Assembly (NCBI RefSeq): GCF_037975215.1
Contig: NZ_CP150239.1
Span: forward strand, 410,001 to 474,000
DNA from: Solibacillus sp. FSL R5-0449
GTDB lineage: Bacteria > Bacillota > Bacilli > Bacillales_A > Planococcaceae
Length of the DNA: 64,000 bases
Direction of reading: 5' to 3'
The position numbers and the translations under genes are program-made. A model generated the notes under the pieces. The model had not been told where the DNA came from and did not search any database. It was given only the letters and a program-made list of their open reading frames with translations. This document shows positions 1-64,000 of this stretch, piece after piece; within the stretch, counting starts at the first letter, position 1, and every line of letters begins with the position of its first letter.

Positions 1-1302
<1,302 letters not shown>

Positions 1303-1376
1303 ATTTTATTGCACAAATTCAATGAAACGTTTATCCAGTTTTGAAAGAATGAAATTTCTTTTAACTAAATAATTAA

Positions 1377-1493
1377 GTGAAGTGATGATGGCAAAGAGGT
1401 CACACCCGTTCCCATACCGAACACGGAAGTTAAGCTCTTTAGCGCCGATGGTAGTTGGGGGCTTCCCCCTGCGAGAGTAGGACGTCGCTTCGC
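1377..1493 (+). rRNA. rrf: 5S ribosomal RNA
   Basis: A 117-base gene whose 5' end (GTGAAGTGATG) pairs with its 3' end (CGTCGCTTCGC) to form helix I. The internal block CCGAACACGGAAGTTAAGC is the standard 5S signature. It lies about 75 bases after the 23S end. Confidence 0.97.
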
Positions 1494-1505
1494 TTATTTT
1501 TTTTG

Positions 1506-1581
1506 GGAGGATTAGCTCAGCTGGGAGAGCACCTGCCTTACAAGCAGGGGGTCGGCGGTTCGAGCCCGTCATCCTCCACCA
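1506..1581 (+). tRNA. tRNA-Val (anticodon TAC)
   Basis: The acceptor stem GGAGGAT/ATCCTCC closes a normal cloverleaf; the anticodon loop CTTACAA reads TAC; CCA is encoded. It is the first gene of a 14-tRNA cluster behind the 5S gene. Confidence 0.97.
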
Positions 1582-1591
1582 TTTTAATCAA

Positions 1592-1667
1592 GAGCCATTA
1601 GCTCAGTTGGTAGAGCATCTGACTTTTAATCAGAGGGTCGAAGGTTCGAGTCCTTCATGGCTCACCA
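1592..1667 (+). tRNA. tRNA-Lys (anticodon TTT)
   Basis: The acceptor stem GAGCCAT/ATGGCTC is intact; the anticodon loop CTTTTAA reads TTT; CCA is encoded. Confidence 0.97.
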
Positions 1668-1718
1668 GTTTTATAAAATTATACATACTGTCAGATATAA
1701 AAATTCTTGATGCATTTT

Positions 1719-1793
1719 GCGGAAGTAGTTCAGTGGTAGAACACCACCTTGCCAAGGTGGGGGTCGCGAGTTCGAACCTCGTCTTCCGCTCCA
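1719..1793 (+). tRNA. tRNA-Gly (anticodon GCC)
   Basis: The acceptor stem GCGGAAG/CTTCCGC is intact; the anticodon loop is TTGCCAA; CCA is encoded. Confidence 0.97.
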
Positions 1794-1798
1794 AAAAT

Positions 1799-1887
1799 GC
1801 CGGGGTGGCGGAACTGGCAGACGCACAGGACTTAAAATCCTGCGGTGAGTGATCACCGTGCCGGTTCGATTCCGGCCCTCGGCACCA
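1799..1887 (+). tRNA. tRNA-Leu (anticodon TAA)
   Basis: An 89-base class II tRNA with a long variable arm (CGGTGAGTGATCACCG). The anticodon loop CTTAAAA reads TAA; CCA is encoded. Confidence 0.97.
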
Positions 1888-1906
1888 TCTTTACAATAAA
1901 CAATAT

Positions 1907-1983
<77 letters not shown>

Positions 1984-2041
1984 TATAACTCAACTGGAAA
2001 AAGCTTAAATGCTTATCAAGTAGAGATAAACTTATTATCAT

Positions 2042-2115
2042 GGCTACCTAGCTCAGCTGGCTAGAGCATTCGGTTCATACCCGAAAGGTCGTGGGTTCGA
2101 CTCCCTCGGTAGCCA
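2042..2115 (+). tRNA. tRNA-Met (elongator, anticodon CAT), no encoded CCA
   Basis: The acceptor stem GGCTACC/GGTAGCC is fully paired at position 1-72, which marks it as elongator rather than initiator. The anticodon loop is TTCATAC. The gene ends with discriminator A followed by TTTTA, so CCA must be added post-transcriptionally. An Ile2 (lysidine) tRNA also has CAT, but the anticodon arm matches Met. Confidence 0.93.
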
Positions 2116-2127
2116 TTTTATACTTTT

Positions 2128-2220
2128 GGAGGTATACCCAAGTCTGGCTGAAGGGATCGGTCTTGAAAACCGACAGGCGGGTAACACCGCGCGGGGGTTC
2201 GAATCCCTCTACCTCCTCCA
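2128..2220 (+). tRNA. tRNA-Ser (anticodon TGA)
   Basis: A 93-base class II tRNA with a long variable arm. The anticodon loop CTTGAAA reads TGA; CCA is encoded. Confidence 0.97.
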
Positions 2221-2265
2221 TTTTTTACAAACTGGGTAATGAAAAAAGTATAAACATAATATTTT

Positions 2266-2340
<75 letters not shown>

Positions 2341-2343
2341 AAT

Positions 2344-2419
2344 GGTCCCGTGGTGTAGCGGTTAACATGCCTGCCTGTCACGCAGGAGATCGCCGGTTCG
2401 ATCCCGGTCGGGACCGCCA
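2344..2419 (+). tRNA. tRNA-Asp (anticodon GTC)
   Basis: The acceptor stem GGTCCCG/CGGGACC is intact; the anticodon loop CTGTCAC reads GTC; CCA is encoded. Confidence 0.97.
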
Positions 2420-2424
2420 TTTGT

Positions 2425-2500
2425 GGGTTTGTAGCTCAGTTGGTAGAGCATTAGATTGAAGCTCTAAGTGTCGGCGGTTCGATTCCGTCCAAACCCACCA
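2425..2500 (+). tRNA. tRNA-Phe (anticodon GAA)
   Basis: The acceptor stem GGGTTTG/CAAACCC is intact; the anticodon loop TTGAAGC reads GAA; CCA is encoded. Confidence 0.97.
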
Positions 2501-2503
2501 TAT

Positions 2504-2577
2504 GCGGGTGTAGTTTAGTGGTAAAACCTCAGCCTTCCAAGCTGATGTTGTCGGTTCGATTCCGATCACCCGCTCCA
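2504..2577 (+). tRNA. tRNA-Gly (anticodon TCC)
   Basis: The acceptor stem GCGGGTG/CACCCGC is intact; the anticodon loop CTTCCAA reads TCC; CCA is encoded. It is the second glycine isoacceptor in the cluster. Confidence 0.97.
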
Positions 2578-2587
2578 GTTTTTAAAT

Positions 2588-2664
<77 letters not shown>

Positions 2665-2675
2665 TATACAATTAT

Positions 2676-2751
2676 TCCGAAGTAGCTCAGTTGGTAGAGC
2701 ATCCGGCTGTTAACCGGCAGGTCGCAGGTTCGAGTCCTGCCTTCGGAGCCA
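2676..2751 (+). tRNA. tRNA-Asn (anticodon GTT)
   Basis: The acceptor stem TCCGAAG/CTTCGGA is intact; the anticodon loop CTGTTAA reads GTT; CCA is encoded. The next tRNA begins one base after its end. Confidence 0.97.
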
Positions 2752-2752
2752 T

Positions 2753-2824
2753 GGCCCGTTGGTCAAGTGGTTAAGACACCGCCCTTTCACGGCGGTAACA
2801 CGGGTTCGAATCCCGTACGGGTCA
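2753..2824 (+). tRNA. tRNA-Glu (anticodon TTC), no encoded CCA
   Basis: The acceptor stem GGCCCGT/ACGGGTC is intact; the anticodon loop CTTTCAC reads TTC. Discriminator A is followed by TTTTTA, so CCA is not encoded. It is the last gene of the cluster. Confidence 0.96.
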
Positions 2825-2830
2825 TTTTTA

Positions 2831-2860
2831 AGCATGTAGCAGAGGCTACATGCTTTTTTT
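2831..2860 (+). terminator. Terminator of the rRNA-tRNA operon
   Basis: A perfect 10-bp stem AGCATGTAGC/GCTACATGCT with loop AGAG is followed by a run of T. It sits directly behind tRNA-Glu. Confidence 0.93.
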
Positions 2861-3055
2861 ATGCTTTTAATCTCTCTTTGCTTTTGCTCCTTATTCCTTA
2901 TAAATAATATTCAACAGGTCTTATGAGTTTTTCTTAGATTACCGCCAGAATAATAAAGGTTTTTTGGCGTAAACACATTCAGAATTAATATTTTCCAAAA
3001 GTTGGTCGATATAAAAGGGGGTATAATTACACAAGACTTTAGGAGGGGTAATGGA

Positions 3056-3718
3056 ATGAGTTTTTTAAAAGGATTAGGATCTTTAATAGGTGAAGTAACG
3101 GGAGAGATTGTAGGCGGTACTGTTAACTTAATAGGCGAGGTAACAGGCAGCGAGTTCATTGAGGAAGTCGGGGACGGAATTAAAAAAGCCTCTGCTTTTG
3201 CCGGGGACAAATTAGGTGAGGCGGCGAGCGGAACGTGGGATGTGGCTGCAGGGATAATCACGCAGGACGAATATCAGCGGAAAGAAGGGTTTAGCGATCT
3301 TGGACAGGCTACAGGCGATACGTTGAAGGCGATCGGAAATACAGTAGTCCATGTGGCTAAAAATGGTGTCGAAGTAGTGGACAGTCTGGCAGTAGGGGAT
3401 ACAGAACGGCTGCAGGGCGGCGTCAAAGAGCTTGTGAAAGTCGGTGCTGTTGGGGCTTTGTCATTCGGTATCATTGATCTGGTCGATGGATCTGAAGGAG
3501 AAGCTTCGCCTATTTCCAATCAGACAGCTTCCTTGCCATTGGCGGACGGGGCATCGGATACTGCATTAGCGGAAAATCCGAACAACCATCATGTTGAGCC
3601 GCACTGGCGCACCTTGCCGAGTGGCGAGCAGATTTGGGTGGATGGTGATGGTGATACATCTATCAATACAAATGAAGGCTGGATTCAATCCAATCCGGAC
3701 TACCGTGTGAAACTATAG
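3056..3718 (+). CDS. Hypothetical protein with glycine-rich N-terminal repeats
   Basis: I do not recognise a characterised family. The start is the ATG at 3056, 7 bases after AGGAGGGG; an in-frame TTG at 3002 has no ribosome site. The 220-residue product opens with two related Gly/Val-rich segments containing LIGEVTG (about residues 7-35). A moderately hydrophobic middle follows, and the C-terminal tail (about 180-220) is rich in W, N, D and G, including IWVDGDGDTSINTNEGW. No signal peptide is evident, but the N-terminal half is amphipathic enough to meet a membrane. It stands alone between two terminators. The tail vaguely recalls low-complexity tails of some Firmicute proteins, which is too weak to assign a role. 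Confidence 0.75.
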   Translation: MSFLKGLGSLIGEVTGEIVGGTVNLIGEVTGSEFIEEVGDGIKKASAFAGDKLGEAASGTWDVAAGIITQDEYQRKEGFSDLGQATGDTLKAIGNTVVHVAKNGVEVVDSLAVGDTERLQGGVKELVKVGAVGALSFGIIDLVDGSEGEASPISNQTASLPLADGASDTALAENPNNHHVEPHWRTLPSGEQIWVDGDGDTSINTNEGWIQSNPDYRVKL

Positions 3719-3747
3719 AATCGTTCCATTCTGAAAAAAGATATGGC

Positions 3748-3785
3748 AGCCCTGATCAAATTATTTGATCGGGGCTGATTTTTTT
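3748..3785 (+). terminator. Terminator
   Basis: A 13-bp stem AGCCCTGATCAAA/TTTGATCGGGGCT (one G-T pair) is followed by TGATTTTTTT. It ends the gene at 3056. Confidence 0.9.
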
Positions 3786-4062
3786 ATGAAATAAAAGTTG
3801 TTCGGGCGATGGGTTACCTGATTAAAAGGAGTGATATCTGTACGGAGTATCCACCAAAAGTATACATATTTCTATACAATATTGTGATGAATGCAGCCAC
3901 CGCCAAAATATGTTCAATCTACTGCTGGATCTAGCTTTGTAGAAATATACATAGGCTGCATGTCTACCAACTTGTACGCCCCTTATTCTTTAAGAGTGTC
4001 CTTATAAATGTTTTCTAAAAGTGTTGCGATAGCATTTCTAAGGAGGCCAAAGCTAAACTGCA
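3786..4062. other. Intergenic, possible gene remnant
   Basis: No intact gene is seen. On the minus strand, short open segments (about 4050 down to 3900) read like protein but are interrupted by stops, for example LLRNAIATLLENIYKDTLKE followed by a stop. This may be debris of a lost gene; I cannot name it. Confidence 0.25.
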
Positions 4063-4461
4063 TTACCTTCTCACACTTGGAGTAACAGGGTGAATAAATA
4101 TCTGTTTCATATCTACTGCTTCAAACTGTTCCTCTAACAATTGCTTCACCCGGTTATAATCAATCCGATACCATTTCGTTCGATCTGTGCAAAACTTATT
4201 AAGTGTATTTGTTGAAACGATAACACCTAACTTTTCTAGCTTTTGAATGATTCGCATAATTTTAGGGACATTCCAGAAAAGCAATTGCTTTGACCAATCC
4301 TCATATGACTGGCAATACCAGATTTCTCCGTTCCTTAAAACCCCTTGCTCTTCAAGTTTTTCATGAAGCTGTTGAAGTAATAATGCACCGTTTATACCAA
4401 CTACTGTTGCTAAATCTTGTGATAAACTCATTTGTTCCCCATCTACTAAGAATATACTCAT
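4063..4461 (-). CDS. Short winged-helix protein, paralogue of the upstream replisome-organiser-like gene
   Basis: The 132-residue protein is clearly related to the N-terminal half of its neighbour at 4555-5355. Both share LLQQLH, an RNGEIWYCQSYE/RDGEVWYCQSYE block and DRTKWYRIDY. This region is the winged-helix DNA-binding module seen at the N-terminus of phage/plasmid replication-initiation proteins. It ends right after the winged helix and lacks the C-terminal domain of the paralogue, so it is either a truncated duplicate or a stand-alone DNA-binding protein. The start ATG follows AGGAGG at 7 bases, so it looks expressed. Only about 90 bases separate it from the longer copy, which is transcribed first. 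Confidence 0.8.
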   Translation of the reverse strand: MSIFLVDGEQMSLSQDLATVVGINGALLLQQLHEKLEEQGVLRNGEIWYCQSYEDWSKQLLFWNVPKIMRIIQKLEKLGVIVSTNTLNKFCTDRTKWYRIDYNRVKQLLEEQFEAVDMKQIFIHPVTPSVRR

Positions 4462-4554
4462 TTTCCATCCTCCTAATAATTGATTTCACATTTTATATAA
4501 CTGATTGATACATAAAAAGGGGACATTCAGTTAAAAGTTTTTAAAATATATCAT

Positions 4555-5355
4555 TTAATCCCATTCGCTAGGTCCGGTTTCTCCTTCTGAAAAATCAAGT
4601 TCAAATGGGGGAGATGGCATATCATAACGTTTACGTGCAATGGCATTGTTATAGTAGGATTCAAAGTTTTCTTCTTTAAACAATGTCGATGGCCGTAAAT
4701 ATTTTTGCATAAGTAAATCATCCATCCAACTTCTAACTTGTTCATCAATGACCATAAAGCAGTCTTCGATTGTAAAGCCATCATTTAAGCGTGAAGCGAT
4801 ATGTCGCTGGTTTGCTTTTAATTTTTTATTGAAGTTCGTTAATGCTTTTTCATTTAAGTATTCAATGACCATATAGATGGCATCTGTTTTATTTGTAATG
4901 TTTTTTTGAATGTCTTTAACTTCTCTTAAATAAGAGCGTTCCGTATGAACCTGTTGCGATGGTTCCTCCTGTAACACTGGCGTCGTTTCCGCTGTACCAT
5001 TGGATGGATGATTTTGGCCACTGTGAGCAAAAAAATATGCATCCACCATTTTATAGTCAATGCGATACCATTTAGTACGGTCTCCTAAATAACGATTAAA
5101 ACGACTATTGGAAATGACCAAACCTAATTTCTCTAAGCGCAAAAATTTCTTTTTAATCTTTTGAACGCCCCAAAAAGGAAATTGCTTCTGCCAGCGTTCA
5201 TAAGACTGGCAATACCAGACTTCACCGTCCCGTGTCACACCTTGGTGATGTAACCTGAAATGCAATTGCTGTAACAATACGGCTTCTTCTAGACCGATAG
5301 CCATTGCTAATTGCGGATATATTAATAACGGTGCATCATTTACAAGTGGTTTCAT
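4555..5355 (-). CDS. Phage replisome-organiser-like protein (winged helix plus conserved phage C-terminal domain)
   Basis: A 266-residue protein. Residues about 10-110 form the replication-type winged helix (GEVWYCQSYERW, DRTKWYRIDY). A polar linker follows. Residues about 160-243 match the conserved phage C-terminal domain family (Phg_2220_C/TIGR02220 type), with YLNEKALTNF, RLNDGFTIEDCFMVID, KYLRPSTLF and FESYYNNA. In phages such proteins bind the origin and help load helicase (DnaD-like role). No other phage genes lie nearby, so this looks like a domesticated or solitary copy, possibly plasmid- or phage-derived. The start is supported by an AAGGGAGC site. It is in tandem with the shorter paralogue downstream. 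Confidence 0.85.
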   Translation of the reverse strand: MKPLVNDAPLLIYPQLAMAIGLEEAVLLQQLHFRLHHQGVTRDGEVWYCQSYERWQKQFPFWGVQKIKKKFLRLEKLGLVISNSRFNRYLGDRTKWYRIDYKMVDAYFFAHSGQNHPSNGTAETTPVLQEEPSQQVHTERSYLREVKDIQKNITNKTDAIYMVIEYLNEKALTNFNKKLKANQRHIASRLNDGFTIEDCFMVIDEQVRSWMDDLLMQKYLRPSTLFKEENFESYYNNAIARKRYDMPSPPFELDFSEGETGPSEWD

Positions 5356-5526
5356 CTAAAAAGCTCCCTTCTTCTTTTAAGCACTATATGTCATTCAAAA
5401 AACGAAAAAGGGACAAATCCCACTCTATAATTTTGGTTGATCTAGAAAAGGATGATCAAACCATTACTACCAAAAAGATATATTAGATACTATTCAAAAA
5501 TAACTTCCTTTCTTTATTAAAAAATC

Positions 5527-5532
5527 TATAAT
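5527..5532 (+). promoter_or_regulatory. Possible -10 box of the SLH-MBL gene
   Basis: TATAAT lies 20 bases before the ATG at 5552. No good -35 box is seen 17 bases upstream, so the assignment is weak. The ribosome site GGGAGG lies between them. Confidence 0.35.
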
Positions 5533-5551
5533 AAATAAGGGAGGTTAGAAA

Positions 5552-7120
5552 ATGAAAAAAGTTTTTAGTTTATTATTAGTGTTTATTCTAGCTGTATCCA
5601 CGATGTTATATGCTTCACCAACAAGTGCGGAACAAGTGTTTACTGATGTACCGCCAAAGCATAGTAACTATCAGGATATAGCTTATTTATTGAATAAAGG
5701 GATTATTAGTGCCGACAAAAAGACGTACGGTGTAAAAGATATTGTGACGCGTGAAGAAGTAGCGGTCATGGTGGCAAAAGCTGTCGGTCTTGATGGGACA
5801 CAGCGAGCGACAAAATTTAAAGATGTTCCGAAGTCACATAAAAACAGCGGATATATTCAATCAGCTGTAGAAGCCGGCATCATTAACGGCTATACGGACG
5901 GCACATTCAAGCCGACGACAAAAGTGACGCGTGGTCATATGGCAGCATTTATTGCACGCGCATTTGATTTACCTACTGGCACGAAAACATTTAAAGATGT
6001 AAAAAAAGGGCATACAGCATATGAAGCAGTGAGCCAACTAGCTGCCGCAAAAATTACTACTGGTTATGAAGACGGTACATTCAAGCCTGCGAATAATTTA
6101 ACACGTGCTCATATTTCCGCGTTTTTAGCACGCGCGGTGAAGTATCAGGAAAGCTTAGGGTCAACATCTTCTAAATTGAATGTCCACTTTTTAGATGTTG
6201 GACAAGGTGACTCGATTTTTGTTCAAGCACCAAATGGCAAAACAATGCTTATTGATGCAGGGACGAAAGAATACGGCAGCACGGTTGTTGCTTATTTGAA
6301 ATCTAAAAATGTGAAGAAGCTTGATTATGTAGTAGCAACACATCCGGATGCCGATCATATCGGTGGATTAGCAGCAGTACTGGAAAGCTTTACGGTTGGA
6401 GAATTTATTAACAGCGGAAAAGTCCATACAACAGCAACGTATGAAAACTTACTGAAGATGGTAGTCGAGAAAAAAATTCCGTATACAGAGCCGAAAGTAG
6501 GCGACTTGATTTCATTGGATTCAAATGTGAAAACTCAAGTTTTAGCTGTCAATGCGCAGGCAAGTGATATGAATGATGCTTCGATCGTATTAAAACTGAC
6601 CTATCAAAACATTTCTTTCTTATTGATGGGCGATGCGGATGCAGGAATCGAGGATCAAATTGCGAAGAAATATGATGTTTCCGCAACGATTTTAAAAGCG
6701 GGTCATCACGGTTCAAGCTCAAGTAGCTCGCTTGCATTTTTGCAGAAGGTAAATCCGAAAGCGGTTATTTTAAGTTATGGAGAGGGCAACAGCTATGGCC
6801 ATCCGCATAAAGAAGTGATTACAAATATTAAAACGGTTGGTACAAAAGCTTACTCAACTGCACAGGATGGTACAATTGTTGTGACAACGAACGGTCAATC
6901 TTACTCAATTAGTGCAAAAGAGTTTATCGTACCCAATACGGCACCTGAACAACCAAAAGGTGATGTGAATTCGGGGACGTATGTTATTCCTGGCGCACCG
7001 ACTGCATTTAAAAACTGTACAGAAATGCGAGTTTATTATCCGAAAGGTGTCAGCTCATCGCATCCCGCTTATGCAACAGCAAGAGACGGCGATAAAGATG
7101 GCTGGGCTTGTGAATTATAA
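5552..7120 (+). CDS. Surface-anchored SLH / ComEC-like metallo-beta-lactamase / Excalibur protein
   Basis: The 522-residue exported protein has a signal peptide (1-26, cleavage after TSA). Three SLH repeats follow (about 29-71, 88-132, 147-190), each with the TRxxxAxxxARA-type core that binds pyruvylated secondary cell-wall polymer. Residues about 209-455 are a metallo-beta-lactamase-fold domain of the type found at the C-terminus of ComEC: FLDVGQGDS, HPDADHIGG (H264, D266, D268, H269), LLMGDAD and GHHGSS. The C-terminus (485-522) is an Excalibur calcium-binding domain with C489, the acidic loop DGDKDGWACE and C520. The likely role is a cell-surface hydrolase, perhaps a nuclease or phosphodiesterase; the substrate is unknown. 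A terminator follows; it is monocistronic. Confidence 0.92.
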   Translation: MKKVFSLLLVFILAVSTMLYASPTSAEQVFTDVPPKHSNYQDIAYLLNKGIISADKKTYGVKDIVTREEVAVMVAKAVGLDGTQRATKFKDVPKSHKNSGYIQSAVEAGIINGYTDGTFKPTTKVTRGHMAAFIARAFDLPTGTKTFKDVKKGHTAYEAVSQLAAAKITTGYEDGTFKPANNLTRAHISAFLARAVKYQESLGSTSSKLNVHFLDVGQGDSIFVQAPNGKTMLIDAGTKEYGSTVVAYLKSKNVKKLDYVVATHPDADHIGGLAAVLESFTVGEFINSGKVHTTATYENLLKMVVEKKIPYTEPKVGDLISLDSNVKTQVLAVNAQASDMNDASIVLKLTYQNISFLLMGDADAGIEDQIAKKYDVSATILKAGHHGSSSSSSLAFLQKVNPKAVILSYGEGNSYGHPHKEVITNIKTVGTKAYSTAQDGTIVVTTNGQSYSISAKEFIVPNTAPEQPKGDVNSGTYVIPGAPTAFKNCTEMRVYYPKGVSSSHPAYATARDGDKDGWACEL

Positions 7121-7130
7121 TATACGTGAA

Positions 7131-7166
7131 GCAGCTTAAGTGAATTTTTGCTTAAGCTGTTTTTTT
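7131..7166 (+). terminator. Terminator of the SLH-MBL gene
   Basis: The stem CAGCTTAAG/CTTAAGCTG with loop TGAATTTTTG is followed by TTTTTTT. Confidence 0.9.
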
Positions 7167-7177
7167 GTTGGGCGTTT

Positions 7178-7497
7178 TTATTAGAACAATGGTATGGAAT
7201 ATTAGAAAAGTTGGAGGGGATATTAGAAGAAACTTGGGTGATATTAGAAGTTCCGCCGGTTTCAGCTGATTTGAAGCTTCATTTTCGCCTGAATACGCTG
7301 AACTTGACTTGCGATCAAAATTTATTAGAACAATTGGACCGGATATTAGAAGAAGTCCAGGAGATATTAGCTGATCGGTAGGGGATATTAGAACAAAGCG
7401 ACTACTTATTAGAACAACTCCGAATTATATTAGAAAATCGCAACTTTATTAGAACAAATAAAATTATATTAGAACTTTTCCGAACTTATTAGAACAT
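7178..7497. repeat. Intergenic 21-bp-period repeat array, locus A
   Basis: The core TATTAGAA recurs with TTAG at 7181, 7202, 7223, 7244, then 7325, 7346, 7367, 7388, 7409, 7430, 7449, 7469 and 7489. Spacing is exactly 21 for most units and 19-20 at the end; the stretch 7250-7320 is degenerate. The sequence between cores is not conserved. On the opposite strand the core reads TTCTAATA, related to the cores of the arrays at 20798 and 61787. The stretch contains no gene; an open frame here simply reads the 21-base period as a 7-residue ILE repeat. Confidence 0.8.
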
Positions 7498-7548
7498 TTG
7501 CGGCCAATCTTATAATGTGTGTATCTTTAAGGTAAAGGGGTGGATGAA

Positions 7549-7770
7549 ATGAAGCACGAATATAAAAAGCAGAAAAAGAGCTGTATGGCACAAAAGCAAA
7601 GCCGGTATTACTGGACGTGCCCCAACAGAAGTACATCTGTATCGAGGGTGAGGGCAATCTTTCGCGTTAAAACATTGGTGCACCGTGAGATTTATTTATC
7701 GGATCCGCGTAAAGTAACCGGTGATCGATTGAAAACATTGCTACGCTACCGTGTAGAAGAAAATAAATGA
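7549..7770 (+). CDS. Small basic protein, unknown
   Basis: The 73-residue, Lys/Arg-rich protein is not recognised. The ATG at 7549 is preferred over the in-frame GTG at 7540 because TAAAGGGG (7533-7540) is then 8 bases away. There are two cysteines (in KKSCMAQ and TCPNR) and no membrane segment. It has its own terminator. Its reality rests on the ribosome site, the terminator and the position between repeat array and subtilase. Confidence 0.5.
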   Translation: MKHEYKKQKKSCMAQKQSRYYWTCPNRSTSVSRVRAIFRVKTLVHREIYLSDPRKVTGDRLKTLLRYRVEENK

Positions 7771-7811
7771 AAAACGAAACACCAGCAGCATGTCCAGTGT
7801 TTCGTTTTTTT
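7771..7811. terminator. Bidirectional terminator
   Basis: The 11-bp stem AAACGAAACAC/GTGTTTCGTTT has T runs on both sides. It serves the small gene (+) and the subtilase gene (-), which are convergent. Confidence 0.9.
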
Positions 7812-7821
7812 AGATTAACTA

Positions 7822-9123
7822 TTACTGAACGCGGGCAAACCCGAATCCTGAAGCGTAGTCATCGCCTGTACCTGCACCGTAACCGCCTTTAATGTCTACA
7901 GCTTTTGCACGTGTTTGTAAGTTCGAGCGCAGTTGCGTGTGAGACCAAGACGGGTTTTGAGCCCAAATTTTTGCAGCTAAACCTGATACGTGAGGTGTAG
8001 CCATCGATGTACCGCTAATTGTGTTATAGCCACCGTTATACCATGTAGAGTAAATAGCTGAACCAGGGGCTGAAATTTCGATATCACCTTGCTGGATGAC
8101 ATAGTCGCCAGCAGTAGAAGCGTATCCGCGTGAAGAGTAGTCAGCTACACGGTAAGTTCCGTTTTGCTGTACATTTTCCAGTGCAGCAACCGCAATGGCA
8201 TTCGGTAATGCACCTGGATAACCGATTGATCCTTGAGAATAACCTGAGTTACCAGCAGCCGCAACAACAAGTACGCCTTTGCTGTATGCATAGTTAACAG
8301 CACTTGAAATTAGGCTGTTGTTCGCTGAAGAACCTAATGACATGTTGATGACTGTTTTCGTTCTAGTCGATGTTGCTTGGTCAGCCGCATGACGGATTGC
8401 AGCAGCAATGTCATCTGAGTAACCAGAACCGCTGTCTGTTAACACTTTGTATGCCCAAAGATCTGCATCTGGAGCAACACCGTAAACGCCGCCTCGGTCG
8501 CTACCGCCATCAGCCAATGCTGAACCGGCAACATGCGTACCGTGGCCGTTTCTGTCAGTACAGCTATTGTTTACGACAGTTGTCGCTGTTGTGAAGTCTT
8601 TACATTGTTCCACATTATTGGCTAGGTCAGGGTGGGAAGTGTTTACTCCTGTATCAAGTACAGCGATATTTACGCCGCTTCCTCCAGATGTAGATGTTAA
8701 TGAACTATTGTTATAAATCGCTTTAATTCCCCATGGTACTTGCTGGGAAGCTCTTGCGAAAGCTGATGCATCCGGTGTTCTTTCTTCCACTGTATAATCC
8801 TGTCCCAATTCAAAATTGGTCGGATCTAATGAAACGACAGGAACTTTTGTCACAGTGAAATTTTTATTCTTTTGTAGTGCTTGGAATTGCTTTTCATTCA
8901 TTTCCGTTGAAAATCCGTTCTCTGTTAATTCCCAACGAGCTGAATATTGTGCTTTTGCTGATTGTTTAGCAGACTGATTGTTTGCTTCAACGTACACACG
9001 GAACTTTTCCTGTCCGACATTGTTTGCCGAATTGTCTTCACTACCTAAAGTAGCCGCTTGTGCCGGACTCATTAATGATCCTGCAATTAAAAGACTAAAT
9101 AATGTACTCTTTACCTTTTTCAT
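7822..9123 (-). CDS. Secreted subtilisin-like serine protease (S8)
   Basis: A 433-residue preproprotein. The signal peptide is 1-23 (ending AQA). The propeptide, an I9-type intramolecular chaperone, spans about 40-115. The peptidase domain spans about 128-433. The catalytic triad is complete: D157 in AVLDTGVNTSHPDL, H194 in NGHGTHVAGS and S373 in SGTSMATPHVSG, with oxyanion N292 in AAAGNSG. Two cysteines between the D and H motifs (C174, C188) may form a disulfide, as in several cold-adapted Bacillaceae subtilisins. The GGGGTC-type ribosome site (AAAAGGGG) precedes the ATG. It is divergent from the RRNPP regulator at 9256, with palindromes in the shared region, so it is the obvious candidate target of that regulator. 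Confidence 0.95.
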   Translation of the reverse strand: MKKVKSTLFSLLIAGSLMSPAQAATLGSEDNSANNVGQEKFRVYVEANNQSAKQSAKAQYSARWELTENGFSTEMNEKQFQALQKNKNFTVTKVPVVSLDPTNFELGQDYTVEERTPDASAFARASQQVPWGIKAIYNNSSLTSTSGGSGVNIAVLDTGVNTSHPDLANNVEQCKDFTTATTVVNNSCTDRNGHGTHVAGSALADGGSDRGGVYGVAPDADLWAYKVLTDSGSGYSDDIAAAIRHAADQATSTRTKTVINMSLGSSANNSLISSAVNYAYSKGVLVVAAAGNSGYSQGSIGYPGALPNAIAVAALENVQQNGTYRVADYSSRGYASTAGDYVIQQGDIEISAPGSAIYSTWYNGGYNTISGTSMATPHVSGLAAKIWAQNPSWSHTQLRSNLQTRAKAVDIKGGYGAGTGDDYASGFGFARVQ

Positions 9124-9144
9124 TTTTCCTGACCCCTTTTCAAA

Positions 9145-9161
9145 ATGTATTTGGATTACAT
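9145..9161. promoter_or_regulatory. Palindrome in front of the subtilase gene
   Basis: ATGTA-TTTGGAT-TACAT is a 5-7-5 inverted repeat located 22-38 bases upstream of the subtilase start. Its size and layout resemble a PlcR box (TATG...CATA) but the sequence differs. It is a candidate operator of the adjacent HTH-TPR regulator. Confidence 0.4.
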
Positions 9162-9187
9162 ATTGAATTTATCACATTACTAGTTTT

Positions 9188-9216
9188 TTGATTATTGGGA
9201 AAATATTGAGTATACT
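9188..9216 (+). promoter_or_regulatory. Promoter of the RRNPP-type regulator
   Basis: -35 TTGATT (9188-9193), 17-bp spacer, -10 TATACT (9211-9216): a good sigma-A promoter about 40 bases before the ATG. Confidence 0.65.
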
Positions 9217-9230
9217 AGATAAACTATCTA
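9216..9230. promoter_or_regulatory. Palindrome over the regulator start site
   Basis: TAGATA-AAC-TATCTA, a perfect 6-3-6 inverted repeat, overlaps the end of the -10 box and the expected +1. This is the place for autorepression. Confidence 0.45.
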
Positions 9231-9255
9231 ACTTTTGAAGGGGTGTGGTATTTGA

Positions 9256-10470
9256 ATGAAAATAGGTTCTTTAATAAAGTACTATCGTACGAAGCTGGGA
9301 ATGACTCAAAATGAGGTAGCAGCGGGGATTTGCTCAATTCCACATTTAAGTAAAATAGAAAACAACAATAAAGAGGCAAACTGTGAGACAATTCGCCTGA
9401 TCTTGGAACGCTTGAATATTAATAGCCAAGACGTCGAAAATAGCGAACAGCATATCACAAAGTTATTGAAAGACTTACAAAAACAGATCAATTATCTAGA
9501 AAATGAAAAAGCTAATGAGACAATGGACCGATTAAAAGAGTATGAAGAAATTATTGGCTTTACGGAATCGGTCTATTTATATGAACTTTATAAATTACGT
9601 TACTATGTTTTTATTAACGAATATAAATTGGCGGAACAACAGTTGAAATGGCTAAGTGCCCATCGTCAAAATTTTTCCCAACATGAGAGATATTTACATT
9701 CCTACTGTTATGCGTTAGTTTTATTAACAAGAGGAAAATATGCGGAAGCCGCTGTACAACTCACTACTATACTTCAGACAAATCCGGAACTGGGGTCACT
9801 GGAAGGGGAGTTTTACTATCACTTTTCATTAATAAAAGGACGGCTTGATGAACCAAGCCAGGCAATTATTTATGGGAGAAAAGCACTGCATTTTTATAAA
9901 GATCAGTTTAATTTTAAGCGTATTATTTATACGTCGATGTCACTCGCTCTTTATTACGCGCAGGGTAAAGTGTTTCATGAAGCAATCGAAATTTATGATC
10001 ATCTCCTGAGAAATGTTGAACTGATGCAACAGCAGCAGTTACTGCCTGCAATCTACCATAATCTTGGGGATTTACATCAAATGAGAGGCGAATATGAAAG
10101 TGCCCTCGTTTACTTTGAGAAAAGTGCTTCGTTAATGGAAAATGACAGCGATAACTATCTATTTTGTTTATATAATTTGGGCATGACGCAATTCCGTCTT
10201 AATCAAAAGCAAGAAAGCCTCAAAACTTTTACTATTTTAAAGGAAGAAGCAAAAAGTAAGAGAAAAGTAAGTTTTAATCTATTTGCTTCTTTTTATTTAT
10301 ATTTGCTAGGTGGACAAGAAAAGAAAGCGATGGAATTTTTGGAGGGGAGGTTAATTCCGTTCACGGCAAACAGTGAAGAATTTAAAGAAATGCACCAGCA
10401 GTTTTCTTATTTATTGGGTGAGTACTACCGGCAAGAAAAGAAGTTTGAAAAAGCAATCCAATTCATTTAA
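9256..10470 (+). CDS. RRNPP-type quorum-sensing regulator (HTH plus TPR), NprR/PlcR-like
   Basis: A 404-residue protein. Residues about 5-58 are an XRE-type helix-turn-helix (IKYYRTKLGMTQNEVAAG, then PHLSKIEN), and about 100-404 are tetratricopeptide-like repeats (for example HNLGDLHQMRGEYESALVYF). This is the architecture of NprR, PlcR and other RRNPP receptors, in which the TPR domain binds a short re-imported peptide and switches DNA binding. The length is close to NprR. The strongest support is the 29-codon exported-peptide gene starting 20 bases after its stop, the usual receptor-peptide arrangement. It is divergent from the secreted subtilase. It could instead be an orphan XRE-TPR regulator if the peptide were inactive. 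Confidence 0.88.
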   Translation: MKIGSLIKYYRTKLGMTQNEVAAGICSIPHLSKIENNNKEANCETIRLILERLNINSQDVENSEQHITKLLKDLQKQINYLENEKANETMDRLKEYEEIIGFTESVYLYELYKLRYYVFINEYKLAEQQLKWLSAHRQNFSQHERYLHSYCYALVLLTRGKYAEAAVQLTTILQTNPELGSLEGEFYYHFSLIKGRLDEPSQAIIYGRKALHFYKDQFNFKRIIYTSMSLALYYAQGKVFHEAIEIYDHLLRNVELMQQQQLLPAIYHNLGDLHQMRGEYESALVYFEKSASLMENDSDNYLFCLYNLGMTQFRLNQKQESLKTFTILKEEAKSKRKVSFNLFASFYLYLLGGQEKKAMEFLEGRLIPFTANSEEFKEMHQQFSYLLGEYYRQEKKFEKAIQFI

Positions 10471-10490
10471 TTATAAAGGAGACGAGGAAT

Positions 10491-10580
10491 ATGAAGAAAA
10501 ACGTTAAGTTATCGCTATTATTATTAAGTGTGGCATTGGTGACATTGTCTATCCCAATTTATCCCCCAGTTTTATCATAA
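10491..10580 (+). CDS. Putative signalling propeptide of the RRNPP system
   Basis: A 29-codon gene just downstream of the HTH-TPR regulator, with AAAGGAG 9 bases before the ATG and a terminator after the stop. It begins MKKNVKLSLLLLSVALV, a basic N-terminus followed by a hydrophobic Sec-type segment. It ends IPIYPPVLS, a short non-hydrophobic tail. This is the layout of PapR, NprX and Phr precursors: export, processing, and re-import of a 5-8-residue C-terminal peptide through an oligopeptide permease. The mature peptide would lie in the Pro-rich tail, a sequence I do not recognise from known systems. Confidence rests on position, ribosome site and composition. Confidence 0.75.
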   Translation: MKKNVKLSLLLLSVALVTLSIPIYPPVLS

Positions 10581-10583
10581 TAT

Positions 10584-10628
10584 AAAAACGCCATTCAGAA
10601 GCTTACTCAAGCGGCTGGATGGCGTTTT
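10584..10628. terminator. Bidirectional terminator
   Basis: The stem AAAACGCCAT...ATGGCGTTTT has further imperfect pairing inside. It ends the regulator/peptide operon (+) and the DUF779 gene (-). Confidence 0.85.
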
Positions 10629-10632
10629 GCAA

Positions 10633-10959
10633 TTATTTCATTACCTTTGACTTCATTAAAAAAGCAAAGCCTTCAGCGCTCTCCAGTGAAAATGAACCAC
10701 CGCGACCTTCCATTATATCTACAACGACTTGCATATGCTTTAAATACTCGGCTTGATGCTTATCAATATAATACGGAACACCCGCAATGTCCCCGATGCA
10801 GACAAGCTGGCTGCTAATATAGTGACCGTCTGCCTGGAAACACATCGGCACCGTACCATCACAGCATCCTGAAGACTGTTCAAAAACTAAGTTCCCATGC
10901 TTTGCCTTCAATAGCTTAATAACCTCAACCGCTTTTTCGGTTGCCACTAGCTTTTCCAT
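10633..10959 (-). CDS. DUF779 family protein
   Basis: The 108-residue protein matches DUF779: the core FEQSSGCCDGTVPMCF and the Gly-rich C-terminal part EGRGGSFSLES. The ATG at 10959 follows AGGAGG at 9 bases; the longer frame starting with TTG at 10980 would place the start before the ribosome site. DUF779 genes are very often found directly next to an acetaldehyde-type aldehyde dehydrogenase, as here, about 330 bases downstream of it. The function is unknown; the paired cysteines suggest metal or redox binding. Confidence 0.88.
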   Translation of the reverse strand: MEKLVATEKAVEVIKLLKAKHGNLVFEQSSGCCDGTVPMCFQADGHYISSQLVCIGDIAGVPYYIDKHQAEYLKHMQVVVDIMEGRGGSFSLESAEGFAFLMKSKVMK

Positions 10960-11040
10960 ATAAAAAAGACCTCCTAACAAATTCAGTTTGAAAAGGCTGC
11001 GGACGTTCGAGAATTCAAATAAGTGTCAAAACAGAGCGGC

Positions 11041-11166
11041 GCGGAGTGGAGGGGCTGACTTCTAGGGGATCAGCGTGCGCGGAAAATCCCTGTTGCTCCT
11101 GCGGTTACTCGTCGCAAAGCTTTTATCAAAGCTTTGGAGCCACGCCCCCAGAAAAGCATGCCCCGC
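11041..11166 (-). repeat. GC-rich intergenic repeat element, copy 1
   Basis: A GC-rich block in an AT-rich genome. Read on the minus strand it contains GCTTTTCTGGGGGCGTGGC, an inner hairpin (AAAGCTTT...AAAGCTTT) and CCCCTAGAAGTCAGCCCC. The same outline recurs at 24030-24144 in the other orientation. It resembles the widespread Bacillales intergenic repeat that begins GCGGACGCTTTCCGCGGGC. No gene lies inside. It sits between the DUF779 and aldehyde dehydrogenase genes. Confidence 0.6.
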
Positions 11167-11244
11167 AACGCAGCAGAGCGGACCAGATTCGACAAGTCAT
11201 CATTCAATTTTCATAAAGCCCACAGCAACCCCAATTAAAATATT

Positions 11245-11275
11245 AAAAAAGGGATGTGCTACATTAGCACATCCC
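11245..11275 (-). terminator. Terminator of the aldehyde dehydrogenase gene
   Basis: A perfect 11-bp stem GGGATGTGCTA/TAGCACATCCC, with a T run on the minus strand. Confidence 0.9.
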
Positions 11276-11290
11276 TCATATTGCTTCGGC

Positions 11291-12811
11291 TTAGAAGAAA
11301 CCTTGAGCGTTTTTGTTGTAGCTTACTAACATACATTTTGTTTGTTGGTAGTGCTCTAGCATCATTAAGTGGTTTTCGCGGCCGATACCTGATTTTTTGA
11401 ATCCGCCGAATGCTGCGTGTGCAGGGTATTGGTGGTAAGTGTTTGTCCAAACACGACCAGCTTGGATACCACGAACAGCGCGGTAAGCTGTATCCATGTT
11501 ACGAGACCATACACCAGCACCTAGACCGAATTCTGTATCGTTTGCGATTTCCATTGCTTCTTCAAAAGTAGAGAATGTTGTTACAGAAAGAACTGGACCA
11601 AAGATCTCTTCTTGGAAAATACGCATTTTGTTGTTACCTTTGAAAACTGTTGGTGCTACATAGTAGCCGCCTTCTTGGTCAGCATCTAATTGGTTTTGGT
11701 AGCCGCCGATAAGTAGCTCAGCGCCTTCTTCTTTACCGATTTCGATGTAAGATAAGATTTTTTGTAATTGCTCATTTGAAGCTTGAGCACCCATCATTAC
11801 TTCTGTATCTAACGGGTTACCGATTTTGATTGCTTTAACGCGCTCTAATACACGTTCCATGAATTTGTCGTAAATAGATTCATGAATTAATGCACGTGAA
11901 GGACAAGTACAAATTTCGCCTGAGTTTAATGCGAACATTACTAAACCTTCGATTGCTTTATCTAAATACTCATCGTCTTGATCCATTACGTCTGGGAAGA
12001 AGATGTTCGGTGATTTACCACCAAGCTCTAATGTTACAGGGATAATGTTCTCTGTCGCATATTGCATAATTAAACGGCCAACACCAGTAGAGCCAGTAAA
12101 TGCTACTTTTTGAATGCGTGGGTTTGTAGCAAGTGGTTTACCTACTTCAACACCTAAACCGTTCACAACATTGAATACACCTTTTGGAAGTAAATCTTGG
12201 ATTAATTCGATTAATACCATGATTGAAGCTGGTGTTTGTTCAGCAGGCTTCATTACGATTACGTTACCAGCTGCTAATGCAGGTGCGATTTTCCAAGTAG
12301 CCATAAGTAATGGGAAATTCCAAGGAATAATTTGACCTACAACACCGATTGGCTCATGGAAGTGGTATGCTACTGTATCATTATCGATTTGAGAAATACC
12401 GCCTTCTTGTGCACGGATTGCTCCAGCGAAGTAACGGAAGTGGTCGATAGCTAATGGAATATCAGCGTTTAATGTTTCACGTACTGCTTTACCGTTGTCC
12501 CAAGTTTCAGCAACAGCGATTTTTTCTAAGTTTTCTTCAATGCGGTCTGCAATTTTATTTAAAATATTCGCGCGGTATGCAACAGAAGTTTGTGCCCAGG
12601 CACCTTTAGCTGCATGTGCTGCGTCTAATGCTAATTCAATATCTTCTTCAGTTGAGCGAGCAACTGTAGTAAATACTTTACCAGTTACAGGTGATTTTAC
12701 ATCCAGGTATTGCCCTTTAACAGGAGCAACCCATTCGCCACCGATAAAGTTATCATATTTTTCTTTAAAGTCGATTACTGCACCAGCAGTATTAGGGTTT
12801 GCATAGATCAT
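11291..12811 (-). CDS. Aldehyde dehydrogenase (NAD+-dependent, acetaldehyde/AcoD type)
   Basis: A 506-residue ALDH superfamily enzyme oxidising an aldehyde to the acid. Visible motifs are the NAD-binding PWNFPLLM and FTGSTGVG, the general-base E262 in LELGGKSPN, and the catalytic C301 in [10 protein letters not shown]. The last motif, with a second Cys two residues on, is typical of the acetaldehyde dehydrogenase AcoD/ExaC subgroup rather than betaine aldehyde enzymes. The neighbouring DUF779 gene supports that subgroup. A cre-like site lies about 80 bases upstream, suggesting CcpA repression when preferred sugars are present. It is monocistronic, with its own terminator. Confidence 0.93.
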
Positions 12812-12891
12812 CTATTAACACCTCTATTATGTTATTAAAGTTGTGACAACTTTATGAACCTATTATGCACTCATGTATGAAAAATCGCAAA

Positions 12892-12905
12892 TGAAAATGC
12901 TTTCA
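12892..12905 (-). promoter_or_regulatory. Putative cre (CcpA) site
   Basis: TGAAAATGCTTTCA matches the cre consensus TGWAANCGNTNWCA at all constrained positions but one (T for C) and is a near-perfect palindrome. It is 81-94 bases upstream of the aldehyde dehydrogenase start, where CcpA control of catabolic genes is common. Confidence 0.55.
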
Positions 12906-13274
12906 TACTTACTTGTGTTGCTATTTTTGTAAAAGGAAATTGCATGTAAATAACATTTTGAGTGTGATATTTATGTACTGATACAGAAATGATTGGAGTA
13001 TGAAGGGATGGAAAAAGTAGTGGGTTAATCCTTATATTATTATAGTAAGTGGTTATTATATAACAAAAGTAACTAATGAAAATATGTGAATAAAAATACA
13101 TAAAAATTAATAAATATTTTTTATGAAATCTAGCAAATCTGGAGTCATTTTAGTGTTTTAAATGAATTAACTGCCTCATATTTTCTAGTTTTTACTGTTT
13201 ATTGTTAACTTAAAGGTATTTTTAGTTATTCGCATTACGAAATAATTTAAGTTAAAATGGACGTATTCATCAAA
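12906..13274. other. AT-rich divergent intergenic region
   Basis: This lies between the aldehyde dehydrogenase (-) and AbrB-type (+) genes. It is very AT-rich, and I see no further gene or clear structure in it. Confidence 0.5.
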
Positions 13275-13291
13275 AGAAAAGGGGAGGAGTT

Positions 13292-14317
13292 ATGCTTCTT
13301 GTATTCGTAATTGCACTTATTGGAGCACTTCTATTCTCCGCACTTTCATTGCCGATTCCATGGCTGATCGGTCCTATCTTTTCGGTATTAATCGCACAAT
13401 TTTTCATCAAAGACCGGCTCAGATGGCCAGCAGTTTTGCGAAATACCGGGCTTGTCATCGTCGGTGTTGCGATTGGTCAACAATTTGATTTCGCACTATT
13501 TTCCGATTTCAAATCACTGCTGTTCTTTATGGTCATCGTCAATATTCTATTATTTGCGTTTTGTTTAGGGATTGCATGGATCATTGCCAAGTCAACGGGA
13601 CTTACATTTAAAACGGCCGTTGCTGCCAATGTACCGGGCGGATTGTCTCAGCTTGTATTGTTTGCAGAAGAAGAAGGGGATGTCCATTTAACAGCGGTCA
13701 CGTATTTTCATATCGTCCGAGTATTGGGTGTCGTTCTGCTTATTCCGTTTTTAGTTTCCGGTCATGTTGTTGGGGGAGCGAGTATTCCGTTGACATGGGA
13801 TGTTTGGCAAGTCGTTCTGGTCATTTTGCTTGCCGCTATTGCCGTGCCACTTGGCAGAAAATTAAAGCTGCCTGTTGCACACTTTTTAACGCCAATCATC
13901 ATTGTCATCGGTTTAAAATTCTTTGGAATTGAAGCGCCGACAATGCCGAGTGATGTGCTTCATATTGCGCAAATACTAATCGGTGCCTATATCGGGCTAT
14001 TATTAAAACCGGAAACATTGCGTTTGCCATTGAAAGTTTTAATCGGCGGAGTGACCAGTACTGTTGCGATGATTATTCTCACATACGGCACAAGTTTGCT
14101 TATCGCCCGGTTTTTAGATTTAAGTTTTGCGACAAGCTTTTTAAGTACAGCACCAGGTGGGCTTGATCAAATGGGTCTGTTGGCTGCTGCGGTAAAAGCA
14201 GATATTTCCGTTGTGACAGTATTCCAGCTGTTTCGTCTATTATTTATTTTCCTATGTATACTGCCTATTATTAAATGGGTTTACCGGGATCGGGGAGAGA
14301 CTGTTCAACAAAATTAA
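13292..14317 (+). CDS. AbrB family membrane transporter-like protein
   Basis: A 341-residue integral membrane protein of the AbrB/AmoA-like family (the membrane family, not the DNA-binding AbrB). About ten hydrophobic segments fall into two similar halves. Family marks are PIPWLIGPIFS near the N-terminus, PGGLSQLVLFAEEEG in the first half and the matching PGGLDQMGLLA in the second. Transport substrate is unknown. The start follows GGGGAGGAG. It is monocistronic; no terminator was recognised, and the next gene has its own leader. Confidence 0.85.
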   Translation: MLLVFVIALIGALLFSALSLPIPWLIGPIFSVLIAQFFIKDRLRWPAVLRNTGLVIVGVAIGQQFDFALFSDFKSLLFFMVIVNILLFAFCLGIAWIIAKSTGLTFKTAVAANVPGGLSQLVLFAEEEGDVHLTAVTYFHIVRVLGVVLLIPFLVSGHVVGGASIPLTWDVWQVVLVILLAAIAVPLGRKLKLPVAHFLTPIIIVIGLKFFGIEAPTMPSDVLHIAQILIGAYIGLLLKPETLRLPLKVLIGGVTSTVAMIILTYGTSLLIARFLDLSFATSFLSTAPGGLDQMGLLAAAVKADISVVTVFQLFRLLFIFLCILPIIKWVYRDRGETVQQN

Positions 14318-14485
14318 TATGCAGCTGCATTAAATATATGCCGTGTATTCAATCGATTAATTGTGACAGCATTATCACGACATTATAAGTGGAAAGATGA
14401 GAAAAAAAGCCTGGATGCTAACCCTTTGTGTCCCTAATAGGGTATACTAGAGAAAGTGATTAATTGAGGAAGTAGGATTAAGAAC

Positions 14486-15382
14486 ATGCAAACGCAATCG
14501 AATCGTCAGTTGTGGGCGCAAGCTGTGAAGACCGGCATTATTAAATCAAACTTAATTCCGATGATCGCGGCATTAATGCTCGCCCTGTATACGTATGAAT
14601 TAAATTTTGTTGAACATATTCCCGCTATTATTTTTGCAATTATTGGTTCTGCGGCCGTCATCGCTGCTGCAGGTGCATATAACAACGTATATGACCGGGA
14701 TATCGATCAAATTATGCCCCGTACTAAATCACGTCCAACCGTTACTGGAGAACTATCTGCGAAGTTAGTGCTAATTGTTGCGACGATTTTATTAATACTA
14801 GGATGTACGGCGCTTTATTTAGCATCACCGTTAGCTGCTTTGTTAGGGTTTTTAGGTGTATTTTTCTATGTTGTCCCTTACACAATGTGGACAAAACGCC
14901 GTACGATCTGGAATACAGAAGTTGGCAGTATTTCAGGTGCTATGCCACCACTTATTGGGTGGGCAGCCGTCGCTCCGGATCTTTGGCATCCGGCCGCGTG
15001 GGCACTGTTTCTAATTATGGTTATTTGGCAAATGCCGCATTTTTATGCCATTGCCATCCGTAAAAAAGAAGATTACGCCGCGGCTAATATCCCGATGCTA
15101 CCAGTAGCAAAAGGGGAGCAGCGCACATATATTCAGTCGAATATTTATCTCGTGCTGCTAATTTTATCGAGCTTTTTATTTTTACCGCTTAGCTTAGGGT
15201 TAACAATTGTTTCTCTTGTCCTTGGTGTCATTTGGCTCTCCATGAGTATTGCAGCATCCAAAAAGCAGGGAGAGAAGAAATGGGCGAATATTATGTTCGG
15301 CTACTCGCTTTTCCATATGATGGCTGTATTTGGGACAGTCTTTATTTATGCAACAGTTGGCATGATTTTAAATGTGCTTTAA
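14486..15382 (+). CDS. ctaB: Protoheme IX farnesyltransferase (heme O synthase)
   Basis: A 298-residue UbiA-superfamily membrane enzyme that farnesylates heme B to heme O for cytochrome oxidases. The first Asp-rich motif, NNVYDRDIDQIMPRTKSRP, is intact (about residues 72-90), and the second conserved region includes RRTIWNTEVGSISGAMPPLIGW. About nine membrane segments are present. It stands alone rather than in a ctaCDEF operon, so it may be the CtaO-like second copy found in some Bacillaceae. GAGGAAG precedes the ATG. Confidence 0.93.
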   Translation: MQTQSNRQLWAQAVKTGIIKSNLIPMIAALMLALYTYELNFVEHIPAIIFAIIGSAAVIAAAGAYNNVYDRDIDQIMPRTKSRPTVTGELSAKLVLIVATILLILGCTALYLASPLAALLGFLGVFFYVVPYTMWTKRRTIWNTEVGSISGAMPPLIGWAAVAPDLWHPAAWALFLIMVIWQMPHFYAIAIRKKEDYAAANIPMLPVAKGEQRTYIQSNIYLVLLILSSFLFLPLSLGLTIVSLVLGVIWLSMSIAASKKQGEKKWANIMFGYSLFHMMAVFGTVFIYATVGMILNVL

Positions 15383-15395
15383 GGCTGTATCAACT

Positions 15396-15438
15396 AAAAC
15401 TCATTCATTTTCTATAAAGGAAATGGATGAGTTTTTTT
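15396..15438 (+). terminator. Terminator of ctaB
   Basis: The stem AACTCATTCATTT/AAATGGATGAGTT is followed by TTTTTT. Confidence 0.9.
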
Positions 15439-15801
15439 ATGTAGAGTTTATACATGCATTGGTTGCTCATTTTATTTAGTAAAAAACGCATATATAAAAT
15501 ATTTTTCTCTTATAAAATAAAAAACATCATCAAAAATCAACTAATCTATATCAAAAAAATATCATTACATGTCTGCTTGTTGAGAAATTGTGAACATAAA
15601 ATGTGAGCATAATATGACAATGGAATCCCTCGTATTTTTTGAAGCAAGGAGACGTGCTATCATTGATTTATCAAGTGGAGCGGGTTGCTTGGTAGGCAGA
15701 CTTGCTCACTCATTGATATGCTATGTTACTCATAAATCTCGTACAGGACTTCGACAACATATAAATCCCCCCTGTTTTTTATATGGTCACGTACGGATTA
15801 C
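15439..15801. other. Intergenic region without a recognised gene
   Basis: It is AT-rich, with a more mixed block around 15620-15740. An open frame starting near 15590 has no ribosome site and no protein-like composition, so I do not call it. Confidence 0.4.
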
Positions 15802-15841
15802 AAAAAACTCCAATGCTGTAGTGGGCATTGGAGTTTTTTTG
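15802..15841 (-). terminator. Terminator of the M20 dipeptidase gene
   Basis: The stem AAAAAACTCCAATGC/GCATTGGAGTTTTTTT is T-flanked on both strands. It lies just past the minus-strand dipeptidase stop. Confidence 0.88.
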
Positions 15842-15854
15842 TTTAGCTTTATTA

Positions 15855-17237
15855 TTAAAATTTAATTGATGCTACTTCATGCATGTAATCGCCAAGAACG
15901 CGTAGGCCTTGGTCGAAGTTTTCCAGGTGGAAATGTTCGTTTGGAGCATGGAAGTTTTCGCTTGAAAGACCGAAGCCCATTAATACAACAGGTAAGCCTA
16001 AAATTTCATCGAATGCTGCAACAATCGGGATTGACCCGCCACCGCGTGTATAAGCAGTCGGTACTTCATACACTTTTTCATATGAACGACCTGCCGCCTG
16101 AATTGCCGGGTGGTCAAACGGTGTTAAATAAGGTTTTCCTTTATCGAATTCAGAAATATTTACTTCGACACCTGCTGGTTTATGCTTTTCAATATGTGCT
16201 TTCAATAAAGCAACAATTTCCTCAGGGTCTTGGTCAGGTACTAAACGACATGTAATTTTTGCACCCGCTTCGGCAGGTAATACTGTTTTAATGCCTTCAC
16301 CAGAGAAGCCGCCGAATACGCCGTTCACTTCCAATGTTGGACGTGCCCATGTTTGTTCCAAATAAGAATAGCCAGCTTCACCGAATAATTCTTTGACACC
16401 GACTTCTTCTTTTAAGGCATCTTCATCAAAATTTAAATCGCGGTAAGCTTGACGCTCTTCTTCAGATAGGGGACGTACTGAATCATAGAAGCCTTCCACT
16501 TGAATTGTCCCGTGCTCATCGCGGAAAGATGCTAAAATTTCTGCAAGTGCATGGATCGCGTTTTGAACACCGCCGCCATAAAGACCGGAGTGCAGGTCAC
16601 CTTTTGCACCGCGCACATCAATTTGCACACCTGTTAATCCACGTAAGCCGTAGCATACCGCCGGTTTTCCTTTTGCGTAAAGGCCTGTATCGGAAATGAC
16701 GATCAAGTCTGCCGCTAATTTATCTTTATTGTCTTCTGTATACTTTGGAAGAGACGGACTGCCGATTTCCTCTTCACCTTCATAAATGAATTTCACGTTA
16801 ACCGGTAATGTACCTTCTGTTGCGAATAACGCTTCGATCATTTTTAAATGCATGAACACTTGTCCTTTATCATCCGAAGAACCACGTGCGAACAGTTTGT
16901 TGTCACGGATGGCCGGTTCGAAAGGAGGTGTTTCCCATAAGTTTAGAGGATCCACTGGTTGTACATCATAATGACCGTAGAATAGAATTGTCGGTTTGCC
17001 TTCAGCATGAAGCCATTCTCCGTAAACAACCGGATGACCGTCAGTTTCATCTACTGATACGTTTTCAATGTTTAATGATTTTAAATGGTCTGCAAGCCAG
17101 TTTGCCGCTGACAGCATATCTGCCTTATGTTCAGATAAAGCGGAAATACTAGGAATACGTAAAAATTCGTTTAACTCTGCTAAATGACGTTCACGGTTTT
17201 CTGTGAAGTAAGCATCTAATTTTTCTAAATGACTCAT
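15855..17237 (-). CDS. M20 family dipeptidase
   Basis: A 460-residue cytosolic zinc peptidase of the M20 family (carnosinase/CNDP-like branch with the long insert). Metal and catalytic residues are visible: H89 and D91 in FYGHYDVQPVD, D122 in ARGSSDDKGQ, and the acid pair in IYEGEEEIGS (about 155-156). Late conserved parts are TRGGGSIPIV and GFGLSSENFHAPNE. It hydrolyses dipeptides or related acylated amino acids. GGGAGG lies 11 bases before the ATG. No partner gene is on the same strand except the YrvL-like gene behind the promoter. Confidence 0.92.
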   Translation of the reverse strand: MSHLEKLDAYFTENRERHLAELNEFLRIPSISALSEHKADMLSAANWLADHLKSLNIENVSVDETDGHPVVYGEWLHAEGKPTILFYGHYDVQPVDPLNLWETPPFEPAIRDNKLFARGSSDDKGQVFMHLKMIEALFATEGTLPVNVKFIYEGEEEIGSPSLPKYTEDNKDKLAADLIVISDTGLYAKGKPAVCYGLRGLTGVQIDVRGAKGDLHSGLYGGGVQNAIHALAEILASFRDEHGTIQVEGFYDSVRPLSEEERQAYRDLNFDEDALKEEVGVKELFGEAGYSYLEQTWARPTLEVNGVFGGFSGEGIKTVLPAEAGAKITCRLVPDQDPEEIVALLKAHIEKHKPAGVEVNISEFDKGKPYLTPFDHPAIQAAGRSYEKVYEVPTAYTRGGGSIPIVAAFDEILGLPVVLMGFGLSSENFHAPNEHFHLENFDQGLRVLGDYMHEVASIKF

Positions 17238-17307
17238 ATGGTTGAGTGCCTCCCTTTATTTCGATATTTCGGTTATGGAAATAATTATAGCATAGAACAA
17301 ATGGAAA

Positions 17308-17709
17308 TCAGCTTCCCGTCTTTCCTTTTTTTGAGCCTGCATCAAACACCCAATACATTGTCGCCGTTGCTATCGCAAAGACAATGCCGCCATATATAGG
17401 CAGGTAAATGGATTCCATCATAAGGGAAATGGTCATTAAAAGGGTGAAGGAGATGAGTAAATGCGCAAAATATTTATGGAACCGGTGATTTTGAGTTGTT
17501 TTTGATTCAATCAGAACATCGGATAACATAACAAGCGCAAATTCAATGATCCCATAGATTAGGATGAACCCAATTAAGTTGCCCCAACCTTCAAATTCAA
17601 TTCCGAAAAGCAGTAAAATGCCTACTTCCACGGAAATCGCGACACCGATAATCGCTAAAAATAATAAACCGATAAAAATAAAGCCGATAAAAGCTACGAA
17701 ATTTTTCAT
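17308..17709 (-). CDS. YrvL-like membrane protein
   Basis: A 133-residue protein with four hydrophobic segments. The start is the ATG at 17709 (MKNFVAF), 8 bases after TAGGAG; a longer open frame reaching 17874 has no ribosome site. The block LFGIEFEGWGNLIGFILIYG resembles the YrvL regulatory protein family, in which YrvL modulates sigma-O/RsoA-dependent expression in B. subtilis. The family call is from memory of the pattern and is moderate. It ends about 70 bases before the dipeptidase start and could be co-transcribed with it. Confidence 0.6.
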   Translation of the reverse strand: MKNFVAFIGFIFIGLLFLAIIGVAISVEVGILLLFGIEFEGWGNLIGFILIYGIIEFALVMLSDVLIESKTTQNHRFHKYFAHLLISFTLLMTISLMMESIYLPIYGGIVFAIATATMYWVFDAGSKKGKTGS

Positions 17710-17916
17710 ATAGACTCCTAACAATTTTGAATAGATCATAGTTAGTATAAATGATTTCCGGAAAAAAGAGGGAAGCGCGCTCTCGTAAATACGAGTAACT
17801 AACCTTAAAGTCAAGCAAAGATGTAATGTGTTTTTACATAAATATGGAAAGCAATCGGTGCAACTTCTGCTCAAATACGCTACGATAAAAATAATAAATC
17901 CAAAAGGGTGATCAGG

Positions 17917-18471
17917 ATGTTCTATCTATTGCTAAGTTATTTATTCGGTACGATCCTTTTTGCGGTCGTTATCGGAAAAATAAAAGGGATTGACCTGCAA
18001 CAGGCGAATAGCGGCAATCTTGGGGCGCGCAATGCCGGACGTACATTGGGAAAGTGGGCTTTTATCCTCGTGGCGGTGGGGGACGGCTTGAAAGGGCTAA
18101 TTGTAGTAATAGCAGGGCGTATGCTTGAGCTTCCTGAACTGACGATTGCACTTGCGATCATCGCTGTAGTGCTTGGCCATCTGTACCCGTTTTGGAATCG
18201 CGGAAAAGGCGGAAAAGGCGTCGCAACGGTAATCGGAGCAATGGTCGCTTTTTCTCCGCTGCTTCTGCTAGTATTTTTAGCCGGCTTTTTATTGAGTCTG
18301 CTCATCACAAAAAGTGCCACACTTAGTATGACAGGCGGATTCATCGTGTACGGATTCGTCCTGAGTGTATATATAGAAGCCGGATTTATCATAACGATTG
18401 CACTTGTTCTCGTTATTTGGAAACAGCGTCATAGCATTGCAGAAAGGGTGAAACCAAATGTACTGGAGTAA
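17917..18471 (+). CDS. PlsY-like acyl-phosphate glycerol-3-phosphate acyltransferase
   Basis: A 184-residue membrane protein with five or so segments. Both PlsY motifs are recognisable: SGNLGARNAGRTLG (canonical SGNIGATN) and GHLYPFWNRGKGGKGVAT (canonical GHxFPxFxxFKGGKG). PlsY transfers an acyl group from acyl-phosphate to glycerol-3-phosphate. The changes in motif 1 (LGAR for IGAT) and the location suggest a paralogue rather than the housekeeping enzyme. The ATG at 17917 is chosen because AAAAGGG is then 8 bases upstream. The 3' end overlaps the next gene by 14 bases, so they are translated together. Confidence 0.85.
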   Translation: MFYLLLSYLFGTILFAVVIGKIKGIDLQQANSGNLGARNAGRTLGKWAFILVAVGDGLKGLIVVIAGRMLELPELTIALAIIAVVLGHLYPFWNRGKGGKGVATVIGAMVAFSPLLLLVFLAGFLLSLLITKSATLSMTGGFIVYGFVLSVYIEAGFIITIALVLVIWKQRHSIAERVKPNVLE

Positions 18472-19975
18472 AATTGCAGCAACAGATGAAGAATTCGATG
18501 CAATTGCAGCATTAAACTATGAAACATTTGTGGAGGAAATACCCCAGCATGAACACAATCCGTCGCGTCGTCTCATCGATAAATTTCATGATGAAAATGT
18601 ATATGTAATCGTTTATAAAAATACGGAAATGGTCGGTATGGTCGCATTCCGCGATACACGACCATTTTCAATCGACCGTAAAATCGGGAATGTAGAAAAC
18701 TATTTGGACGCAGAAGTTTGCGAATATTTATGTGAAATCCGTCTGCTCGCGGTAAAAAAGGCTCACCGCAACGGGCGTGTTTTTACGAAGCTTGCAACAG
18801 CGATCTACCGCTATTTTTATGATGCGGGATATACGGCATGTGTCATTTCCGGTACAGTTCGTGAAGAAAAAATGTATGCACAAATGGGGTTCAGACAATT
18901 TGCTTCAGCTGTCGGGACAGAGGAAGCTCGTTATTTGCCGATGGTTTTAACACGGCAGGACAGTGCAGTTTTCCGGGAGCGTCTGCGTGAACAGAATATG
19001 GTGTTTTTCCCGGGACCGGTTGCATTGGAAAAGCCGCTTATACCATCAACGATTTCCCACCGCTCCGTAAAATTCCAGCAAGAGCTTGATGAGATGAAAA
19101 ACGAGTTATGTAAGCTTGCAAAGGCGAATTGCGTCATACCGCTTGTCGGTACAGGGACACTTGCCAATGATGCGATGCTTGGCCAGCTGAAAAGTGAATT
19201 TCCCCATGAAGCCGGACTAGTATTGGTGAACGGGGAATTCGGCCATCGCCTCCATAAACAGGCGAAACAGTGGGGACTACATATTGAAAAGATTGATATT
19301 GGATGGGGGAATCCATTCGATATTGCGCAAATTGAAGCTCATTTACAAAAGGATAGTTATCGGTACATTGTATTTGTCCATGGTGAAACGTCAAACAGTA
19401 CATTGAATCCGCTCGCCGCGTTAGTGGAGCTGGCGGAAAAATACGATATAAAGCTATGTGCGGACTGTATTAGTTCGTTTGGTTCGGTGCCGTTTTCGAT
19501 GCAGGGGCTTCATTATGCAACAGCGGTTAGCGGGAAGTCGCTCGGTACGGTGGCGGGGCTTGCTTTCATCTTTTGTAAGGAAAAGCCGGTTTCGAGTGAT
19601 GCGCCGCTGTATTTGAATTTGCCGTATTATATGGAGAAGCAAATTCCATTCACATTGCCGCATTATTTTGTGGAAGCTGTCAGAGATGCACTCAAGTTGT
19701 ATCCGGAGCGCTTTGAAGTATTGGAAAAGCGGATGGAAACAATTAAAAATTCGGCGCTTGGTGTAACAGCAACTTATCCGATGATTGCAACATGGGAACA
19801 CCCGAAAATGGCTGAAATTCTAACAACATGTGCATTAAACGGCTTTTTACTGCATGGTGACAGCGCGTATTTAAAGGAACGCAATATCGCTCAAATCAGC
19901 ACAATCCAGCCGAGTTTCGATAAGGATTTTAAAAGATTACAAGAATTGCTCACTTATGTAATGGAAACATTGTAG
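18458..19975 (+). CDS. GNAT acyltransferase fused to class-V aminotransferase
   Basis: A 505-residue two-domain protein. Residues about 1-165 are a GNAT-fold N-acyltransferase-like domain (CEIRLLAVKKAHRNGRVFTKL). Residues about 180-505 are a fold-type I, class-V aminotransferase of the serine-pyruvate/phosphoserine group. The latter shows FFPGPVAL (183-190), GTGTLAN, D336 in LCADCISSFG and the PLP lysine K360 in AVSGKSLG. The fusion would aminate a keto-acid or aldehyde and acylate the product, or the reverse. Overlap with the PlsY paralogue suggests one lipid-like or acyl-amino product; this is inference. The linked reaction is unknown to me. Confidence 0.88.
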   Translation: MYWSKIAATDEEFDAIAALNYETFVEEIPQHEHNPSRRLIDKFHDENVYVIVYKNTEMVGMVAFRDTRPFSIDRKIGNVENYLDAEVCEYLCEIRLLAVKKAHRNGRVFTKLATAIYRYFYDAGYTACVISGTVREEKMYAQMGFRQFASAVGTEEARYLPMVLTRQDSAVFRERLREQNMVFFPGPVALEKPLIPSTISHRSVKFQQELDEMKNELCKLAKANCVIPLVGTGTLANDAMLGQLKSEFPHEAGLVLVNGEFGHRLHKQAKQWGLHIEKIDIGWGNPFDIAQIEAHLQKDSYRYIVFVHGETSNSTLNPLAALVELAEKYDIKLCADCISSFGSVPFSMQGLHYATAVSGKSLGTVAGLAFIFCKEKPVSSDAPLYLNLPYYMEKQIPFTLPHYFVEAVRDALKLYPERFEVLEKRMETIKNSALGVTATYPMIATWEHPKMAEILTTCALNGFLLHGDSAYLKERNIAQISTIQPSFDKDFKRLQELLTYVMETL

Positions 19976-19998
19976 GGGGGATAAGGAGAAGGCGGGGA

Positions 19999-20058
19999 AT
20001 GCAGAAACATTTATTTCGTTCAAATGATTACGATCAATCTTACAGCATTGTAAGGTAA
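19999..20058 (+). CDS. Possible 19-codon ORF
   Basis: A short frame, MQKHLFRSNDYDQSYSIVR, with AAGGAG (19983-19988) upstream and close behind the fusion gene. There is no family evidence; it could be chance. Confidence 0.2.
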   Translation: MQKHLFRSNDYDQSYSIVR

Positions 20059-20187
20059 TTGAAAGCCAATCCGATAGAGTGTAATAGTTTAATTTGGCAC
20101 AATAAGGTCATAAGGGAATTTAACATACACATACGATGTCATTATGCCACGGCGCACTTCATATAAAATCTATCGGAGGACTTTCAA

Positions 20188-20733
20188 ATGAATGAATTAT
20201 TAACGACTATTTATGATGAATACAACCGCTACATTTACCACCTTTGCTTAAAGCTTACACGCAATCAAAACGAAGCAGAAGATTTAATGCAGGAAGTTTG
20301 GGTAAAGGTTGTACGCTATGAAGAATCAGTATCAAAAGTAGACCATGTAAAAGCATGGCTTACAACAATTACGATGAATACATTCCGCGACCGCTATCGC
20401 AAAAATGTTCGTCGCAGTAAATACATGATGAATCAACCTGAACAATTAGACGTACCGATTTTAGATTTGGTTCCCAACAATGATTTTACGACGGAAGAAC
20501 TTGTGGAAAAAACAGAAATCACAAAAATCGTGCAAGAGAAAATGGGTCAGCTTGATAGCATTTACCAAAAAACACTATGGTATTTCTATGTGGACCAATT
20601 CTCATTAGCCGAAATTTCCGAACTGATGAAAGTATCAATCGGTACAGTGAAATCTCGTCTGTTCCGCGCAAAAGCACGCTTAAAAGAAATTTTACTTTCC
20701 GACAATGGTGTCGCAGAAGCAGTATTGGCTTAG
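20188..20733 (+). CDS. ECF-type RNA polymerase sigma factor
   Basis: A 181-residue sigma-70 family protein with only regions 2 and 4. Region 2 is about 8-75 (NEAEDLMQEVWVKVVRY, VKAWLTTITMNTFRDRYRK). Region 4 is about 115-170 (SLAEISELMKVSIGTVKSRL). It would direct polymerase to a small extracytoplasmic-stress regulon. An anti-sigma gene normally follows; here only a terminator does, so control must come from elsewhere. GGAGGAC precedes the ATG. Confidence 0.93.
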   Translation: MNELLTTIYDEYNRYIYHLCLKLTRNQNEAEDLMQEVWVKVVRYEESVSKVDHVKAWLTTITMNTFRDRYRKNVRRSKYMMNQPEQLDVPILDLVPNNDFTTEELVEKTEITKIVQEKMGQLDSIYQKTLWYFYVDQFSLAEISELMKVSIGTVKSRLFRAKARLKEILLSDNGVAEAVLA

Positions 20734-20747
20734 TAATAGTTAGGACG

Positions 20748-20783
20748 AAAGCTATGGCAGAAAGTTGCCGTAGCTTTTTTTGT
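20748..20783 (+). terminator. Terminator of the ECF sigma gene
   Basis: The stem AAAGCTATGGCA/TGCCGTAGCTTT is followed by a T run. Confidence 0.88.
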
Positions 20784-20797
20784 GTTTGAATGGAAAG

Positions 20798-20915
20798 TGG
20801 CTGATATCTTATTGGGATTGACTAATATCAGGGAAGGAATGGCTAAAAACTAAGAGAGTTTGACTAATAACCAAGAGCGTTTGACTAATATCCGTAGAAA
20901 AGTGACTAATAAAAT
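20798..20915. repeat. Intergenic 21-bp-period repeat array, locus B
   Basis: Six units start at 20798, 20819, 20840, 20861, 20882 and 20903, exactly 21 bases apart. Cores are TGGCTGATATC, TGACTAATATC, TGGCTAAAAAC, TGACTAATAAC, TGACTAATATC and TGACTAATAAA; the other 10 bases of each unit vary. It lies between the terminators of two convergent genes. The core is related to that of locus C and, on the opposite strand, of locus A. Confidence 0.8.
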
Positions 20916-20931
20916 TAAACACGAGCCAAAT

Positions 20932-20963
20932 AAAAAACACATGAGCAGCCGTATGCTCATGTG
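20932..20963 (-). terminator. Terminator of the spx-like/marR operon
   Basis: The stem CACATGAGCA/TGCTCATGTG has a T run on the minus strand. Confidence 0.9.
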
Positions 20964-20964
20964 C

Positions 20965-21390
20965 TTATAATTTCGTACACTTATCAAATATTGCCGTTAA
21001 AGTTTTAATTTCATCTTCTGTTAACATACCGAACAGGTTTTCAAAAAGATTGTCTACTTGCTGACGAGAGCTTTCGAGCACTTCGATTCCTGCTTCGGTA
21101 ATATGAATTTGCGAAGCGCGGCGATCCGTTTCATTTTGGGTTTTTTCAATGAGTCCCGCTTTAATGAGCTTCGTCGTCAAAACCGTTACGCCACCTGTCG
21201 TCACCTTCAGCTTTTCTGCAATGGCAGAAGGGCGCTTTGGTCCATCTGTATGCAAGTAAGCCAAAATTAAAATATGTGATTTCGAGAAGCCTAACTGATT
21301 TTGACTGTTCCATTGATTAGCAATTTTGCGTTCCAACGATGTCATCTTTTCAAAAAGTTCGGTTAACTGCTCGCGTTTATGCTCATTCAT
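20965..21390 (-). CDS. MarR family transcriptional regulator
   Basis: A 141-residue winged-helix regulator. The recognition part is RPSAIAEKLKVTTGGVTVLTTKLIKAGLIEKTQNETDRRASQIHIT, and the N- and C-terminal helices would form the dimer. The ATG at 21390 is preferred; TTGGAG lies 9 bases before it. It is the second gene of an operon with the Spx-like gene (24 bases apart). A palindrome over the operon promoter (21892-21903) is a plausible operator. No cysteine in the position of OhrR sensing is seen, so the signal is not evident. Confidence 0.9.
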   Translation of the reverse strand: MNEHKREQLTELFEKMTSLERKIANQWNSQNQLGFSKSHILILAYLHTDGPKRPSAIAEKLKVTTGGVTVLTTKLIKAGLIEKTQNETDRRASQIHITEAGIEVLESSRQQVDNLFENLFGMLTEDEIKTLTAIFDKCTKL

Positions 21391-21414
21391 CAGTGTCAAC
21401 TCCAAATGTTATCA

Positions 21415-21816
21415 CTATTCTACGGCTAATTTCTGAAGGGCATTCAATTCAAATGCACGCACTTTACGAGGGATGAAACGACGAATGTCCATTTCGTTAT
21501 AGCCGATCTGAATGCGTTTTTCATCAAGTAAAATAGGGCTGCGCAACATACGAGGATGCTGCTGGATTAAGTTGTACAACTCTTGAATGGATAACTGGTC
21601 AATATCAATGTCCAGGTTTTTGAAATCATTCGAGTTTGTCGCAATAATTTCATCCGTACCATCTTCTGTCATACTTAAAATATGTTTAAACTCTGCTAAA
21701 GTCAAAGATTGAGAAGTTGTTCTTTTTTCAGTATAAGTAATATTATTTTCGTTTAGCCATTTCAATGCTTTTCGTGATGAGGAACAGCTCGATTGTGTAT
21801 AGATTGTTACTGTCAT
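21415..21816 (-). CDS. Spx/ArsC family protein with CxxS in place of CxxC
   Basis: A 133-residue Spx-like protein; the ArsC-fold family binds the RNA polymerase alpha subunit and regulates thiol-stress genes. Much of the Spx signature is kept: HPRMLRSPILLDEKRIQIGYNEMDIRRFIPRKVRAFEL. The redox switch is changed: the N-terminus reads YTQSSCSSSRKA, so C11 is present but the partner Cys is S14. It cannot form the usual disulfide, and it may be constitutively one state or sense through another thiol. It is first in an operon with a MarR regulator. AGCGAGG precedes the ATG. Confidence 0.9.
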   Translation of the reverse strand: MTVTIYTQSSCSSSRKALKWLNENNITYTEKRTTSQSLTLAEFKHILSMTEDGTDEIIATNSNDFKNLDIDIDQLSIQELYNLIQQHPRMLRSPILLDEKRIQIGYNEMDIRRFIPRKVRAFELNALQKLAVE

Positions 21817-21889
21817 AATTAATTTCCTCGCTTTCCCATAATCAATAATTTGGTGATAGCTTAGTTGTAAGACATTTACTTATAATAAT

Positions 21890-21918
21890 ATCTTACCAGT
21901 AAGCTATTTATAATGCAA
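21890..21918 (-). promoter_or_regulatory. Promoter with embedded operator, spx-like/marR operon
   Basis: On the minus strand: -35 TTGCAT, 17-bp spacer, -10 TAAGAT. The inverted repeat CTTAC-CA-GTAAG (21892-21903) overlaps the -10 box and spacer, where a MarR dimer would block polymerase. Confidence 0.55.
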
Positions 21919-22343
21919 TAAGTTTATTATATGTTTCCCTTTTACTGTTTACCCATTCTTCTAATAAATTATACGTATAAAACTATAAAAAGTTTCTAAT
22001 TTAATATTACAGTTTTGTAAAGTAGAAACTAGAAGAGAGAAGGGGACTGCTGGGCGCGGTTAGTTTTGAACAGGGAATGATTCTAATATGTAGTGGGAGT
22101 GCTTTAAAAGACCGCGACTTTTTAATATATTCTAGAAATATTCTAAATAGAACTTACTACTCTAAAAATGTTTTTCAAGAATCCAGGGAATATTGGACTG
22201 GTTAAACGCTCGAACCTTTACTATATTCGTCAGCTATAATGAAAAGTCCTTGCCAAGCGATTGTTTATTGACGAATAATTCTGACTAACATTCTTATTTT
22301 TCTAATATTTGACACAATTATCCAGTTAAAGTCTTTTCTTAAT
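21919..22343. other. Intergenic region without a recognised gene
   Basis: It is AT-rich. A small palindrome, TAGAA-ATA-TTCTA, lies near 22132, and a short GC-richer block at 22030-22080. I see no gene or known RNA. Confidence 0.4.
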
Positions 22344-22380
22344 GAAAAAAACAGTGCACTCTATAATAAAGAGTACACTG
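22344..22380 (-). terminator. Terminator of the ABC-F gene
   Basis: The stem CAGTGCACTCT/AGAGTACACTG (one mismatch) has a T run on the minus strand. Confidence 0.85.
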
Positions 22381-22392
22381 CATGATTAAAAA

Positions 22393-23973
22393 CTATTTAA
22401 ATTCGTTTAATTCTTTCGTTTCGCGAGTCGTAAACCAGTCTTGCACGTTCCATACTTTCGTCGCTAAACCTTCATAGAATTCTGGCTCATGTGATACAAG
22501 AACGATTGTCCCTTTGAATTCTTTCATGGCACGCTTCAGCTCTTCTTTTGCATCAACGTCCAAGTGGTTTGTCGGTTCGTCAAAGATCAGCCAGTTTGTT
22601 TGATCCATCATCAGCTTGCAAAGACGTACTTTTGCCTGCTCACCACCAGAAAGTGAATTCAGTGGACGAGTAATATGATCCGTTTTCAGGCCGGCACGTG
22701 CCAATGCTGCACGGACTTGCGCTTGTTCCATAGAAGGGAACGCATTCCATACATCATCAATCGGTGTGATTTTACCTGCTTTTACTTCCTGTTCGAAGTA
22801 AGATGGCTCCAAATAGTCGCCTAAAATTACTTTACCGTCCAATGGCTGAACTTTGCCTAACATTGTTTTCAGTAAAGTCGATTTCCCGACACCATTCATG
22901 CCGACTAACGCAATTTTCTCACCGCGTTCGATTTGGAATGTAAGTGGCGGCAATAATGGTTTTTCTTTATCATAGCCAATCACCAAGTTTTCCGCTTCCA
23001 CTACGTAACGACCAGGTGTACGTGCTTCTTTAAAGCTGAACTCCGGTTTTACAGCTGTTTCCGGGCGGTCAATACGCTCCATACGATCCAGCTGCTTCGC
23101 ACGTGATTTGGCACGACCGCTTGTTGAGTAGCGTGCTTTGTTGCGGGCAATGAAATCTTCCTGCTGCTTAATAAATTCCTGCTGTTTTTCATATGCATCG
23201 ATATGCTGGCGCTTATTGATTTCCGCAAGCTCGATAAACTTCTCATATGTCGCAGTGTAACGCGTCATTTTAGCAAATTCTAAATGTAAAATTACATCAA
23301 CAACATTGTTCATAAATTCCGTATCATGCGAAATTAAAAGGAATGCATACGGGTAGTTTTTCAAATAGTTTTTCAGCCAAGTAACATGTTCTTCATCTAG
23401 ATAGTTGGTAGGCTCGTCCAGCAATAATACTTTCGGCTTTTCAAGTAAAAGCTTAGCCAGTAAAACTTTTGTACGCTGACCACCGGATAATGCGGCAACA
23501 TCGCGTTCCAGACCAATCGCATCCAACCCTAAACCACGGGCAATCTCATCGATTTTCATGTCCAGACTATAGAAATCACCAGCATCAAGTGCATCCTGGA
23601 TTTCAGACATTTCTTCCAGTAGGCTGTCGTAATCTGCATCAGGCTCGCCCAATTCCACTGAAATTTCATTTAAACGCTCTTCCTTCTTATATAAAGGGGC
23701 AAACGCATCACGTAATGCATCACGCATAGAACGGCCGGCAGTTAAAACCGTATGCTGGTCTAAATAACCGTAATGTGTACCAGGCAGCCATTCCACTTTT
23801 CCTTCATCGTGAATTGCCTGTCCTGTAATAATGCTCATCAATGTCGATTTCCCAACACCGTTTGCACCTACAAGTCCGATATGATCGCCTTCAACAAGAC
23901 GGAATGAAACTTCTTTAAATAACGTACGGTCACCAAATGAATGCCCTAAATTTTCAACAGTTAATATTGCCAT
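22393..23973 (-). CDS. yfmM: ABC-F family ATPase, YfmM-like
   Basis: A 526-residue soluble protein with two ABC nucleotide-binding domains and no membrane part. Walker A motifs are GANGVGKST and GMNGVGKST, signatures LSGGQ and LSGGE, and Walker B motifs LLLDEPTNYLDEEH and IFDEPTNHLD. The inter-domain linker (about 230-300) is long, charged and helical (KQQEFIKQQEDFIARNKAR). ABC-F proteins act on the ribosome E site as translation factors, and some give antibiotic resistance. The sequence pattern is closest to B. subtilis YfmM, a housekeeping type, so drug resistance should not be assumed. It is monocistronic. Confidence 0.92.
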   Translation of the reverse strand: MAILTVENLGHSFGDRTLFKEVSFRLVEGDHIGLVGANGVGKSTLMSIITGQAIHDEGKVEWLPGTHYGYLDQHTVLTAGRSMRDALRDAFAPLYKKEERLNEISVELGEPDADYDSLLEEMSEIQDALDAGDFYSLDMKIDEIARGLGLDAIGLERDVAALSGGQRTKVLLAKLLLEKPKVLLLDEPTNYLDEEHVTWLKNYLKNYPYAFLLISHDTEFMNNVVDVILHLEFAKMTRYTATYEKFIELAEINKRQHIDAYEKQQEFIKQQEDFIARNKARYSTSGRAKSRAKQLDRMERIDRPETAVKPEFSFKEARTPGRYVVEAENLVIGYDKEKPLLPPLTFQIERGEKIALVGMNGVGKSTLLKTMLGKVQPLDGKVILGDYLEPSYFEQEVKAGKITPIDDVWNAFPSMEQAQVRAALARAGLKTDHITRPLNSLSGGEQAKVRLCKLMMDQTNWLIFDEPTNHLDVDAKEELKRAMKEFKGTIVLVSHEPEFYEGLATKVWNVQDWFTTRETKELNEFK

Positions 23974-24029
23974 ATATAATCCTCCGAGTGTTTTAGTGTT
24001 TCCTGCTAATAACGTTGATTTCCGTTTAG

Positions 24030-24144
24030 GCGGACGCTTTCTGGGGGCGTGAGGCCGACATGAAGTCGGTCACAAAAGCGTTGCCACAGGACGTGGCGTA
24101 CTTAGCTTTTGTTCCCCTGTAGTCTCAGGCGTCGCCACCTACAC
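24030..24144 (+). repeat. GC-rich intergenic repeat element, copy 2
   Basis: Begins GCGGACGCTTTCTGGGGGCG, contains an inner hairpin (GCCGAC...GTCGGT) and ends around CCCCTGTAGTCTCAGGCG. The same outline with a different inner hairpin occurs at 11041-11166 on the opposite strand. It resembles a dispersed Bacillales intergenic repeat. It lies between the ABC-F and SE1832-like genes. Confidence 0.65.
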
Positions 24145-24183
24145 AATCAACTAGATTCTTCTTTATAAAAAAATTTATCCATT

Positions 24184-24213
24184 AAAAAACCCGCAACATT
24201 AAAGTGCTGCGAG
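24184..24213 (-). terminator. Terminator of the SE1832-like gene
   Basis: The stem CCGCAACA/TGCTGCGAG with loop TTAAAG has a T run on the minus strand. Confidence 0.8.
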
Positions 24214-24387
24214 CTGTTTGTTTAGTTCTGCTAGCCGTGCTTCCATATTTTCAAGGCGTGCGAGCGCTTGTTTTACTGAGTCTGCATGGCCAAGTGATTC
24301 AAGCTTTTCCATATCGCCTTGAAGATTGATGTAATCATTCTTTAATTCGGCGATTTCCTGCTGAAGCTGGTCTTTTGTTTGCATCAT
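24199..24387 (-). CDS. SE1832 family small coiled-coil protein
   Basis: A 62-residue, wholly helical, charged protein: QLQQEIAELKNDYINLQGD, then EKLESLGH, then RLENMEARLAELNKQLA. It matches the SE1832-type family of short Firmicute coiled-coil proteins of unknown function. AAAGGAG precedes the ATG. The terminator overlaps the end of the frame. Confidence 0.8.
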   Translation of the reverse strand: MMQTKDQLQQEIAELKNDYINLQGDMEKLESLGHADSVKQALARLENMEARLAELNKQLAAL

Positions 24388-24476
24388 TAATTACTCCTTT
24401 AGTTTCGGAAATTAATCTTTTCATATTGTAACATAATGCATACATTTATGTGATGGGGAAAGCCTAATTTTTTAAG

Positions 24477-25511
24477 TTAAATATGGGCCATATTGTGACG
24501 CGCATAAGCTAAATCGAGCAGCAGGTTTTTCAGAATTTCATTGTTTGTCAGAATTTCAAGGCCGCGCTGCTTGCGGACAGCTCGTTCGCGGCGCTGTTCA
24601 TGAAGCAAGAGCTCCATTACGGCATTTTGAATAATGGACTGCTTCATTTTTCGGCCTAATCCGATATGGATAAATCCGTTCATTTCGCGCGTGAATGCAT
24701 AGTTCAGTTCATTATCCTGCTGTGCCGTTGTAATACAAGGAATACCGGCAGCTGCCACTTTATACGGTGTATAGTTGGCATTGCAAATAATCAAATCTGC
24801 TTGCGGCATCAGCTCGAGCAGGGCATCGGATTTTTGGACGATGACGGTATTTTTTCGGCTTAATGCCATCATTTTTAGACTATCGATGTCATGATGATAG
24901 TCATCGTCAATCGCAACTGAAACTTTTAACGGGATTTGTAGCTGGGTTAAGTGGCGTAAAGTGCGGTAAGTCAGATTGTTGCTATCCCCATCTTCAAATG
25001 CGACAACAATATGCGGAAGTGAATCTTTAATCGAGCTATCGGGTTTTTCAAGGATTTGGTATGCGACTTTTTCTAAATTTGGCGGTACGGCAAATGCATA
25101 GCTGCCGGCAAGTTCGTGTGTATGCGGTTCTTCATGGGATTCTCCGAACAACGCAACGATATGACAGTCACTAAGCTGTACACCATTGCCAAAATCATCG
25201 AAATGAACAATCGTCGGGCAAAAAGGTTTAATCGTTTCAATTTGTTCGACTTGGGTATCTTTACCTTCATGGATGATTAAATGAGGCTCTAATTCACGGA
25301 TTTTCTTTTGAAGCTCGGAAAAACGTTCAAACTTTACAATATTTAAGCCAGTTTGGGCCAATTTATCAAGAAGCTGTTCGTTTGCAGTTTTCACAAAGAG
25401 AACGACCTCTTCATCCTGCAACAGATTTGCCAAAGTTACTGCACGCTCAAAAGGATATGTTCCTTTAATCTCACAATGCTCGATAATCCATATAATTTTT
25501 CTTTTTTGCAC
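24477..25511 (-). CDS. GT-B / PseG-like protein, unknown substrate
   Basis: A 344-residue protein with a two-domain Rossmann layout. The early block RKIIWIIEHCEIKGTYPFERAVTLANLL and the late block DLIICNANYTPYKVAAAGIPCITTAQQDNELNYA recall PseG/SpsG-type UDP-sugar hydrolases and GT-B glycosyltransferases. The C-terminal part ends in a charged helix region. The start is taken as GTG at 25511, 10 bases after GGAAAGGA; a longer frame to 25622 starts in sequence shared with the divergent gene and has no ribosome site. It could act in surface glycan (spore or cell) decoration; the assignment is fold-level only. Confidence 0.65.
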   Translation of the reverse strand: MQKRKIIWIIEHCEIKGTYPFERAVTLANLLQDEEVVLFVKTANEQLLDKLAQTGLNIVKFERFSELQKKIRELEPHLIIHEGKDTQVEQIETIKPFCPTIVHFDDFGNGVQLSDCHIVALFGESHEEPHTHELAGSYAFAVPPNLEKVAYQILEKPDSSIKDSLPHIVVAFEDGDSNNLTYRTLRHLTQLQIPLKVSVAIDDDYHHDIDSLKMMALSRKNTVIVQKSDALLELMPQADLIICNANYTPYKVAAAGIPCITTAQQDNELNYAFTREMNGFIHIGLGRKMKQSIIQNAVMELLLHEQRRERAVRKQRGLEILTNNEILKNLLLDLAYARHNMAHI

Positions 25512-25622
25512 GTAAATCCCATCCTTTCCACTATCTCTATAAAATATGGTGGGATTGCCGAAATTATGAATGAGAGAGTTTTCTACATATACATACATCA
25601 AAATAAAGAAAAGAGGAAACAT

Positions 25623-26423
25623 ATGAAAACGATGCGCTCAGCGTTGGTCGTAGGTGCAACAGGATTGGTCGGTTCTTCGCTTGTGAAGTTATTATGCGAG
25701 AGTGAGGAGTATGCTGCAGTCAATGTCATTTCGAGAAGGCCGCTTGATTTTAAGCACCCGAAACTAGTTGTAAAGCTGTGTGAATTCGATCAGATTGCCG
25801 ACAAGGATATTGAATTTGCTCATGAGGTCTTTTGTTGTTTAGGTACGACAATGAAAAAAGCAGGATCAAAGCAGCAGTTTGAAAAGGTTGATTTTGAGTA
25901 TCCGCTGACGATTGCAGCAATCGCAAAAAATCGGGGAGTCGGTCATTTCATTGTCATTTCCGCAATGGGAGCAAATGAAAAGGCACTTGCTTATTATAGT
26001 AAGGTAAAGGGTAAATTGGAGGCAGAGCTCATTAAAATGGATTTTCCTCGTCTATCAATCGTTCGTCCATCACTCATTACAGGGGATCGCCCAGAATTCC
26101 GTCTAGGAGAAACAATAGGCGATAAAGTTTTAAAGGTACTTAACCCGGTTTTAGTAGGACCGCTGAAAAAACTGCATTCCATACCTGCAACGCAAATAGC
26201 TTTGGCAATGAAAGTTATTGCACTGTACGGGAAAGAGCAAAAAGTGGCAGTTTACTTATCCGATGAGCTGCTGGAAATGCAGATGCCTACAATCGAAAAG
26301 GAAGAAGCTTTATCAGATGAAGAAGTGACCTTTAACTGGGATAAATATAATGATGATCCATTGCCGCCAGTAAATCGTGAGGATAAAGAGGGACGACGGA
26401 TAAATGATGAGCGGGGGGAATAA
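25623..26423 (+). CDS. NAD(P)-binding atypical SDR, TIP30/HTATIP2-like
   Basis: A 266-residue Rossmann protein. It has the N-terminal dinucleotide motif VVGATGLVGSSLVKLL, then CCLGTTMKKAG, the active-site-like FIVISAMGANE and YYSKVKGKLE (YxxxK), and the family block IVRPSLITGDRPEFR. This is the oxidoreductase-like HTATIP2 group; the substrate is unknown. The start is the ATG at 25623 behind AGAGGAAAC; the frame upstream of it covers the divergent promoter. The intergenic space to the divergent GT-B-like gene is only about 110 bases. Confidence 0.88.
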   Translation: MKTMRSALVVGATGLVGSSLVKLLCESEEYAAVNVISRRPLDFKHPKLVVKLCEFDQIADKDIEFAHEVFCCLGTTMKKAGSKQQFEKVDFEYPLTIAAIAKNRGVGHFIVISAMGANEKALAYYSKVKGKLEAELIKMDFPRLSIVRPSLITGDRPEFRLGETIGDKVLKVLNPVLVGPLKKLHSIPATQIALAMKVIALYGKEQKVAVYLSDELLEMQMPTIEKEEALSDEEVTFNWDKYNDDPLPPVNREDKEGRRINDERGE

Positions 26424-26426
26424 GGT

Positions 26427-26512
26427 TGAAACCATCCTCATGTTGTATTTTGAAATCACGCTAATTTCCACTGAAATCACGATGTAAGACGAAAGACTGA
26501 AATTGAACTTTA
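26427..26512. repeat. Short repeat pair with 21-bp spacing, locus D (weak)
   Basis: TGAAATCACG occurs at 26451 and 26472, exactly 21 bases apart, with looser TGAAA copies at 26427 and 26498. It may be a degraded member of the same type of array as loci A-C, but the core differs. Confidence 0.35.
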
Positions 26513-26587
26513 CTAAGCAACTACCTATTAAAAAGCAATGTTATTCTGATACAATATGAGTACAATGATTTACATGGAGGAACATTT

Positions 26588-27142
26588 ATGAAAATATTAC
26601 TTGTCGATGGAACCATCTTTGGTCGTAAAACCGGAGTTCTTTTGGAACAGGTTCAACAATATATTCAAGCTTTCAACCCTTCGCTAGAATTAGAGATTTT
26701 ATACTTCTCCAAATTACAGCATCAAATACTAGACGGCAGCCCGTTAAATGATGATATGAAAAACATGATTCAAAAATTTGAAGAAGCGGATGCTTACATT
26801 TTCGCATCACCAATTTTCCAGGCATCGATCCCAGGCGTACTGAAAAATGCCTTTGATATGATTCCACCAAAAGCGTTACGTTACAAGCCGGCTGCTATGA
26901 TCGGTAATGGCGGAACATACCAGCATCATTTAGTACTGGAAACCCAATTACGTCCGATTCTTGATTACTTCCGATGCCTAGTTACACCAAACTATGTATA
27001 CACACACGCAGATCACTTTGATAAGGAAAATAAAATTATCGATGAAGATGTACACAACCGACTGCGTGAACTTGCACGCGTATTCGTTCAATATTGTGAA
27101 ATGACAAAAACATTATCAAAACAAGCAGTTGATATGCAATAG
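26588..27142 (+). CDS. NAD(P)H-dependent FMN reductase family protein
   Basis: A 184-residue flavodoxin-fold protein of the SsuE/NADPH-FMN reductase type. The N-terminal flavin-phosphate loop is KILLVDGTIFGRKTG, the flavin contact FASPIFQASIPGVLKNAFDM, and the late loop GNGGTYQHH. It would reduce free FMN or a small electron acceptor. The ATG follows GGAGGAAC. It is monocistronic with a following terminator. Confidence 0.88.
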   Translation: MKILLVDGTIFGRKTGVLLEQVQQYIQAFNPSLELEILYFSKLQHQILDGSPLNDDMKNMIQKFEEADAYIFASPIFQASIPGVLKNAFDMIPPKALRYKPAAMIGNGGTYQHHLVLETQLRPILDYFRCLVTPNYVYTHADHFDKENKIIDEDVHNRLRELARVFVQYCEMTKTLSKQAVDMQ

Positions 27143-27146
27143 CTAT

Positions 27147-27183
27147 GAGGAGCCTCCATTAATCGATGGAAGCTTCTTTTTTT
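27147..27183 (+). terminator. Terminator of the FMN reductase gene
   Basis: The imperfect stem GAGCCTCCAT/ATGGAAGCTTC is followed by TTTTTTT. Confidence 0.8.
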
Positions 27184-27422
27184 CTTCAGCAGACCCTTCA
27201 TATTTCTCCTCAAAAAGTTCATGAATATTTACTCGCGTATAATATATTTCTTTATTCATCATAATTTAAAGTTAGGAAGATGCTATAATGGTACTGTAAA
27301 AATTTGTAATGATGAGGAATCACAAATAATTTCATTTGAATCCACCGACATTTTGGAGTACCATGAATACTTATGTCAAAGTGAAGATTTTACTTCCGGA
27401 GCATTTGGAGGCGAACCGATAG

Positions 27423-29615
27423 ATGGAACAAACGATATGGCAACAGGAAGAGACACATTTAAAAGAAATCAGCGCTCTTCTCAAACAACAAATAAAGATA
27501 CAGTCCAATCATTTAAAAAAGCAAAAAGGCGACATTGTTGAGGAACGCTCACAAGCTTCTTCGGAATTTAACGATGTTTCAGGGGAAAGTGCCATCCAGT
27601 TTTCGCAAATGCTGCAAACAATGCAATTGCGCGAACGTGAGTATCTGAATGCCAGCGAACAATTAAGCAAAATGCAAATTTTATATAAAAGTCCGTATTT
27701 CGGGCGTATTTCAATTGAAAATGAAGAAGGCGAACGGGAACATTTATATATTGGTTTATCGACATTCCGCGAACCAAAAACGGATGATGTGCTGATTTAC
27801 GACTGGCGCGCACCGATTTCAAGCCTCTTTTATGAAAATAAAGTCGGGAAATCACGCTATCAAATTCCGGACGGAGAATATATTCCGGTTACGATTCAAG
27901 GCCGCCGCCAGTATAAAGTAAAGTATGACGAGCTGTTGCAAGTACTGGATGCCGATATTTATGTTGGTGATGAAGTGCTCCAAAGCCTGCTGTCGGATAC
28001 CGCAAAAGAAAAGATGAAATCGATTGTCGCAACAATCCAGAGCGACCAGAACATCGTCATCCGTTCTTCAAATAAAGATAATTTAATCGTACTCGGACCG
28101 CCTGGAAGCGGGAAAACCTCTGTTGCGATGCAGCGAATTGCGTATTTGCTGTATGAGTACCGCCAAACAATGAATGCACGTAGTATTCTGCTCATTTCAC
28201 CGTCTGACTTGTTCAATGACTACATTTCGAACGTATTGCCGGAACTTGGTGAGGATAATGTACAGCATACGACGTACTACCGTTTACTGCGCGATTTAAA
28301 ATTGTCTTATTATAAAGCAGAAACGAGCTACGAAAATATTGAACGACTTCAAAAGGCGAGTAAGGAAGAACGTGAGCACTATGCATTTAAAGGTTCACAT
28401 GCCTACGTAAAGCAATTGCTTAAATATATTGAAAGTCTCAAGAAGAGCGGCATGCCGTTTTATAATTTAAAGGTCGAAGGAAAGCTGTTCGTTTCCGCCA
28501 AAAAATTGACGGATCTGTTTTATGATAAGTTCGGCGCACTGGATATTGATTTTCGTCTGAAAAAAATTCGTACAGTACTGCTGGAAAAGATAGAGCAGGA
28601 AAAAGCAAAAGACCGCAAAGTATTGATGAAGGAATTAAGGTCGATCAATACGTATATCGGGACAGATAAGGAAATCGAGCAGCAGGCAAATGAGAAGCTG
28701 CAAAAAAGGTACGGCAAACTTGAAAGTGCGATTCATCAACTAGGGTTTGTCAATTTAAACAAAATGTATGTGCATTCGTTAACTTATCAAAACGATAATT
28801 TAAAAACGCAAATGATTCAGGCAGCAACGACTGAAACACTGAAACAACGCATATTATATTACGAAGATTTGGCACCCATCATGTATATGCAAGCTGTTGT
28901 AAAAGGCTTATATACGGATAATACGATCAAACATATTGTCATTGATGAAATCCAGGACTATTCGTATTTGCAGCTGTTGGTGATTAAAGCGATGCACCCG
29001 AAAGCGCATTACACATTGCTCGGGGATAAAAACCAGGTCGTGCATCCGCAAATGAAGGACTCGCTTGCAGGTCCATTGTCCAAGCACTTCAAAGCAGTCG
29101 AACTAAACAAATCGTATCGTTCGACAAATGAAATTACCGATTTTATGAGCGCAATTTTAAATAATACAACAACAGAATCGCTTGGTGTATCAGGGGATAA
29201 GCCGCAAATTATTGAAACAAATGCAGTGCGCGAAACCCTTATCCAGCTTGTTAATACGCATTATAAAGAAGAGGAAAGCTTCGTCATTTTATGCAAAAAT
29301 AAGCTGGCATCCGAACAATTGTACAAGGAATTAAAACCGCTTCTTCCCCAGCTCCAGCTCGTTACTGAAGAGCAGAAGGTATATATGAAGGGGCTGCTCA
29401 TCATGCCAGGCTATATGGCGAAAGGTTTTGAGTTTACAACAGTTCTAGTAGCAGATGCGAATGCCAATGTATACAGGGAAGAGATGGATGCGTATTTACT
29501 GTATACAATTGCTTCACGTGCGACACGTCAATTATTTTTAGTAACGGACGGAACATTGCCAAAAGCGCTTGCACACATCGGTGAACAGTATTATCGTAAA
29601 GAAGTGAACATTTAG
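27423..29615 (+). CDS. helD: HelD-type RNA polymerase-recycling ATPase, copy 1
   Basis: A 730-residue superfamily 1-like motor. The N-terminal antiparallel coiled coil (about 1-90) enters the polymerase secondary channel in HelD structures. Next comes DVLIYDWRAPISSLFY, Walker A GPPGSGKT (225-232), motif II IDEIQDYSYLQ and late motifs LNKSYRS and KGFEFTTVLVAD. HelD releases stalled or inactive polymerase from nucleic acid using ATP. GGAGG lies about 12 bases before the ATG. A second, divergent copy is encoded at 51673-53988. The uppP gene follows after 49 bases. Confidence 0.93.
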   Translation: MEQTIWQQEETHLKEISALLKQQIKIQSNHLKKQKGDIVEERSQASSEFNDVSGESAIQFSQMLQTMQLREREYLNASEQLSKMQILYKSPYFGRISIENEEGEREHLYIGLSTFREPKTDDVLIYDWRAPISSLFYENKVGKSRYQIPDGEYIPVTIQGRRQYKVKYDELLQVLDADIYVGDEVLQSLLSDTAKEKMKSIVATIQSDQNIVIRSSNKDNLIVLGPPGSGKTSVAMQRIAYLLYEYRQTMNARSILLISPSDLFNDYISNVLPELGEDNVQHTTYYRLLRDLKLSYYKAETSYENIERLQKASKEEREHYAFKGSHAYVKQLLKYIESLKKSGMPFYNLKVEGKLFVSAKKLTDLFYDKFGALDIDFRLKKIRTVLLEKIEQEKAKDRKVLMKELRSINTYIGTDKEIEQQANEKLQKRYGKLESAIHQLGFVNLNKMYVHSLTYQNDNLKTQMIQAATTETLKQRILYYEDLAPIMYMQAVVKGLYTDNTIKHIVIDEIQDYSYLQLLVIKAMHPKAHYTLLGDKNQVVHPQMKDSLAGPLSKHFKAVELNKSYRSTNEITDFMSAILNNTTTESLGVSGDKPQIIETNAVRETLIQLVNTHYKEEESFVILCKNKLASEQLYKELKPLLPQLQLVTEEQKVYMKGLLIMPGYMAKGFEFTTVLVADANANVYREEMDAYLLYTIASRATRQLFLVTDGTLPKALAHIGEQYYRKEVNI

Positions 29616-29664
29616 GCGGTTTTTTACGTCTAACAGAAAAGGACTACTTTTTTAGGAGATACAA

Positions 29665-30480
29665 ATGGAAAATTTTGATTTAATTTTAGTTTTAAAGCAT
29701 TTTATTATCGGTATTGTTCAAGGATTAACGGAACCGATTCCGGTGTCGTCAAGTGGGCATGTCATGATTGTCAGTGAACTTCTAGGAATGGGAGAACAGG
29801 GCTTCACATTCGCGATTTTGACAAATACAGCTTCACTGATTGCGATTATGTTTATTTACCGAGAAGATATTATACGGTTAATTACAGGATTTTTAATGTT
29901 TATTAAAACACGCAATCGTCGTTACCGTACGGACTTTAATTTTGCACTTTACATCATTATCGGCTCGATTCCGGCAGGGGTTTTAGGTGTACTGCTGAGT
30001 GATGTTATTGCGGATAATGTAAGCATGACGACAATCGCGATTATGCTGTTTGTGACAGGGATTGCACTATGGTTAATCCGTAATCTGCGCGGAACAAAAC
30101 GTGATGGCGATTTATCGGCAAAAGATGCCCTATTAGTAGGTTTTGGGCAGGCAGCTGCATTAACACCGGGAATTAGCCGATCAGGTGCAACAATTATTTC
30201 ATCTATCGCTGTCGGAATGAAACAGGAAACGGCACTGCGTTTCTCATTCATGCTGTATATTCCGGTTAGTCTAGGCGGTGTTGTATTAGGGTTTACAGAC
30301 TTCCTGGATGAGCCAAACAAAGCGGATTTAGCCATTCCGTATACAGTCACATTCCTTGCGACATTATTTATGACATATTTCGCCATGCGATGGTTCATGG
30401 GTATTATGAAAAACGGAAAGCTGCATTACTTCACGTATTACTGCTTTTTAGTTGGTATTTTATTATTAATATTCTATTAG
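29665..30480 (+). CDS. uppP: Undecaprenyl-diphosphate phosphatase (UppP/BacA)
   Basis: A 271-residue membrane enzyme that dephosphorylates undecaprenyl diphosphate so the lipid carrier can be reused for wall synthesis. It may give bacitracin tolerance. Signature motifs are GIVQGLTEPIPVSSSGH (about 16-32) and ALTPGISRSGATI in the second half, with about eight membrane segments. AGGAGAT precedes the ATG. The gap to helD is 49 bases with no terminator, so the two may be co-transcribed. Confidence 0.96.
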   Translation: MENFDLILVLKHFIIGIVQGLTEPIPVSSSGHVMIVSELLGMGEQGFTFAILTNTASLIAIMFIYREDIIRLITGFLMFIKTRNRRYRTDFNFALYIIIGSIPAGVLGVLLSDVIADNVSMTTIAIMLFVTGIALWLIRNLRGTKRDGDLSAKDALLVGFGQAAALTPGISRSGATIISSIAVGMKQETALRFSFMLYIPVSLGGVVLGFTDFLDEPNKADLAIPYTVTFLATLFMTYFAMRWFMGIMKNGKLHYFTYYCFLVGILLLIFY

Positions 30481-30491
30481 AACAGATTAAG

Positions 30492-30530
30492 CACGCTTGT
30501 AGTCTTGAAGACTATGAAGCGTGTTTTTTT
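30492..30530 (+). terminator. Terminator of uppP
   Basis: The stem CACGCTTGTAGTC/GACTATGAAGCGTG is followed by TTTTTTT. Confidence 0.9.
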
Positions 30531-30632
30531 GTTTTGTTTTTTCGAGTCGGTGCATAACCTGATTTATAAGCGTTCTCAAGCGATTAAGCACTCCTGTTTC
30601 CTTTAAAATTCAAATTAGATTGTAAAAAAATA

Positions 30633-30661
30633 TTGACAAATAGAGCAAATTTCTATTTAAT
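30633..30661 (+). promoter_or_regulatory. Promoter of the marR-MFS operon
   Basis: -35 TTGACA (30633-30638), 17-bp spacer, -10 TTTAAT (30656-30661). Confidence 0.7.
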
Positions 30662-30663
30662 TA

Positions 30664-30678
30664 GTTAGGTTAACTAAC
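30664..30678. promoter_or_regulatory. Putative MarR operator
   Basis: The inverted repeat GTTAG-GTTAA-CTAAC lies just downstream of the -10 box, over the expected start of transcription, and before a marR gene. This is the classic place for autorepression. Confidence 0.6.
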
Positions 30679-30710
30679 CATTTTGGATGAAATAGGGAGG
30701 TAATTTAATT

Positions 30711-31127
30711 ATGACTTTCTTTTTACAATTGCACCGTTTTCATAAACGCTATATGCAGCGTCTGACTAATATACTGGCAGTGCATGAACTGTCCAATGCC
30801 AACTGGTCTCTAATGCAATATTTGGCGAATGAAGATCTGGCAACAATGAGTCAGATCGCGAAATATTGGGATGTTGAGAAGCCGACTGTTTCTGCAAATG
30901 TTAAGACATTGACGAAACTGGAGATTATTCAAATGAAACAAGGCAATGACAGAAGGGAAAAATATATAAGTTTGACGGAAAAAGGAGAAAGATTGTATGA
31001 AAATATTTCCCCGGAAATTAAATTTCTACAAAATCAGCTATTAAACAACCTGTCAGACGAACAACAGGAGCTTTTCGAAAAAGCCTTGTCTGATATGGAG
31101 AAAATATTGAAAGAAGGGCTAGAATGA
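30711..31127 (+). CDS. MarR family transcriptional regulator
   Basis: A 138-residue winged-helix regulator. The recognition region is MSQIAKYWDVEKPTVSANVKTLTKLEIIQ, and the wing carries NDRREKYISLTEKG. It probably represses its own operon from the GTTAG/CTAAC operator; the inducer would be a substrate of the co-transcribed pump. It overlaps the MFS gene by 4 bases (ATGA), so the two are translationally coupled. Confidence 0.92.
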   Translation: MTFFLQLHRFHKRYMQRLTNILAVHELSNANWSLMQYLANEDLATMSQIAKYWDVEKPTVSANVKTLTKLEIIQMKQGNDRREKYISLTEKGERLYENISPEIKFLQNQLLNNLSDEQQELFEKALSDMEKILKEGLE

Positions 31128-32311
31128 GTGAAGTAAAAGAACCAATCTGGACGAAGGATTTTATCATTGTATCAATCATTAACTTTATAGCGATCTTAAT
31201 ATTCTTCCTGCTAATGGTGACCATTTCAAGTTATGCGGTAGAAACGTATCAAGTTTCAACAAGTATTGCAGGACTTGTTTCAAGTATTTTTATTATCGGG
31301 TCATTGATCGGCCGATTAGGAGCAGGGCGTCTCATCAGTAATATTGGTCCACAGAAGATGCTTTTAATTGGTCTTATCGTATTTTTCGTATCTACAACAC
31401 TTTATTTAATGGAATGGGGCGTTGTTTATTTATTGATCGTCCGCTTATTGCAAGGGGTTGCGGTCGGAACAGTCGGAACAGCGACAGGTACGATTGTTGC
31501 TATGATATTACCGGCATCACGTAAAGGGGAAGGAATTGGATACTTTAGTTTAAGTGCCATTTTGGCAACAGCAATCGGTCCGTTTGTCGGCATGTTCATG
31601 CTGAAGCTTGAAAACGGCTTTGATGTCATTTTCTATATGAACACGGCCCTTTCACTTATTTTACTGGTCGCTTATTTCTTTGTTAAAATTTCTTTACCAC
31701 AACCAAATAAACAAAACGGAAGTGAGCCTGAGAAGCTTTCATTCCTTGAAAAATTCATCGAACCAAAAGCGCTTCCTATTTCATTTATTGCCTTATTAAT
31801 CGGCTTTGCATACTCGGGAGTTATGACATTCATTACGTTTTATGCACGAGAAATCAATTTAGTGGAAGCGGCAAGCTACTTTTTCTTAGCTTATGCGGGG
31901 ATTGTCGTTATTTCCCGTCCGATTACCGGGAAAATGATGGATGTGCGCGGTCCAAATATTATTGTTTATCCATGTCTTATCGTTTTTGCAATTGGTATGC
32001 TGCTGTTCAGTCAGGCATCAGCAGGCTGGATGCTGTTACTTGCAGCTGTCCTGATTGGCTTTGGTTACGGGAACTTTAATTCCATTGCGCAAACGATTGC
32101 TGTTAAAGTGACGGAGCCGCATCGGTTCGGCTTAGCAACATCAACATACTTCATTTTATATGATTTAGGGTTAGGTGTCGGGCCATTTATTTTAGGTATG
32201 ATTGAACCTTATACAACATACCGCACAATATTCGTATCGATGATTCCGCTCATTCTTATCTGTATTCCGCTTTACTATATATTAGTAGCGAGAAAACGGA
32301 AAATTGCATAG
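31124..32311 (+). CDS. MFS transporter (drug:H+ antiporter type)
   Basis: A 395-residue major facilitator with 12 predicted membrane segments. MFS motif A-like GSLIGRLGAGRL lies in loop 2-3, with RLLQGVAVGTVGTATGTIVA in segment 4-5, and a second half with GIVVISRPITGKMMD. Pairing with an overlapping MarR repressor suggests an inducible efflux pump for a toxic compound. Substrate is not predictable. Confidence 0.92.
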   Translation: MSEVKEPIWTKDFIIVSIINFIAILIFFLLMVTISSYAVETYQVSTSIAGLVSSIFIIGSLIGRLGAGRLISNIGPQKMLLIGLIVFFVSTTLYLMEWGVVYLLIVRLLQGVAVGTVGTATGTIVAMILPASRKGEGIGYFSLSAILATAIGPFVGMFMLKLENGFDVIFYMNTALSLILLVAYFFVKISLPQPNKQNGSEPEKLSFLEKFIEPKALPISFIALLIGFAYSGVMTFITFYAREINLVEAASYFFLAYAGIVVISRPITGKMMDVRGPNIIVYPCLIVFAIGMLLFSQASAGWMLLLAAVLIGFGYGNFNSIAQTIAVKVTEPHRFGLATSTYFILYDLGLGVGPFILGMIEPYTTYRTIFVSMIPLILICIPLYYILVARKRKIA

Positions 32312-32366
32312 GTTCTGTCAAGGTAATTAGTCAAATTGACAGCTTCATGTCAGAAACTTACTAACA

Positions 32367-32408
32367 ATAAGCATGTATCTTCTTAAAAGGTACATGCTTA
32401 TTGTTTAT
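32367..32408 (+). terminator. Terminator of the marR-MFS operon
   Basis: A perfect 12-bp stem AATAAGCATGTA/TACATGCTTATT is followed by TTGTTTATT. Confidence 0.8.
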
Positions 32409-32461
32409 TCAGAAAGAAAGTGATAAAATTTTGAAAATTACAAAAAGGAAGAGAGTTCACT

Positions 32462-33628
32462 ATGCAATATTCTGATAGTATTTTAAAAACACCGTCATCA
32501 TTCATCCGAAATATTTTAAAGGTAACGGATGCACACGATGTCATTTCATTTGCGGGAGGCTTGCCAAATCCAATCTCATTTCCAATTGATGAGTTAAAGC
32601 AGTCGGTAAATGATGCAATTGATACAAATGGTGCAAAGGTATTTCAATATTCTACGACACAAGGCTATTTGCCGCTACGTCAGTATATTGCAGACAAATA
32701 TAATAACAAACAATCGAATTTAAACTATACAGCAGATGATGTACTTATAACGACTGGATCCCAGCAGGCGTTGGAGCTTATTTCCAAAGTTTTGCTAAAC
32801 AAAGGGGACGGGGTTGTCATTGAGGAACCCGGCTATTTAGGAGCCATCCAAGCATTTACATTACGTGAACCAAGTTTCTACGGTGTAACACTTGAAACAG
32901 AAGGTATGAATGTAGAACAGTTGAAGGATGCGCTAAAACAGCCAAATGTGAAAATGGTTTATACCGTTCCGAACTTCCAAAATCCTACCGGGTTAACATA
33001 TACGAAAGAGCGCCGCGAAGAAGTTTTTGAAGCGGTAAAAGATCACGATGTCATTTTTATCGAGGATGATCCGTACGGCGAGCTTCGTTTCACTGGGGAG
33101 CACTTGCCGTATATCGCAGCAGGAAAAATGACAAACAGTGTCGTATTAGGTTCGTTTTCAAAAACGGTTACACCGGGGATGCGCCTAGGCTATATTTTGA
33201 CGAAAAACAAAGAACTACTGGATCATGTCGAAACAGCGAAGCAGGCGACGGATTTGCATACAAACATTTTCGGACAATACATTCTGCATCAGTATTTAAC
33301 GACTAATGAGTATGAAGCACATGTTGAAAAAATTATAGCGCTCTACAAAACACAAGCGGACACAATGCTTGCTGCTATGGAAAAGTACTTCCCGCCATAT
33401 GTGAACTACACGAAACCTGAAGGCGGTATGTTTGTATGGGTTACACTTCCGGAAGGCGTAAATGCACTTGAAAAATTTGCGGAAGCAATGGAGAAAAAAG
33501 TAGCATTCGTACCGGGAAATCCATTTTATACCGACAGAGAATCGGTAAATACACTACGCCTGAACTATACAAATGCAACACCTGAAATTATCGAAGAGGG
33601 TATTAAACGTTTAGCGGAAATTTTATAA
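32462..33628 (+). CDS. PLP-dependent aminotransferase, class I/II (2-aminoadipate/aromatic type)
   Basis: A 388-residue fold-type I aminotransferase. Motifs include ISFAGGLPNPISFP at the N-terminus, YTVPNFQNPTGLTY, D203 in FIEDDPYGELRF and the PLP lysine K234 in LGSFSKTVTPGMRLGY. This pattern belongs to the LysN/MocR-like group that handles 2-aminoadipate, branched or aromatic amino acids. The exact substrate is unknown. GGAAGAG precedes the ATG. It is monocistronic. Confidence 0.93.
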   Translation: MQYSDSILKTPSSFIRNILKVTDAHDVISFAGGLPNPISFPIDELKQSVNDAIDTNGAKVFQYSTTQGYLPLRQYIADKYNNKQSNLNYTADDVLITTGSQQALELISKVLLNKGDGVVIEEPGYLGAIQAFTLREPSFYGVTLETEGMNVEQLKDALKQPNVKMVYTVPNFQNPTGLTYTKERREEVFEAVKDHDVIFIEDDPYGELRFTGEHLPYIAAGKMTNSVVLGSFSKTVTPGMRLGYILTKNKELLDHVETAKQATDLHTNIFGQYILHQYLTTNEYEAHVEKIIALYKTQADTMLAAMEKYFPPYVNYTKPEGGMFVWVTLPEGVNALEKFAEAMEKKVAFVPGNPFYTDRESVNTLRLNYTNATPEIIEEGIKRLAEIL

Positions 33629-33640
33629 TGTATATTTAGG

Positions 33641-33685
33641 GAAGCTATTGCTTGGAGGAATCCGAGTGATAGCTTTCTTTTATTT
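33641..33685 (+). terminator. Terminator of the aminotransferase gene
   Basis: The stem GAAGCTATTGCT/AGTGATAGCTTTC is followed by TTTTATTT. Confidence 0.75.
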
Positions 33686-33766
33686 AAAAATTCACAGAAG
33701 TACAAATGGAAAATAATAGTATAATAATATTAATTGTCAAAACGCGATATGAAGGGGTGCAATAAT

Positions 33767-34699
33767 TTGAAAATTATGTTTGAATCGATTACCGAATTTG
33801 GCGATATACTTTTACCTGCATTTGAAGTAGAAGTACAATCACCGTCAATCAATCTATATACAGATGTGACAAAAATTAATTACATCATCAAACAATTATC
33901 ATCAACATCAGAAATTTATGTACATCAGCAGGAGACTGGACATTATGAGCGCTTAACTGTAGAAGAAACGTTTCGATTTTATTTGAATTTACATAATCGA
34001 GGAGATTCAGTGGAGTCACTCATCCGGGAATTCGGTTTAGAACAACTGAAAAAAGTACGTGTGGAAAAGTTAACATTAAGCGAACGCCGTTTATTAGGAT
34101 TTTTAAGAGTATACATACAGCAACATGATGTAATAGCTTTGATCGAACCGTTCCAAAATTTACAGCAAGACGAACGTAAAGTCATTTTGCATTTAATTTC
34201 AAAATTACAGCATTCGGGAAAGAAAACGATATTACTTTCGAATAACTTAGAGCACTTAATCCATTTAGAAGGGGAAATCTTCAGACTGGATCAAGAAGGG
34301 CTACATCCGCTTGATGTGAAAGAAGAGCAAATAGAACAAGCAGCTACAGAACCTGTTCAGCTTAAAATCGAAAAGATCCCTACAAAGAAAAATGAAAAAA
34401 TCATCTTATTTAATCCGCCGGAAATCGATTATATCGAAAGTGTCGAGGGGGAAGTATTTGTTTATGTTGCCGGAGAAAGATACCCGTGCACACTAACTTT
34501 GAGTGAACTTGAAAAGCGGTTACATCATTTCGGATTTTTCCGCTGTCACCGCTCCTATATCGTCAATTTGCAAAAAGTAAGGGAAATAATTACGTGGACT
34601 CGCAATAGTTACAGCTTATCTCTTCAAGGTACAAACAAATCGGAAGTGCCATTATCACGCACAAAACTTACGGAGTTAAAAGAAATTGTCGGAATATAG
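33767..34699 (+). CDS. LytTR DNA-binding regulator with degenerate ABC-ATPase domain
   Basis: A 310-residue protein. Residues about 1-190 have the outline of an ABC nucleotide-binding domain: a signature-like LTLSERRLLGFLRVYIQQH, a Walker-B-like VIALIEPFQNLQQDERK and ILLSNNLEHLIHLEG. There is no Walker A; the P-loop position reads NLYTDVTKIN, so it should not hydrolyse ATP. Residues about 210-310 are a LytTR domain (IDYIESVEGEVFVY, FFRCHRSYIVNLQKV). The start is TTG at 33767, 9 bases after AAGGGG. It precedes an ABC exporter operon and probably regulates it. Confidence 0.85.
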   Translation: MKIMFESITEFGDILLPAFEVEVQSPSINLYTDVTKINYIIKQLSSTSEIYVHQQETGHYERLTVEETFRFYLNLHNRGDSVESLIREFGLEQLKKVRVEKLTLSERRLLGFLRVYIQQHDVIALIEPFQNLQQDERKVILHLISKLQHSGKKTILLSNNLEHLIHLEGEIFRLDQEGLHPLDVKEEQIEQAATEPVQLKIEKIPTKKNEKIILFNPPEIDYIESVEGEVFVYVAGERYPCTLTLSELEKRLHHFGFFRCHRSYIVNLQKVREIITWTRNSYSLSLQGTNKSEVPLSRTKLTELKEIVGI

Positions 34700-34838
34700 A
34701 TTTCCTGGGAAATAGTGCGTACAATTCATCGAGCTATAACACCAAACACCATCAATTTGCGACAATTCACCGTCGAAATAATGCCGTCCTTCCTGTTTTT
34801 CTTTAAATTAAAGGTAACAACAAACGAGGGAGGAACAA

Positions 34839-35690
34839 ATGATGGTAAACATTATTGAAGTTCAAAATTTGCAAATGAAGTTTGGGAAAGAAGAAGCATT
34901 AAAGAATGTTTCCTTTTCCATTAAAAAAGGAGAGATTTTCGGATTCCTTGGTCCAAGCGGTTCCGGAAAAACGACAACAATAAAAATTTTAACAGCTCAA
35001 TTAACACAGACAACAGGGCAAGCACTTGTTTTTGATAAACCGGCAAGTGAAATGAATAATGTCCAACAGAAAAAGAAGTTTGGTATTTTAACGGACAACA
35101 GCGGACTATATCAACGTCTTTCTATAGAAGAAAACCTATTGCTTTACTGTCGTTTATATAATTTGCCTGAACGTGCGATAGAAGAAGCGCTCATGTTCGT
35201 TAACTTACAGAAGGACCGCAAAAAGAAGGTTAATCAGCTTTCAAAAGGGATGATGCAGCGTGTTATTTTAGCACGTACGATTATGCACAAGCCGCCGCTG
35301 CTCTTTTTGGATGAACCTACTTCCGCCTTGGATCCGGTAAATGCCCAACATATTTATAACGGGTTGCGCCAGCTAAATGAATTAGGAACGACGATTTTTT
35401 TAACAACGCACAATATGGCGGAGGCTGAGCAGCTATGTGACCGGATAGCATTTTTGCACAAAGGGGAAATCCGGGAAATAGATTCACCGGCTGCACTGAA
35501 GAAAAAATATAGTGACCAGTCCTTTACAGTGGAACTAGAGAATGGGGAAGAGCATGTTGTCCGTAATGGGGAGCAGGGGGCACTGCAAGTAATGGAGTGG
35601 ATGAAAGCCGCACGCGTATCGCGTATGTATTCCAACGAACCGACATTAGGGGATATTTTCGTACAACTAACAGGGAGTGATTTAAAATGA
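34839..35690 (+). CDS. ABC transporter ATP-binding protein
   Basis: A 283-residue ABC ATPase with Walker A GPSGSGKTTT (about 38-47), signature LSKGMMQR, Walker B LLFLDEPTSALD and the switch His in TTHNMAEAEQLC. The C-terminal extension (about 215-283) is typical of ABC-2 drug or peptide exporters. It overlaps the permease gene by 4 bases and follows the LytTR regulator. The half-transporter probably exports an antimicrobial or lipid-like compound. Confidence 0.95.
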   Translation: MMVNIIEVQNLQMKFGKEEALKNVSFSIKKGEIFGFLGPSGSGKTTTIKILTAQLTQTTGQALVFDKPASEMNNVQQKKKFGILTDNSGLYQRLSIEENLLLYCRLYNLPERAIEEALMFVNLQKDRKKKVNQLSKGMMQRVILARTIMHKPPLLFLDEPTSALDPVNAQHIYNGLRQLNELGTTIFLTTHNMAEAEQLCDRIAFLHKGEIREIDSPAALKKKYSDQSFTVELENGEEHVVRNGEQGALQVMEWMKAARVSRMYSNEPTLGDIFVQLTGSDLK

Positions 35691-36397
35691 ACATGTCAAT
35701 GAAACGAATTCAAGCCATTTTTGTGAAAGATTATAAAGAGTTTTCACGTAATTATGCGGTATCATCCGTTGTCTTTATGCCGATGGTTTTGGCGTTATTT
35801 TATGGACGTATCGATACAGCCTCAATGGATATGTACTTCTTTCCGATCAATATGACATTTTCAATGGTAACGGCCTATATCCAGGCGTGCCTGATTGCTG
35901 AAGAAAAAGAGCGGAATACTTTGCGCGGTCTTATGATGTCTCCAGCATCAACAGTTGATATACTTTTAGGAAAAAGCTTGCTCGTATTTTTAACGACAGC
36001 AGTTATTTTGGCCGTCTCTTCTTATTTAGTTGGATACACACCGAATGATATGATTACAATTTCTATTGCATTAATGATTTCAGCCGTTTTTTATTTAGCA
36101 TTAGGAACAATTTGCGGTTTATTCACAAAATCGATTATGGAAGCTTCATTAGCGGTGTTACCGGTTATGGTAATCTTTACATTTGGCCCATTAGCAATTC
36201 ATTTAGTAGAAAGCAATATACTCGTAAAAGTGGTAGAGTGGTTGCCGAGCACACAGTTGCTGCGAATAGCAGAACTATCACAGGCGGGGAAAGGCCTCTC
36301 AGAGTTAATCGGTGCATTTAGCATCATCACAATGTGGACAGTGGCAGCTGTCATCACATCGATTATATTATTTAAGAAACGTACGAAAGATGAGTAG
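35687..36397 (+). CDS. ABC-2 type transporter permease
   Basis: A 236-residue membrane protein with six hydrophobic segments and the ABC-2 intracellular helix AEEKERNTLRGLMMSPAS. Start ATG 35687 overlaps the ATPase stop (ATGA). It forms the membrane part of the exporter encoded with 34839-35690. Confidence 0.93.
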   Translation: MNMSMKRIQAIFVKDYKEFSRNYAVSSVVFMPMVLALFYGRIDTASMDMYFFPINMTFSMVTAYIQACLIAEEKERNTLRGLMMSPASTVDILLGKSLLVFLTTAVILAVSSYLVGYTPNDMITISIALMISAVFYLALGTICGLFTKSIMEASLAVLPVMVIFTFGPLAIHLVESNILVKVVEWLPSTQLLRIAELSQAGKGLSELIGAFSIITMWTVAAVITSIILFKKRTKDE

Positions 36398-36409
36398 ACT
36401 TGTAAATAG

Positions 36410-36452
36410 AAACAGCTGTACCAAGGTGAAACTTTGGCACAGCTGTTTTTTT
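36410..36452 (+). terminator. Terminator of the LytTR-ABC operon
   Basis: A long stem AACAGCTGTACCAAAG-type pairs with CTTTGGCACAGCTGTT and is followed by a T run. Confidence 0.9.
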
Positions 36453-36465
36453 AACCAATATGAAA

Positions 36466-36503
36466 CTATAAAAAGAAGCATACCCAATAGAGTATGCTTC
36501 TTG
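36466..36503 (-). terminator. Terminator of the cold-shock gene
   Basis: The stem AAGAAGCATAC/GTATGCTTCTT has a T run on the minus strand. Confidence 0.9.
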
Positions 36504-36534
36504 CAACTAACTATGTGAACTTAATTCCTAAGAA

Positions 36535-36735
36535 TTAAAGTTTTGTAACGTTAGTAGCTTGTGGGCCACGGTTGCCTTCTTCAACGTCGAATTCAACTTT
36601 TTGACCTTCGTCTAAAGTTTTGAAACCTTCGCCTTGGATAGCTGAGAAGTGTACGAATACATCGTTACCGCCTTCAACTTCGATGAAACCGAAACCTTTT
36701 TCTGAGTTAAACCATTTTACTGTACCTTGTTGCAT
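36535..36735 (-). CDS. Cold-shock protein (CspA family)
   Basis: A 66-residue single cold-shock domain with RNP1 KGFGFIEV and RNP2 VFVHF, the usual full length. It binds single-stranded RNA/DNA and melts structures at low temperature. GGAGG lies 9 bases before the ATG. The leader contains a large hairpin (36787-36838) followed by T residues, suggesting structural control of its own mRNA. Confidence 0.97.
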
Positions 36736-36786
36736 GAGAGAAAACCTCCAAAAAATTAATTAATTGAATTGCTAAATGTATAAAAA

Positions 36787-36838
36787 ATTCACACATTAAA
36801 AAAGGGAGCGTACACGTTCACTTTTTTAATATGTGAAT
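36787..36838 (-). promoter_or_regulatory. Large hairpin in the cold-shock gene leader
   Basis: An 18-bp stem ATTCACACATTAAAAAAG / CTTTTTTAATATGTGAAT (one G-T pair) continues inward through GAGCGT/ACGTTC. On the minus strand it is followed by TTTTTTATAC, so it can act as a terminator or attenuator 50-100 bases before the csp start codon. Confidence 0.6.
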
Positions 36839-37296
36839 TGATCGTAAACAGCTTAAGCAATTTAATTAAGTTTATTGTATAACAACATTATCCAAATGTC
36901 TACTAAAAATATTCGAAATGAAGAGGAAAATTTTGATTTTTCGTACAAATGAAGGGAAAGTATGAGGTGAATACATCGAGTTAATAGTACTTTATTAGTG
37001 AATTAACGGAAGAATAAGTAAAAATTTATGTATAGGGATAATTTTTTAACCTTATTTTCAAAAACATATTCACAACCAACTAACCGCAAACAATTTTTAT
37101 GTTTTATTTGAATAATTTTGTTGTCTAATACTAATATACCCGAGCTTTCAAAAGTTAAACATCATATTGTATTCTTATAAAAAATTTTTGTGACATCTTA
37201 TTATGAATTATGAAATACGGTCGTAATTCAAATACATCTAGGCACGATTGATGTATGGTATAGTTGGTTCAAAGAGTTACGAAAGGATTGTTTACA
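36839..37296. other. AT-rich divergent intergenic region
   Basis: This is the promoter space for the cold-shock gene (-) and topB (+). I see no gene. The ribosome site AAAGGA precedes topB. Confidence 0.5.
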
Positions 37297-39486
37297 ATGG
37301 TTAAAAGCTTAGTATTAGCAGAGAAACCTTCAGTAGCACGCGATATTGCAAATGTGCTGAAGTGTCATAAAAAAGGTAATGGATTTTTAGAAGGAGACAA
37401 ATATATCGTCACATGGGCGCTAGGGCATTTAGTAACGCTGGCAGATCCGGAGAGCTATGACGAGAAATATAAAAAGTGGGATTTAGCTGATTTACCAATG
37501 CTGCCGGAGCGTCTGAAGTTAACAACAATTAAGCAGACGAGCAAACAGTATAATGCGGTAAAATCACAGCTTACACGTAATGATGTCAAAGAAATCATCA
37601 TTGCAACAGATGCAGGGCGTGAAGGGGAATTGGTTGCACGCTGGATTATTGAACGTGCAAAAGTAAATAAACCGGTTAAGCGTTTATGGATATCATCTGT
37701 TACCGATAAAGCAATTAAAGAAGGCTTTGCAAATTTGAAACCAGGTAAAGCATATGAAAACCTGTATTATGCAGCGGTTGCCCGAAGTGAAGCCGACTGG
37801 TATATCGGGCTGAACGCAAGTCGCGCATTATCGACGAAGTTCAATGCACAGCTTAATACTGGCCGAGTACAGACGCCGGTTGTCGCAATGGTCGCGGCCC
37901 GCGAAGATGAAATTAAGCACTTTAAACCTCAAACGTATTATGGCATTGAAGCCCAAACGAAAGAGCTGAAATTAACTTGGCAAGACCAGAACGGTAATTC
38001 GCGCAGTTTCGATAAAGACAAGATCGATAAAATCGTCAATACATTGGATAAGCAAAATGCGAAAGTCGTCGATATTGAACGTAAACCGAAAAAGTCGTTT
38101 TCACCAGGGCTTTATGATTTAACTGAATTACAGCGTGATGCCAACAAGCTATTTGGCTATTCGGCAAAAGAAACGCTGAATATTATGCAGAAGCTTTATG
38201 AATCACATAAAGTGCTCACATACCCTCGTACAGATTCACGTTATTTATCATCTGATATTGTCAGCACATTACCTGAACGTCTCAAAGCATGTGCTGTTGG
38301 GGAATATCGTACTTTAGCAAACAAAGTACTAACAAAGCCGATCAAAGCAAATAAATCGTTTGTTGATGACAGTAAAGTATCGGATCACCATGCCATAATC
38401 CCGACTGAAGAATATGTAAACTTTGCAAACTTCAATGATAAAGAGCGCAAAATTTACGATTTAGTCGTAAAGCGTTTCCTTGCGGTACTTTTCCCTGCAC
38501 ATGAGTATGAGCAGTTAACGGTTCAGGCTGAAATCGGGAAAGAGAAATTCATCGCACGTGGTAAAACGGTCATTACTGCAGGATGGAAAGAAGTGTACTC
38601 AAATCGTTTCGATGACGAGGAAATTTCAGAGGATGTAAAAGAACAGCTGTTGCCGCGCCTTGAAAAAGGACAAGTGCTGAACGTGTCATTACTGGCCCAA
38701 ACTTCAGGGCAAACAAAACCGCCAGCACGCTTTACAGAGGCGACGATACTGACAGCGATGGAAAATCCGGCGAAATATATGAACACGCAAAATAAAGCAC
38801 TTGCTGATACATTGAAATCGACTGGCGGGTTAGGAACGGTTGCGACACGTGCAGATATTATCGATAAACTGTTCAATTCATTCCTTATCGAAAAGCGCGG
38901 AAAAGACATTCATATTACGTCAAAAGGGCGTCAACTATTGGATTTAGTGCCGAATGAACTGAAATCACCGGAAACGACAGCGCAGTGGGAACAAAAGCTC
39001 GAGCAAATTGCTAAAGGCAAGCTGAAAAAAGATGTTTTCATTAATGAAATGAAACAGCATACGAAAGCAATCGTTGCCGATATTAAAAACAGCGATAAAA
39101 AGTTCAAGCACGATAATATTTCAACGAAGACCTGTCCTGATTGCGGAAAGCCGATGCTTGAAGTAAACGGGAAAAAAGGTAAAATGCTCGTATGTCAGGA
39201 CCGTGAATGTGGCCACCGCAAAAACGTATCACGCGTAACGAATGCACGCTGCCCGCAATGTAAGAAAAAGCTGGAACTGCACGGACAAGGTGATGGCCAG
39301 ATTTTCGTATGTAAATGCGGTTACCGCGAAAAACTGTCCGCATTTGAAGCGCGCCGTAAAAAAGAAGGCGGCGGTAAAGTCGATAAACGCAGTGTTCAAA
39401 AATATTTGAAGCAGCAAGAAAAAGAAGCCGAGCCAATTAATAACGCATTTGCGGATTTATTAAAAGGCATGAAGTTTGATGATTAA
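37297..39486 (+). CDS. topB: DNA topoisomerase III
   Basis: A 729-residue type IA topoisomerase that relaxes negative supercoils and decatenates DNA. The TOPRIM domain shows VLAEKPSVA (E9) and ATDAGREGE (about 103-111). The active-site tyrosine is Y309 in LTYPRTDSRYLS. Late motifs include FTEATILTAMENPAKYM. The C-terminus carries two zinc-ribbon-like units (CPDCGKPM...CQDREC and CPQCKKK...CKCG). The ATG at 37297 is chosen (AAAGGA about 10 bases before); an extension to 37264 has no ribosome site. Length fits B. subtilis TopB. Confidence 0.97.
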   Translation: MVKSLVLAEKPSVARDIANVLKCHKKGNGFLEGDKYIVTWALGHLVTLADPESYDEKYKKWDLADLPMLPERLKLTTIKQTSKQYNAVKSQLTRNDVKEIIIATDAGREGELVARWIIERAKVNKPVKRLWISSVTDKAIKEGFANLKPGKAYENLYYAAVARSEADWYIGLNASRALSTKFNAQLNTGRVQTPVVAMVAAREDEIKHFKPQTYYGIEAQTKELKLTWQDQNGNSRSFDKDKIDKIVNTLDKQNAKVVDIERKPKKSFSPGLYDLTELQRDANKLFGYSAKETLNIMQKLYESHKVLTYPRTDSRYLSSDIVSTLPERLKACAVGEYRTLANKVLTKPIKANKSFVDDSKVSDHHAIIPTEEYVNFANFNDKERKIYDLVVKRFLAVLFPAHEYEQLTVQAEIGKEKFIARGKTVITAGWKEVYSNRFDDEEISEDVKEQLLPRLEKGQVLNVSLLAQTSGQTKPPARFTEATILTAMENPAKYMNTQNKALADTLKSTGGLGTVATRADIIDKLFNSFLIEKRGKDIHITSKGRQLLDLVPNELKSPETTAQWEQKLEQIAKGKLKKDVFINEMKQHTKAIVADIKNSDKKFKHDNISTKTCPDCGKPMLEVNGKKGKMLVCQDRECGHRKNVSRVTNARCPQCKKKLELHGQGDGQIFVCKCGYREKLSAFEARRKKEGGGKVDKRSVQKYLKQQEKEAEPINNAFADLLKGMKFDD

Positions 39487-39586
39487 TCAATTCACAGATT
39501 AAATCTAAAGTTGAAAGTGTTTAAGACATTAAGTGAATTACTATTGATTAAGAAGTAAAATTATTTTAATAAACAAATATTGAATT

Positions 39587-39626
39587 CAAAAAAGCCATTT
39601 TTCTCCAAGAGAAAAATGGCTTTTTT
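39587..39626 (+). terminator. Terminator of topB
   Basis: A near-perfect 18-bp stem with AAAAAAGCCATTTTTCTC as its left arm and the reverse complement on the right (GAGAAAAATGGCTTTTTT), loop CAA, followed by TTTTTT. Confidence 0.92.
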
Positions 39627-39837
39627 AAGTTATGTGTAACACTTATTTTTATTTAATTTATGGAGAGGATGTGTATAGTAACTTTGAAAATAAAGCTGGT
39701 TGATCCCATATTAGGTAAGCATAGAGTAAAACTAATAATATTTTATGTAACTTATAATTATTGTAATAATTTTAGGTAAATCTGTATAAACTGGGAAGAA
39801 GTTAGCTAAGTTCTATCTAATATGTATGAGGTGTTAT
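39627..39837. other. AT-rich leader of the polysaccharide locus
   Basis: No gene is seen. It must hold the promoter of the GH113-like gene, but no unambiguous -35/-10 pair stands out. Confidence 0.4.
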
Positions 39838-40995
39838 GTGATATTAAAAAAGAAGTTAATTGTTGGAACGGTAATTACTCCATTACTTTTGATACTGGTG
39901 TTTTTCTTAGGAAAGGAAAAAGTAGTGAAAGAGGATGAAGGTTCAAAGCAATTTATAGATGAGCAAACAAAAGTAGAGGAGCAATTAAAAATGGAAAGTT
40001 ACCCCCCCTTTATAGATTCTACTGAAACTAATAAACGGCCTCTATTAAAATACAGGAGTGATGATTTTCAAGGGGGTATGAATATACAGATTTATGGTCA
40101 CCCTGATATGGAAGAAGTTAGGAATGTGTTTAATCATCTAAGAAATATAGGAATTAACAGTGTGGCATTAAATTTTCCTTTTTATCAATCTAACTGGCAG
40201 GCCAATGAAGTGAGTACTAGTCCAGAAGATACACCGACAATTACAGAGCTTCAAAAAATTATAGAAATTGCTCATTCTACTGAACTAAGCGTTATGATTA
40301 AACCTATTATGGATGAACAGGTGTTTTCATCCTCCAATATGTGGAGAGGGCAGATAAAACCTACAGACCCGGATTCTTGGTTTGAAAGTTACCATGCATT
40401 TATCCTAACATACGCAAAATTAGCTGAATCCACCAATGCTAAATTATTAAATATTGGTACTGAGTTGAATTCAATGCAAAGCAATTTTCAGGATAAATGG
40501 AAAGAACTTATAGAGAGTGTACGTCAAGTTTATAAAGGAAGGTTATTGTATTCCTTTAACTATGATACTGTTTCGGAAATTCCTTCTATTGAATTCGTTA
40601 AGTTACTCGATTACGTTGGTATTGATGCTTATTTTCCGTTAGATTTACCAAATGGTGCAACAGTAAAGATGCTGGAGGAAGAGTGGAGGAATCAAATGAT
40701 GCAGTTAGAATCTGCGTTATGGCAATACTCACTTATTGTAACGGAAGCAGGAATACTACCTATTGCCGGTGCATATCGAACACCTTACGCTTGGAGTTTT
40801 CCTGATGGTACGTTTGATTCTCAAGCTCAATCAAATTATTACGAAGCAACTTTTAACATATGGAAACCCAAAACTGAAGGTATCTATTGGTGGGCAGTTA
40901 TACTTGGCGACCGTTCCAATGATATAACCTACTCACCCTTGGAATTACCTGCGGAAGAGGTTCTTAAAAAGCACTTACTTCAAACCCCTTATTGA
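39838..40995 (+). CDS. GH113-like membrane-anchored glycoside hydrolase
   Basis: A 385-residue protein with an N-terminal membrane anchor (about 7-25) and an extracellular TIM-barrel domain. It resembles glycoside hydrolase family 113 (beta-mannanase-type). Candidate catalytic acids are E209 in NIGTELNSM (acid/base) and E303 in IVTEAGI (nucleophile), with late YWWAVI. It would cleave or trim a polysaccharide outside the cell. The start is GTG at 39838 because TGAGGTG lies just before it; an ATG at 39826 precedes that site. With the next two genes it forms an apparent exopolysaccharide locus. Confidence 0.8.
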   Translation: MILKKKLIVGTVITPLLLILVFFLGKEKVVKEDEGSKQFIDEQTKVEEQLKMESYPPFIDSTETNKRPLLKYRSDDFQGGMNIQIYGHPDMEEVRNVFNHLRNIGINSVALNFPFYQSNWQANEVSTSPEDTPTITELQKIIEIAHSTELSVMIKPIMDEQVFSSSNMWRGQIKPTDPDSWFESYHAFILTYAKLAESTNAKLLNIGTELNSMQSNFQDKWKELIESVRQVYKGRLLYSFNYDTVSEIPSIEFVKLLDYVGIDAYFPLDLPNGATVKMLEEEWRNQMMQLESALWQYSLIVTEAGILPIAGAYRTPYAWSFPDGTFDSQAQSNYYEATFNIWKPKTEGIYWWAVILGDRSNDITYSPLELPAEEVLKKHLLQTPY

Positions 40996-41069
40996 TAGTT
41001 TATTATAAAGAGTTTGTTTTTTAGTAGTAAACAAAATGCAGAAGGAAATCCTTTTTACAAATTAATAAA

Positions 41070-41111
41070 ACAGGCTAAAACCGATACTGAATAGGTTTAA
41101 GCCTGTTTTTA
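41070..41111 (+). terminator. Terminator behind the GH113-like gene
   Basis: The stem ACAGGCTAAAACC/GGTTTAAGCCTGT (one mismatch) is followed by TTTTTA. It makes the GH113-like gene a separate transcript from the next two. Confidence 0.85.
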
Positions 41112-41268
41112 AAATTCAATTTTGAGCGTTTTTATTTTTTGGATTTCATATAGTACTTTTAATGCAAGACTAATGTATTGCTAACGAATTCATTTGAGAC
41201 TTTTCTACTTTAACAACTGGTAACTAGGAATTTAAATGAATTCCATTAGCAAAGCAAAAAAGGGGAAT

Positions 41269-41283
41269 ATGCTTAAATTATGA
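41269..41283 (+). other. Four-codon leader ORF coupled to the next gene
   Basis: ATG CTT AAA TTA TGA starts 4 bases after AAAAGGGG (41257-41264), and its stop overlaps the ATG of the next gene (ATGA at 41280-41283). The best ribosome site therefore serves the mini-ORF, and the real gene would be reached by reinitiation. It could also be chance. Confidence 0.35.
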
Positions 41284-43013
41284 AAAAAAAATTAAAGAGG
41301 AATGAAATATGGGTTTATATTATTTTGATATGTTTCTTCACAATATTGCAAAATCCTTCAGTATTGGCTGCTAAAGAAATTGAAGAGCCTAAAGTATTGG
41401 TTATATATACAACAAAAGATGGTGAATTGAACCATGAGCAACGGTATCTAGATTTATTAATTAGTCATTTTACATCAGATATCCAATTTATGAATAGCGA
41501 TAATGTAAAAAAAAGTGATTTAACAACAACAACCCATTTAGTCTATTTTGGCCAAACTGCAAAACTTTTGCCTGCTGAATTGACAAAGATGATGGAAGAA
41601 TATGAAGGGACAATCTTGGCGATTGGTTATAACTCTGAGCAATTAGGAAGTAGATTTGCATTTGTTAAACCATTAAATAAAGTTACTATCAACCAACTTC
41701 AAAAGAAAACTACTGATAAAACCTTAGATATTCCAGAAATAAATGCCGTCGAGATAGAGGTAAGTGATGGGACAGAAGTTCTTATTAATGGAAGCATGAG
41801 AGGCGAAGAAAGAAGTTACCCCATAATGGTGGGAAAAAGAGAAAGCTATTATTATGGATTTGATAATATTGATTCGAGTCGCGCTACGCTTTTTGCTGAA
41901 TCGCTCCATGACGTTTTTAACATTGAACATGACGAGATTTATCCTGGATATATCAGATTGGAAGATGTTCATCCATTAACGGATCCCAAGCCGCTGAAAG
42001 AAATCGCCCTTATGCTTAAAGAAAAAAATATACCTTATATGGTTGCAGTAATACCGATTTATATAAATCCGATTACTGGAAAGAGAACTACTTTTGCAGA
42101 TTCTCCAGAACTGTTAAAAGTTTTAAAGCAAATCCAAAAAGATGGCGGCAGTATTATATTACATGGATATACTCATCAGTATAGGGCATCTGAGACCGGT
42201 GAAGGGTTTGAATTTTGGGATGTCGAGAATAACTCACCGATTTATTTCCCCGAACATGAGAAATTTAAGCTAAAAGAATTAGAGGATTTCTCTACACGAG
42301 ATGAATATATAGCTTATATAAATGAATTAAAAGTATATGAAAGAGAATATACAGAAACAAAAATAAACAAGGGGATTGATGAACTTGCGAAATACGGATT
42401 ATACCCTTTGGCATTTGAAGCTCCGCATTACACTATGTCCCAATATGGTTACGAAATATTATCGGGGTATTTTTCCACGTATGTGGGTCAGGTACAAATA
42501 AGTGATAAAGATTGGGAAATAATGAGTGATGCCCCCTACATTACCTCTCCATCATTTTTGCATGGGATGAATTTACTTCCGGAAACGATGGGTTATATCG
42601 ATCCTGATGATGAGAATGCTATACAGAATTTGATGGGTAAAAGAGAAAGAATTAGAGTGGCTCGTGATGGGATATTATCGGCTTTCTATCATCCTTATTT
42701 AGGTTCAGAGAAGTTTAAGGAATTACTGAATGAGTTAGATCAATTAACAAATGTTTCTTGGATTGATTTGAAGAAAACAAATGTATGGGTAAATGGAAAA
42801 AACGTTTCGATTCATACAGAAAATGGTGAAATAATTACAGATGTTAATCGTTATAAAATTATCTATTCTTCATGGGATGCACTTATTTATTATATTGGTC
42901 AAATAGTTAGTTTGGTAGCATGGATTTTAGTCGGTATCGGCAGTATTGCAGTGTGTATGTTTATTATGTTTACTTTCCACTTTATAAAGAAAAATAAACA
43001 AATAGAAGGGTGA
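41280..43013 (+). CDS. DUF2334 polysaccharide deacetylase-like membrane protein
   Basis: A 577-residue protein. It has an N-terminal signal/anchor (about 12-30), an extracellular region and a C-terminal membrane segment (about 540-565). The core is DUF2334, a distant polysaccharide-deacetylase fold: acid pair E228/D229 in YIRLEDVHPL, metal-type H295 and H299 in ILHGYTHQY, EAPHY and FYHPYLG. It is likely to deacetylate or otherwise modify the glycan made by the following synthase. The stop overlaps the GT2 start (GTGA), so both are coupled. Confidence 0.85.
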   Translation: MKKKLKRNEIWVYIILICFFTILQNPSVLAAKEIEEPKVLVIYTTKDGELNHEQRYLDLLISHFTSDIQFMNSDNVKKSDLTTTTHLVYFGQTAKLLPAELTKMMEEYEGTILAIGYNSEQLGSRFAFVKPLNKVTINQLQKKTTDKTLDIPEINAVEIEVSDGTEVLINGSMRGEERSYPIMVGKRESYYYGFDNIDSSRATLFAESLHDVFNIEHDEIYPGYIRLEDVHPLTDPKPLKEIALMLKEKNIPYMVAVIPIYINPITGKRTTFADSPELLKVLKQIQKDGGSIILHGYTHQYRASETGEGFEFWDVENNSPIYFPEHEKFKLKELEDFSTRDEYIAYINELKVYEREYTETKINKGIDELAKYGLYPLAFEAPHYTMSQYGYEILSGYFSTYVGQVQISDKDWEIMSDAPYITSPSFLHGMNLLPETMGYIDPDDENAIQNLMGKRERIRVARDGILSAFYHPYLGSEKFKELLNELDQLTNVSWIDLKKTNVWVNGKNVSIHTENGEIITDVNRYKIIYSSWDALIYYIGQIVSLVAWILVGIGSIAVCMFIMFTFHFIKKNKQIEG

Positions 43014-44293
43014 CCAAAATAGCGGATTTCTTTCTTTATATTTCTATTTTTTTGATTTGGATTATGCTGATTTATCATGCTTTCTTGATGTTAGGAGGAT
43101 ATTTACACTCATTAAAATATAGGGAGTTTAAAAGGACGCTTAAGGTTTCTAAAAAAGCTTATCCTAAGGTTAGTATTCTCATTCCCGCTCACAATGAAGA
43201 AATCGTTATAGAAGATACTATTCAATCGATGCTGAAGATTAACTATCCAAAAGAAAAACTAGAAGTAATTATTATTAACGATAATTCTACTGACCAAACT
43301 GGTGCCATTATTGACCGGTATGAAAAGGAATTTTCTTATATCCGAGCTGTCCATACAATTCCTCCATATGCCGGTAAAGGTAAATCTGGTGCATTAAATC
43401 AAGGATTTAAATACTCGACTGGAGACATTATTGTTGTATATGATGCCGATAATACACCTGAACCGGATGCTATACTTAATTTGGCATTAGGGTTGTTAAA
43501 AGATGAAAAAGCAGGTGCTATAGTAGGAAAGTTCCGCGTAATAAATGCAAATAAAAATCTTTTAACAAGACTAATAAATATAGAAACTTTAACATTTCAA
43601 TGGTTAGCTCAAGCAGGCAGATGGTTTTGGTTCAAAATGACAACTATTCCCGGCACGAATTTTGCGATACGCCGATCCATATTGGAGGAGCTGGGAGGGT
43701 GGGATGAAAATGCCTTATCAGAAGACACAGAACTGAGTATTAGAGTTTATAACCTCGGTTATTATATTCGTTTCTTTCCAGAAGCCGTTACTTGGGAACA
43801 AGAACCGGAAAAAATCCGTGTATGGTGGCGACAACGGACAAGATGGGCGAGGGGAAATTTATATGTTATTTTAAAGTATCTTTTTCAAATTCATAAATTA
43901 AAGAATAAAAAAGTTGTTATTGATATCTTTTATTTCTTGTTTACTTATTTTTTGTTTTTCAGCGGGGCTATGATTTCTCACATTATTTTTGTCGTAAATC
44001 TTATATATGATTTGAAGCTGTCCATTGGGATAGTTTCATATGCATTATTAATAACGGGCTTTCTACTATTTGTAACAGAAGTTTGCTTGGCGTTGAGCAT
44101 GGAGAAGAAACAATATACCACCAAAAATTTCCTTATTGTATTACTAATGTATTTCACATACTCCCAATTATGGATATTACTTGTTGTTCAAGCCGTATTA
44201 CTTGAAACCAAACGGATATTACTAAAACAGGAGGTAAAATGGTATAAAACGCAGCGATTCAAACAACCAGAAGAAAAAGGAAATTCCGCTTAG
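43010..44293 (+). CDS. Processive glycosyltransferase, family 2 (PgaC/BcsA-like)
   Basis: A 427-residue membrane synthase. One N-terminal segment comes first, then the GT-A domain, then about four C-terminal segments. Catalytic motifs are all present: nucleotide-binding IINDNSTDQ, D145/D147 in YDADNTPE, the catalytic-base pair E238-D239 in LSEDTEL, and QRTRW (275-279) for the processive pocket. It would polymerise a beta-linked sugar such as N-acetylglucosamine and export it. It starts with GTG, overlapping the DUF2334 stop by 4 bases. The pair resembles pga/ica-type systems but the deacetylase is of a different family. Confidence 0.93.
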   Translation: MTKIADFFLYISIFLIWIMLIYHAFLMLGGYLHSLKYREFKRTLKVSKKAYPKVSILIPAHNEEIVIEDTIQSMLKINYPKEKLEVIIINDNSTDQTGAIIDRYEKEFSYIRAVHTIPPYAGKGKSGALNQGFKYSTGDIIVVYDADNTPEPDAILNLALGLLKDEKAGAIVGKFRVINANKNLLTRLINIETLTFQWLAQAGRWFWFKMTTIPGTNFAIRRSILEELGGWDENALSEDTELSIRVYNLGYYIRFFPEAVTWEQEPEKIRVWWRQRTRWARGNLYVILKYLFQIHKLKNKKVVIDIFYFLFTYFLFFSGAMISHIIFVVNLIYDLKLSIGIVSYALLITGFLLFVTEVCLALSMEKKQYTTKNFLIVLLMYFTYSQLWILLVVQAVLLETKRILLKQEVKWYKTQRFKQPEEKGNSA

Positions 44294-44321
44294 TGAATAG
44301 GAGAAGTAGGCTACTTATTTT

Positions 44322-44357
44322 ACGAAAACCGTACTTTATACAAGTGCGGTTTTCGTG
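44322..44357. terminator. Hairpin between convergent genes
   Basis: A 14-bp stem ACGAAAACCGTACT/AGTGCGGTTTTCGT (one G-T pair) has only short T runs (GTGTTT). It is probably the terminator for the GT2 operon and perhaps the SET gene. Confidence 0.65.
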
Positions 44358-44368
44358 TTTAAAGGAGC

Positions 44369-44968
44369 TTAAGTTCTTTCGATTTTATCAATAAAAAGCG
44401 TAAGAATGGAATCCATTGGGGCCTCTCCATTCGCAACAGCATTCACTTTATCAACATATTCGTTGGCGACTAAATATTTTAACGGCTGCTCTACTGCATG
44501 AAAATATTTGAATGTTTCCCTTGCAATCTCATCCCAATCTTTATAGTAGATTAAATAGTCATTTGCCGTTACTTTTGTTCTTGTTGTGCCTTCCTCGGGG
44601 ATGCACTCAAATTCTTCAATAAGACCCAAAGCTCCGTAATCACAAGTCAATTGCTCGCCAGGCAGGATGTCTTTGGCAGCCAATTGAAAATTATAAGCTG
44701 TATCGACACAATTAGGATTGAAGCTGTGATTCATATATTTGGCATGATCCCAATGAAGGACATAGATGCCGTCAGATTCTACATAGGCATATTTGTAGAT
44801 ATCCGCTTTTTGTAGATTACCGAGGCTTTCGATAAACTCCTCTGTCAGCATGAGGTCAAGGTCATCTTTAATCCAGACAATCGACCCTTTTGGGATTAAT
44901 TTTGTTGCAAAGACGCCAACGCCTACCTGCTCACTGACAAATTGAATTTCAGTATCCGGGTGCATCAT
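44369..44968 (-). CDS. SET-domain protein
   Basis: A 199-residue protein with the SET methyltransferase core: GVGVFATKLIPKGSIVW (about 16-32), YMNHSFNPNC (N80-H81-S82) and LTCDYGALG with Y111. SET enzymes transfer a methyl group from SAM to lysine; bacterial substrates are mostly unknown. The ATG at 44968 follows AAGGAGG at 9 bases; the longer frame to 45001 lies before it. The zinc post-SET region is not seen. It stands alone, next to the polysaccharide locus in convergent orientation. Confidence 0.85.
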   Translation of the reverse strand: MMHPDTEIQFVSEQVGVGVFATKLIPKGSIVWIKDDLDLMLTEEFIESLGNLQKADIYKYAYVESDGIYVLHWDHAKYMNHSFNPNCVDTAYNFQLAAKDILPGEQLTCDYGALGLIEEFECIPEEGTTRTKVTANDYLIYYKDWDEIARETFKYFHAVEQPLKYLVANEYVDKVNAVANGEAPMDSILTLFIDKIERT

Positions 44969-45141
44969 TAGTAACTCCTCCTTATAAGTAAACCCATTCA
45001 AATGCGTATTGAATGGGGGGATATGTTATTTCCTTGAAATCGGATTGTTTTAATATGTTATGGCATTGCTTTCTAGTTGGAATAGGCTTTCGTCTTATTT
45101 ATAGCTATGTAGAACTAACTAGTTAGAAATTTACTTTAATT

Positions 45142-45178
45142 AAAAAAAGCCATTTTCCTCCTAAAGAGAAAAACGGCA
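45142..45178 (-). terminator. Terminator of the amidohydrolase operon
   Basis: The stem GCCGTTTTTCTC/GAGGAAAATGGC (minus strand) is followed by TTTTTTT. Confidence 0.88.
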
Positions 45179-45188
45179 TTTCTACGAT

Positions 45189-46379
45189 TTATTTTAAGCA
45201 ATATTTAGCAACGACTTCAGCACCAGCTTTTGCTGCAACTAATAATGCTCGTTCATCAATATCAAACTTTGGATGATGATTCATATAAGGGACATCTATA
45301 TACGTCGGTTGGCAGCCGATATAGTAAAAAGTGGAAGGCTTTGCGAGTGCATAATAAGCAAAGTCCTCGGAGCCGGAAAATAAAGGCGCTTCTTCAATGG
45401 CGATGATTTCTTCCTGTTCCGAGGCTTCCAGTGTTTCGACAACAAAGTTTGTTAAGTCTTCATCGTTTACTAATGGCGGGTAATCCTTTTCATAAGTGAG
45501 CGTACAAGTCACACCAAACTGGACTTCCAAACCGTGTACTAACCGTTTGATTTCCTGTTCAATCGTAGCGTGAACTGCATCGTTCATATATCGGACATCA
45601 CCTTCAAGTGTTACCGCATCTTTAATAACGTTAAACGTGCCTTTCCCGTCAAAGGAGCCGATTGTAACGACTCCCATATCATACGGGTTTAACCGTCTGC
45701 TAATAACGGTTTGTACGGTCGTGACAAAATTAGAGGCTGCAACAATTGCATCGTTTGCCAGGTGAGGGGACGAACCATGTCCTCCTGTACCATGGACAAT
45801 CAGTTTGAAAAATGAGCGACCGGCCATAGCAGCGCCAGCACGATAGCCGATATGTCCAACTTTAAATGTTGGGAATAAATGTGCTCCAACAATAATTTCG
45901 CAATCATCGAGCAAGCCGGAGTCCATCATACTTTTTGCACCACCAGGAGGTTTTTCCTCTGCATGCTGATGAATAATTTTTACTGTACCGTGCAGTTCAT
46001 CCTTTAATTGAATAAGGCTGTCCGCCAAAACAAGCAAATACGCCGTATGACCGTCATGGCCGCAAGCATGCATGACACCGGGATTCTTCGATTTGAACGG
46101 GACATCTGTTTCCTCTTCGATCGGTAAGGCATCAAAATCTGCACGTATTCCAATGACGGGGCCCGGATGGCTGCCTTGTATTTCTACAATGATTCCATAG
46201 CCATTTCCGACGTTACTATGGATTGTTACGTCTTTATTTTCATAGAAATCCGCAATATACTGGGCTGTTTGCACTTCTTCAAAAGAGAGTTCCGGATTTT
46301 CATGCAGATGACGGCGAATTGCGATCATCTCATCGTTTCGAGCTGCTAACTTGTCCATTAACTGTTGTTTAATTGTCAT
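45189..46379 (-). CDS. M20D amidohydrolase / aminoacylase
   Basis: A 396-residue metal-dependent hydrolase of the M20D group (N-acyl amino acid or indole-3-acetyl-amino-acid type). Metal-ligand motifs are MHACGHDGH (around 103-111), IIHQHAEEKPPGG and FSGSEDFAYYA near the C-terminus; the dimerisation insert carries GTGGHGSSPHLANDAI. It would release an amino acid from an imported N-acyl or peptide-like compound. Start ATG overlaps the preceding membrane gene by 4 bases. It is third in the operon 47813-45189. Confidence 0.93.
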   Translation of the reverse strand: MTIKQQLMDKLAARNDEMIAIRRHLHENPELSFEEVQTAQYIADFYENKDVTIHSNVGNGYGIIVEIQGSHPGPVIGIRADFDALPIEEETDVPFKSKNPGVMHACGHDGHTAYLLVLADSLIQLKDELHGTVKIIHQHAEEKPPGGAKSMMDSGLLDDCEIIVGAHLFPTFKVGHIGYRAGAAMAGRSFFKLIVHGTGGHGSSPHLANDAIVAASNFVTTVQTVISRRLNPYDMGVVTIGSFDGKGTFNVIKDAVTLEGDVRYMNDAVHATIEQEIKRLVHGLEVQFGVTCTLTYEKDYPPLVNDEDLTNFVVETLEASEQEEIIAIEEAPLFSGSEDFAYYALAKPSTFYYIGCQPTYIDVPYMNHHPKFDIDERALLVAAKAGAEVVAKYCLK

Positions 46380-47083
46380 GATGCTTGTTCACTCGCTTTC
46401 ATTTTTTCAAGAATTACCGCAAAGATAACTGTTCCTGCAATACAAATAAATGTTTGGAACGACGGCGGAACAGGACCAAGTGCCGCGAATATACCTAATG
46501 CGATTGCGCCTATCCCCCAAACAGGCTTTTTAAGGGCAAACTGTGCGAGTACGCCTCCAAAAATAGCCGGCAATACAAAACTGAAGCTCGCGCGGATTGA
46601 CTCCGGCAATGCATTAATTAAATACGAACCACCTAAAATTACAACTATTAGCATTGTCGTATTCACAATCGAAGCAGCAGAAATCGCTAATGTCGCTGTC
46701 ACTTCACCTTTGCGTGTTCCTGGCTCTGCTTTCACGATGGATTGCGCAATAGATGCGCTAGGTAAGCACATATTCCCGATATTCCCTGTAAGAAAGGCCA
46801 AATACGTACCCGATACACCTAAAATAGGATAATAGCTAATTGGTTCGACAAACCAGATGATTGATACAACGGCCCCGTAACTTAAAAAACCTGTTAAGAT
46901 AACAGACCAGCCTGGATGATACCCTAGACCAAACGATAAATAGAGGGGAAAGGCAATCGTACAAATGATGACACCCCAAATAGTAAGACGTCCCCAGAAA
47001 TGCGCTTGACTATGAAATGCTGCAAAGTTTTCCTCGCTTTTTGCAGGTGAAGCAACTGTTGTGTGACGCTCTAAAACGACCAT
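46376..47083 (-). CDS. Integral membrane protein, partner of the DUF5058 protein
   Basis: A 235-residue protein with about six or seven membrane segments (for example ILTGFLSYGAVVSIIWF and FILLVALF-type stretches). I do not recognise the family. Its place between a DUF5058 membrane protein and an M20D amidohydrolase, with AAGGAGG and translational coupling to the latter, suggests a two-component permease feeding the hydrolase. The segment PILGVSGTYLAFLTGNIGNM is a good family marker for a search. Confidence 0.75.
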   Translation of the reverse strand: MVVLERHTTVASPAKSEENFAAFHSQAHFWGRLTIWGVIICTIAFPLYLSFGLGYHPGWSVILTGFLSYGAVVSIIWFVEPISYYPILGVSGTYLAFLTGNIGNMCLPSASIAQSIVKAEPGTRKGEVTATLAISAASIVNTTMLIVVILGGSYLINALPESIRASFSFVLPAIFGGVLAQFALKKPVWGIGAIALGIFAALGPVPPSFQTFICIAGTVIFAVILEKMKASEQAS

Positions 47084-47102
47084 ATTATTCTTCCTCCTTC
47101 TA

Positions 47103-47813
47103 TTAAATTAAGAAATATCCGACGCTCATACCGACTAAAATAACTAATCCTAGCGACCACTCACGGAGCCAATTTTGGTTGAAGCGTTGTGCTGCCCACA
47201 TAATAGCCGGCATGACCAGTAAAGCGACTAAAAAAATAATCGTTTCATTCATGCCTTTTGCGATCTGGCCTCCACCAAAATAGCCGAAAGCACCAATCAT
47301 TGCTGCAGTCGAAACGACACTCAACCACTTTGCGCGACTACCGCCACCACTTGTTAACTTAGTTTGAAGACGGCCGAGTGATTTCGTGAATAAAGCTGTT
47401 ACAAGCAACCAGCCCATGCCACCTAAGCACATTGTCCACGCTGCTGCTGTAAATGCTTGTGCCGAGAAGTTTTTGTCACTCAACTGTTCACCAGCCGCTT
47501 CGGCCCCAAGACTTGCTCCTACTGTTTCGATTGGTGCGGATCCGACAATACCGATTCGCATCATTGTTGTTGGTTCCCCAATTAACGTGATTAAAGAAAT
47601 GGCAACGATGATAATGGCGAATGACGGTCCGAGTGAACTAATTGCACCTGTGCGGATAATTGAAGTGACTTCTTTGTTCGTTAAACCCACTTCTGGTGCA
47701 ACTTTTTTCGAAATACGTATAAAGACAATCGCTTGGAAAATCACGATGAGCACAATGACAAACGCTAATACCCATAATACCGGATGATCCATAATTTCTG
47801 ATGCTAACTTCAA
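47103..47813 (-). CDS. DUF5058 family membrane protein
   Basis: A 236-residue protein with about six membrane segments, recognised as DUF5058-like from the N-terminal block HPVLWVLAFVIVLIVIFQA and IIRTGAISSLGPSFAIIIVA. It starts with TTG at 47813, 5-6 bases after AAAGGAGGGG. It is the first gene of the operon with the next membrane protein and the amidohydrolase, and divergent from the PucR-type regulator. A transport role for the amidohydrolase substrate is inferred from context. Confidence 0.75.
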   Translation of the reverse strand: MKLASEIMDHPVLWVLAFVIVLIVIFQAIVFIRISKKVAPEVGLTNKEVTSIIRTGAISSLGPSFAIIIVAISLITLIGEPTTMMRIGIVGSAPIETVGASLGAEAAGEQLSDKNFSAQAFTAAAWTMCLGGMGWLLVTALFTKSLGRLQTKLTSGGGSRAKWLSVVSTAAMIGAFGYFGGGQIAKGMNETIIFLVALLVMPAIMWAAQRFNQNWLREWSLGLVILVGMSVGYFLI

Positions 47814-47956
47814 AGAGACCCCTCCTTTGAATTGACGAACAATTCAGTTTTTTTACACTATACTTTGTTTTCTTATTGCGAAACAATGGGTAATCCTCTA
47901 TATTTATAAATAAAATTATGGAATATCCTACATATTTAAGAGAGAGGGGAATGTCT

Positions 47957-49780
47957 ATGTCAGATGGACAAGAAGCAATTCTACGTCAATTAACACTATC
48001 GAATAAACAGTTATCTATCCTCGTGGAAAGTATCCGGACAATTACCTCCAAACTCCATATTGATGAAGTATTACATACGATCATGCGTCATGCTCTGGAC
48101 GTTATTCCTGAAGCAGACGCAGGTTATTTAATGCTTTTCGATGAGCAAAAACAATGCCTTATCCCTAAAACCTATATTCATTTTCCTCCACTAATTGAGC
48201 AATTTCAAACGAAGCCAAATGAGGCCATCACTGGTCGTGTATTTGCGACAGGAATCGGTGAGTTCTTTAACAGTTACGATGAAATTATGGCTGCTATGTA
48301 CCATCAAAATGTAAGCCCCCATAACTTACGGACAATTTTAAAGAGTGCACATGTCCCGCAGGCAGCACTTTGTGTACCGATAACTGTTGATACTAAACCG
48401 ATTGGCATCATGATCCTTCACCAACTCCAAAAGAAAAGAGACCTCACACAAGAAGATCTATTATTTTTTCAAGCCTTTGCCGATCAGGTAGGGGTGGCAA
48501 TTCAAAAAGCACAGTATTATGAACAGATGCTTGAAAAAGTAAAAGAAGCGCACGAACTGTCTCTGGCATTAGAGACAAAACATACCCTTCTTAAACAACG
48601 CTATGACGTACATGCTCGATTAAATCAATTGCTTTTGCAAAATGAATCCATATCCGTCATTTTAAATGAACTGCAAATCTTAACACAATTACCAATTGGT
48701 TTTTACGACGCATATGATGATGTGTTTTTTGAAGACGATCTGTCAATTCCCCATCACACAAAAACAAAAATAAAAAAACAATTACTCTTTAAAATGAATC
48801 CATTTGAATACCGGCTTAAAAATGACCGCAGCTTTATTGTTTATCCGCTCTATAATTTGGATATTTGTTTAGGGAGCATGATTATCGAACAGAAAGCCAA
48901 CATTTCCTACAAAGATCAGCAAACACTGGAACAGGGGGCCAATATATTAACGCTGCAAATTTTACGCAATAAAAATGTTCAAGAACTCCATAACAAACGA
49001 ATCCAGGAAACATTCCATCAAATTATCGATGCACCGAATCAAAAATCAATTGCCTCTATGGCATACCACTTGGATTTGGACGTACAGGATTACTACCGGT
49101 TATGTATTATCGAGTTCAAACAAACGGCGGACATGCTATCGATTGATCAGCATTTGCATCAATTCATCACGCTGCTAAAAGAACAATTTTCAGGTGAGCG
49201 GAAACTGCTGTTTTATGAAAAAAACAAAATTACGCTGTTAATTGGTGTGCCGTCGCCAATTATGCTTACATCTTTACACGAAACATTTTCGAAGCTTCAA
49301 AAAAAGTGGCAGTTACAGCATAAGCCGCTGTTTCGCTGTGCAATTAGTAAACAATATCAAACACTTCAGACGGTTTCTGCTCTTTTCGAGGAAGCACTGC
49401 AAACATTGCGTTTTTTACATGTTCGTGATGAATGGACAATTACAAGCTACGATAAAATCGGGCTCAATCAGCTAGTTTTACAAATCCCGCCACAGGATTT
49501 GGCGAACTTCATTCATGAACAAATCGGGGAGTTAATAGTGCAGTCGAACAAAAGCCACCTCTATGAAACATTGCTGGCCTATTTTAAGTTTAACCGTTCC
49601 ATTCAGCAAACAGCCCAGCATTTACACATCCATACGAACACACTGTACCAGCGCTTAAACCGGATTGAACAGATGTTAAATGTCTCTTTGCAGCTACAGG
49701 AGGAAGCTTTGAAAATACAGTTAGCATGCTATTTAAAGGAAAATTATTTATCACCTGCAGAAAAACGAGAGAAAATGTAG
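47957..49780 (+). CDS. GAF-domain regulator with PucR-type C-terminal HTH
   Basis: A 607-residue regulator. The N-terminal GAF domain (about 25-175) carries EADAGYLMLFDEQ and ALCVPITVDTKPIGIMIL. A coiled-coil stretch and a middle sensory region follow. The C-terminal PucR-type HTH (about 555-600) reads LLAYFKFNRSIQQTAQHLHIH, then NTLYQRLNRIEQ. The start is ATG 47957, 8-9 bases after AGAGGGG. It is divergent from the DUF5058/amidohydrolase operon and so probably activates it in response to the substrate; it is not a purine regulator by context. Confidence 0.9.
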   Translation: MSDGQEAILRQLTLSNKQLSILVESIRTITSKLHIDEVLHTIMRHALDVIPEADAGYLMLFDEQKQCLIPKTYIHFPPLIEQFQTKPNEAITGRVFATGIGEFFNSYDEIMAAMYHQNVSPHNLRTILKSAHVPQAALCVPITVDTKPIGIMILHQLQKKRDLTQEDLLFFQAFADQVGVAIQKAQYYEQMLEKVKEAHELSLALETKHTLLKQRYDVHARLNQLLLQNESISVILNELQILTQLPIGFYDAYDDVFFEDDLSIPHHTKTKIKKQLLFKMNPFEYRLKNDRSFIVYPLYNLDICLGSMIIEQKANISYKDQQTLEQGANILTLQILRNKNVQELHNKRIQETFHQIIDAPNQKSIASMAYHLDLDVQDYYRLCIIEFKQTADMLSIDQHLHQFITLLKEQFSGERKLLFYEKNKITLLIGVPSPIMLTSLHETFSKLQKKWQLQHKPLFRCAISKQYQTLQTVSALFEEALQTLRFLHVRDEWTITSYDKIGLNQLVLQIPPQDLANFIHEQIGELIVQSNKSHLYETLLAYFKFNRSIQQTAQHLHIHTNTLYQRLNRIEQMLNVSLQLQEEALKIQLACYLKENYLSPAEKREKM

Positions 49781-50033
49781 CGGAGCAAGGGAAGAGAACT
49801 GTATTACTGGTAAATTCATACACCATAATAAAAATGTATACTAAAAATTCAAGTGAGTATAAAATAGTACAAGTCAGCATTTTGGGGTAATGTTATATTA
49901 AAAAAACAATGTTGGCTAACGGTTAGTGTAGGGAAGTGACTATATATTCGGGAAGATAGAGAATTTTTATTTGATGGGGTAGGACAATCTACATACTAAC
50001 TGAATAAGTTGAAAAAATAGAGGATGTGAAACA
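49781..50033. other. Intergenic region before alsT
   Basis: AT-rich; no gene or clear structure apart from the GAGGATGTG ribosome site. Confidence 0.4.
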
Positions 50034-51464
50034 ATGGATTGGTTTGGCAATATATTGGGAGAAGTAAATACACTATTATATTCATATGTATTAATAGTTT
50101 TATTAGTAGGAACGGGTATATTTTTAACGTTCAAAACAAAGTTTATTCAATTTAGACTAATTAAAGAAATGTTCAAACTTATAACAGAAGCGGCACCAAC
50201 AGATAAGTCAGGGAAAAAAGGGATCTCTTCATTTCAGGCATTTACAATATCTGCGGCTTCCCGTATCGGTACAGGGAATATAGCAGGTGTAGCGACGGCA
50301 ATCGCTCTTGGCGGTCCCGGTGCAATTTTTTGGATGTGGATGATTGCGCTGATCGGTGCGGCATCTGCGCTAATCGAAAGTACGTTAGCACAAGTATATA
50401 AAGTTAAAGATAAAAGTACTGGGTTGTTTCGCGGTGGCCCTGCTTACTATATGGAAAAAGGTTTAAATAAAAGATGGATGGGCATTCTTTTTGCTATTGT
50501 CATTACGATTACTTATGGTTTTATTTTTAATTCCGTTCAGGCAAATACGATTTCCATTGCGTTTGAAGAGAGCTTTGGTGCCAATCGTGTTGTTGTAGGT
50601 TTAATATTGGCTGCCCTAACAGGGGTTATTGTTTTTGGAGGGCTGAAGAGAATTGTAAGCTTTACTCAAATAGTTGTTCCTGTTATGGCAATTTTGTATA
50701 TTGTAATCGCACTTATTGTGGTATTCCTCAATATATCCGAAATTCCGGGTGTGTTTCTCCTTATCATAAAGTCTGCCTTTGGATTGGAAGAAGCTTTTGC
50801 AGGAATGATTGGTGCAGCAATTATGAATGGGATTAAACGCGGATTATTCTCAAATGAAGCAGGGATCGGGTCTGCACCTAATGCAGCAGCAACAGCAGAT
50901 GTTTCCCATCCGGTTAAACAAGGTTTGATTCAATCTCTTGGTGTATTTATTGATACATTAGTAGTTTGTACTGCAACTGCAGCAATCGTATTATTAGGCG
51001 ATTCATATCTTCAATCTGATGCAACTTCCGTTAATTTAACGCAAGCCTCTTTAGTAGATAGTTTAGGGGATTGGGCAGGAAGTTTCTTAGCGGTCATCGT
51101 ATTTATGTTTGCTTTTAGTACAGTTATCGGCAATTACTACTATGGTGAATCGAATATTAGTTTTATAAAAGAGTCCAAAATGGGCTTATTAGTATTCCGT
51201 GTATTTGTCGTACTTTTCGTTATGTTTGGTTCAATTGCAAAAGTACAAATTGTATGGGATTTAGCCGATTTATTTATGGCCTTTATGGCAATCATCAACT
51301 TACTTGCTGTTCTTCAACTTTGGAAAGTAGCCAAACCGGTTGTTAATGATTATTTACATCAGCGCAAGCAAGGCAAAGATCCAGTGTTCTATAAGAAAAA
51401 CGTACCTAATATAGGTGAAGTGGAATGCTGGGGAGAAGATGAGGAAGCAGCAAGAAAACATTAA
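50034..51464 (+). CDS. alsT: Sodium:alanine (AGCS family) symporter
   Basis: A 476-residue membrane transporter with about eleven segments. AGCS-family marks are ISAASRIGTGNIAGVATAIALGGPGAIFWMW, FRGGPAYYMEKG, GLKRIVSF and GLFSNEAGIGSAPNAAA. It imports alanine or glycine (glutamine for some AlsT) with sodium. GAGGATGTG precedes the ATG. It is monocistronic. Confidence 0.95.
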   Translation: MDWFGNILGEVNTLLYSYVLIVLLVGTGIFLTFKTKFIQFRLIKEMFKLITEAAPTDKSGKKGISSFQAFTISAASRIGTGNIAGVATAIALGGPGAIFWMWMIALIGAASALIESTLAQVYKVKDKSTGLFRGGPAYYMEKGLNKRWMGILFAIVITITYGFIFNSVQANTISIAFEESFGANRVVVGLILAALTGVIVFGGLKRIVSFTQIVVPVMAILYIVIALIVVFLNISEIPGVFLLIIKSAFGLEEAFAGMIGAAIMNGIKRGLFSNEAGIGSAPNAAATADVSHPVKQGLIQSLGVFIDTLVVCTATAAIVLLGDSYLQSDATSVNLTQASLVDSLGDWAGSFLAVIVFMFAFSTVIGNYYYGESNISFIKESKMGLLVFRVFVVLFVMFGSIAKVQIVWDLADLFMAFMAIINLLAVLQLWKVAKPVVNDYLHQRKQGKDPVFYKKNVPNIGEVECWGEDEEAARKH

Positions 51465-51508
51465 TTTAAAATAGTGTTCCCCATTTATTGGTGACAAGCA
51501 CAATAATG

Positions 51509-51553
51509 AAAAACCACCTAATTGTTGATATACAACGAATTAGGTGGTTTTTT
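51509..51553 (+). terminator. Terminator of alsT
   Basis: A 15-bp stem AAAAACCACCTAATT and its complement, with a nested GTTG/CAAC, is followed by TTTTTT. Confidence 0.92.
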
Positions 51554-51672
51554 GTGAGTGGAAAGAACTTAAGCCAGCTATTCCTAACTATGTAATAGGT
51601 ATCCTATTTTGATTTTGGATATTTAAACTATAGTCCTATTTTCTGAACGAACAAAAGCGGTTAAATAGTGTT

Positions 51673-53988
51673 GTGAACGTCATTAATGATCAAACACAAC
51701 AACTGGAATCAGAAACGTTAAAGCTCCGAAATGAAGTAGTAAATACGCGTAAGCATTTTTGGGATGAAATTAAAGTGAATACGGATTCGTTTGATGACTT
51801 TTTGGAAACCGTTATTAACTTAAGACAAGAAGCGCAGGCATTAGCTGTTGGCGAGAGTACGCATCATCACGCAGCCAAAAGATTAGCGGTCTTGCATCGG
51901 ATGAAGGCAGTTCCTTATTTTGGACGAATTGATTTTCTTGAAGAAGGTTTTTCAGAGCAGGAGAAAATTTATATTGGCATTTCATCTTTGATGGATGCAA
52001 ATGGTGAGGACTTCCTTATCTATGACTGGAGAGCACCGATTTCAAGCGTCTATTATGATTATGAGCCTGGTCCAGCACAGTATACAAAGCCTGGGGGCAT
52101 GGTTTACGGCGATCTCGAGAAAAAGTGGCAATACGTTATTCGTAACGGAAAACTGCAATCAATGTTTGACACAAGTCTTACAATTGGGGATGAAATTTTA
52201 CAGCAGGTGCTTGGAAAAGGCGCGGATAAGTATATGCAAAGTATCGTCGCAACGATTCAAAAAGATCAAAACCGTATTATTCGCCATGATCAAGGGCGTA
52301 TGCTTATCGTGCATGGTGCAGCCGGCAGTGGTAAAACTTCTGCAGCATTACAAAGAATCGCATTTTTATTATATAAATACCGGGACCGTATAAAAGCCGA
52401 TCAAATTATATTATTTTCACCAAATGCTATGTTTAACAGCTATGTTTCCAACGTACTGCCGGAGCTTGGAGAAGAAAATATGCAGCAAGTAACATTTCAG
52501 GAGTATTTGGATCACCGTTTAAGTAAAGATTTTCACTTAGAAAATCCATTTCATCAGCTGGAATATGTGCTGACTGCTGCAACCAGTCCTACGTACAGTG
52601 CAAGGATTAAAGGCATTCAATTTAAAGCATCCGTTAAATTTGTTGAGGCGATTAAACTGTATCGAGAAACGTTGGAAAAATCGGACCTGCTATTTAAAGA
52701 TGTAAAGTTCAGAGGGAAAACGATTATTTCGGCGCAGCAATTATCGGAGAAGTTTTATGGGGATCATATTTCACTGAGCTTCCAAAGCAGACTTGAAAAA
52801 CTGAAAGACTGGCTAATGAATGAAATTAAAGAAACCGAAAAAATAGAACGCTCTCAGCCATGGGTAGAAGAGGAAATTGAGCTACTGAGCGATGAGACGT
52901 ATCATAAAATTCATAAGTATTTAGCAAAGAAAAAGGGCTTTGAACGAGAAGAGCAGGCAGATTATGAAATGGATCACGACGCGCTTATTCAAATAATTGT
53001 CCGTCTGAAATTGAAGGCAGTGAGAAAACAAATTCAAACACTGGATTTTATAGATTTAGCTGGCATTTATAAACAGCTTTTTGCGGACCCATTATTGATG
53101 CAACAGCAACTAAAAGTAGAAGTACCGGATGAATGGGAAGCGATATGTGAAGATACACTTCAAACGATGGAAGCGGGGACGCTGTATTATGAAGATGCGA
53201 CACCATTTCTATTTTTGCAGGAATTGATTCAAGGTTTTCAAACAAACCGGTCGATCAAGCACATTCTCATTGATGAAGCACAGGATTATTCGCCGTTTCA
53301 ATTTGAATTTCTGAAGCGCTTATTCCCTTCTGCCAAAATGACCGTGCTAGGAGATTTTAATCAGGCTATTTTTGCGCATGCAAGTGGCGTAGGAGATTTT
53401 CAAATCCTTCACCAGCTTTATGGAGAAGAAGAAACGGAAGTTATCAATATGACCCGAAGTTATCGTTCGACGAAGCCGATTATAGAATTTACACGGAGTC
53501 TTATTGCAAATGGAGAAGAAATTATTCCGTTTGAACGTGCTGGCGAACTGCCGGTGTTGAACCAAGTAGATAATCATGCACAATTGCATCAGCACATTAT
53601 GTCAGACATTTCAAAATTGCAAAGTGAAGGCTATAACAGTATCGCGGTTATTTGCAAATCTGCAGAAGAAAGTAAGACAGCATTTGAAACGTTAAATAAA
53701 ATTGACGGAATTAAGCTGATAAAAAGCGGTACAGCAGAGTTCGAGCAAGGAGTTGTAGTCATTCCTTCTTACTTAGCGAAGGGGATTGAATTTGAAGCAG
53801 TCATTATTTATGACGCATCCGAAAGTGTGTATGGAGATGAAAGTTTACGCAGAATCTTTTATACAGCGTGCACGAGAGCAATGCACGTGCTGCAACTTTA
53901 CAGTGTAGGGAAACCGAGTCCTTTTATGCAAAAGGCTTTAGAAAAGAATCTTATACAACTTGAGTTGAACTCAGAAAGTATTAGATAA
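51673..53988 (+). CDS. helD: HelD-type RNA polymerase-recycling ATPase, copy 2
   Basis: A 771-residue protein, close in size to B. subtilis HelD (about 774). It shares with copy 1 the N-terminal coiled coil, FLIYDWRAPISSVYY, Walker A GAAGSGKT (215-222), motif II IDEAQDYSPFQ, MTRSYRST and KGIEFEAVIIYD. Sequence outside motifs has diverged strongly, so the copies are old paralogues. The start is GTG at 51673 with only a weak ribosome site (AAGCGG), which may mean low translation or a different start. It is monocistronic. Confidence 0.92.
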   Translation: MNVINDQTQQLESETLKLRNEVVNTRKHFWDEIKVNTDSFDDFLETVINLRQEAQALAVGESTHHHAAKRLAVLHRMKAVPYFGRIDFLEEGFSEQEKIYIGISSLMDANGEDFLIYDWRAPISSVYYDYEPGPAQYTKPGGMVYGDLEKKWQYVIRNGKLQSMFDTSLTIGDEILQQVLGKGADKYMQSIVATIQKDQNRIIRHDQGRMLIVHGAAGSGKTSAALQRIAFLLYKYRDRIKADQIILFSPNAMFNSYVSNVLPELGEENMQQVTFQEYLDHRLSKDFHLENPFHQLEYVLTAATSPTYSARIKGIQFKASVKFVEAIKLYRETLEKSDLLFKDVKFRGKTIISAQQLSEKFYGDHISLSFQSRLEKLKDWLMNEIKETEKIERSQPWVEEEIELLSDETYHKIHKYLAKKKGFEREEQADYEMDHDALIQIIVRLKLKAVRKQIQTLDFIDLAGIYKQLFADPLLMQQQLKVEVPDEWEAICEDTLQTMEAGTLYYEDATPFLFLQELIQGFQTNRSIKHILIDEAQDYSPFQFEFLKRLFPSAKMTVLGDFNQAIFAHASGVGDFQILHQLYGEEETEVINMTRSYRSTKPIIEFTRSLIANGEEIIPFERAGELPVLNQVDNHAQLHQHIMSDISKLQSEGYNSIAVICKSAEESKTAFETLNKIDGIKLIKSGTAEFEQGVVVIPSYLAKGIEFEAVIIYDASESVYGDESLRRIFYTACTRAMHVLQLYSVGKPSPFMQKALEKNLIQLELNSESIR

Positions 53989-54005
53989 ACCTCATTAAAC
54001 CATAA

Positions 54006-54049
54006 GAAAACGGAGTCGGGGAGTGTACCGGACTCCGTTTTCATTTTTT
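54006..54049. terminator. Terminator between convergent genes
   Basis: A perfect 12-bp stem GAAAACGGAGTC/GACTCCGTTTTC is followed by ATTTTTT. It ends helD copy 2 and possibly the opposing operon. Confidence 0.9.
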
Positions 54050-54056
54050 AGTACAT

Positions 54057-54872
54057 TCAATTCATATCTTTAACATACTGCTCCAAATCTGCGGGGGATT
54101 TTAGCTGATTCAGTTCTTTTACAGACGCTGCATCCTCTGATTCATAAGAGAAATAAAATCTTGCAGTTCTATCATCCAAATGTTTGAAATTAAATTCATT
54201 ATAGGGAAGTTGGCGGTCCTTTTTCGTCAGCTGTTTTTGCAACTTTTCATTAAAGTATACAATTTCAATGTTGAAGTAATTTAAATTCTGTTCTTTAAAA
54301 TGCTGGATCATCTTATAAGCTTTCTCCAGCTGATCGTTCATATTGTTGGATGATTTCAGAATTACATTGGCAAAGACAATATTTCCGATACCTTTCGCTT
54401 CCTTTTGTAAAATACCCTCATAGGTGTCGGTATGGTCATATTGTGCTTCGATTTCATCCGAAAACGTCACATTGACCATATAGGAATAATTTTCAACCGT
54501 TCCATAAAGTTCTTCATACAGCAACCCAAATTGCGTATTCAGCTGATCTCGCCAATGCATTTGCAAATACGTATCAGAAAGCGGCTCCATCTTTTCACTA
54601 ACCGAAACGGTAACTTCCAAATCAGGATTCTTTTTTGGATGAGCGATAATATGATAATCTCCGTAATCATCGCCCAATGGTTTAGAGTAGGTTGATTCAT
54701 CAATCACAAAGTCTTCGTTATATTTGTCTTCAAGTGAAGCTTCGGCGGCATTTTCCGCTTTGTAGCCTATAATCGGATAGTAAAAATAATCAAAAGAAGC
54801 AATCGTAAGTATTAAAATAAAGAACGCTGGAATTGCAAGTATCGCCAGTAACACAATCTTTATTATTCGCAT
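54057..54872 (-). CDS. Membrane-anchored hypothetical protein
   Basis: A 271-residue protein with one N-terminal membrane helix (about 4-27) and an extracellular, acidic, Tyr-rich domain, for example DEIEAQYDHTDTY and YFSYESEDAASVK. I do not recognise the family. It is preceded 12 bases upstream by a GNAT gene on the same strand, so they form an operon. No cysteine or lipobox is seen at the N-terminus. Confidence 0.8.
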   Translation of the reverse strand: MRIIKIVLLAILAIPAFFILILTIASFDYFYYPIIGYKAENAAEASLEDKYNEDFVIDESTYSKPLGDDYGDYHIIAHPKKNPDLEVTVSVSEKMEPLSDTYLQMHWRDQLNTQFGLLYEELYGTVENYSYMVNVTFSDEIEAQYDHTDTYEGILQKEAKGIGNIVFANVILKSSNNMNDQLEKAYKMIQHFKEQNLNYFNIEIVYFNEKLQKQLTKKDRQLPYNEFNFKHLDDRTARFYFSYESEDAASVKELNQLKSPADLEQYVKDMN

Positions 54873-54883
54873 CGCGGATTCTC

Positions 54884-55327
54884 CTAATACGTATAGCGTG
54901 CTACTTGCTCACCTTCAATTACAAGGCCGTCAATTTCCTTGAAGCCCATTTTTTCATAGAGGCGCTTTGCATGCTCATTATCAGGTTCATAGGAAAGGGA
55001 AATCGTTTGATGGTGAGGCTCTTTCATTGTTTGAATATCCTCTATAACAAGCCGAACCGCCTCTTTGCCATAACCTTTCCCTTGATGTTTTTCATCGATC
55101 ATCATCCGGTAAATCCAATATTCATGGTCATCCTCATCGAGACCATAAAGCGTGAACCCGACCATTGCCTCCCCAAAGTAAATTCCTTTCGCATGGAAGT
55201 TTTCCAGAAAGTTCAACTGTGCCAATGACACTACATTCGAGGCGACAAAATTTACTTGATCCTCCCGTACTTTTAGCGAGATTGCTTTTATCCAATTATC
55301 TTTTGTAATCGTTTTTAAATGCAGCAT
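54884..55327 (-). CDS. GNAT N-acetyltransferase, spermidine/diamine type
   Basis: A 147-residue GNAT protein. The N-terminal block VREDQVNFVASNVVSLAQ is typical of the BltD/PaiA-like polyamine acetyltransferases. The acetyl-CoA loop is DEKHQGKGYGKEAV and the late motif AKRLYEKMGFKE. It would acetylate a polyamine or similar amine. The ATG at 55327 lies 8-9 bases after GAGAGGG; a longer frame to 55381 is not supported. Confidence 0.9.
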   Translation of the reverse strand: MLHLKTITKDNWIKAISLKVREDQVNFVASNVVSLAQLNFLENFHAKGIYFGEAMVGFTLYGLDEDDHEYWIYRMMIDEKHQGKGYGKEAVRLVIEDIQTMKEPHHQTISLSYEPDNEHAKRLYEKMGFKEIDGLVIEGEQVARYTY

Positions 55328-55437
55328 TTCTGTTATCCCTCTCTCATGTAAAATGACTTGTCGTGCACTACGCACTAACAATTAATACCATAAAAGGAAT
55401 TGGAATAAAATGTTGCATATTATCGAATTTTATCCAG

Positions 55438-55899
55438 TTAAAATAATGTAGAATAACTGCTGAAAGTCCCATACATCTCTTGTTTATATAACTGCGGATA
55501 AGTGGACATGAAGTTCATAATGATTAATCCGTTGTCCAAAGTCGGATAGCGGTCGAATAATAAGCGGTCACCGTAACGGATGGCTGTCAATGCAAGCGGC
55601 AATTCGCGCCGGAAAACTTCATACCGCCGAATCGCTGTATCGAAATCCTGATTTTGTGTATTAACAATTACATAGGCATTGTAATACCAATAGTGTCCAT
55701 TTGTTTTCCATTCACCGAGTACTTCATCACGCAGTTCGGGATTTACTTTGTCCCAGGCAAACTGCGTCCCAATTGTTAAAAATAAATCTCCAGTATCATC
55801 AGAATGGGTCAGCGTGTGATGTCTTGAAATAATAGGTTCCGTTGCAGTAACACCATCCCTGTATTCAACGGATAGTCTTTCGGGATTGAAATTGCTCAT
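55438..55899 (-). CDS. Staygreen-like family protein
   Basis: A 153-residue soluble protein. It matches the bacterial relatives of the plant Staygreen (chlorophyll dechelatase) family: FNPERLSVEYRDGVT, TLTHSDDTGDLFLTIG, the FRRELPLALTAIRYGDRLLF block and FMSTYPQL. Plant members remove magnesium from chlorophyll a; Bacillales have no chlorophyll, so the native substrate is unknown. It is monocistronic. Confidence 0.88.
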   Translation of the reverse strand: MSNFNPERLSVEYRDGVTATEPIISRHHTLTHSDDTGDLFLTIGTQFAWDKVNPELRDEVLGEWKTNGHYWYYNAYVIVNTQNQDFDTAIRRYEVFRRELPLALTAIRYGDRLLFDRYPTLDNGLIIMNFMSTYPQLYKQEMYGTFSSYSTLF

Positions 55900-56065
55900 C
55901 TATTCGCTCCAATCGTTTTCTTTATTCATATGCATTTATTTGTTGAGGGTGAGGAGCGGTATAATGAACAATTAACGTATTACGGGCATATTTCAAATGT
56001 CTATATTGTGAAAAATGAAGAACATATACTAGGTTAGAGGTCAAACTTAGTAGGAGGTGAATGAT

Positions 56066-56401
56066 ATGCCATTTTATGGGCAAAATTTCAGACCGGGGAT
56101 GTTCCCGCCAAATGGACAACAATTTGGTCCCCAACCGCAAATAGGTCGACAGCAAATGGGAATGCCTCGTCCCAATGAATTCGCAAGACCGAGGGAAGCC
56201 TTTTATCCACCATCTCCGGTGAATGCAAGACAGGGGCAACAGCAGGCCAATTTTTATCCGCCACAGCCACAACAGCAGCAAGGTTCCCGCTTTAGCGGAC
56301 TATCTGATAACTTAAATACAGTGATGGGCCATGTGGGAACAATAACAAATGGAATTAATACAATGAGACAAGTAGGCGCTATGCTGAATCTCTTCAAATA
56401 A
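56066..56401 (+). CDS. Small Pro/Gln-rich protein, possibly spore-coat type
   Basis: A 111-residue protein with an N-terminal two-thirds rich in P, Q, G, F and Y (FRPGMFPPNGQQFGPQPQ). A short amphipathic C-terminal helix region (LNTVMGHVGTITNGINTMRQ) follows. The composition recalls YqfQ/YppG-like spore-associated proteins of Bacillus; the match is by composition only. The ATG at 56066 lies 7 bases after AGGAGGTG; an in-frame GTG at 56057 sits inside that site. Confidence 0.7.
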   Translation: MPFYGQNFRPGMFPPNGQQFGPQPQIGRQQMGMPRPNEFARPREAFYPPSPVNARQGQQQANFYPPQPQQQQGSRFSGLSDNLNTVMGHVGTITNGINTMRQVGAMLNLFK

Positions 56402-56428
56402 CATATAAATAAGCAGAAAGATCAATTT

Positions 56429-56463
56429 AGCCTATCAATAGAAAATTATTGATAAGCTTTTTT
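56429..56463 (+). terminator. Terminator of the Pro/Gln-rich gene
   Basis: The stem AGCCTATCAATA/TATTGATAAGCT is followed by TTTTTG. Confidence 0.8.
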
Positions 56464-56474
56464 GTTTTTGTACA

Positions 56475-56521
56475 TAAAAAAATGCTAACCAACAGCTGTT
56501 TGCACAGAGGTTGATTAGCAT
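56475..56521 (-). terminator. Terminator of the EamA transporter gene
   Basis: The stem ATGCTAACCAAC/GGTTGATTAGCAT (wobble pairs) has a T run on the minus strand. Confidence 0.82.
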
Positions 56522-56526
56522 CTATA

Positions 56527-57456
56527 TTAATTTTTATTATGCGGATGTAGTATGGATCTTTTTGTACGCTTTCTCATCCGATTAATATTTGGACCGATTT
56601 CATTTAATACAATCGCAACGAGAATCAGCACAATCCCAATCCATTGCAAAGCTGTGACCGTTTCAGCCAGAATAATGCTCGCCGACAAAATCGCGACAGG
56701 CAATTCAACAGAAGTTAATATATTCGCCAAACCTCCTGAAATGAGTGGTGCTCCGACTGCATAAAACAGTGGCGGCAACACGGCTCCAAATATTGAAACC
56801 CCGGCAGCACTCGATACTAAGCTTCCTTCAAGAGGAAATACAGCAGGGATGTCCTTCATAAAAATCAAAAATACTAAAATTGTGGAACCTGTCACCATTA
56901 AAGAAGTACGGGTTAATGGATGGACATCTACAGCAACTTTACCGCTGAAAAAGATAAAGGCAGCATAAGTAAAGGCAGATAATATCCCCATTACAAATCC
57001 CTTAATCGGAAGACCTTGGATATCACCGGTTAATATATTCGATGCGAAAAATACACCGATTAAAATAAGAACAATCGCCAATACAGTAATTGGGGCCGGT
57101 TTAATTTTATTGAAAACCCATTCGAACACAATACCGATCCAAACAAACTGAAACATTAAAATGATGGCCAGTGAAGCAGGTAAATACTGCATCGAACCAT
57201 AGTAAAAAATACTTGTTAAACCGATAAAACAGCCGGTAATCATAATGGGAAGGATGTTCTTTTTAGTCAGACCCTTCATACCGAACCCTTTTAGGAAAGT
57301 GATCGACCATAATAGCAGAAAGGAAATGACCATTTGAACAAGATTGATTTGACCAAGAGTATAGCCATGACCGAATCCCATTTTGGCAAATACCGGTGTA
57401 AATCCAAAGCATCCTGCACCGAGCAGTACAAAGAATACTCCTTTATTTATCTTCAT
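56527..57456 (-). CDS. EamA/DMT family transporter
   Basis: A 309-residue membrane protein with ten segments in two EamA repeats: first FGFTPVFAKMGF, second AAFIFFSGKVAVDVHPLTRTSLM, and late LPVAILSASIILAETVTALQWIGI. DMT transporters of this kind usually export metabolites or amino acids. Substrate is not predictable. It ends in a short basic tail. It is monocistronic, with its own terminator. Confidence 0.92.
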   Translation of the reverse strand: MKINKGVFFVLLGAGCFGFTPVFAKMGFGHGYTLGQINLVQMVISFLLLWSITFLKGFGMKGLTKKNILPIMITGCFIGLTSIFYYGSMQYLPASLAIILMFQFVWIGIVFEWVFNKIKPAPITVLAIVLILIGVFFASNILTGDIQGLPIKGFVMGILSAFTYAAFIFFSGKVAVDVHPLTRTSLMVTGSTILVFLIFMKDIPAVFPLEGSLVSSAAGVSIFGAVLPPLFYAVGAPLISGGLANILTSVELPVAILSASIILAETVTALQWIGIVLILVAIVLNEIGPNINRMRKRTKRSILHPHNKN

Positions 57457-57851
57457 TTCTATAAACCTCCGATAGTGCTTGAAAATAACGATATTATCTT
57501 AACATATATAGTAGAAACAGACAGACAAAGCGGTTTCTACAGTTGAGCAAGAGTTATTGACAACTAAAATCATTATATGATAAATATATCTCGGAATAAA
57601 GATGTTTTAATTTGAAATAAATTACAAGGGAGAGGTATCACAAATTTTCGTATTATAACGGCAATGAATATTGGTTTTTTTATTATAGGTATTGGGTACT
57701 TGAATTAAAAAGTAACAGATAGTCCATTTTATAGGCTGTTAGGGCAGATAAGGTTGGTAGGAAAGTTCTGATTATGAATAATTAGTGAATATTTTCTATA
57801 TAAATACGATATATGTTGGTATATTAATAAAAAATTAATGTAACTTTTACA
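57457..57851. other. Intergenic region
   Basis: AT-rich, no recognised gene. Around 57628-57706 a ribosome-like AAGGGAGAGG precedes a short hydrophobic frame without a start codon, perhaps a broken small gene. Confidence 0.3.
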
Positions 57852-57866
57852 AAAGGGGTGAAGAAG

Positions 57867-58481
57867 ATGAAGATAAATAGCTTGGTACGAGGCGTTAGTT
57901 CAGAGTTAGATGAAAGAAAACGTTCCCAGCTTCGCAAAGAGGCGGGTGACGCATATAAAAAGCATGCGCAATACACGGATCCAAGTAAAAATCCACTGCT
58001 AAAAGTGCTGGAAAACCTCCTTTCCGGTAAAACAGAAAAAGATTTACTGACACAGGACAATGCCGATCAGGCTGAAAATCTTGCAGTGGTAAATGACATC
58101 ACGTATAAACAAACACCAATATTGGACAATGTGCGTGTAGCATCAGCTGTCCCTTCATCTCAAGATTTACTTACAGCAGCGAATATATCAACCTCAATCC
58201 CGCAAATGCCGGCAAACACTCAAGATGAACATAATGAGCAAGTACAATCCGAGGAAGCAAGCTCGTTATTTAATGAAAATCTTTCATTTACAATACCGGA
58301 AAAATTCCAACAAGACTTTACACGTAATCCAGACGAGCAAACAGTGTTTGGTCAAGAGTTGGAAAAGCGGTTATTCCAGCGTTCATTCAATATAGCTGCA
58401 CAAAAATACAGTGCGCATATTGCAATGGTGAATAACGGTTACCGTTCAGTAAATGAATCGTTTTTCTCTCAAATTGCATGA
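57867..58481 (+). CDS. Hypothetical protein, unrecognised
   Basis: A 204-residue soluble, polar protein. It has a basic N-terminal helix region (SELDERKRSQLRKEAGDAYKKH), a long polar middle and a conserved-looking C-terminus (FGQELEKRLFQRSFNIAAQK). There is no signal peptide or membrane segment. The ATG at 57867 lies 8 bases after AAAGGGG; an in-frame GTG at 57858 overlaps that site. It is monocistronic with a terminator. I cannot suggest a function. Confidence 0.75.
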   Translation: MKINSLVRGVSSELDERKRSQLRKEAGDAYKKHAQYTDPSKNPLLKVLENLLSGKTEKDLLTQDNADQAENLAVVNDITYKQTPILDNVRVASAVPSSQDLLTAANISTSIPQMPANTQDEHNEQVQSEEASSLFNENLSFTIPEKFQQDFTRNPDEQTVFGQELEKRLFQRSFNIAAQKYSAHIAMVNNGYRSVNESFFSQIA

Positions 58482-58483
58482 CT

Positions 58484-58517
58484 AAAAACCCACTCAAAAC
58501 GAGTGGGTTTTTTATTT
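58484..58517 (+). terminator. Terminator of the hypothetical gene
   Basis: A perfect stem AAAAACCCACTC/GAGTGGGTTTTT is followed by TTATTTT. Confidence 0.9.
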
Positions 58518-58618
58518 TAACTATTTTTAGAGTAAAAGTATATATTATTTTACCATAATATAACATATCATTGTATAATATGTACGTTAAACTTATATCA
58601 GACTAAAGGAGATAAAAA

Positions 58619-59170
58619 ATGCTTTATAGTATTATGCTTTTTCTACATATTATAGGTACAGTTATGATGTTTATAGCAGTCGGGTTAACGATTACTGCAA
58701 TGATTGCGATGCTATACTCAAAGAAAACAGAAACGCTGCGTGTTTGGGCAGCATTGGCCGTTAAAGTTGATGGACTATTGCCATTTAGTGTCATCATTAT
58801 TTTCCTGCCGGCATTATATTTGGTGATTACTACTTGGGGCTGGCACGCGGCTTGGATCAATCTTTCATTAGCGGCACTGATTGTAATGACGTTCATGGGA
58901 CCAGCTATTAACCTGCGCCGTTTAAAAAATATTTTAAAAGCTGCCGATGCAGAAACGGCTAGTACTCCATCTGCTACATTAGTTAAAACTGTGCAGGACC
59001 GTTTACTGTGGATTTCTGTCATTACAATGACAGCACTGGCGGTTGCCATTGTATTTTTAATGACGGTAAAACTAGAAATGCTCGGGTCACTTGTAACTTT
59101 CGGGGTAGCTATAGTAGCAGGATATATTATTTCCGCTTTGATTTTAAAAAGACCATCTTTGAGCAATTAA
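58619..59170 (+). CDS. DUF2269-like integral membrane protein
   Basis: A 183-residue protein with five membrane segments. The N-terminal LHIIGTVMMFIAVGLTI, the central WGWHAAWINLSLAALIVM and GPAINLRRLKNIL suggest the DUF2269-type predicted membrane family; confidence in that family is modest. GGAGAT lies before the ATG. It is monocistronic. Confidence 0.75.
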   Translation: MLYSIMLFLHIIGTVMMFIAVGLTITAMIAMLYSKKTETLRVWAALAVKVDGLLPFSVIIIFLPALYLVITTWGWHAAWINLSLAALIVMTFMGPAINLRRLKNILKAADAETASTPSATLVKTVQDRLLWISVITMTALAVAIVFLMTVKLEMLGSLVTFGVAIVAGYIISALILKRPSLSN

Positions 59171-59187
59171 AATACCGATTATTTTTT

Positions 59188-59230
59188 ACCACTTAGAACG
59201 GAGTCAAAGCTACGTTTTAGGTGGTTTTTT
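59188..59230 (+). terminator. Terminator of the DUF2269-like gene
   Basis: The stem ACCACTTAGAACG/CGTTTTAGGTGGT (wobble pairs) is followed by TTTTTT. Confidence 0.85.
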
Positions 59231-59317
59231 ATAATTAGTTCCAACTTTCCCATCATTCACGCACCAGATCATTCAATGGTATACTATTTCCAAAGTTGAA
59301 ATTATGGAGTGGTCTTT

Positions 59318-59806
59318 TTGGCGAAGAAGCAAGCAAAAACAAATGCAGTTCGTTTAATTGAGCAGAAAAAAATTGCACATGAAATCTTTGAGTATACGAT
59401 CAACGATGGGGAAGCAGTGGATGGATTGACCGTTGCCGGCAAAATCGGCCAGCCTGCCCTTCATGTCTATAAAACATTGGTTGCAACTGCAGGAAAGGGC
59501 AATTATTTTGTTTTCGTCATTCCCGTAGATGCGGAATTGAATTTAAAGGCCGCAGCAAAAGTGGTAGGGCAAAAGAAAATTGAGATGCTTCCGGTTAAGG
59601 AGCTTCTTGGCTTAACGGGTTATATTCGCGGGGGCTGCTCACCGATCGGGATGAAAAAGCTTTTTCCGACTATTATTGAGGAAGCGGCGACTGCATTGGA
59701 TTATATTATTGTCAGTGCAGGCAAAATCGGGATGCAGATTAAGCTTGCACCGGAAGATTTACAAAAGGCAACGAACGGTCAATTTGCATCGATTGTCTCA
59801 TCATAG
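59318..59806 (+). CDS. ybaK: Cys-tRNA(Pro)/Cys-tRNA(Cys) deacylase YbaK
   Basis: A 162-residue YbaK/EbsC-type trans-editing enzyme that hydrolyses Cys mis-charged on tRNA-Pro. Conserved parts are [36 protein letters not shown] in pieces, with the catalytic K in VYKTLV, and [14 protein letters not shown]. The start is TTG at 59318, 7 bases after TGGAGTGG. The next gene begins 15 bases after its stop, so they are co-transcribed. Confidence 0.93.
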
Positions 59807-59820
59807 AAAGAAGGATTGTT

Positions 59821-60438
59821 GTGTCGAAGAAATTTAAATGGCAATGGGGAAGTTTTTTTGTAGGAATGATGATCATGGCGCTTGGAATTACGATGACGAT
59901 TAAAGGAAATGTTGTCGGAACAGCTCCATGGGATGTTTTCCATATTGGTCTTTATAAGCAGATCGGATTGACGATCGGTTCTTGGTCTATTTTAACGGGG
60001 CTGACGATTATTATCGGAACATCGATTTATTTGAAACGCATACCGAAACTTGCGACATTTTTAAATATGCTGTTCATCGGTTCATTTATTGATTTGTTCA
60101 ACTGGCTCCTGCCAGAGACCAATATTTTTGCACTGGAACTTGCGTATTTTACGGGCGGCTTTTTTGTAATGAGCATTGGCTGTGCACTTTATATTGCGGC
60201 AAGTCTTGGTGAAGGTCCGCGTGATACAATTATGATGATAATTGCGAGTAAAGGCTATTCAGTGAAAACAGGCAGGCTCGTAATGGAAGTATTTGCGACA
60301 GGTGCCGGATGGCTGCTTGGCGGTCCTGTTGGTTTCGGGACGGTTGTTTTAGCGCTCGGTACAGGTTATGTCATTCAGCCGTCATTATTTTTCTTTAAAC
60401 GAAAGCTTGAGGAAATAATCGGAGAGCCGCTTACATAA
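59821..60438 (+). CDS. YczE/YyaS/YitT-like membrane protein
   Basis: A 205-residue membrane protein with five or six segments. The N-terminal ALGITMTIKGNVVGTAPWDV, GTSIYLKRIP and SLGEGPRDTIMM match the YczE/YyaS family. In B. subtilis YczE affects surfactin production, but the molecular role is unknown. It starts with GTG (AGAAGGA upstream) and is in an operon with ybaK; kbl follows at 59 bases. Confidence 0.85.
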   Translation: MSKKFKWQWGSFFVGMMIMALGITMTIKGNVVGTAPWDVFHIGLYKQIGLTIGSWSILTGLTIIIGTSIYLKRIPKLATFLNMLFIGSFIDLFNWLLPETNIFALELAYFTGGFFVMSIGCALYIAASLGEGPRDTIMMIIASKGYSVKTGRLVMEVFATGAGWLLGGPVGFGTVVLALGTGYVIQPSLFFFKRKLEEIIGEPLT

Positions 60439-60496
60439 AATTTTCATTCTCTGTGCTAAAATATAGTGGAAATAGATATCGAAAGGATGAACGCGC

Positions 60497-61687
60497 ATGT
60501 CAAACGTATTAAATACCTTTTTAGATGAAAACTTACTGGCACTACAAGCACAAGGTTTATACAACGAAATCGATCCGGTAGAAGGAGCAAACGGCCCGAT
60601 TATTAAAGTTGGAGGCAAACAGCTTGTAAACCTGTCATCAAACAACTACTTAGGCTTGGCGACGAACGATGAGCTGAAAAAGATTGCTCAGGACACAATT
60701 GCCACATACGGTGTTGGTGCAGGTGCTGTTCGTACAATTAACGGTACGCTCGATCTACACGTAAAACTGGAAGAAACATTAGCAAAATTTAAAGGGACAG
60801 AAGCAGCAATCAGCTATCAATCAGGCTTCAATTGTAATATGGCGGCAATTTCTGCTGTTATGGACAAAAATGATGCGATTTTATCGGATGCACTAAACCA
60901 TGCTTCAATTATCGACGGCTGTCGTTTATCTAAAGCGAAAATTATTCCATTTGCCCATGCAGATATGGATGATTTACGCGCAAAAGCAAAAGATGCAACA
61001 GAATCAGGCCTATACAATAAAGTAATGGTCATTACAGACGGTGTTTTCTCGATGGATGGCGATATTGCCAAGCTTCCGGAAATCGTTGAAATCGCAAAAG
61101 AGTTTGACCTAATCACTTATGTAGATGATGCACATGGTTCAGGCGTTACTGGTAAAGGTGCCGGAACAGTGAAGCATTTCGGTCTGCAACATGATATCGA
61201 CTTCCAAATCGGTACATTGTCAAAAGCAATCGGTGTTGTCGGCGGTTATGTGGCAGGGAAGAAAAACCTGATCGACTGGCTAAAAGTTCGTTCTCGTCCG
61301 TTTTTATTCTCAACAGCATTACCACCAGGGGATGTAGCGGCGATTACACGCGCGGTAGAGATGATTATGGAATCGACAGAGCTGCATGACAAGCTTTGGG
61401 AAAACGGTCAGTATTTAAAAGACGGCCTAGCAAAACTTGGCTTTAATATTGGGGAATCGGAAACACCGATTACACCATGCATTATCGGCGAAGAAAAGCT
61501 AACACAACAATTCTCGAAACGCTTGCTTGAAGAAGGCGTGTATGCAAAAGCAATCGTGTTCCCGACAGTACCAAAAGGAACAGGTCGCGTGCGCAATATG
61601 CCAACAGCGGCCCATACGAAAGAAATGCTTGATGAAGCATTAGCAATTTACGAAAAAGTAGGCCGTGAGTTAGAAGTAATTAAATAA
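60497..61687 (+). CDS. kbl: Glycine C-acetyltransferase (2-amino-3-ketobutyrate CoA ligase)
   Basis: A 396-residue PLP enzyme of the alpha-oxoamine synthase family that interconverts 2-amino-3-oxobutyrate plus CoA with glycine plus acetyl-CoA in threonine catabolism. Motifs are [10 protein letters not shown]211-A-H213 in YVDDAHGSG and PLP lysine K243 in [12 protein letters not shown], with [13 protein letters not shown]. Threonine dehydrogenase (tdh), its usual partner, is not adjacent. GAAAGGATG precedes the ATG. Confidence 0.95.
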
Positions 61688-61697
61688 ACGATATTAA

Positions 61698-61731
61698 GCT
61701 CAGCACTGTTTAGATGGTGCTGAGTTTTTTT
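61698..61731 (+). terminator. Terminator of kbl
   Basis: The stem CTCAGCAC/GTGCTGAG with a 10-base loop is followed by TTTTTT. Confidence 0.88.
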
Positions 61732-61786
61732 GTTTTGTTGTGAAAGTTCAACTTTAGAGCCTTCTATGGTTTAATAAATTTCAAAA

Positions 61787-61994
61787 TGGCGATTATCTGT
61801 ACAGAAGTGTCTATTAACTGGGGGAAGTGGCGATTATGCGGATGAAAGTGGCGAATATATTTAATAAATGGCGATTATCGTTAATAAAATGGCGAATATA
61901 CTTACACAGCCAATTCTCAAACTGCTTTTTACAATGAATTGGCGAATAAGCTTAGATATTTGGCTATTAAAGTAAGGAGAATGGCGAATATAAA
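61787..61994. repeat. Intergenic 21-bp-period repeat array, locus C
   Basis: Units start at 61787, 61808, 61828, 61849, 61869, 61890, then 61940, 61961 and 61982, spacing 20 or 21 (a degenerate gap of 50 in the middle). Cores are TGGCGATTATC, TGTCTATTAAC, TGGCGATTATG, TGGCGAATATA and similar; TGGCTATTAAA at 61961 links it to the TGACTAATA cores of locus B. It lies between two convergent genes and holds no gene. Confidence 0.8.
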
Positions 61995-62063
61995 TTTGCC
62001 ATTCTCTTATACAAAGTTGAAGCATGTCTTCATTTTGACCATCATTCAAATTGTTAAACCTTA

Positions 62064-63248
62064 TTATTTCACAACCGTCTGCGCAAACAGACCAAGCTTC
62101 GCAACACGGTGCATTGCTTCGCGCAAACGTTCTTCATCGACGAGCAGCCCGACGCGAATATAGCCTTCGCCGTACTCGCCAAACCCATTGCCGGCTGCAA
62201 CGGCAATATCCGCTCTTTCCAGTAAAAAGTCCGCGAACAGTTCACTCGTATATGGTGCAGGTACAGGAAGCCATGCAAAGAATGAACCTTTCGGAGCGGT
62301 CACTTCCCAGCCGATTTTATGAGCTTCTTCAACGAGCACATTGCGGCGGCGCTCATATAATGCACGCAATTCCTCAACACAAGATTGTTCTTCATTCAGT
62401 GCTACTGCTGCAGCATGCTGAATCGCCGGGAACTGGCTGCAAAACAGATGGTCCTGAATAATATTGATCGCTTCAATCATTTTTGCGTTACCAACAGCAA
62501 AGCCGATGCGCCAGCCTGCCATATTGTATGATTTGGACAATGTATAAAGCTCAATGCCGACTTCTTTTGCACCGGGTGCCTGCAGGAAGCTTGGCGGGCG
62601 TTCTCCATCAAAGCCGAGTGCCCCGTAAGCGAAGTCATGGGCAACCGCAATGTTATTTTCTTTAGCGAACTGTACGGTCTGTTTAAAAAATTCGGGCGTT
62701 GCGACACCGCCAGTCGGGTTGTTCGGATAGTTTAAATACATCATTTTTGCCCGGCTTTTAATTTCTGCGGACAATGCCTTGTATTCCGGCAAAAAGTGAT
62801 TTTCCTCTTGAAGCGGCATCGTATCAAACTTCACATCCGCAAGTGCGACACCGGATAAGTAATCCGGATAACCCGGATCAGGAAGGAGCATATAATCACC
62901 CGGATTCAGGAGACCAAGCGGAAGTTCGACTAAACCGATTTTCGTTCCGCCAAGGATGGCCACTTCTGTAGTGGGATCAATGTCGATATCATACTCACGT
63001 TTATAAAAGTCTGCAGCTGCCTGCTTGAGCTCTGCAATACCACGGAACGGAGAATATTTGTGCGTTTGCGGATCGTTTGCCGCATTTTGCAGTGCCTCCA
63101 CAATATGTGCCGGTGTTGGCTGATCGGGATTCCCTTGACCTAAATTAATCACATCGCGCCCTTGGGCTAGCGCTTCATTTACTTTGTTTACAAGTGCTGC
63201 GAAAAACTGTTGAGGTAACTGCTGCAGCTTTTTCGAGAATTCAATCAT
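62064..63248 (-). CDS. PLP-dependent aminotransferase, methionine-salvage MtnE-like
   Basis: A 394-residue class I/II aminotransferase. Motifs are INLGQGNPDQPTP, YSPFRGIAELK, YLNYPNNPTG, D205 in AVAHDFAYGALGF, PLP lysine K239 in YTLSKSYNMAGWRIGF and a late RVGLL. The divergent neighbour is an omega-amidase-type nitrilase, as in the mtnE/mtnU pair of B. subtilis. There the aminotransferase uses glutamine to make methionine and the amidase removes 2-oxoglutaramate. The methionine-salvage role is therefore supported by context. Confidence 0.9.
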   Translation of the reverse strand: MIEFSKKLQQLPQQFFAALVNKVNEALAQGRDVINLGQGNPDQPTPAHIVEALQNAANDPQTHKYSPFRGIAELKQAAADFYKREYDIDIDPTTEVAILGGTKIGLVELPLGLLNPGDYMLLPDPGYPDYLSGVALADVKFDTMPLQEENHFLPEYKALSAEIKSRAKMMYLNYPNNPTGGVATPEFFKQTVQFAKENNIAVAHDFAYGALGFDGERPPSFLQAPGAKEVGIELYTLSKSYNMAGWRIGFAVGNAKMIEAINIIQDHLFCSQFPAIQHAAAVALNEEQSCVEELRALYERRRNVLVEEAHKIGWEVTAPKGSFFAWLPVPAPYTSELFADFLLERADIAVAAGNGFGEYGEGYIRVGLLVDEERLREAMHRVAKLGLFAQTVVK

Positions 63249-63293
63249 TCTTTATCACCTCTGAAAAATAGTAAGGTTAATGTTAGTCTAAAA

Positions 63294-63314
63294 CTTCACT
63301 TAAGTAAAGTGAAG
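63294..63314. promoter_or_regulatory. Inverted repeat between mtnE-like and mtnU genes
   Basis: CTTCACTT-AAGTA-AAGTGAAG is a perfect 8-5-8 inverted repeat just upstream of the mtnU -35 box. It is a candidate binding site for a regulator of both divergent genes. No S-box is seen. Confidence 0.45.
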
Positions 63315-63317
63315 ATT

Positions 63318-63345
63318 TTGACAACTTATAATGAGATGTTACAAT
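63318..63345 (+). promoter_or_regulatory. Promoter of mtnU
   Basis: -35 TTGACA (63318-63323), 16-bp spacer, -10 TACAAT (63340-63345). Confidence 0.65.
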
Positions 63346-63399
63346 GAGTACGAATATGCGAAAATAGATTCGCACGGAATATTTAAGGCGGTGGCAGTT

Positions 63400-64000
63400 A
63401 TGAAAATTGGTTGTATTCAATTGAATGTTGGTTTTGGCAAGGTTGATGAAAACTATGAACGCGCGGAGAAGTTTATTCGAGAAGCGGTAGCAGGCGGCGC
63501 GGAAATCGTTGTATTACCGGAAATGTGGAATACAGGCTATGCGCTTGAAAAACTGGAAGAGCTGGCGGACGAAAATGGGGAACGTACGAAAGCATTTTTA
63601 AGCAGGCTTTCAAAAGAATTGGCGGTACATATTGTAGGTGGATCGGTATCGGTGAAGCGTGATGATAAGTTTTACAATACGATGTACACGTACAGTCGTG
63701 ATGGGGAGTTAGTTGGCGAGTACAGTAAAGTGCATTTATTCCGCTTAATGAATGAGCATTTGTATTTGGAATCCGGCAGTGACATGAACCGTTTCGCATT
63801 AGGCGAACTTGAAGCAGGCGGAGCGATTTGCTATGATATTCGCTTCCCGGAATGGCTGCGTTCCCACGCGTTGGATGGCGCTAAGGTACTGTTCGTACCT
63901 GCACAATGGCCAACACCACGTATTGACCACTGGAAAATATTACTGCAGGCGCGAGCAATTGAAAACCAGTGCTTCGTCGTTGCGGTAAATCGTATTGCCC
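63400..64000 (+). CDS. mtnU: Carbon-nitrogen hydrolase, omega-amidase MtnU-like (partial, runs off window)
   Basis: The first 200 residues of a nitrilase-superfamily amidase; the 3' end lies beyond the window. The catalytic triad is present: E41 in VVLPEMWNTGY, K110 in EYSKVHLF and C144 in GGAICYDIRFPEW. In methionine salvage it hydrolyses 2-oxoglutaramate made by the partner aminotransferase, which is divergently encoded. The ATG follows AAGGCGGTGG. The symbol is by analogy with B. subtilis. Confidence 0.9.
   Translation, partial: MKIGCIQLNVGFGKVDENYERAEKFIREAVAGGAEIVVLPEMWNTGYALEKLEELADENGERTKAFLSRLSKELAVHIVGGSVSVKRDDKFYNTMYTYSRDGELVGEYSKVHLFRLMNEHLYLESGSDMNRFALGELEAGGAICYDIRFPEWLRSHALDGAKVLFVPAQWPTPRIDHWKILLQARAIENQCFVVAVNRIA

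Follow-up and report, generated by a model that had tools for sequence, protein, structure and literature searches.

In the NprR/NprX system of the Bacillus cereus group, a receptor with an HTH domain and TPR repeats is paired with a small pro-peptide and controls a secreted protease, the product of the neutral protease gene nprA. NprR is described as required for neutral protease expression (PMC7756075), and its signal is given as SSKPDIVG (PMC4970707). The receptor is reported from 21 genera, with repeats in all 17 of the atypically long NprR propeptides (PMC9765709), and tandem signal copies in one precursor are described in the text of PMC11343458 as well. PlcR/PapR also consists of an HTH and TPR activator and a re-imported peptide, with PapR7 (ADLPFEF) as the signal. 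The Rap proteins of the Rap/Phr systems have no HTH domain. They have a TPR groove with a conserved asparagine, which in RapF (N227) is described as strictly conserved in the superfamily and as holding the peptide backbone (PMC3601957). RopB, a regulator linked to the protease SpeB, is the described case of leaderless peptides (PMC10518010). Finally, the program RRNPP_detector has given 21 novel candidate subfamilies of receptor–propeptide pairs (PMC10075063).

Here we describe a locus of this kind in Solibacillus sp. FSL R5-0449. It lies in a stretch of 64,000 nucleotides (the window; contig NZ_CP150239.1, positions 410,001 to 474,000), which is part of a 3.58-Mb single-contig genome. A receptor, a pro-pheromone and a secreted subtilisin very probably form a quorum-sensing module of the RRNPP kind, in which the re-imported peptide would make the receptor activate the protease promoter.

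Organization of the locus

The features of the locus, in window coordinates, are as follows.

7822–9123, minus strand: secreted S8 subtilisin of the sphericase type, the probable target and a possible processing protease (Pfam, sphericase match, neighbourhood)
9166–9174, minus strand: extended −10 of the protease promoter, TGATAAATT, with the hexamer TAAATT (fixed distance from the box)
9188–9216, plus strand: candidate promoter of the receptor (TTGATT-17-TATACT), which overlaps the box (9 of 12 matches in a consensus scan)
9194–9203, minus strand: operator-like box TTTTCCCAAT of the protease promoter (conserved upstream of S8 genes)
9256–10470, plus strand: RRNPP-type receptor and transcription factor with HTH and TPR, 404 residues (Pfam, profile match to NprR, N269)
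10475–10481, plus strand: AAAGGAG, ribosome-binding site for the pro-pheromone gene (9 nt from its start codon)
10491–10580, plus strand: pro-pheromone gene, 29 codons and a stop, with the tail IPIYPPVLS (SD, PP tail in relatives, synonymous pattern)
10551–10577, plus strand: predicted signal region, the codons for IPIYPPVLS (tandem copies and tail-only genes of relatives)
10585–10628, plus strand: terminator-like stem-loop closing the receptor–pheromone unit (folding against shuffles)

The initial annotation had described the receptor and the tiny gene as a cassette, and its coordinates and sequence hold to the base. The small gene starts 20 nt after the receptor stop codon (ATG at 10491) and is preceded by a good ribosome-binding site, as had been noted. 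Its product, MKKNVKLSLLLLSVALVTLSIPIYPPVLS, has no Pfam match at E ≤ 1. It begins with a basic and then a hydrophobic segment, with export predicted, and so gives the receptor the adjacent small pro-peptide gene of an RRNPP(A) system. The stem-loop after the small gene has a folding energy of −26.8 kcal/mol (z −6.71), and none of 200 shuffles was as good. The receptor gene and the small gene therefore look like one unit.

The receptor

The nearest named receptors are those of Solibacillus faecavium (87% identity) and S. merdavium (86%). The N-terminus of the receptor is an HTH_3 domain (residues 7–57, E 4.7e-9), as in the RRNPP(A) members other than Rap, and it is followed by TPR_12 (E 1.5e-15), TPR_2 and TPR_1, all over the Pfam cut-off. 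With 404 residues and TPR repeats, the protein has the size (250–500 residues, PMC10075063) and architecture described for RRNPP(A) receptors.

NprR is the best match among solved structures. A search with the receptor sequence on its own placed NprR (4gpk) at the top (E 1.1e-15), and a 67-row receptor profile gave the same structure with E 9.8e-52. Rap3T and RapF follow in second rank (1e-24 to 1e-23, with designed repeat proteins set aside), and the match to PlcR (2qfc) is much weaker (E 6e-9). Asn269 is kept in all 67 rows of the profile and is aligned with Asn275 of NprR, with an offset of 59 in NprR numbering that fits 12 of 12 published residues, and with Asn226 of Rap3T. From the numbering of a neighbouring tyrosine, we infer that the latter is the counterpart of RapF Asn227, the peptide-binding asparagine. 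Because consensus designed TPRs also have an asparagine at this position, the conservation of Asn269 supports peptide binding by the receptor but is short of proof.

There are also clear differences from NprR. The residues of NprR that contact Spo0F are given as Asp107, Tyr118, Glu188 and Tyr223 (PMC4970707). The equivalent positions in the receptor are Gly101, Lys113, Glu183 and Phe218, and the profile alignment shifts Asp107 to Phe102, again not an aspartate. Just one of the four contact residues is kept, and the receptor therefore seems unlikely to act as a sporulation phosphatase. A quick maximum-likelihood tree (63 rows) places it in a 54-row clade (SH-aLRT 96) separate from NprR, which forms one clade with two NprR-like rows (SH-aLRT 100); several long branches in this tree are flagged, that of NprR among them. 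The receptor is thus not called NprR. Assignment to an NprR subfamily was considered and rejected on the separate clade, the Spo0F contacts and the proline-rich tail IPIYPPVLS, found in place of SSKPDIVG. The probable targets differ as well, an S8 subtilisin gene here and the neutral protease gene nprA in NprR. The tail is also unlike PapR7. The likeness to PlcR/PapR and NprR/NprX stated in the initial annotation therefore stands for the pairing of receptor and pro-peptide, and not for the receptor itself, which is neither PlcR nor NprR proper.

Two NprR-like receptors outside the family (L187 and L188) are followed by a precursor frame with FHPPFRG, so that a PP motif is present on the NprR side too.

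By sequence, this is a real RRNPP-type cassette, whose clade and peptide code were not found described in the open-access literature searched. The initial annotation had suggested that the tail may be new, and none of six tail strings was found in that literature; NprR, NprX and Lysinibacillus were not found together there either, and both absences are weak evidence. The candidate subfamilies of RRNPP_detector are receptor–propeptide pairs of the same kind, and the receptor clade may be among the 21. The main text of that report, figures and tables aside, does not contain Lysinibacillus, Solibacillus, Planococc- or Sporosarcina (PMC10075063).

Searches of plasmid and phage collections gave no receptor match at E 1e-30 or 1e-10. 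The genome has a distant HTH-TPR paralog (L002, G000:C1:1530965-1531852), which was rejected as a second cassette. A transporter-like frame comes directly after it, leaving no room for a peptide gene, and the paralog, with no visible peptide gene, is possibly an orphan receptor.

In one genus of the family (g4; L058, L059, L060 and L061), a second receptor-like gene with a degenerate start is located after the pheromone gene. Pfam detects no HTH domain in the three of these four genes that were scanned. They appear as if they were Rap-like partners without DNA binding that have arisen independently.

Conservation of the small gene

Two separate sets of related receptor genes were examined for a small ORF directly after the receptor, defined as an SD-preceded frame of 9–150 codons that starts within 60 nt of the receptor stop codon and has PP in its last 14 residues. 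The first set has 102 receptor genes from 98 genomes. It is composed of 72 genes of 68 genomes of the family, from 89 with a match, and the best-scoring 30 loci from 222 genomes with a match outside the family, in the order of Robertmurraya; second copies of one and the same genome, along with four paralogs of the window's genus (L019–L022), were left out. The second set is the remaining 26 core-receptor genomes of the family. Core receptors, with rows down to E 6.8e-113, are found in 92 of the 261 family genomes. Those of G092 (7.0e-113) and G083 (4.7e-109) were left out, being placed elsewhere in the receptor tree.

A small ORF with a di-proline tail is located directly after 119 of the 128 receptor genes (93 of 102 in the first set, 26 of 26 in the second). 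A 94th ORF of the first set that passed the filter (L060b) was rejected, its PP being internal and due to chance. No PP-tail ORF follows nine receptors of the first set. Four of these are the second receptors of genus g4, located after their pheromone gene, and the other five are those of L054, L065, L073, L177 and L186.

The same filter accepted an ORF in only 22 of 2040 mononucleotide-shuffled regions, and the small frame is therefore more than a chance ORF. Among other long ORFs of the same loci, 5 of 137 pass, and four of these five are true pheromone genes from the entry of the partner receptor. Six genomes of the genus, including that of the window, encode the same 29 residues with synonymous differences only. 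In a seventh genome, the small gene has 13 synonymous base changes relative to the window and 4 that are non-synonymous.

Conservation in relatives had been proposed in the initial annotation as the check on this frame. Of the 92 core-receptor genomes of the family, 91, over nine genera, have kept the frame with its tail, as have genomes outside the family. The comparison supports the reading of the pair as a receptor and an adjacent pro-peptide with predicted export. The one exception, G140, has the receptor but neither a pheromone tail nor a protease at E 1e-90, and an exact box is absent over 9.5 kb.

The predicted signal region of the precursor

A leader is present in 90 of the 93 precursors of the first set, and by a simple rule of charge and hydrophobicity it is signal-like in 88 of these 90 (all except L018 and L051). 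The middle of the precursor is variable, and the end keeps a proline pattern, with P-x(2,3)-PP near the end in 80 of 93. In four precursors the tail is repeated. That of L018 has four copies of FPIHPPIL, and those of L044, L045 and L046 have three copies each of IPIHPPIG, all of which fit [IF]PIHPPI[GL].

In three other relatives (L163, L165 and L174), the gene is reduced to the tail. These leaderless genes have 11–12 codons, each with an SD, and their products are MNMKAPILPPVT, MKKAPILPPVT and MKRKAPILPPIV, with the tail pattern KAPILPP[VI]. An in-frame stop is found 8 codons before the tail in L163 and 4 codons before it in L174, and in L165 the start codon used is the sole one of the open stretch. 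The tandem tails and the tail-only genes thus both point to the tail as the part that is active. For the window, the predicted mature peptide is approximately IPIYPPVL(S), and its ends are likewise predictions.

These features also bear on the idea that the product of the small gene is not a signal for the receptor but a short peptide, secreted or in the membrane, with a different function such as antimicrobial activity. Basic and hydrophobic starts are, as a matter of general knowledge, common in small hydrophobic peptides. Yet 119 of the 128 related receptors have this small gene directly after them, three relatives encode a tail of 11–12 residues with no membrane part, four repeat the tail three or four times, and the tail pattern is constant in precursors whose middle varies. 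Such a different function is extremely improbable, and the tail is taken here as the signal for the receptor.

A second idea is that export is of little matter, the peptide serving as an intracellular timer in the producing cell. The three receptor genomes with tail-only genes, where no leader is possible in frame, could be read as showing that export is dispensable. However, the leader is kept with 90 of 93 tails and nearly always passes the export rule, and the receptors of the leaderless group form one nested clade (SH-aLRT 100), so that the leader was most simply lost once. Moreover, leaderless peptides of the RopB type are described as still being secreted and taken up again (PMC10518010). 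We consider an intracellular timer very unlikely and retain an exported precursor as the preferred reading.

The three relatives resemble RopB/SpeB in having tail-only genes beside the receptor and a protease nearby (PMC10518010). Leaderless communication peptides are the signal alone, which is the case only in these relatives; the gene of the window has a leader and is not of that class. In contrast to RopB, the receptor clade here is nearest to NprR, and it holds leadered and leaderless genes together.

The subtilisin gene

The most constant partner of the receptor is the divergent subtilisin gene (7822–9123), which was absent from the initial annotation, as was its box. The protein has a Peptidase_S8 domain (Pfam, E 2.8e-54), and its residues 124–433 are aligned with residues 1–310 of 1ea7 (E 5.5e-183), covering the whole catalytic domain, which makes it a protease of the sphericase type.

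The gene adjoins the receptor in 73 of the 102 loci of the first set (98 genomes and four paralogs, with flanks mostly of 1.5–2 kb). It is divergent in 31 of these, co-directional and upstream in 38, and downstream in 4, including L065, where the downstream protease is just 36% identical. The 29 loci with no protease in the flanks include the four paralogs, eleven lower-scoring loci (L176–L186) and L083, whose contig stops 89 nt upstream of the receptor. In the second set, the protease is beside the receptor in 26 of 26, always co-directional.

Across the 261 genomes of the family, with the protease called at E ≤ 1e-90 (88 genomes), 86 have both receptor and protease, 6 the receptor only, 2 the protease only and 167 neither. 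Both are thus present in 86 of the 94 genomes that have either one; these counts ignore shared descent.

The DUF779 and aldehyde dehydrogenase genes downstream were considered as module members and rejected, being found in the examined flanks only in loci of the window's genus. At another locus (L242, in G115), two tandem protease genes precede the receptor, each with its own exact box.

The operator-like box

In an alignment of the divergent intergenic regions, one block, TTTTG[AT]TTATTGGGAAAA, is more conserved than the rest. In the co-directional genera g13 and g17, the same box (read there as TTTTCCCAATT) is located upstream of the protease and not of the receptor. The box is thus linked to the protease, whichever of the two main gene orders applies.

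In the first set, where 72 protease genes were obtained from 89 loci searched, the box is exact in 60 and has at most one mismatch in 65, compared with 1 of 3600 mononucleotide shuffles. Of the 60 exact cases, 53 have an extended −10 (TGnTA) that starts 29 nt from the start of the box; in the other 7 the spacing differs. In the second set, 14 of 26 genes have the exact box, all 14 with the same spacing of the extended −10, another 11 have one mismatch and L267 has two. For both sets together, the box is exact in 74 of 98 protease genes and has one mismatch in 16 more (90 of 98).

The eight genes with no box within 300 nt at one mismatch are four of genus g4, three of the leaderless group and L267. 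The four g4 genes have the exact box and spacing further upstream than the 300 nt searched. In the three leaderless-group loci, the box is inverted between the pheromone gene and the protease (two exact, one with one mismatch).

The full promoter pattern (box and extended −10) is found in 74 of the 92 receptor genomes and in 8 of the other 169, counted anywhere in the genome and not checked at the protease in all cases. The remaining 18 receptor genomes lack the exact pattern, and a reversed-pattern control is found in 6 of all 261. The genome of the window has a single full pattern (9166–9203, minus strand) and no reversed one.

These distributions are relevant to whether the box belongs to another regulator of secreted proteases and merely adjoins the receptor. 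Binding of the box by the receptor is a prediction, and two proteases with no box are also near other HTH-TPR genes and so do not isolate the receptor. On the other hand, many sites would be expected for a global regulator, whereas this genome has one, and the full pattern tracks the receptor across genomes. Moreover, all five genomes of genus g17 that have no protease keep the box and the extended −10, some 175–241 nt before the receptor; the box is exact in G168, G173 and G208 and has one mismatch in G175 and G187. Another regulator is therefore an unlikely owner of the box, and we continue with the receptor as its predicted ligand.

The two proteases with no box (L239 in G031, and L241, a second copy in G093) are not accompanied by a core receptor. 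They are not clean negatives, because each has a different HTH-TPR gene nearby (20–25% identity), followed by a small leadered frame with no PP tail. It is possible that receptor, signal and box were swapped together. At L240 (G089), a further protease with no core receptor, the box is present and the contig ends 113 nt beyond.

A regulon was sought in the window's genome with the long box TTTTGWTTATTGGGAAAA at up to three mismatches and was rejected. There were 38 sites, compared with 36 for the reversed control, and therefore only the exact long-box site is meaningful. In G178, a second, very similar site with box and extended −10 (L246, G178:C5:128680) precedes a gene with a secretion-type start, and targets beyond the protease may therefore exist. 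A frame near it on the opposite strand is, as we take it from its motif, carboxypeptidase-like.

The box overlaps the promoter candidate of the receptor, and autoregulation is therefore possible in the divergent arrangement. The scan behind this candidate found 6 sites, compared with a shuffle average of 6.3, and is weak alone. As a general rule, autoregulation through the box was rejected, since in the co-directional groups it is the protease, not the receptor, that keeps the box upstream.

Proposed mechanism

The 29-residue precursor would be exported through its basic and hydrophobic leader and trimmed outside the cell to a proline-rich peptide close to the predicted signal region. Uptake would be through an oligopeptide permease; the genome has seven places over the cut-off for SBP_bac_5, the permease-type binding proteins. 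Inside the cell, the peptide would be bound in the TPR groove of the receptor, as in its family. The loaded receptor is predicted to bind the box in the −35 region of the protease promoter and would then activate transcription. The output would be density-dependent secretion of a sphericase-type protease. By analogy, the nearest functional parallel is the control of the neutral protease by NprR.

The sign of this regulation could also be the opposite. The free receptor would then repress the protease promoter by occupying the −35 region, and repression would be relieved by the peptide. The position of the box is a fitting place for a repressor too, and while PlcR and NprR are described as activated by their peptides, Rap and PrgX are described as inhibited (PMC3601957). 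However, the promoter has an extended −10 and no good −35 hexamer, which is the shape of an activator-dependent promoter, and NprR, the nearest solved relative, is needed for expression of its protease (PMC7756075). Activation is preferred because of this promoter shape alone, and repression is a rather unlikely, though real, possibility.

More tentatively, and with clearly less than even confidence, the variation among the relatives could be brought into one scheme. One receptor clade would use one di-proline pheromone in three formats, namely a leader with one copy, a leader with 3–4 copies, and a bare minigene of 11–12 codons produced by loss of the leader. The subtilisin under control would mature the leadered forms, giving a positive loop, and the prolines would protect the signal itself against this subtilisin. 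The Phr peptides include CSF. Subtilisin, Epr and Vpr are named as producers of CSF in the title of a reference of PMC11343458.

If the module is as proposed, Lysinibacillus, Solibacillus and related genera, together with relatives from the Robertmurraya order, would have a predicted signalling language for which the peptide code is clear, the target gene is named and an operator is predicted. A protease whose structure is solved (three sphericase entries in the PDB) would also gain a regulator. The relatives offer a natural series from a leadered pheromone to leaderless or multi-copy ones with the receptor unchanged, and this series bears on the origin of leaderless peptides.

Other features of the window

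The gene at 5552–7120 encodes a protein with three SLH stretches, a metallo-β-lactamase-type domain and an Excalibur domain (Pfam). Just after it, at 7165–7445, is an array of units containing TATTAGAA, with spacings that are partly 21 nt or multiples thereof. Partial copies of the intergenic segment at 11010–11200 are found at two more places in the genome, with identities of 88% and 92%. The window also has the final part of an rRNA operon together with a tRNA cluster (1–2824), a Bacillaceae-1 sRNA (24055–24121) and a cspA thermoregulator (36471–36797).
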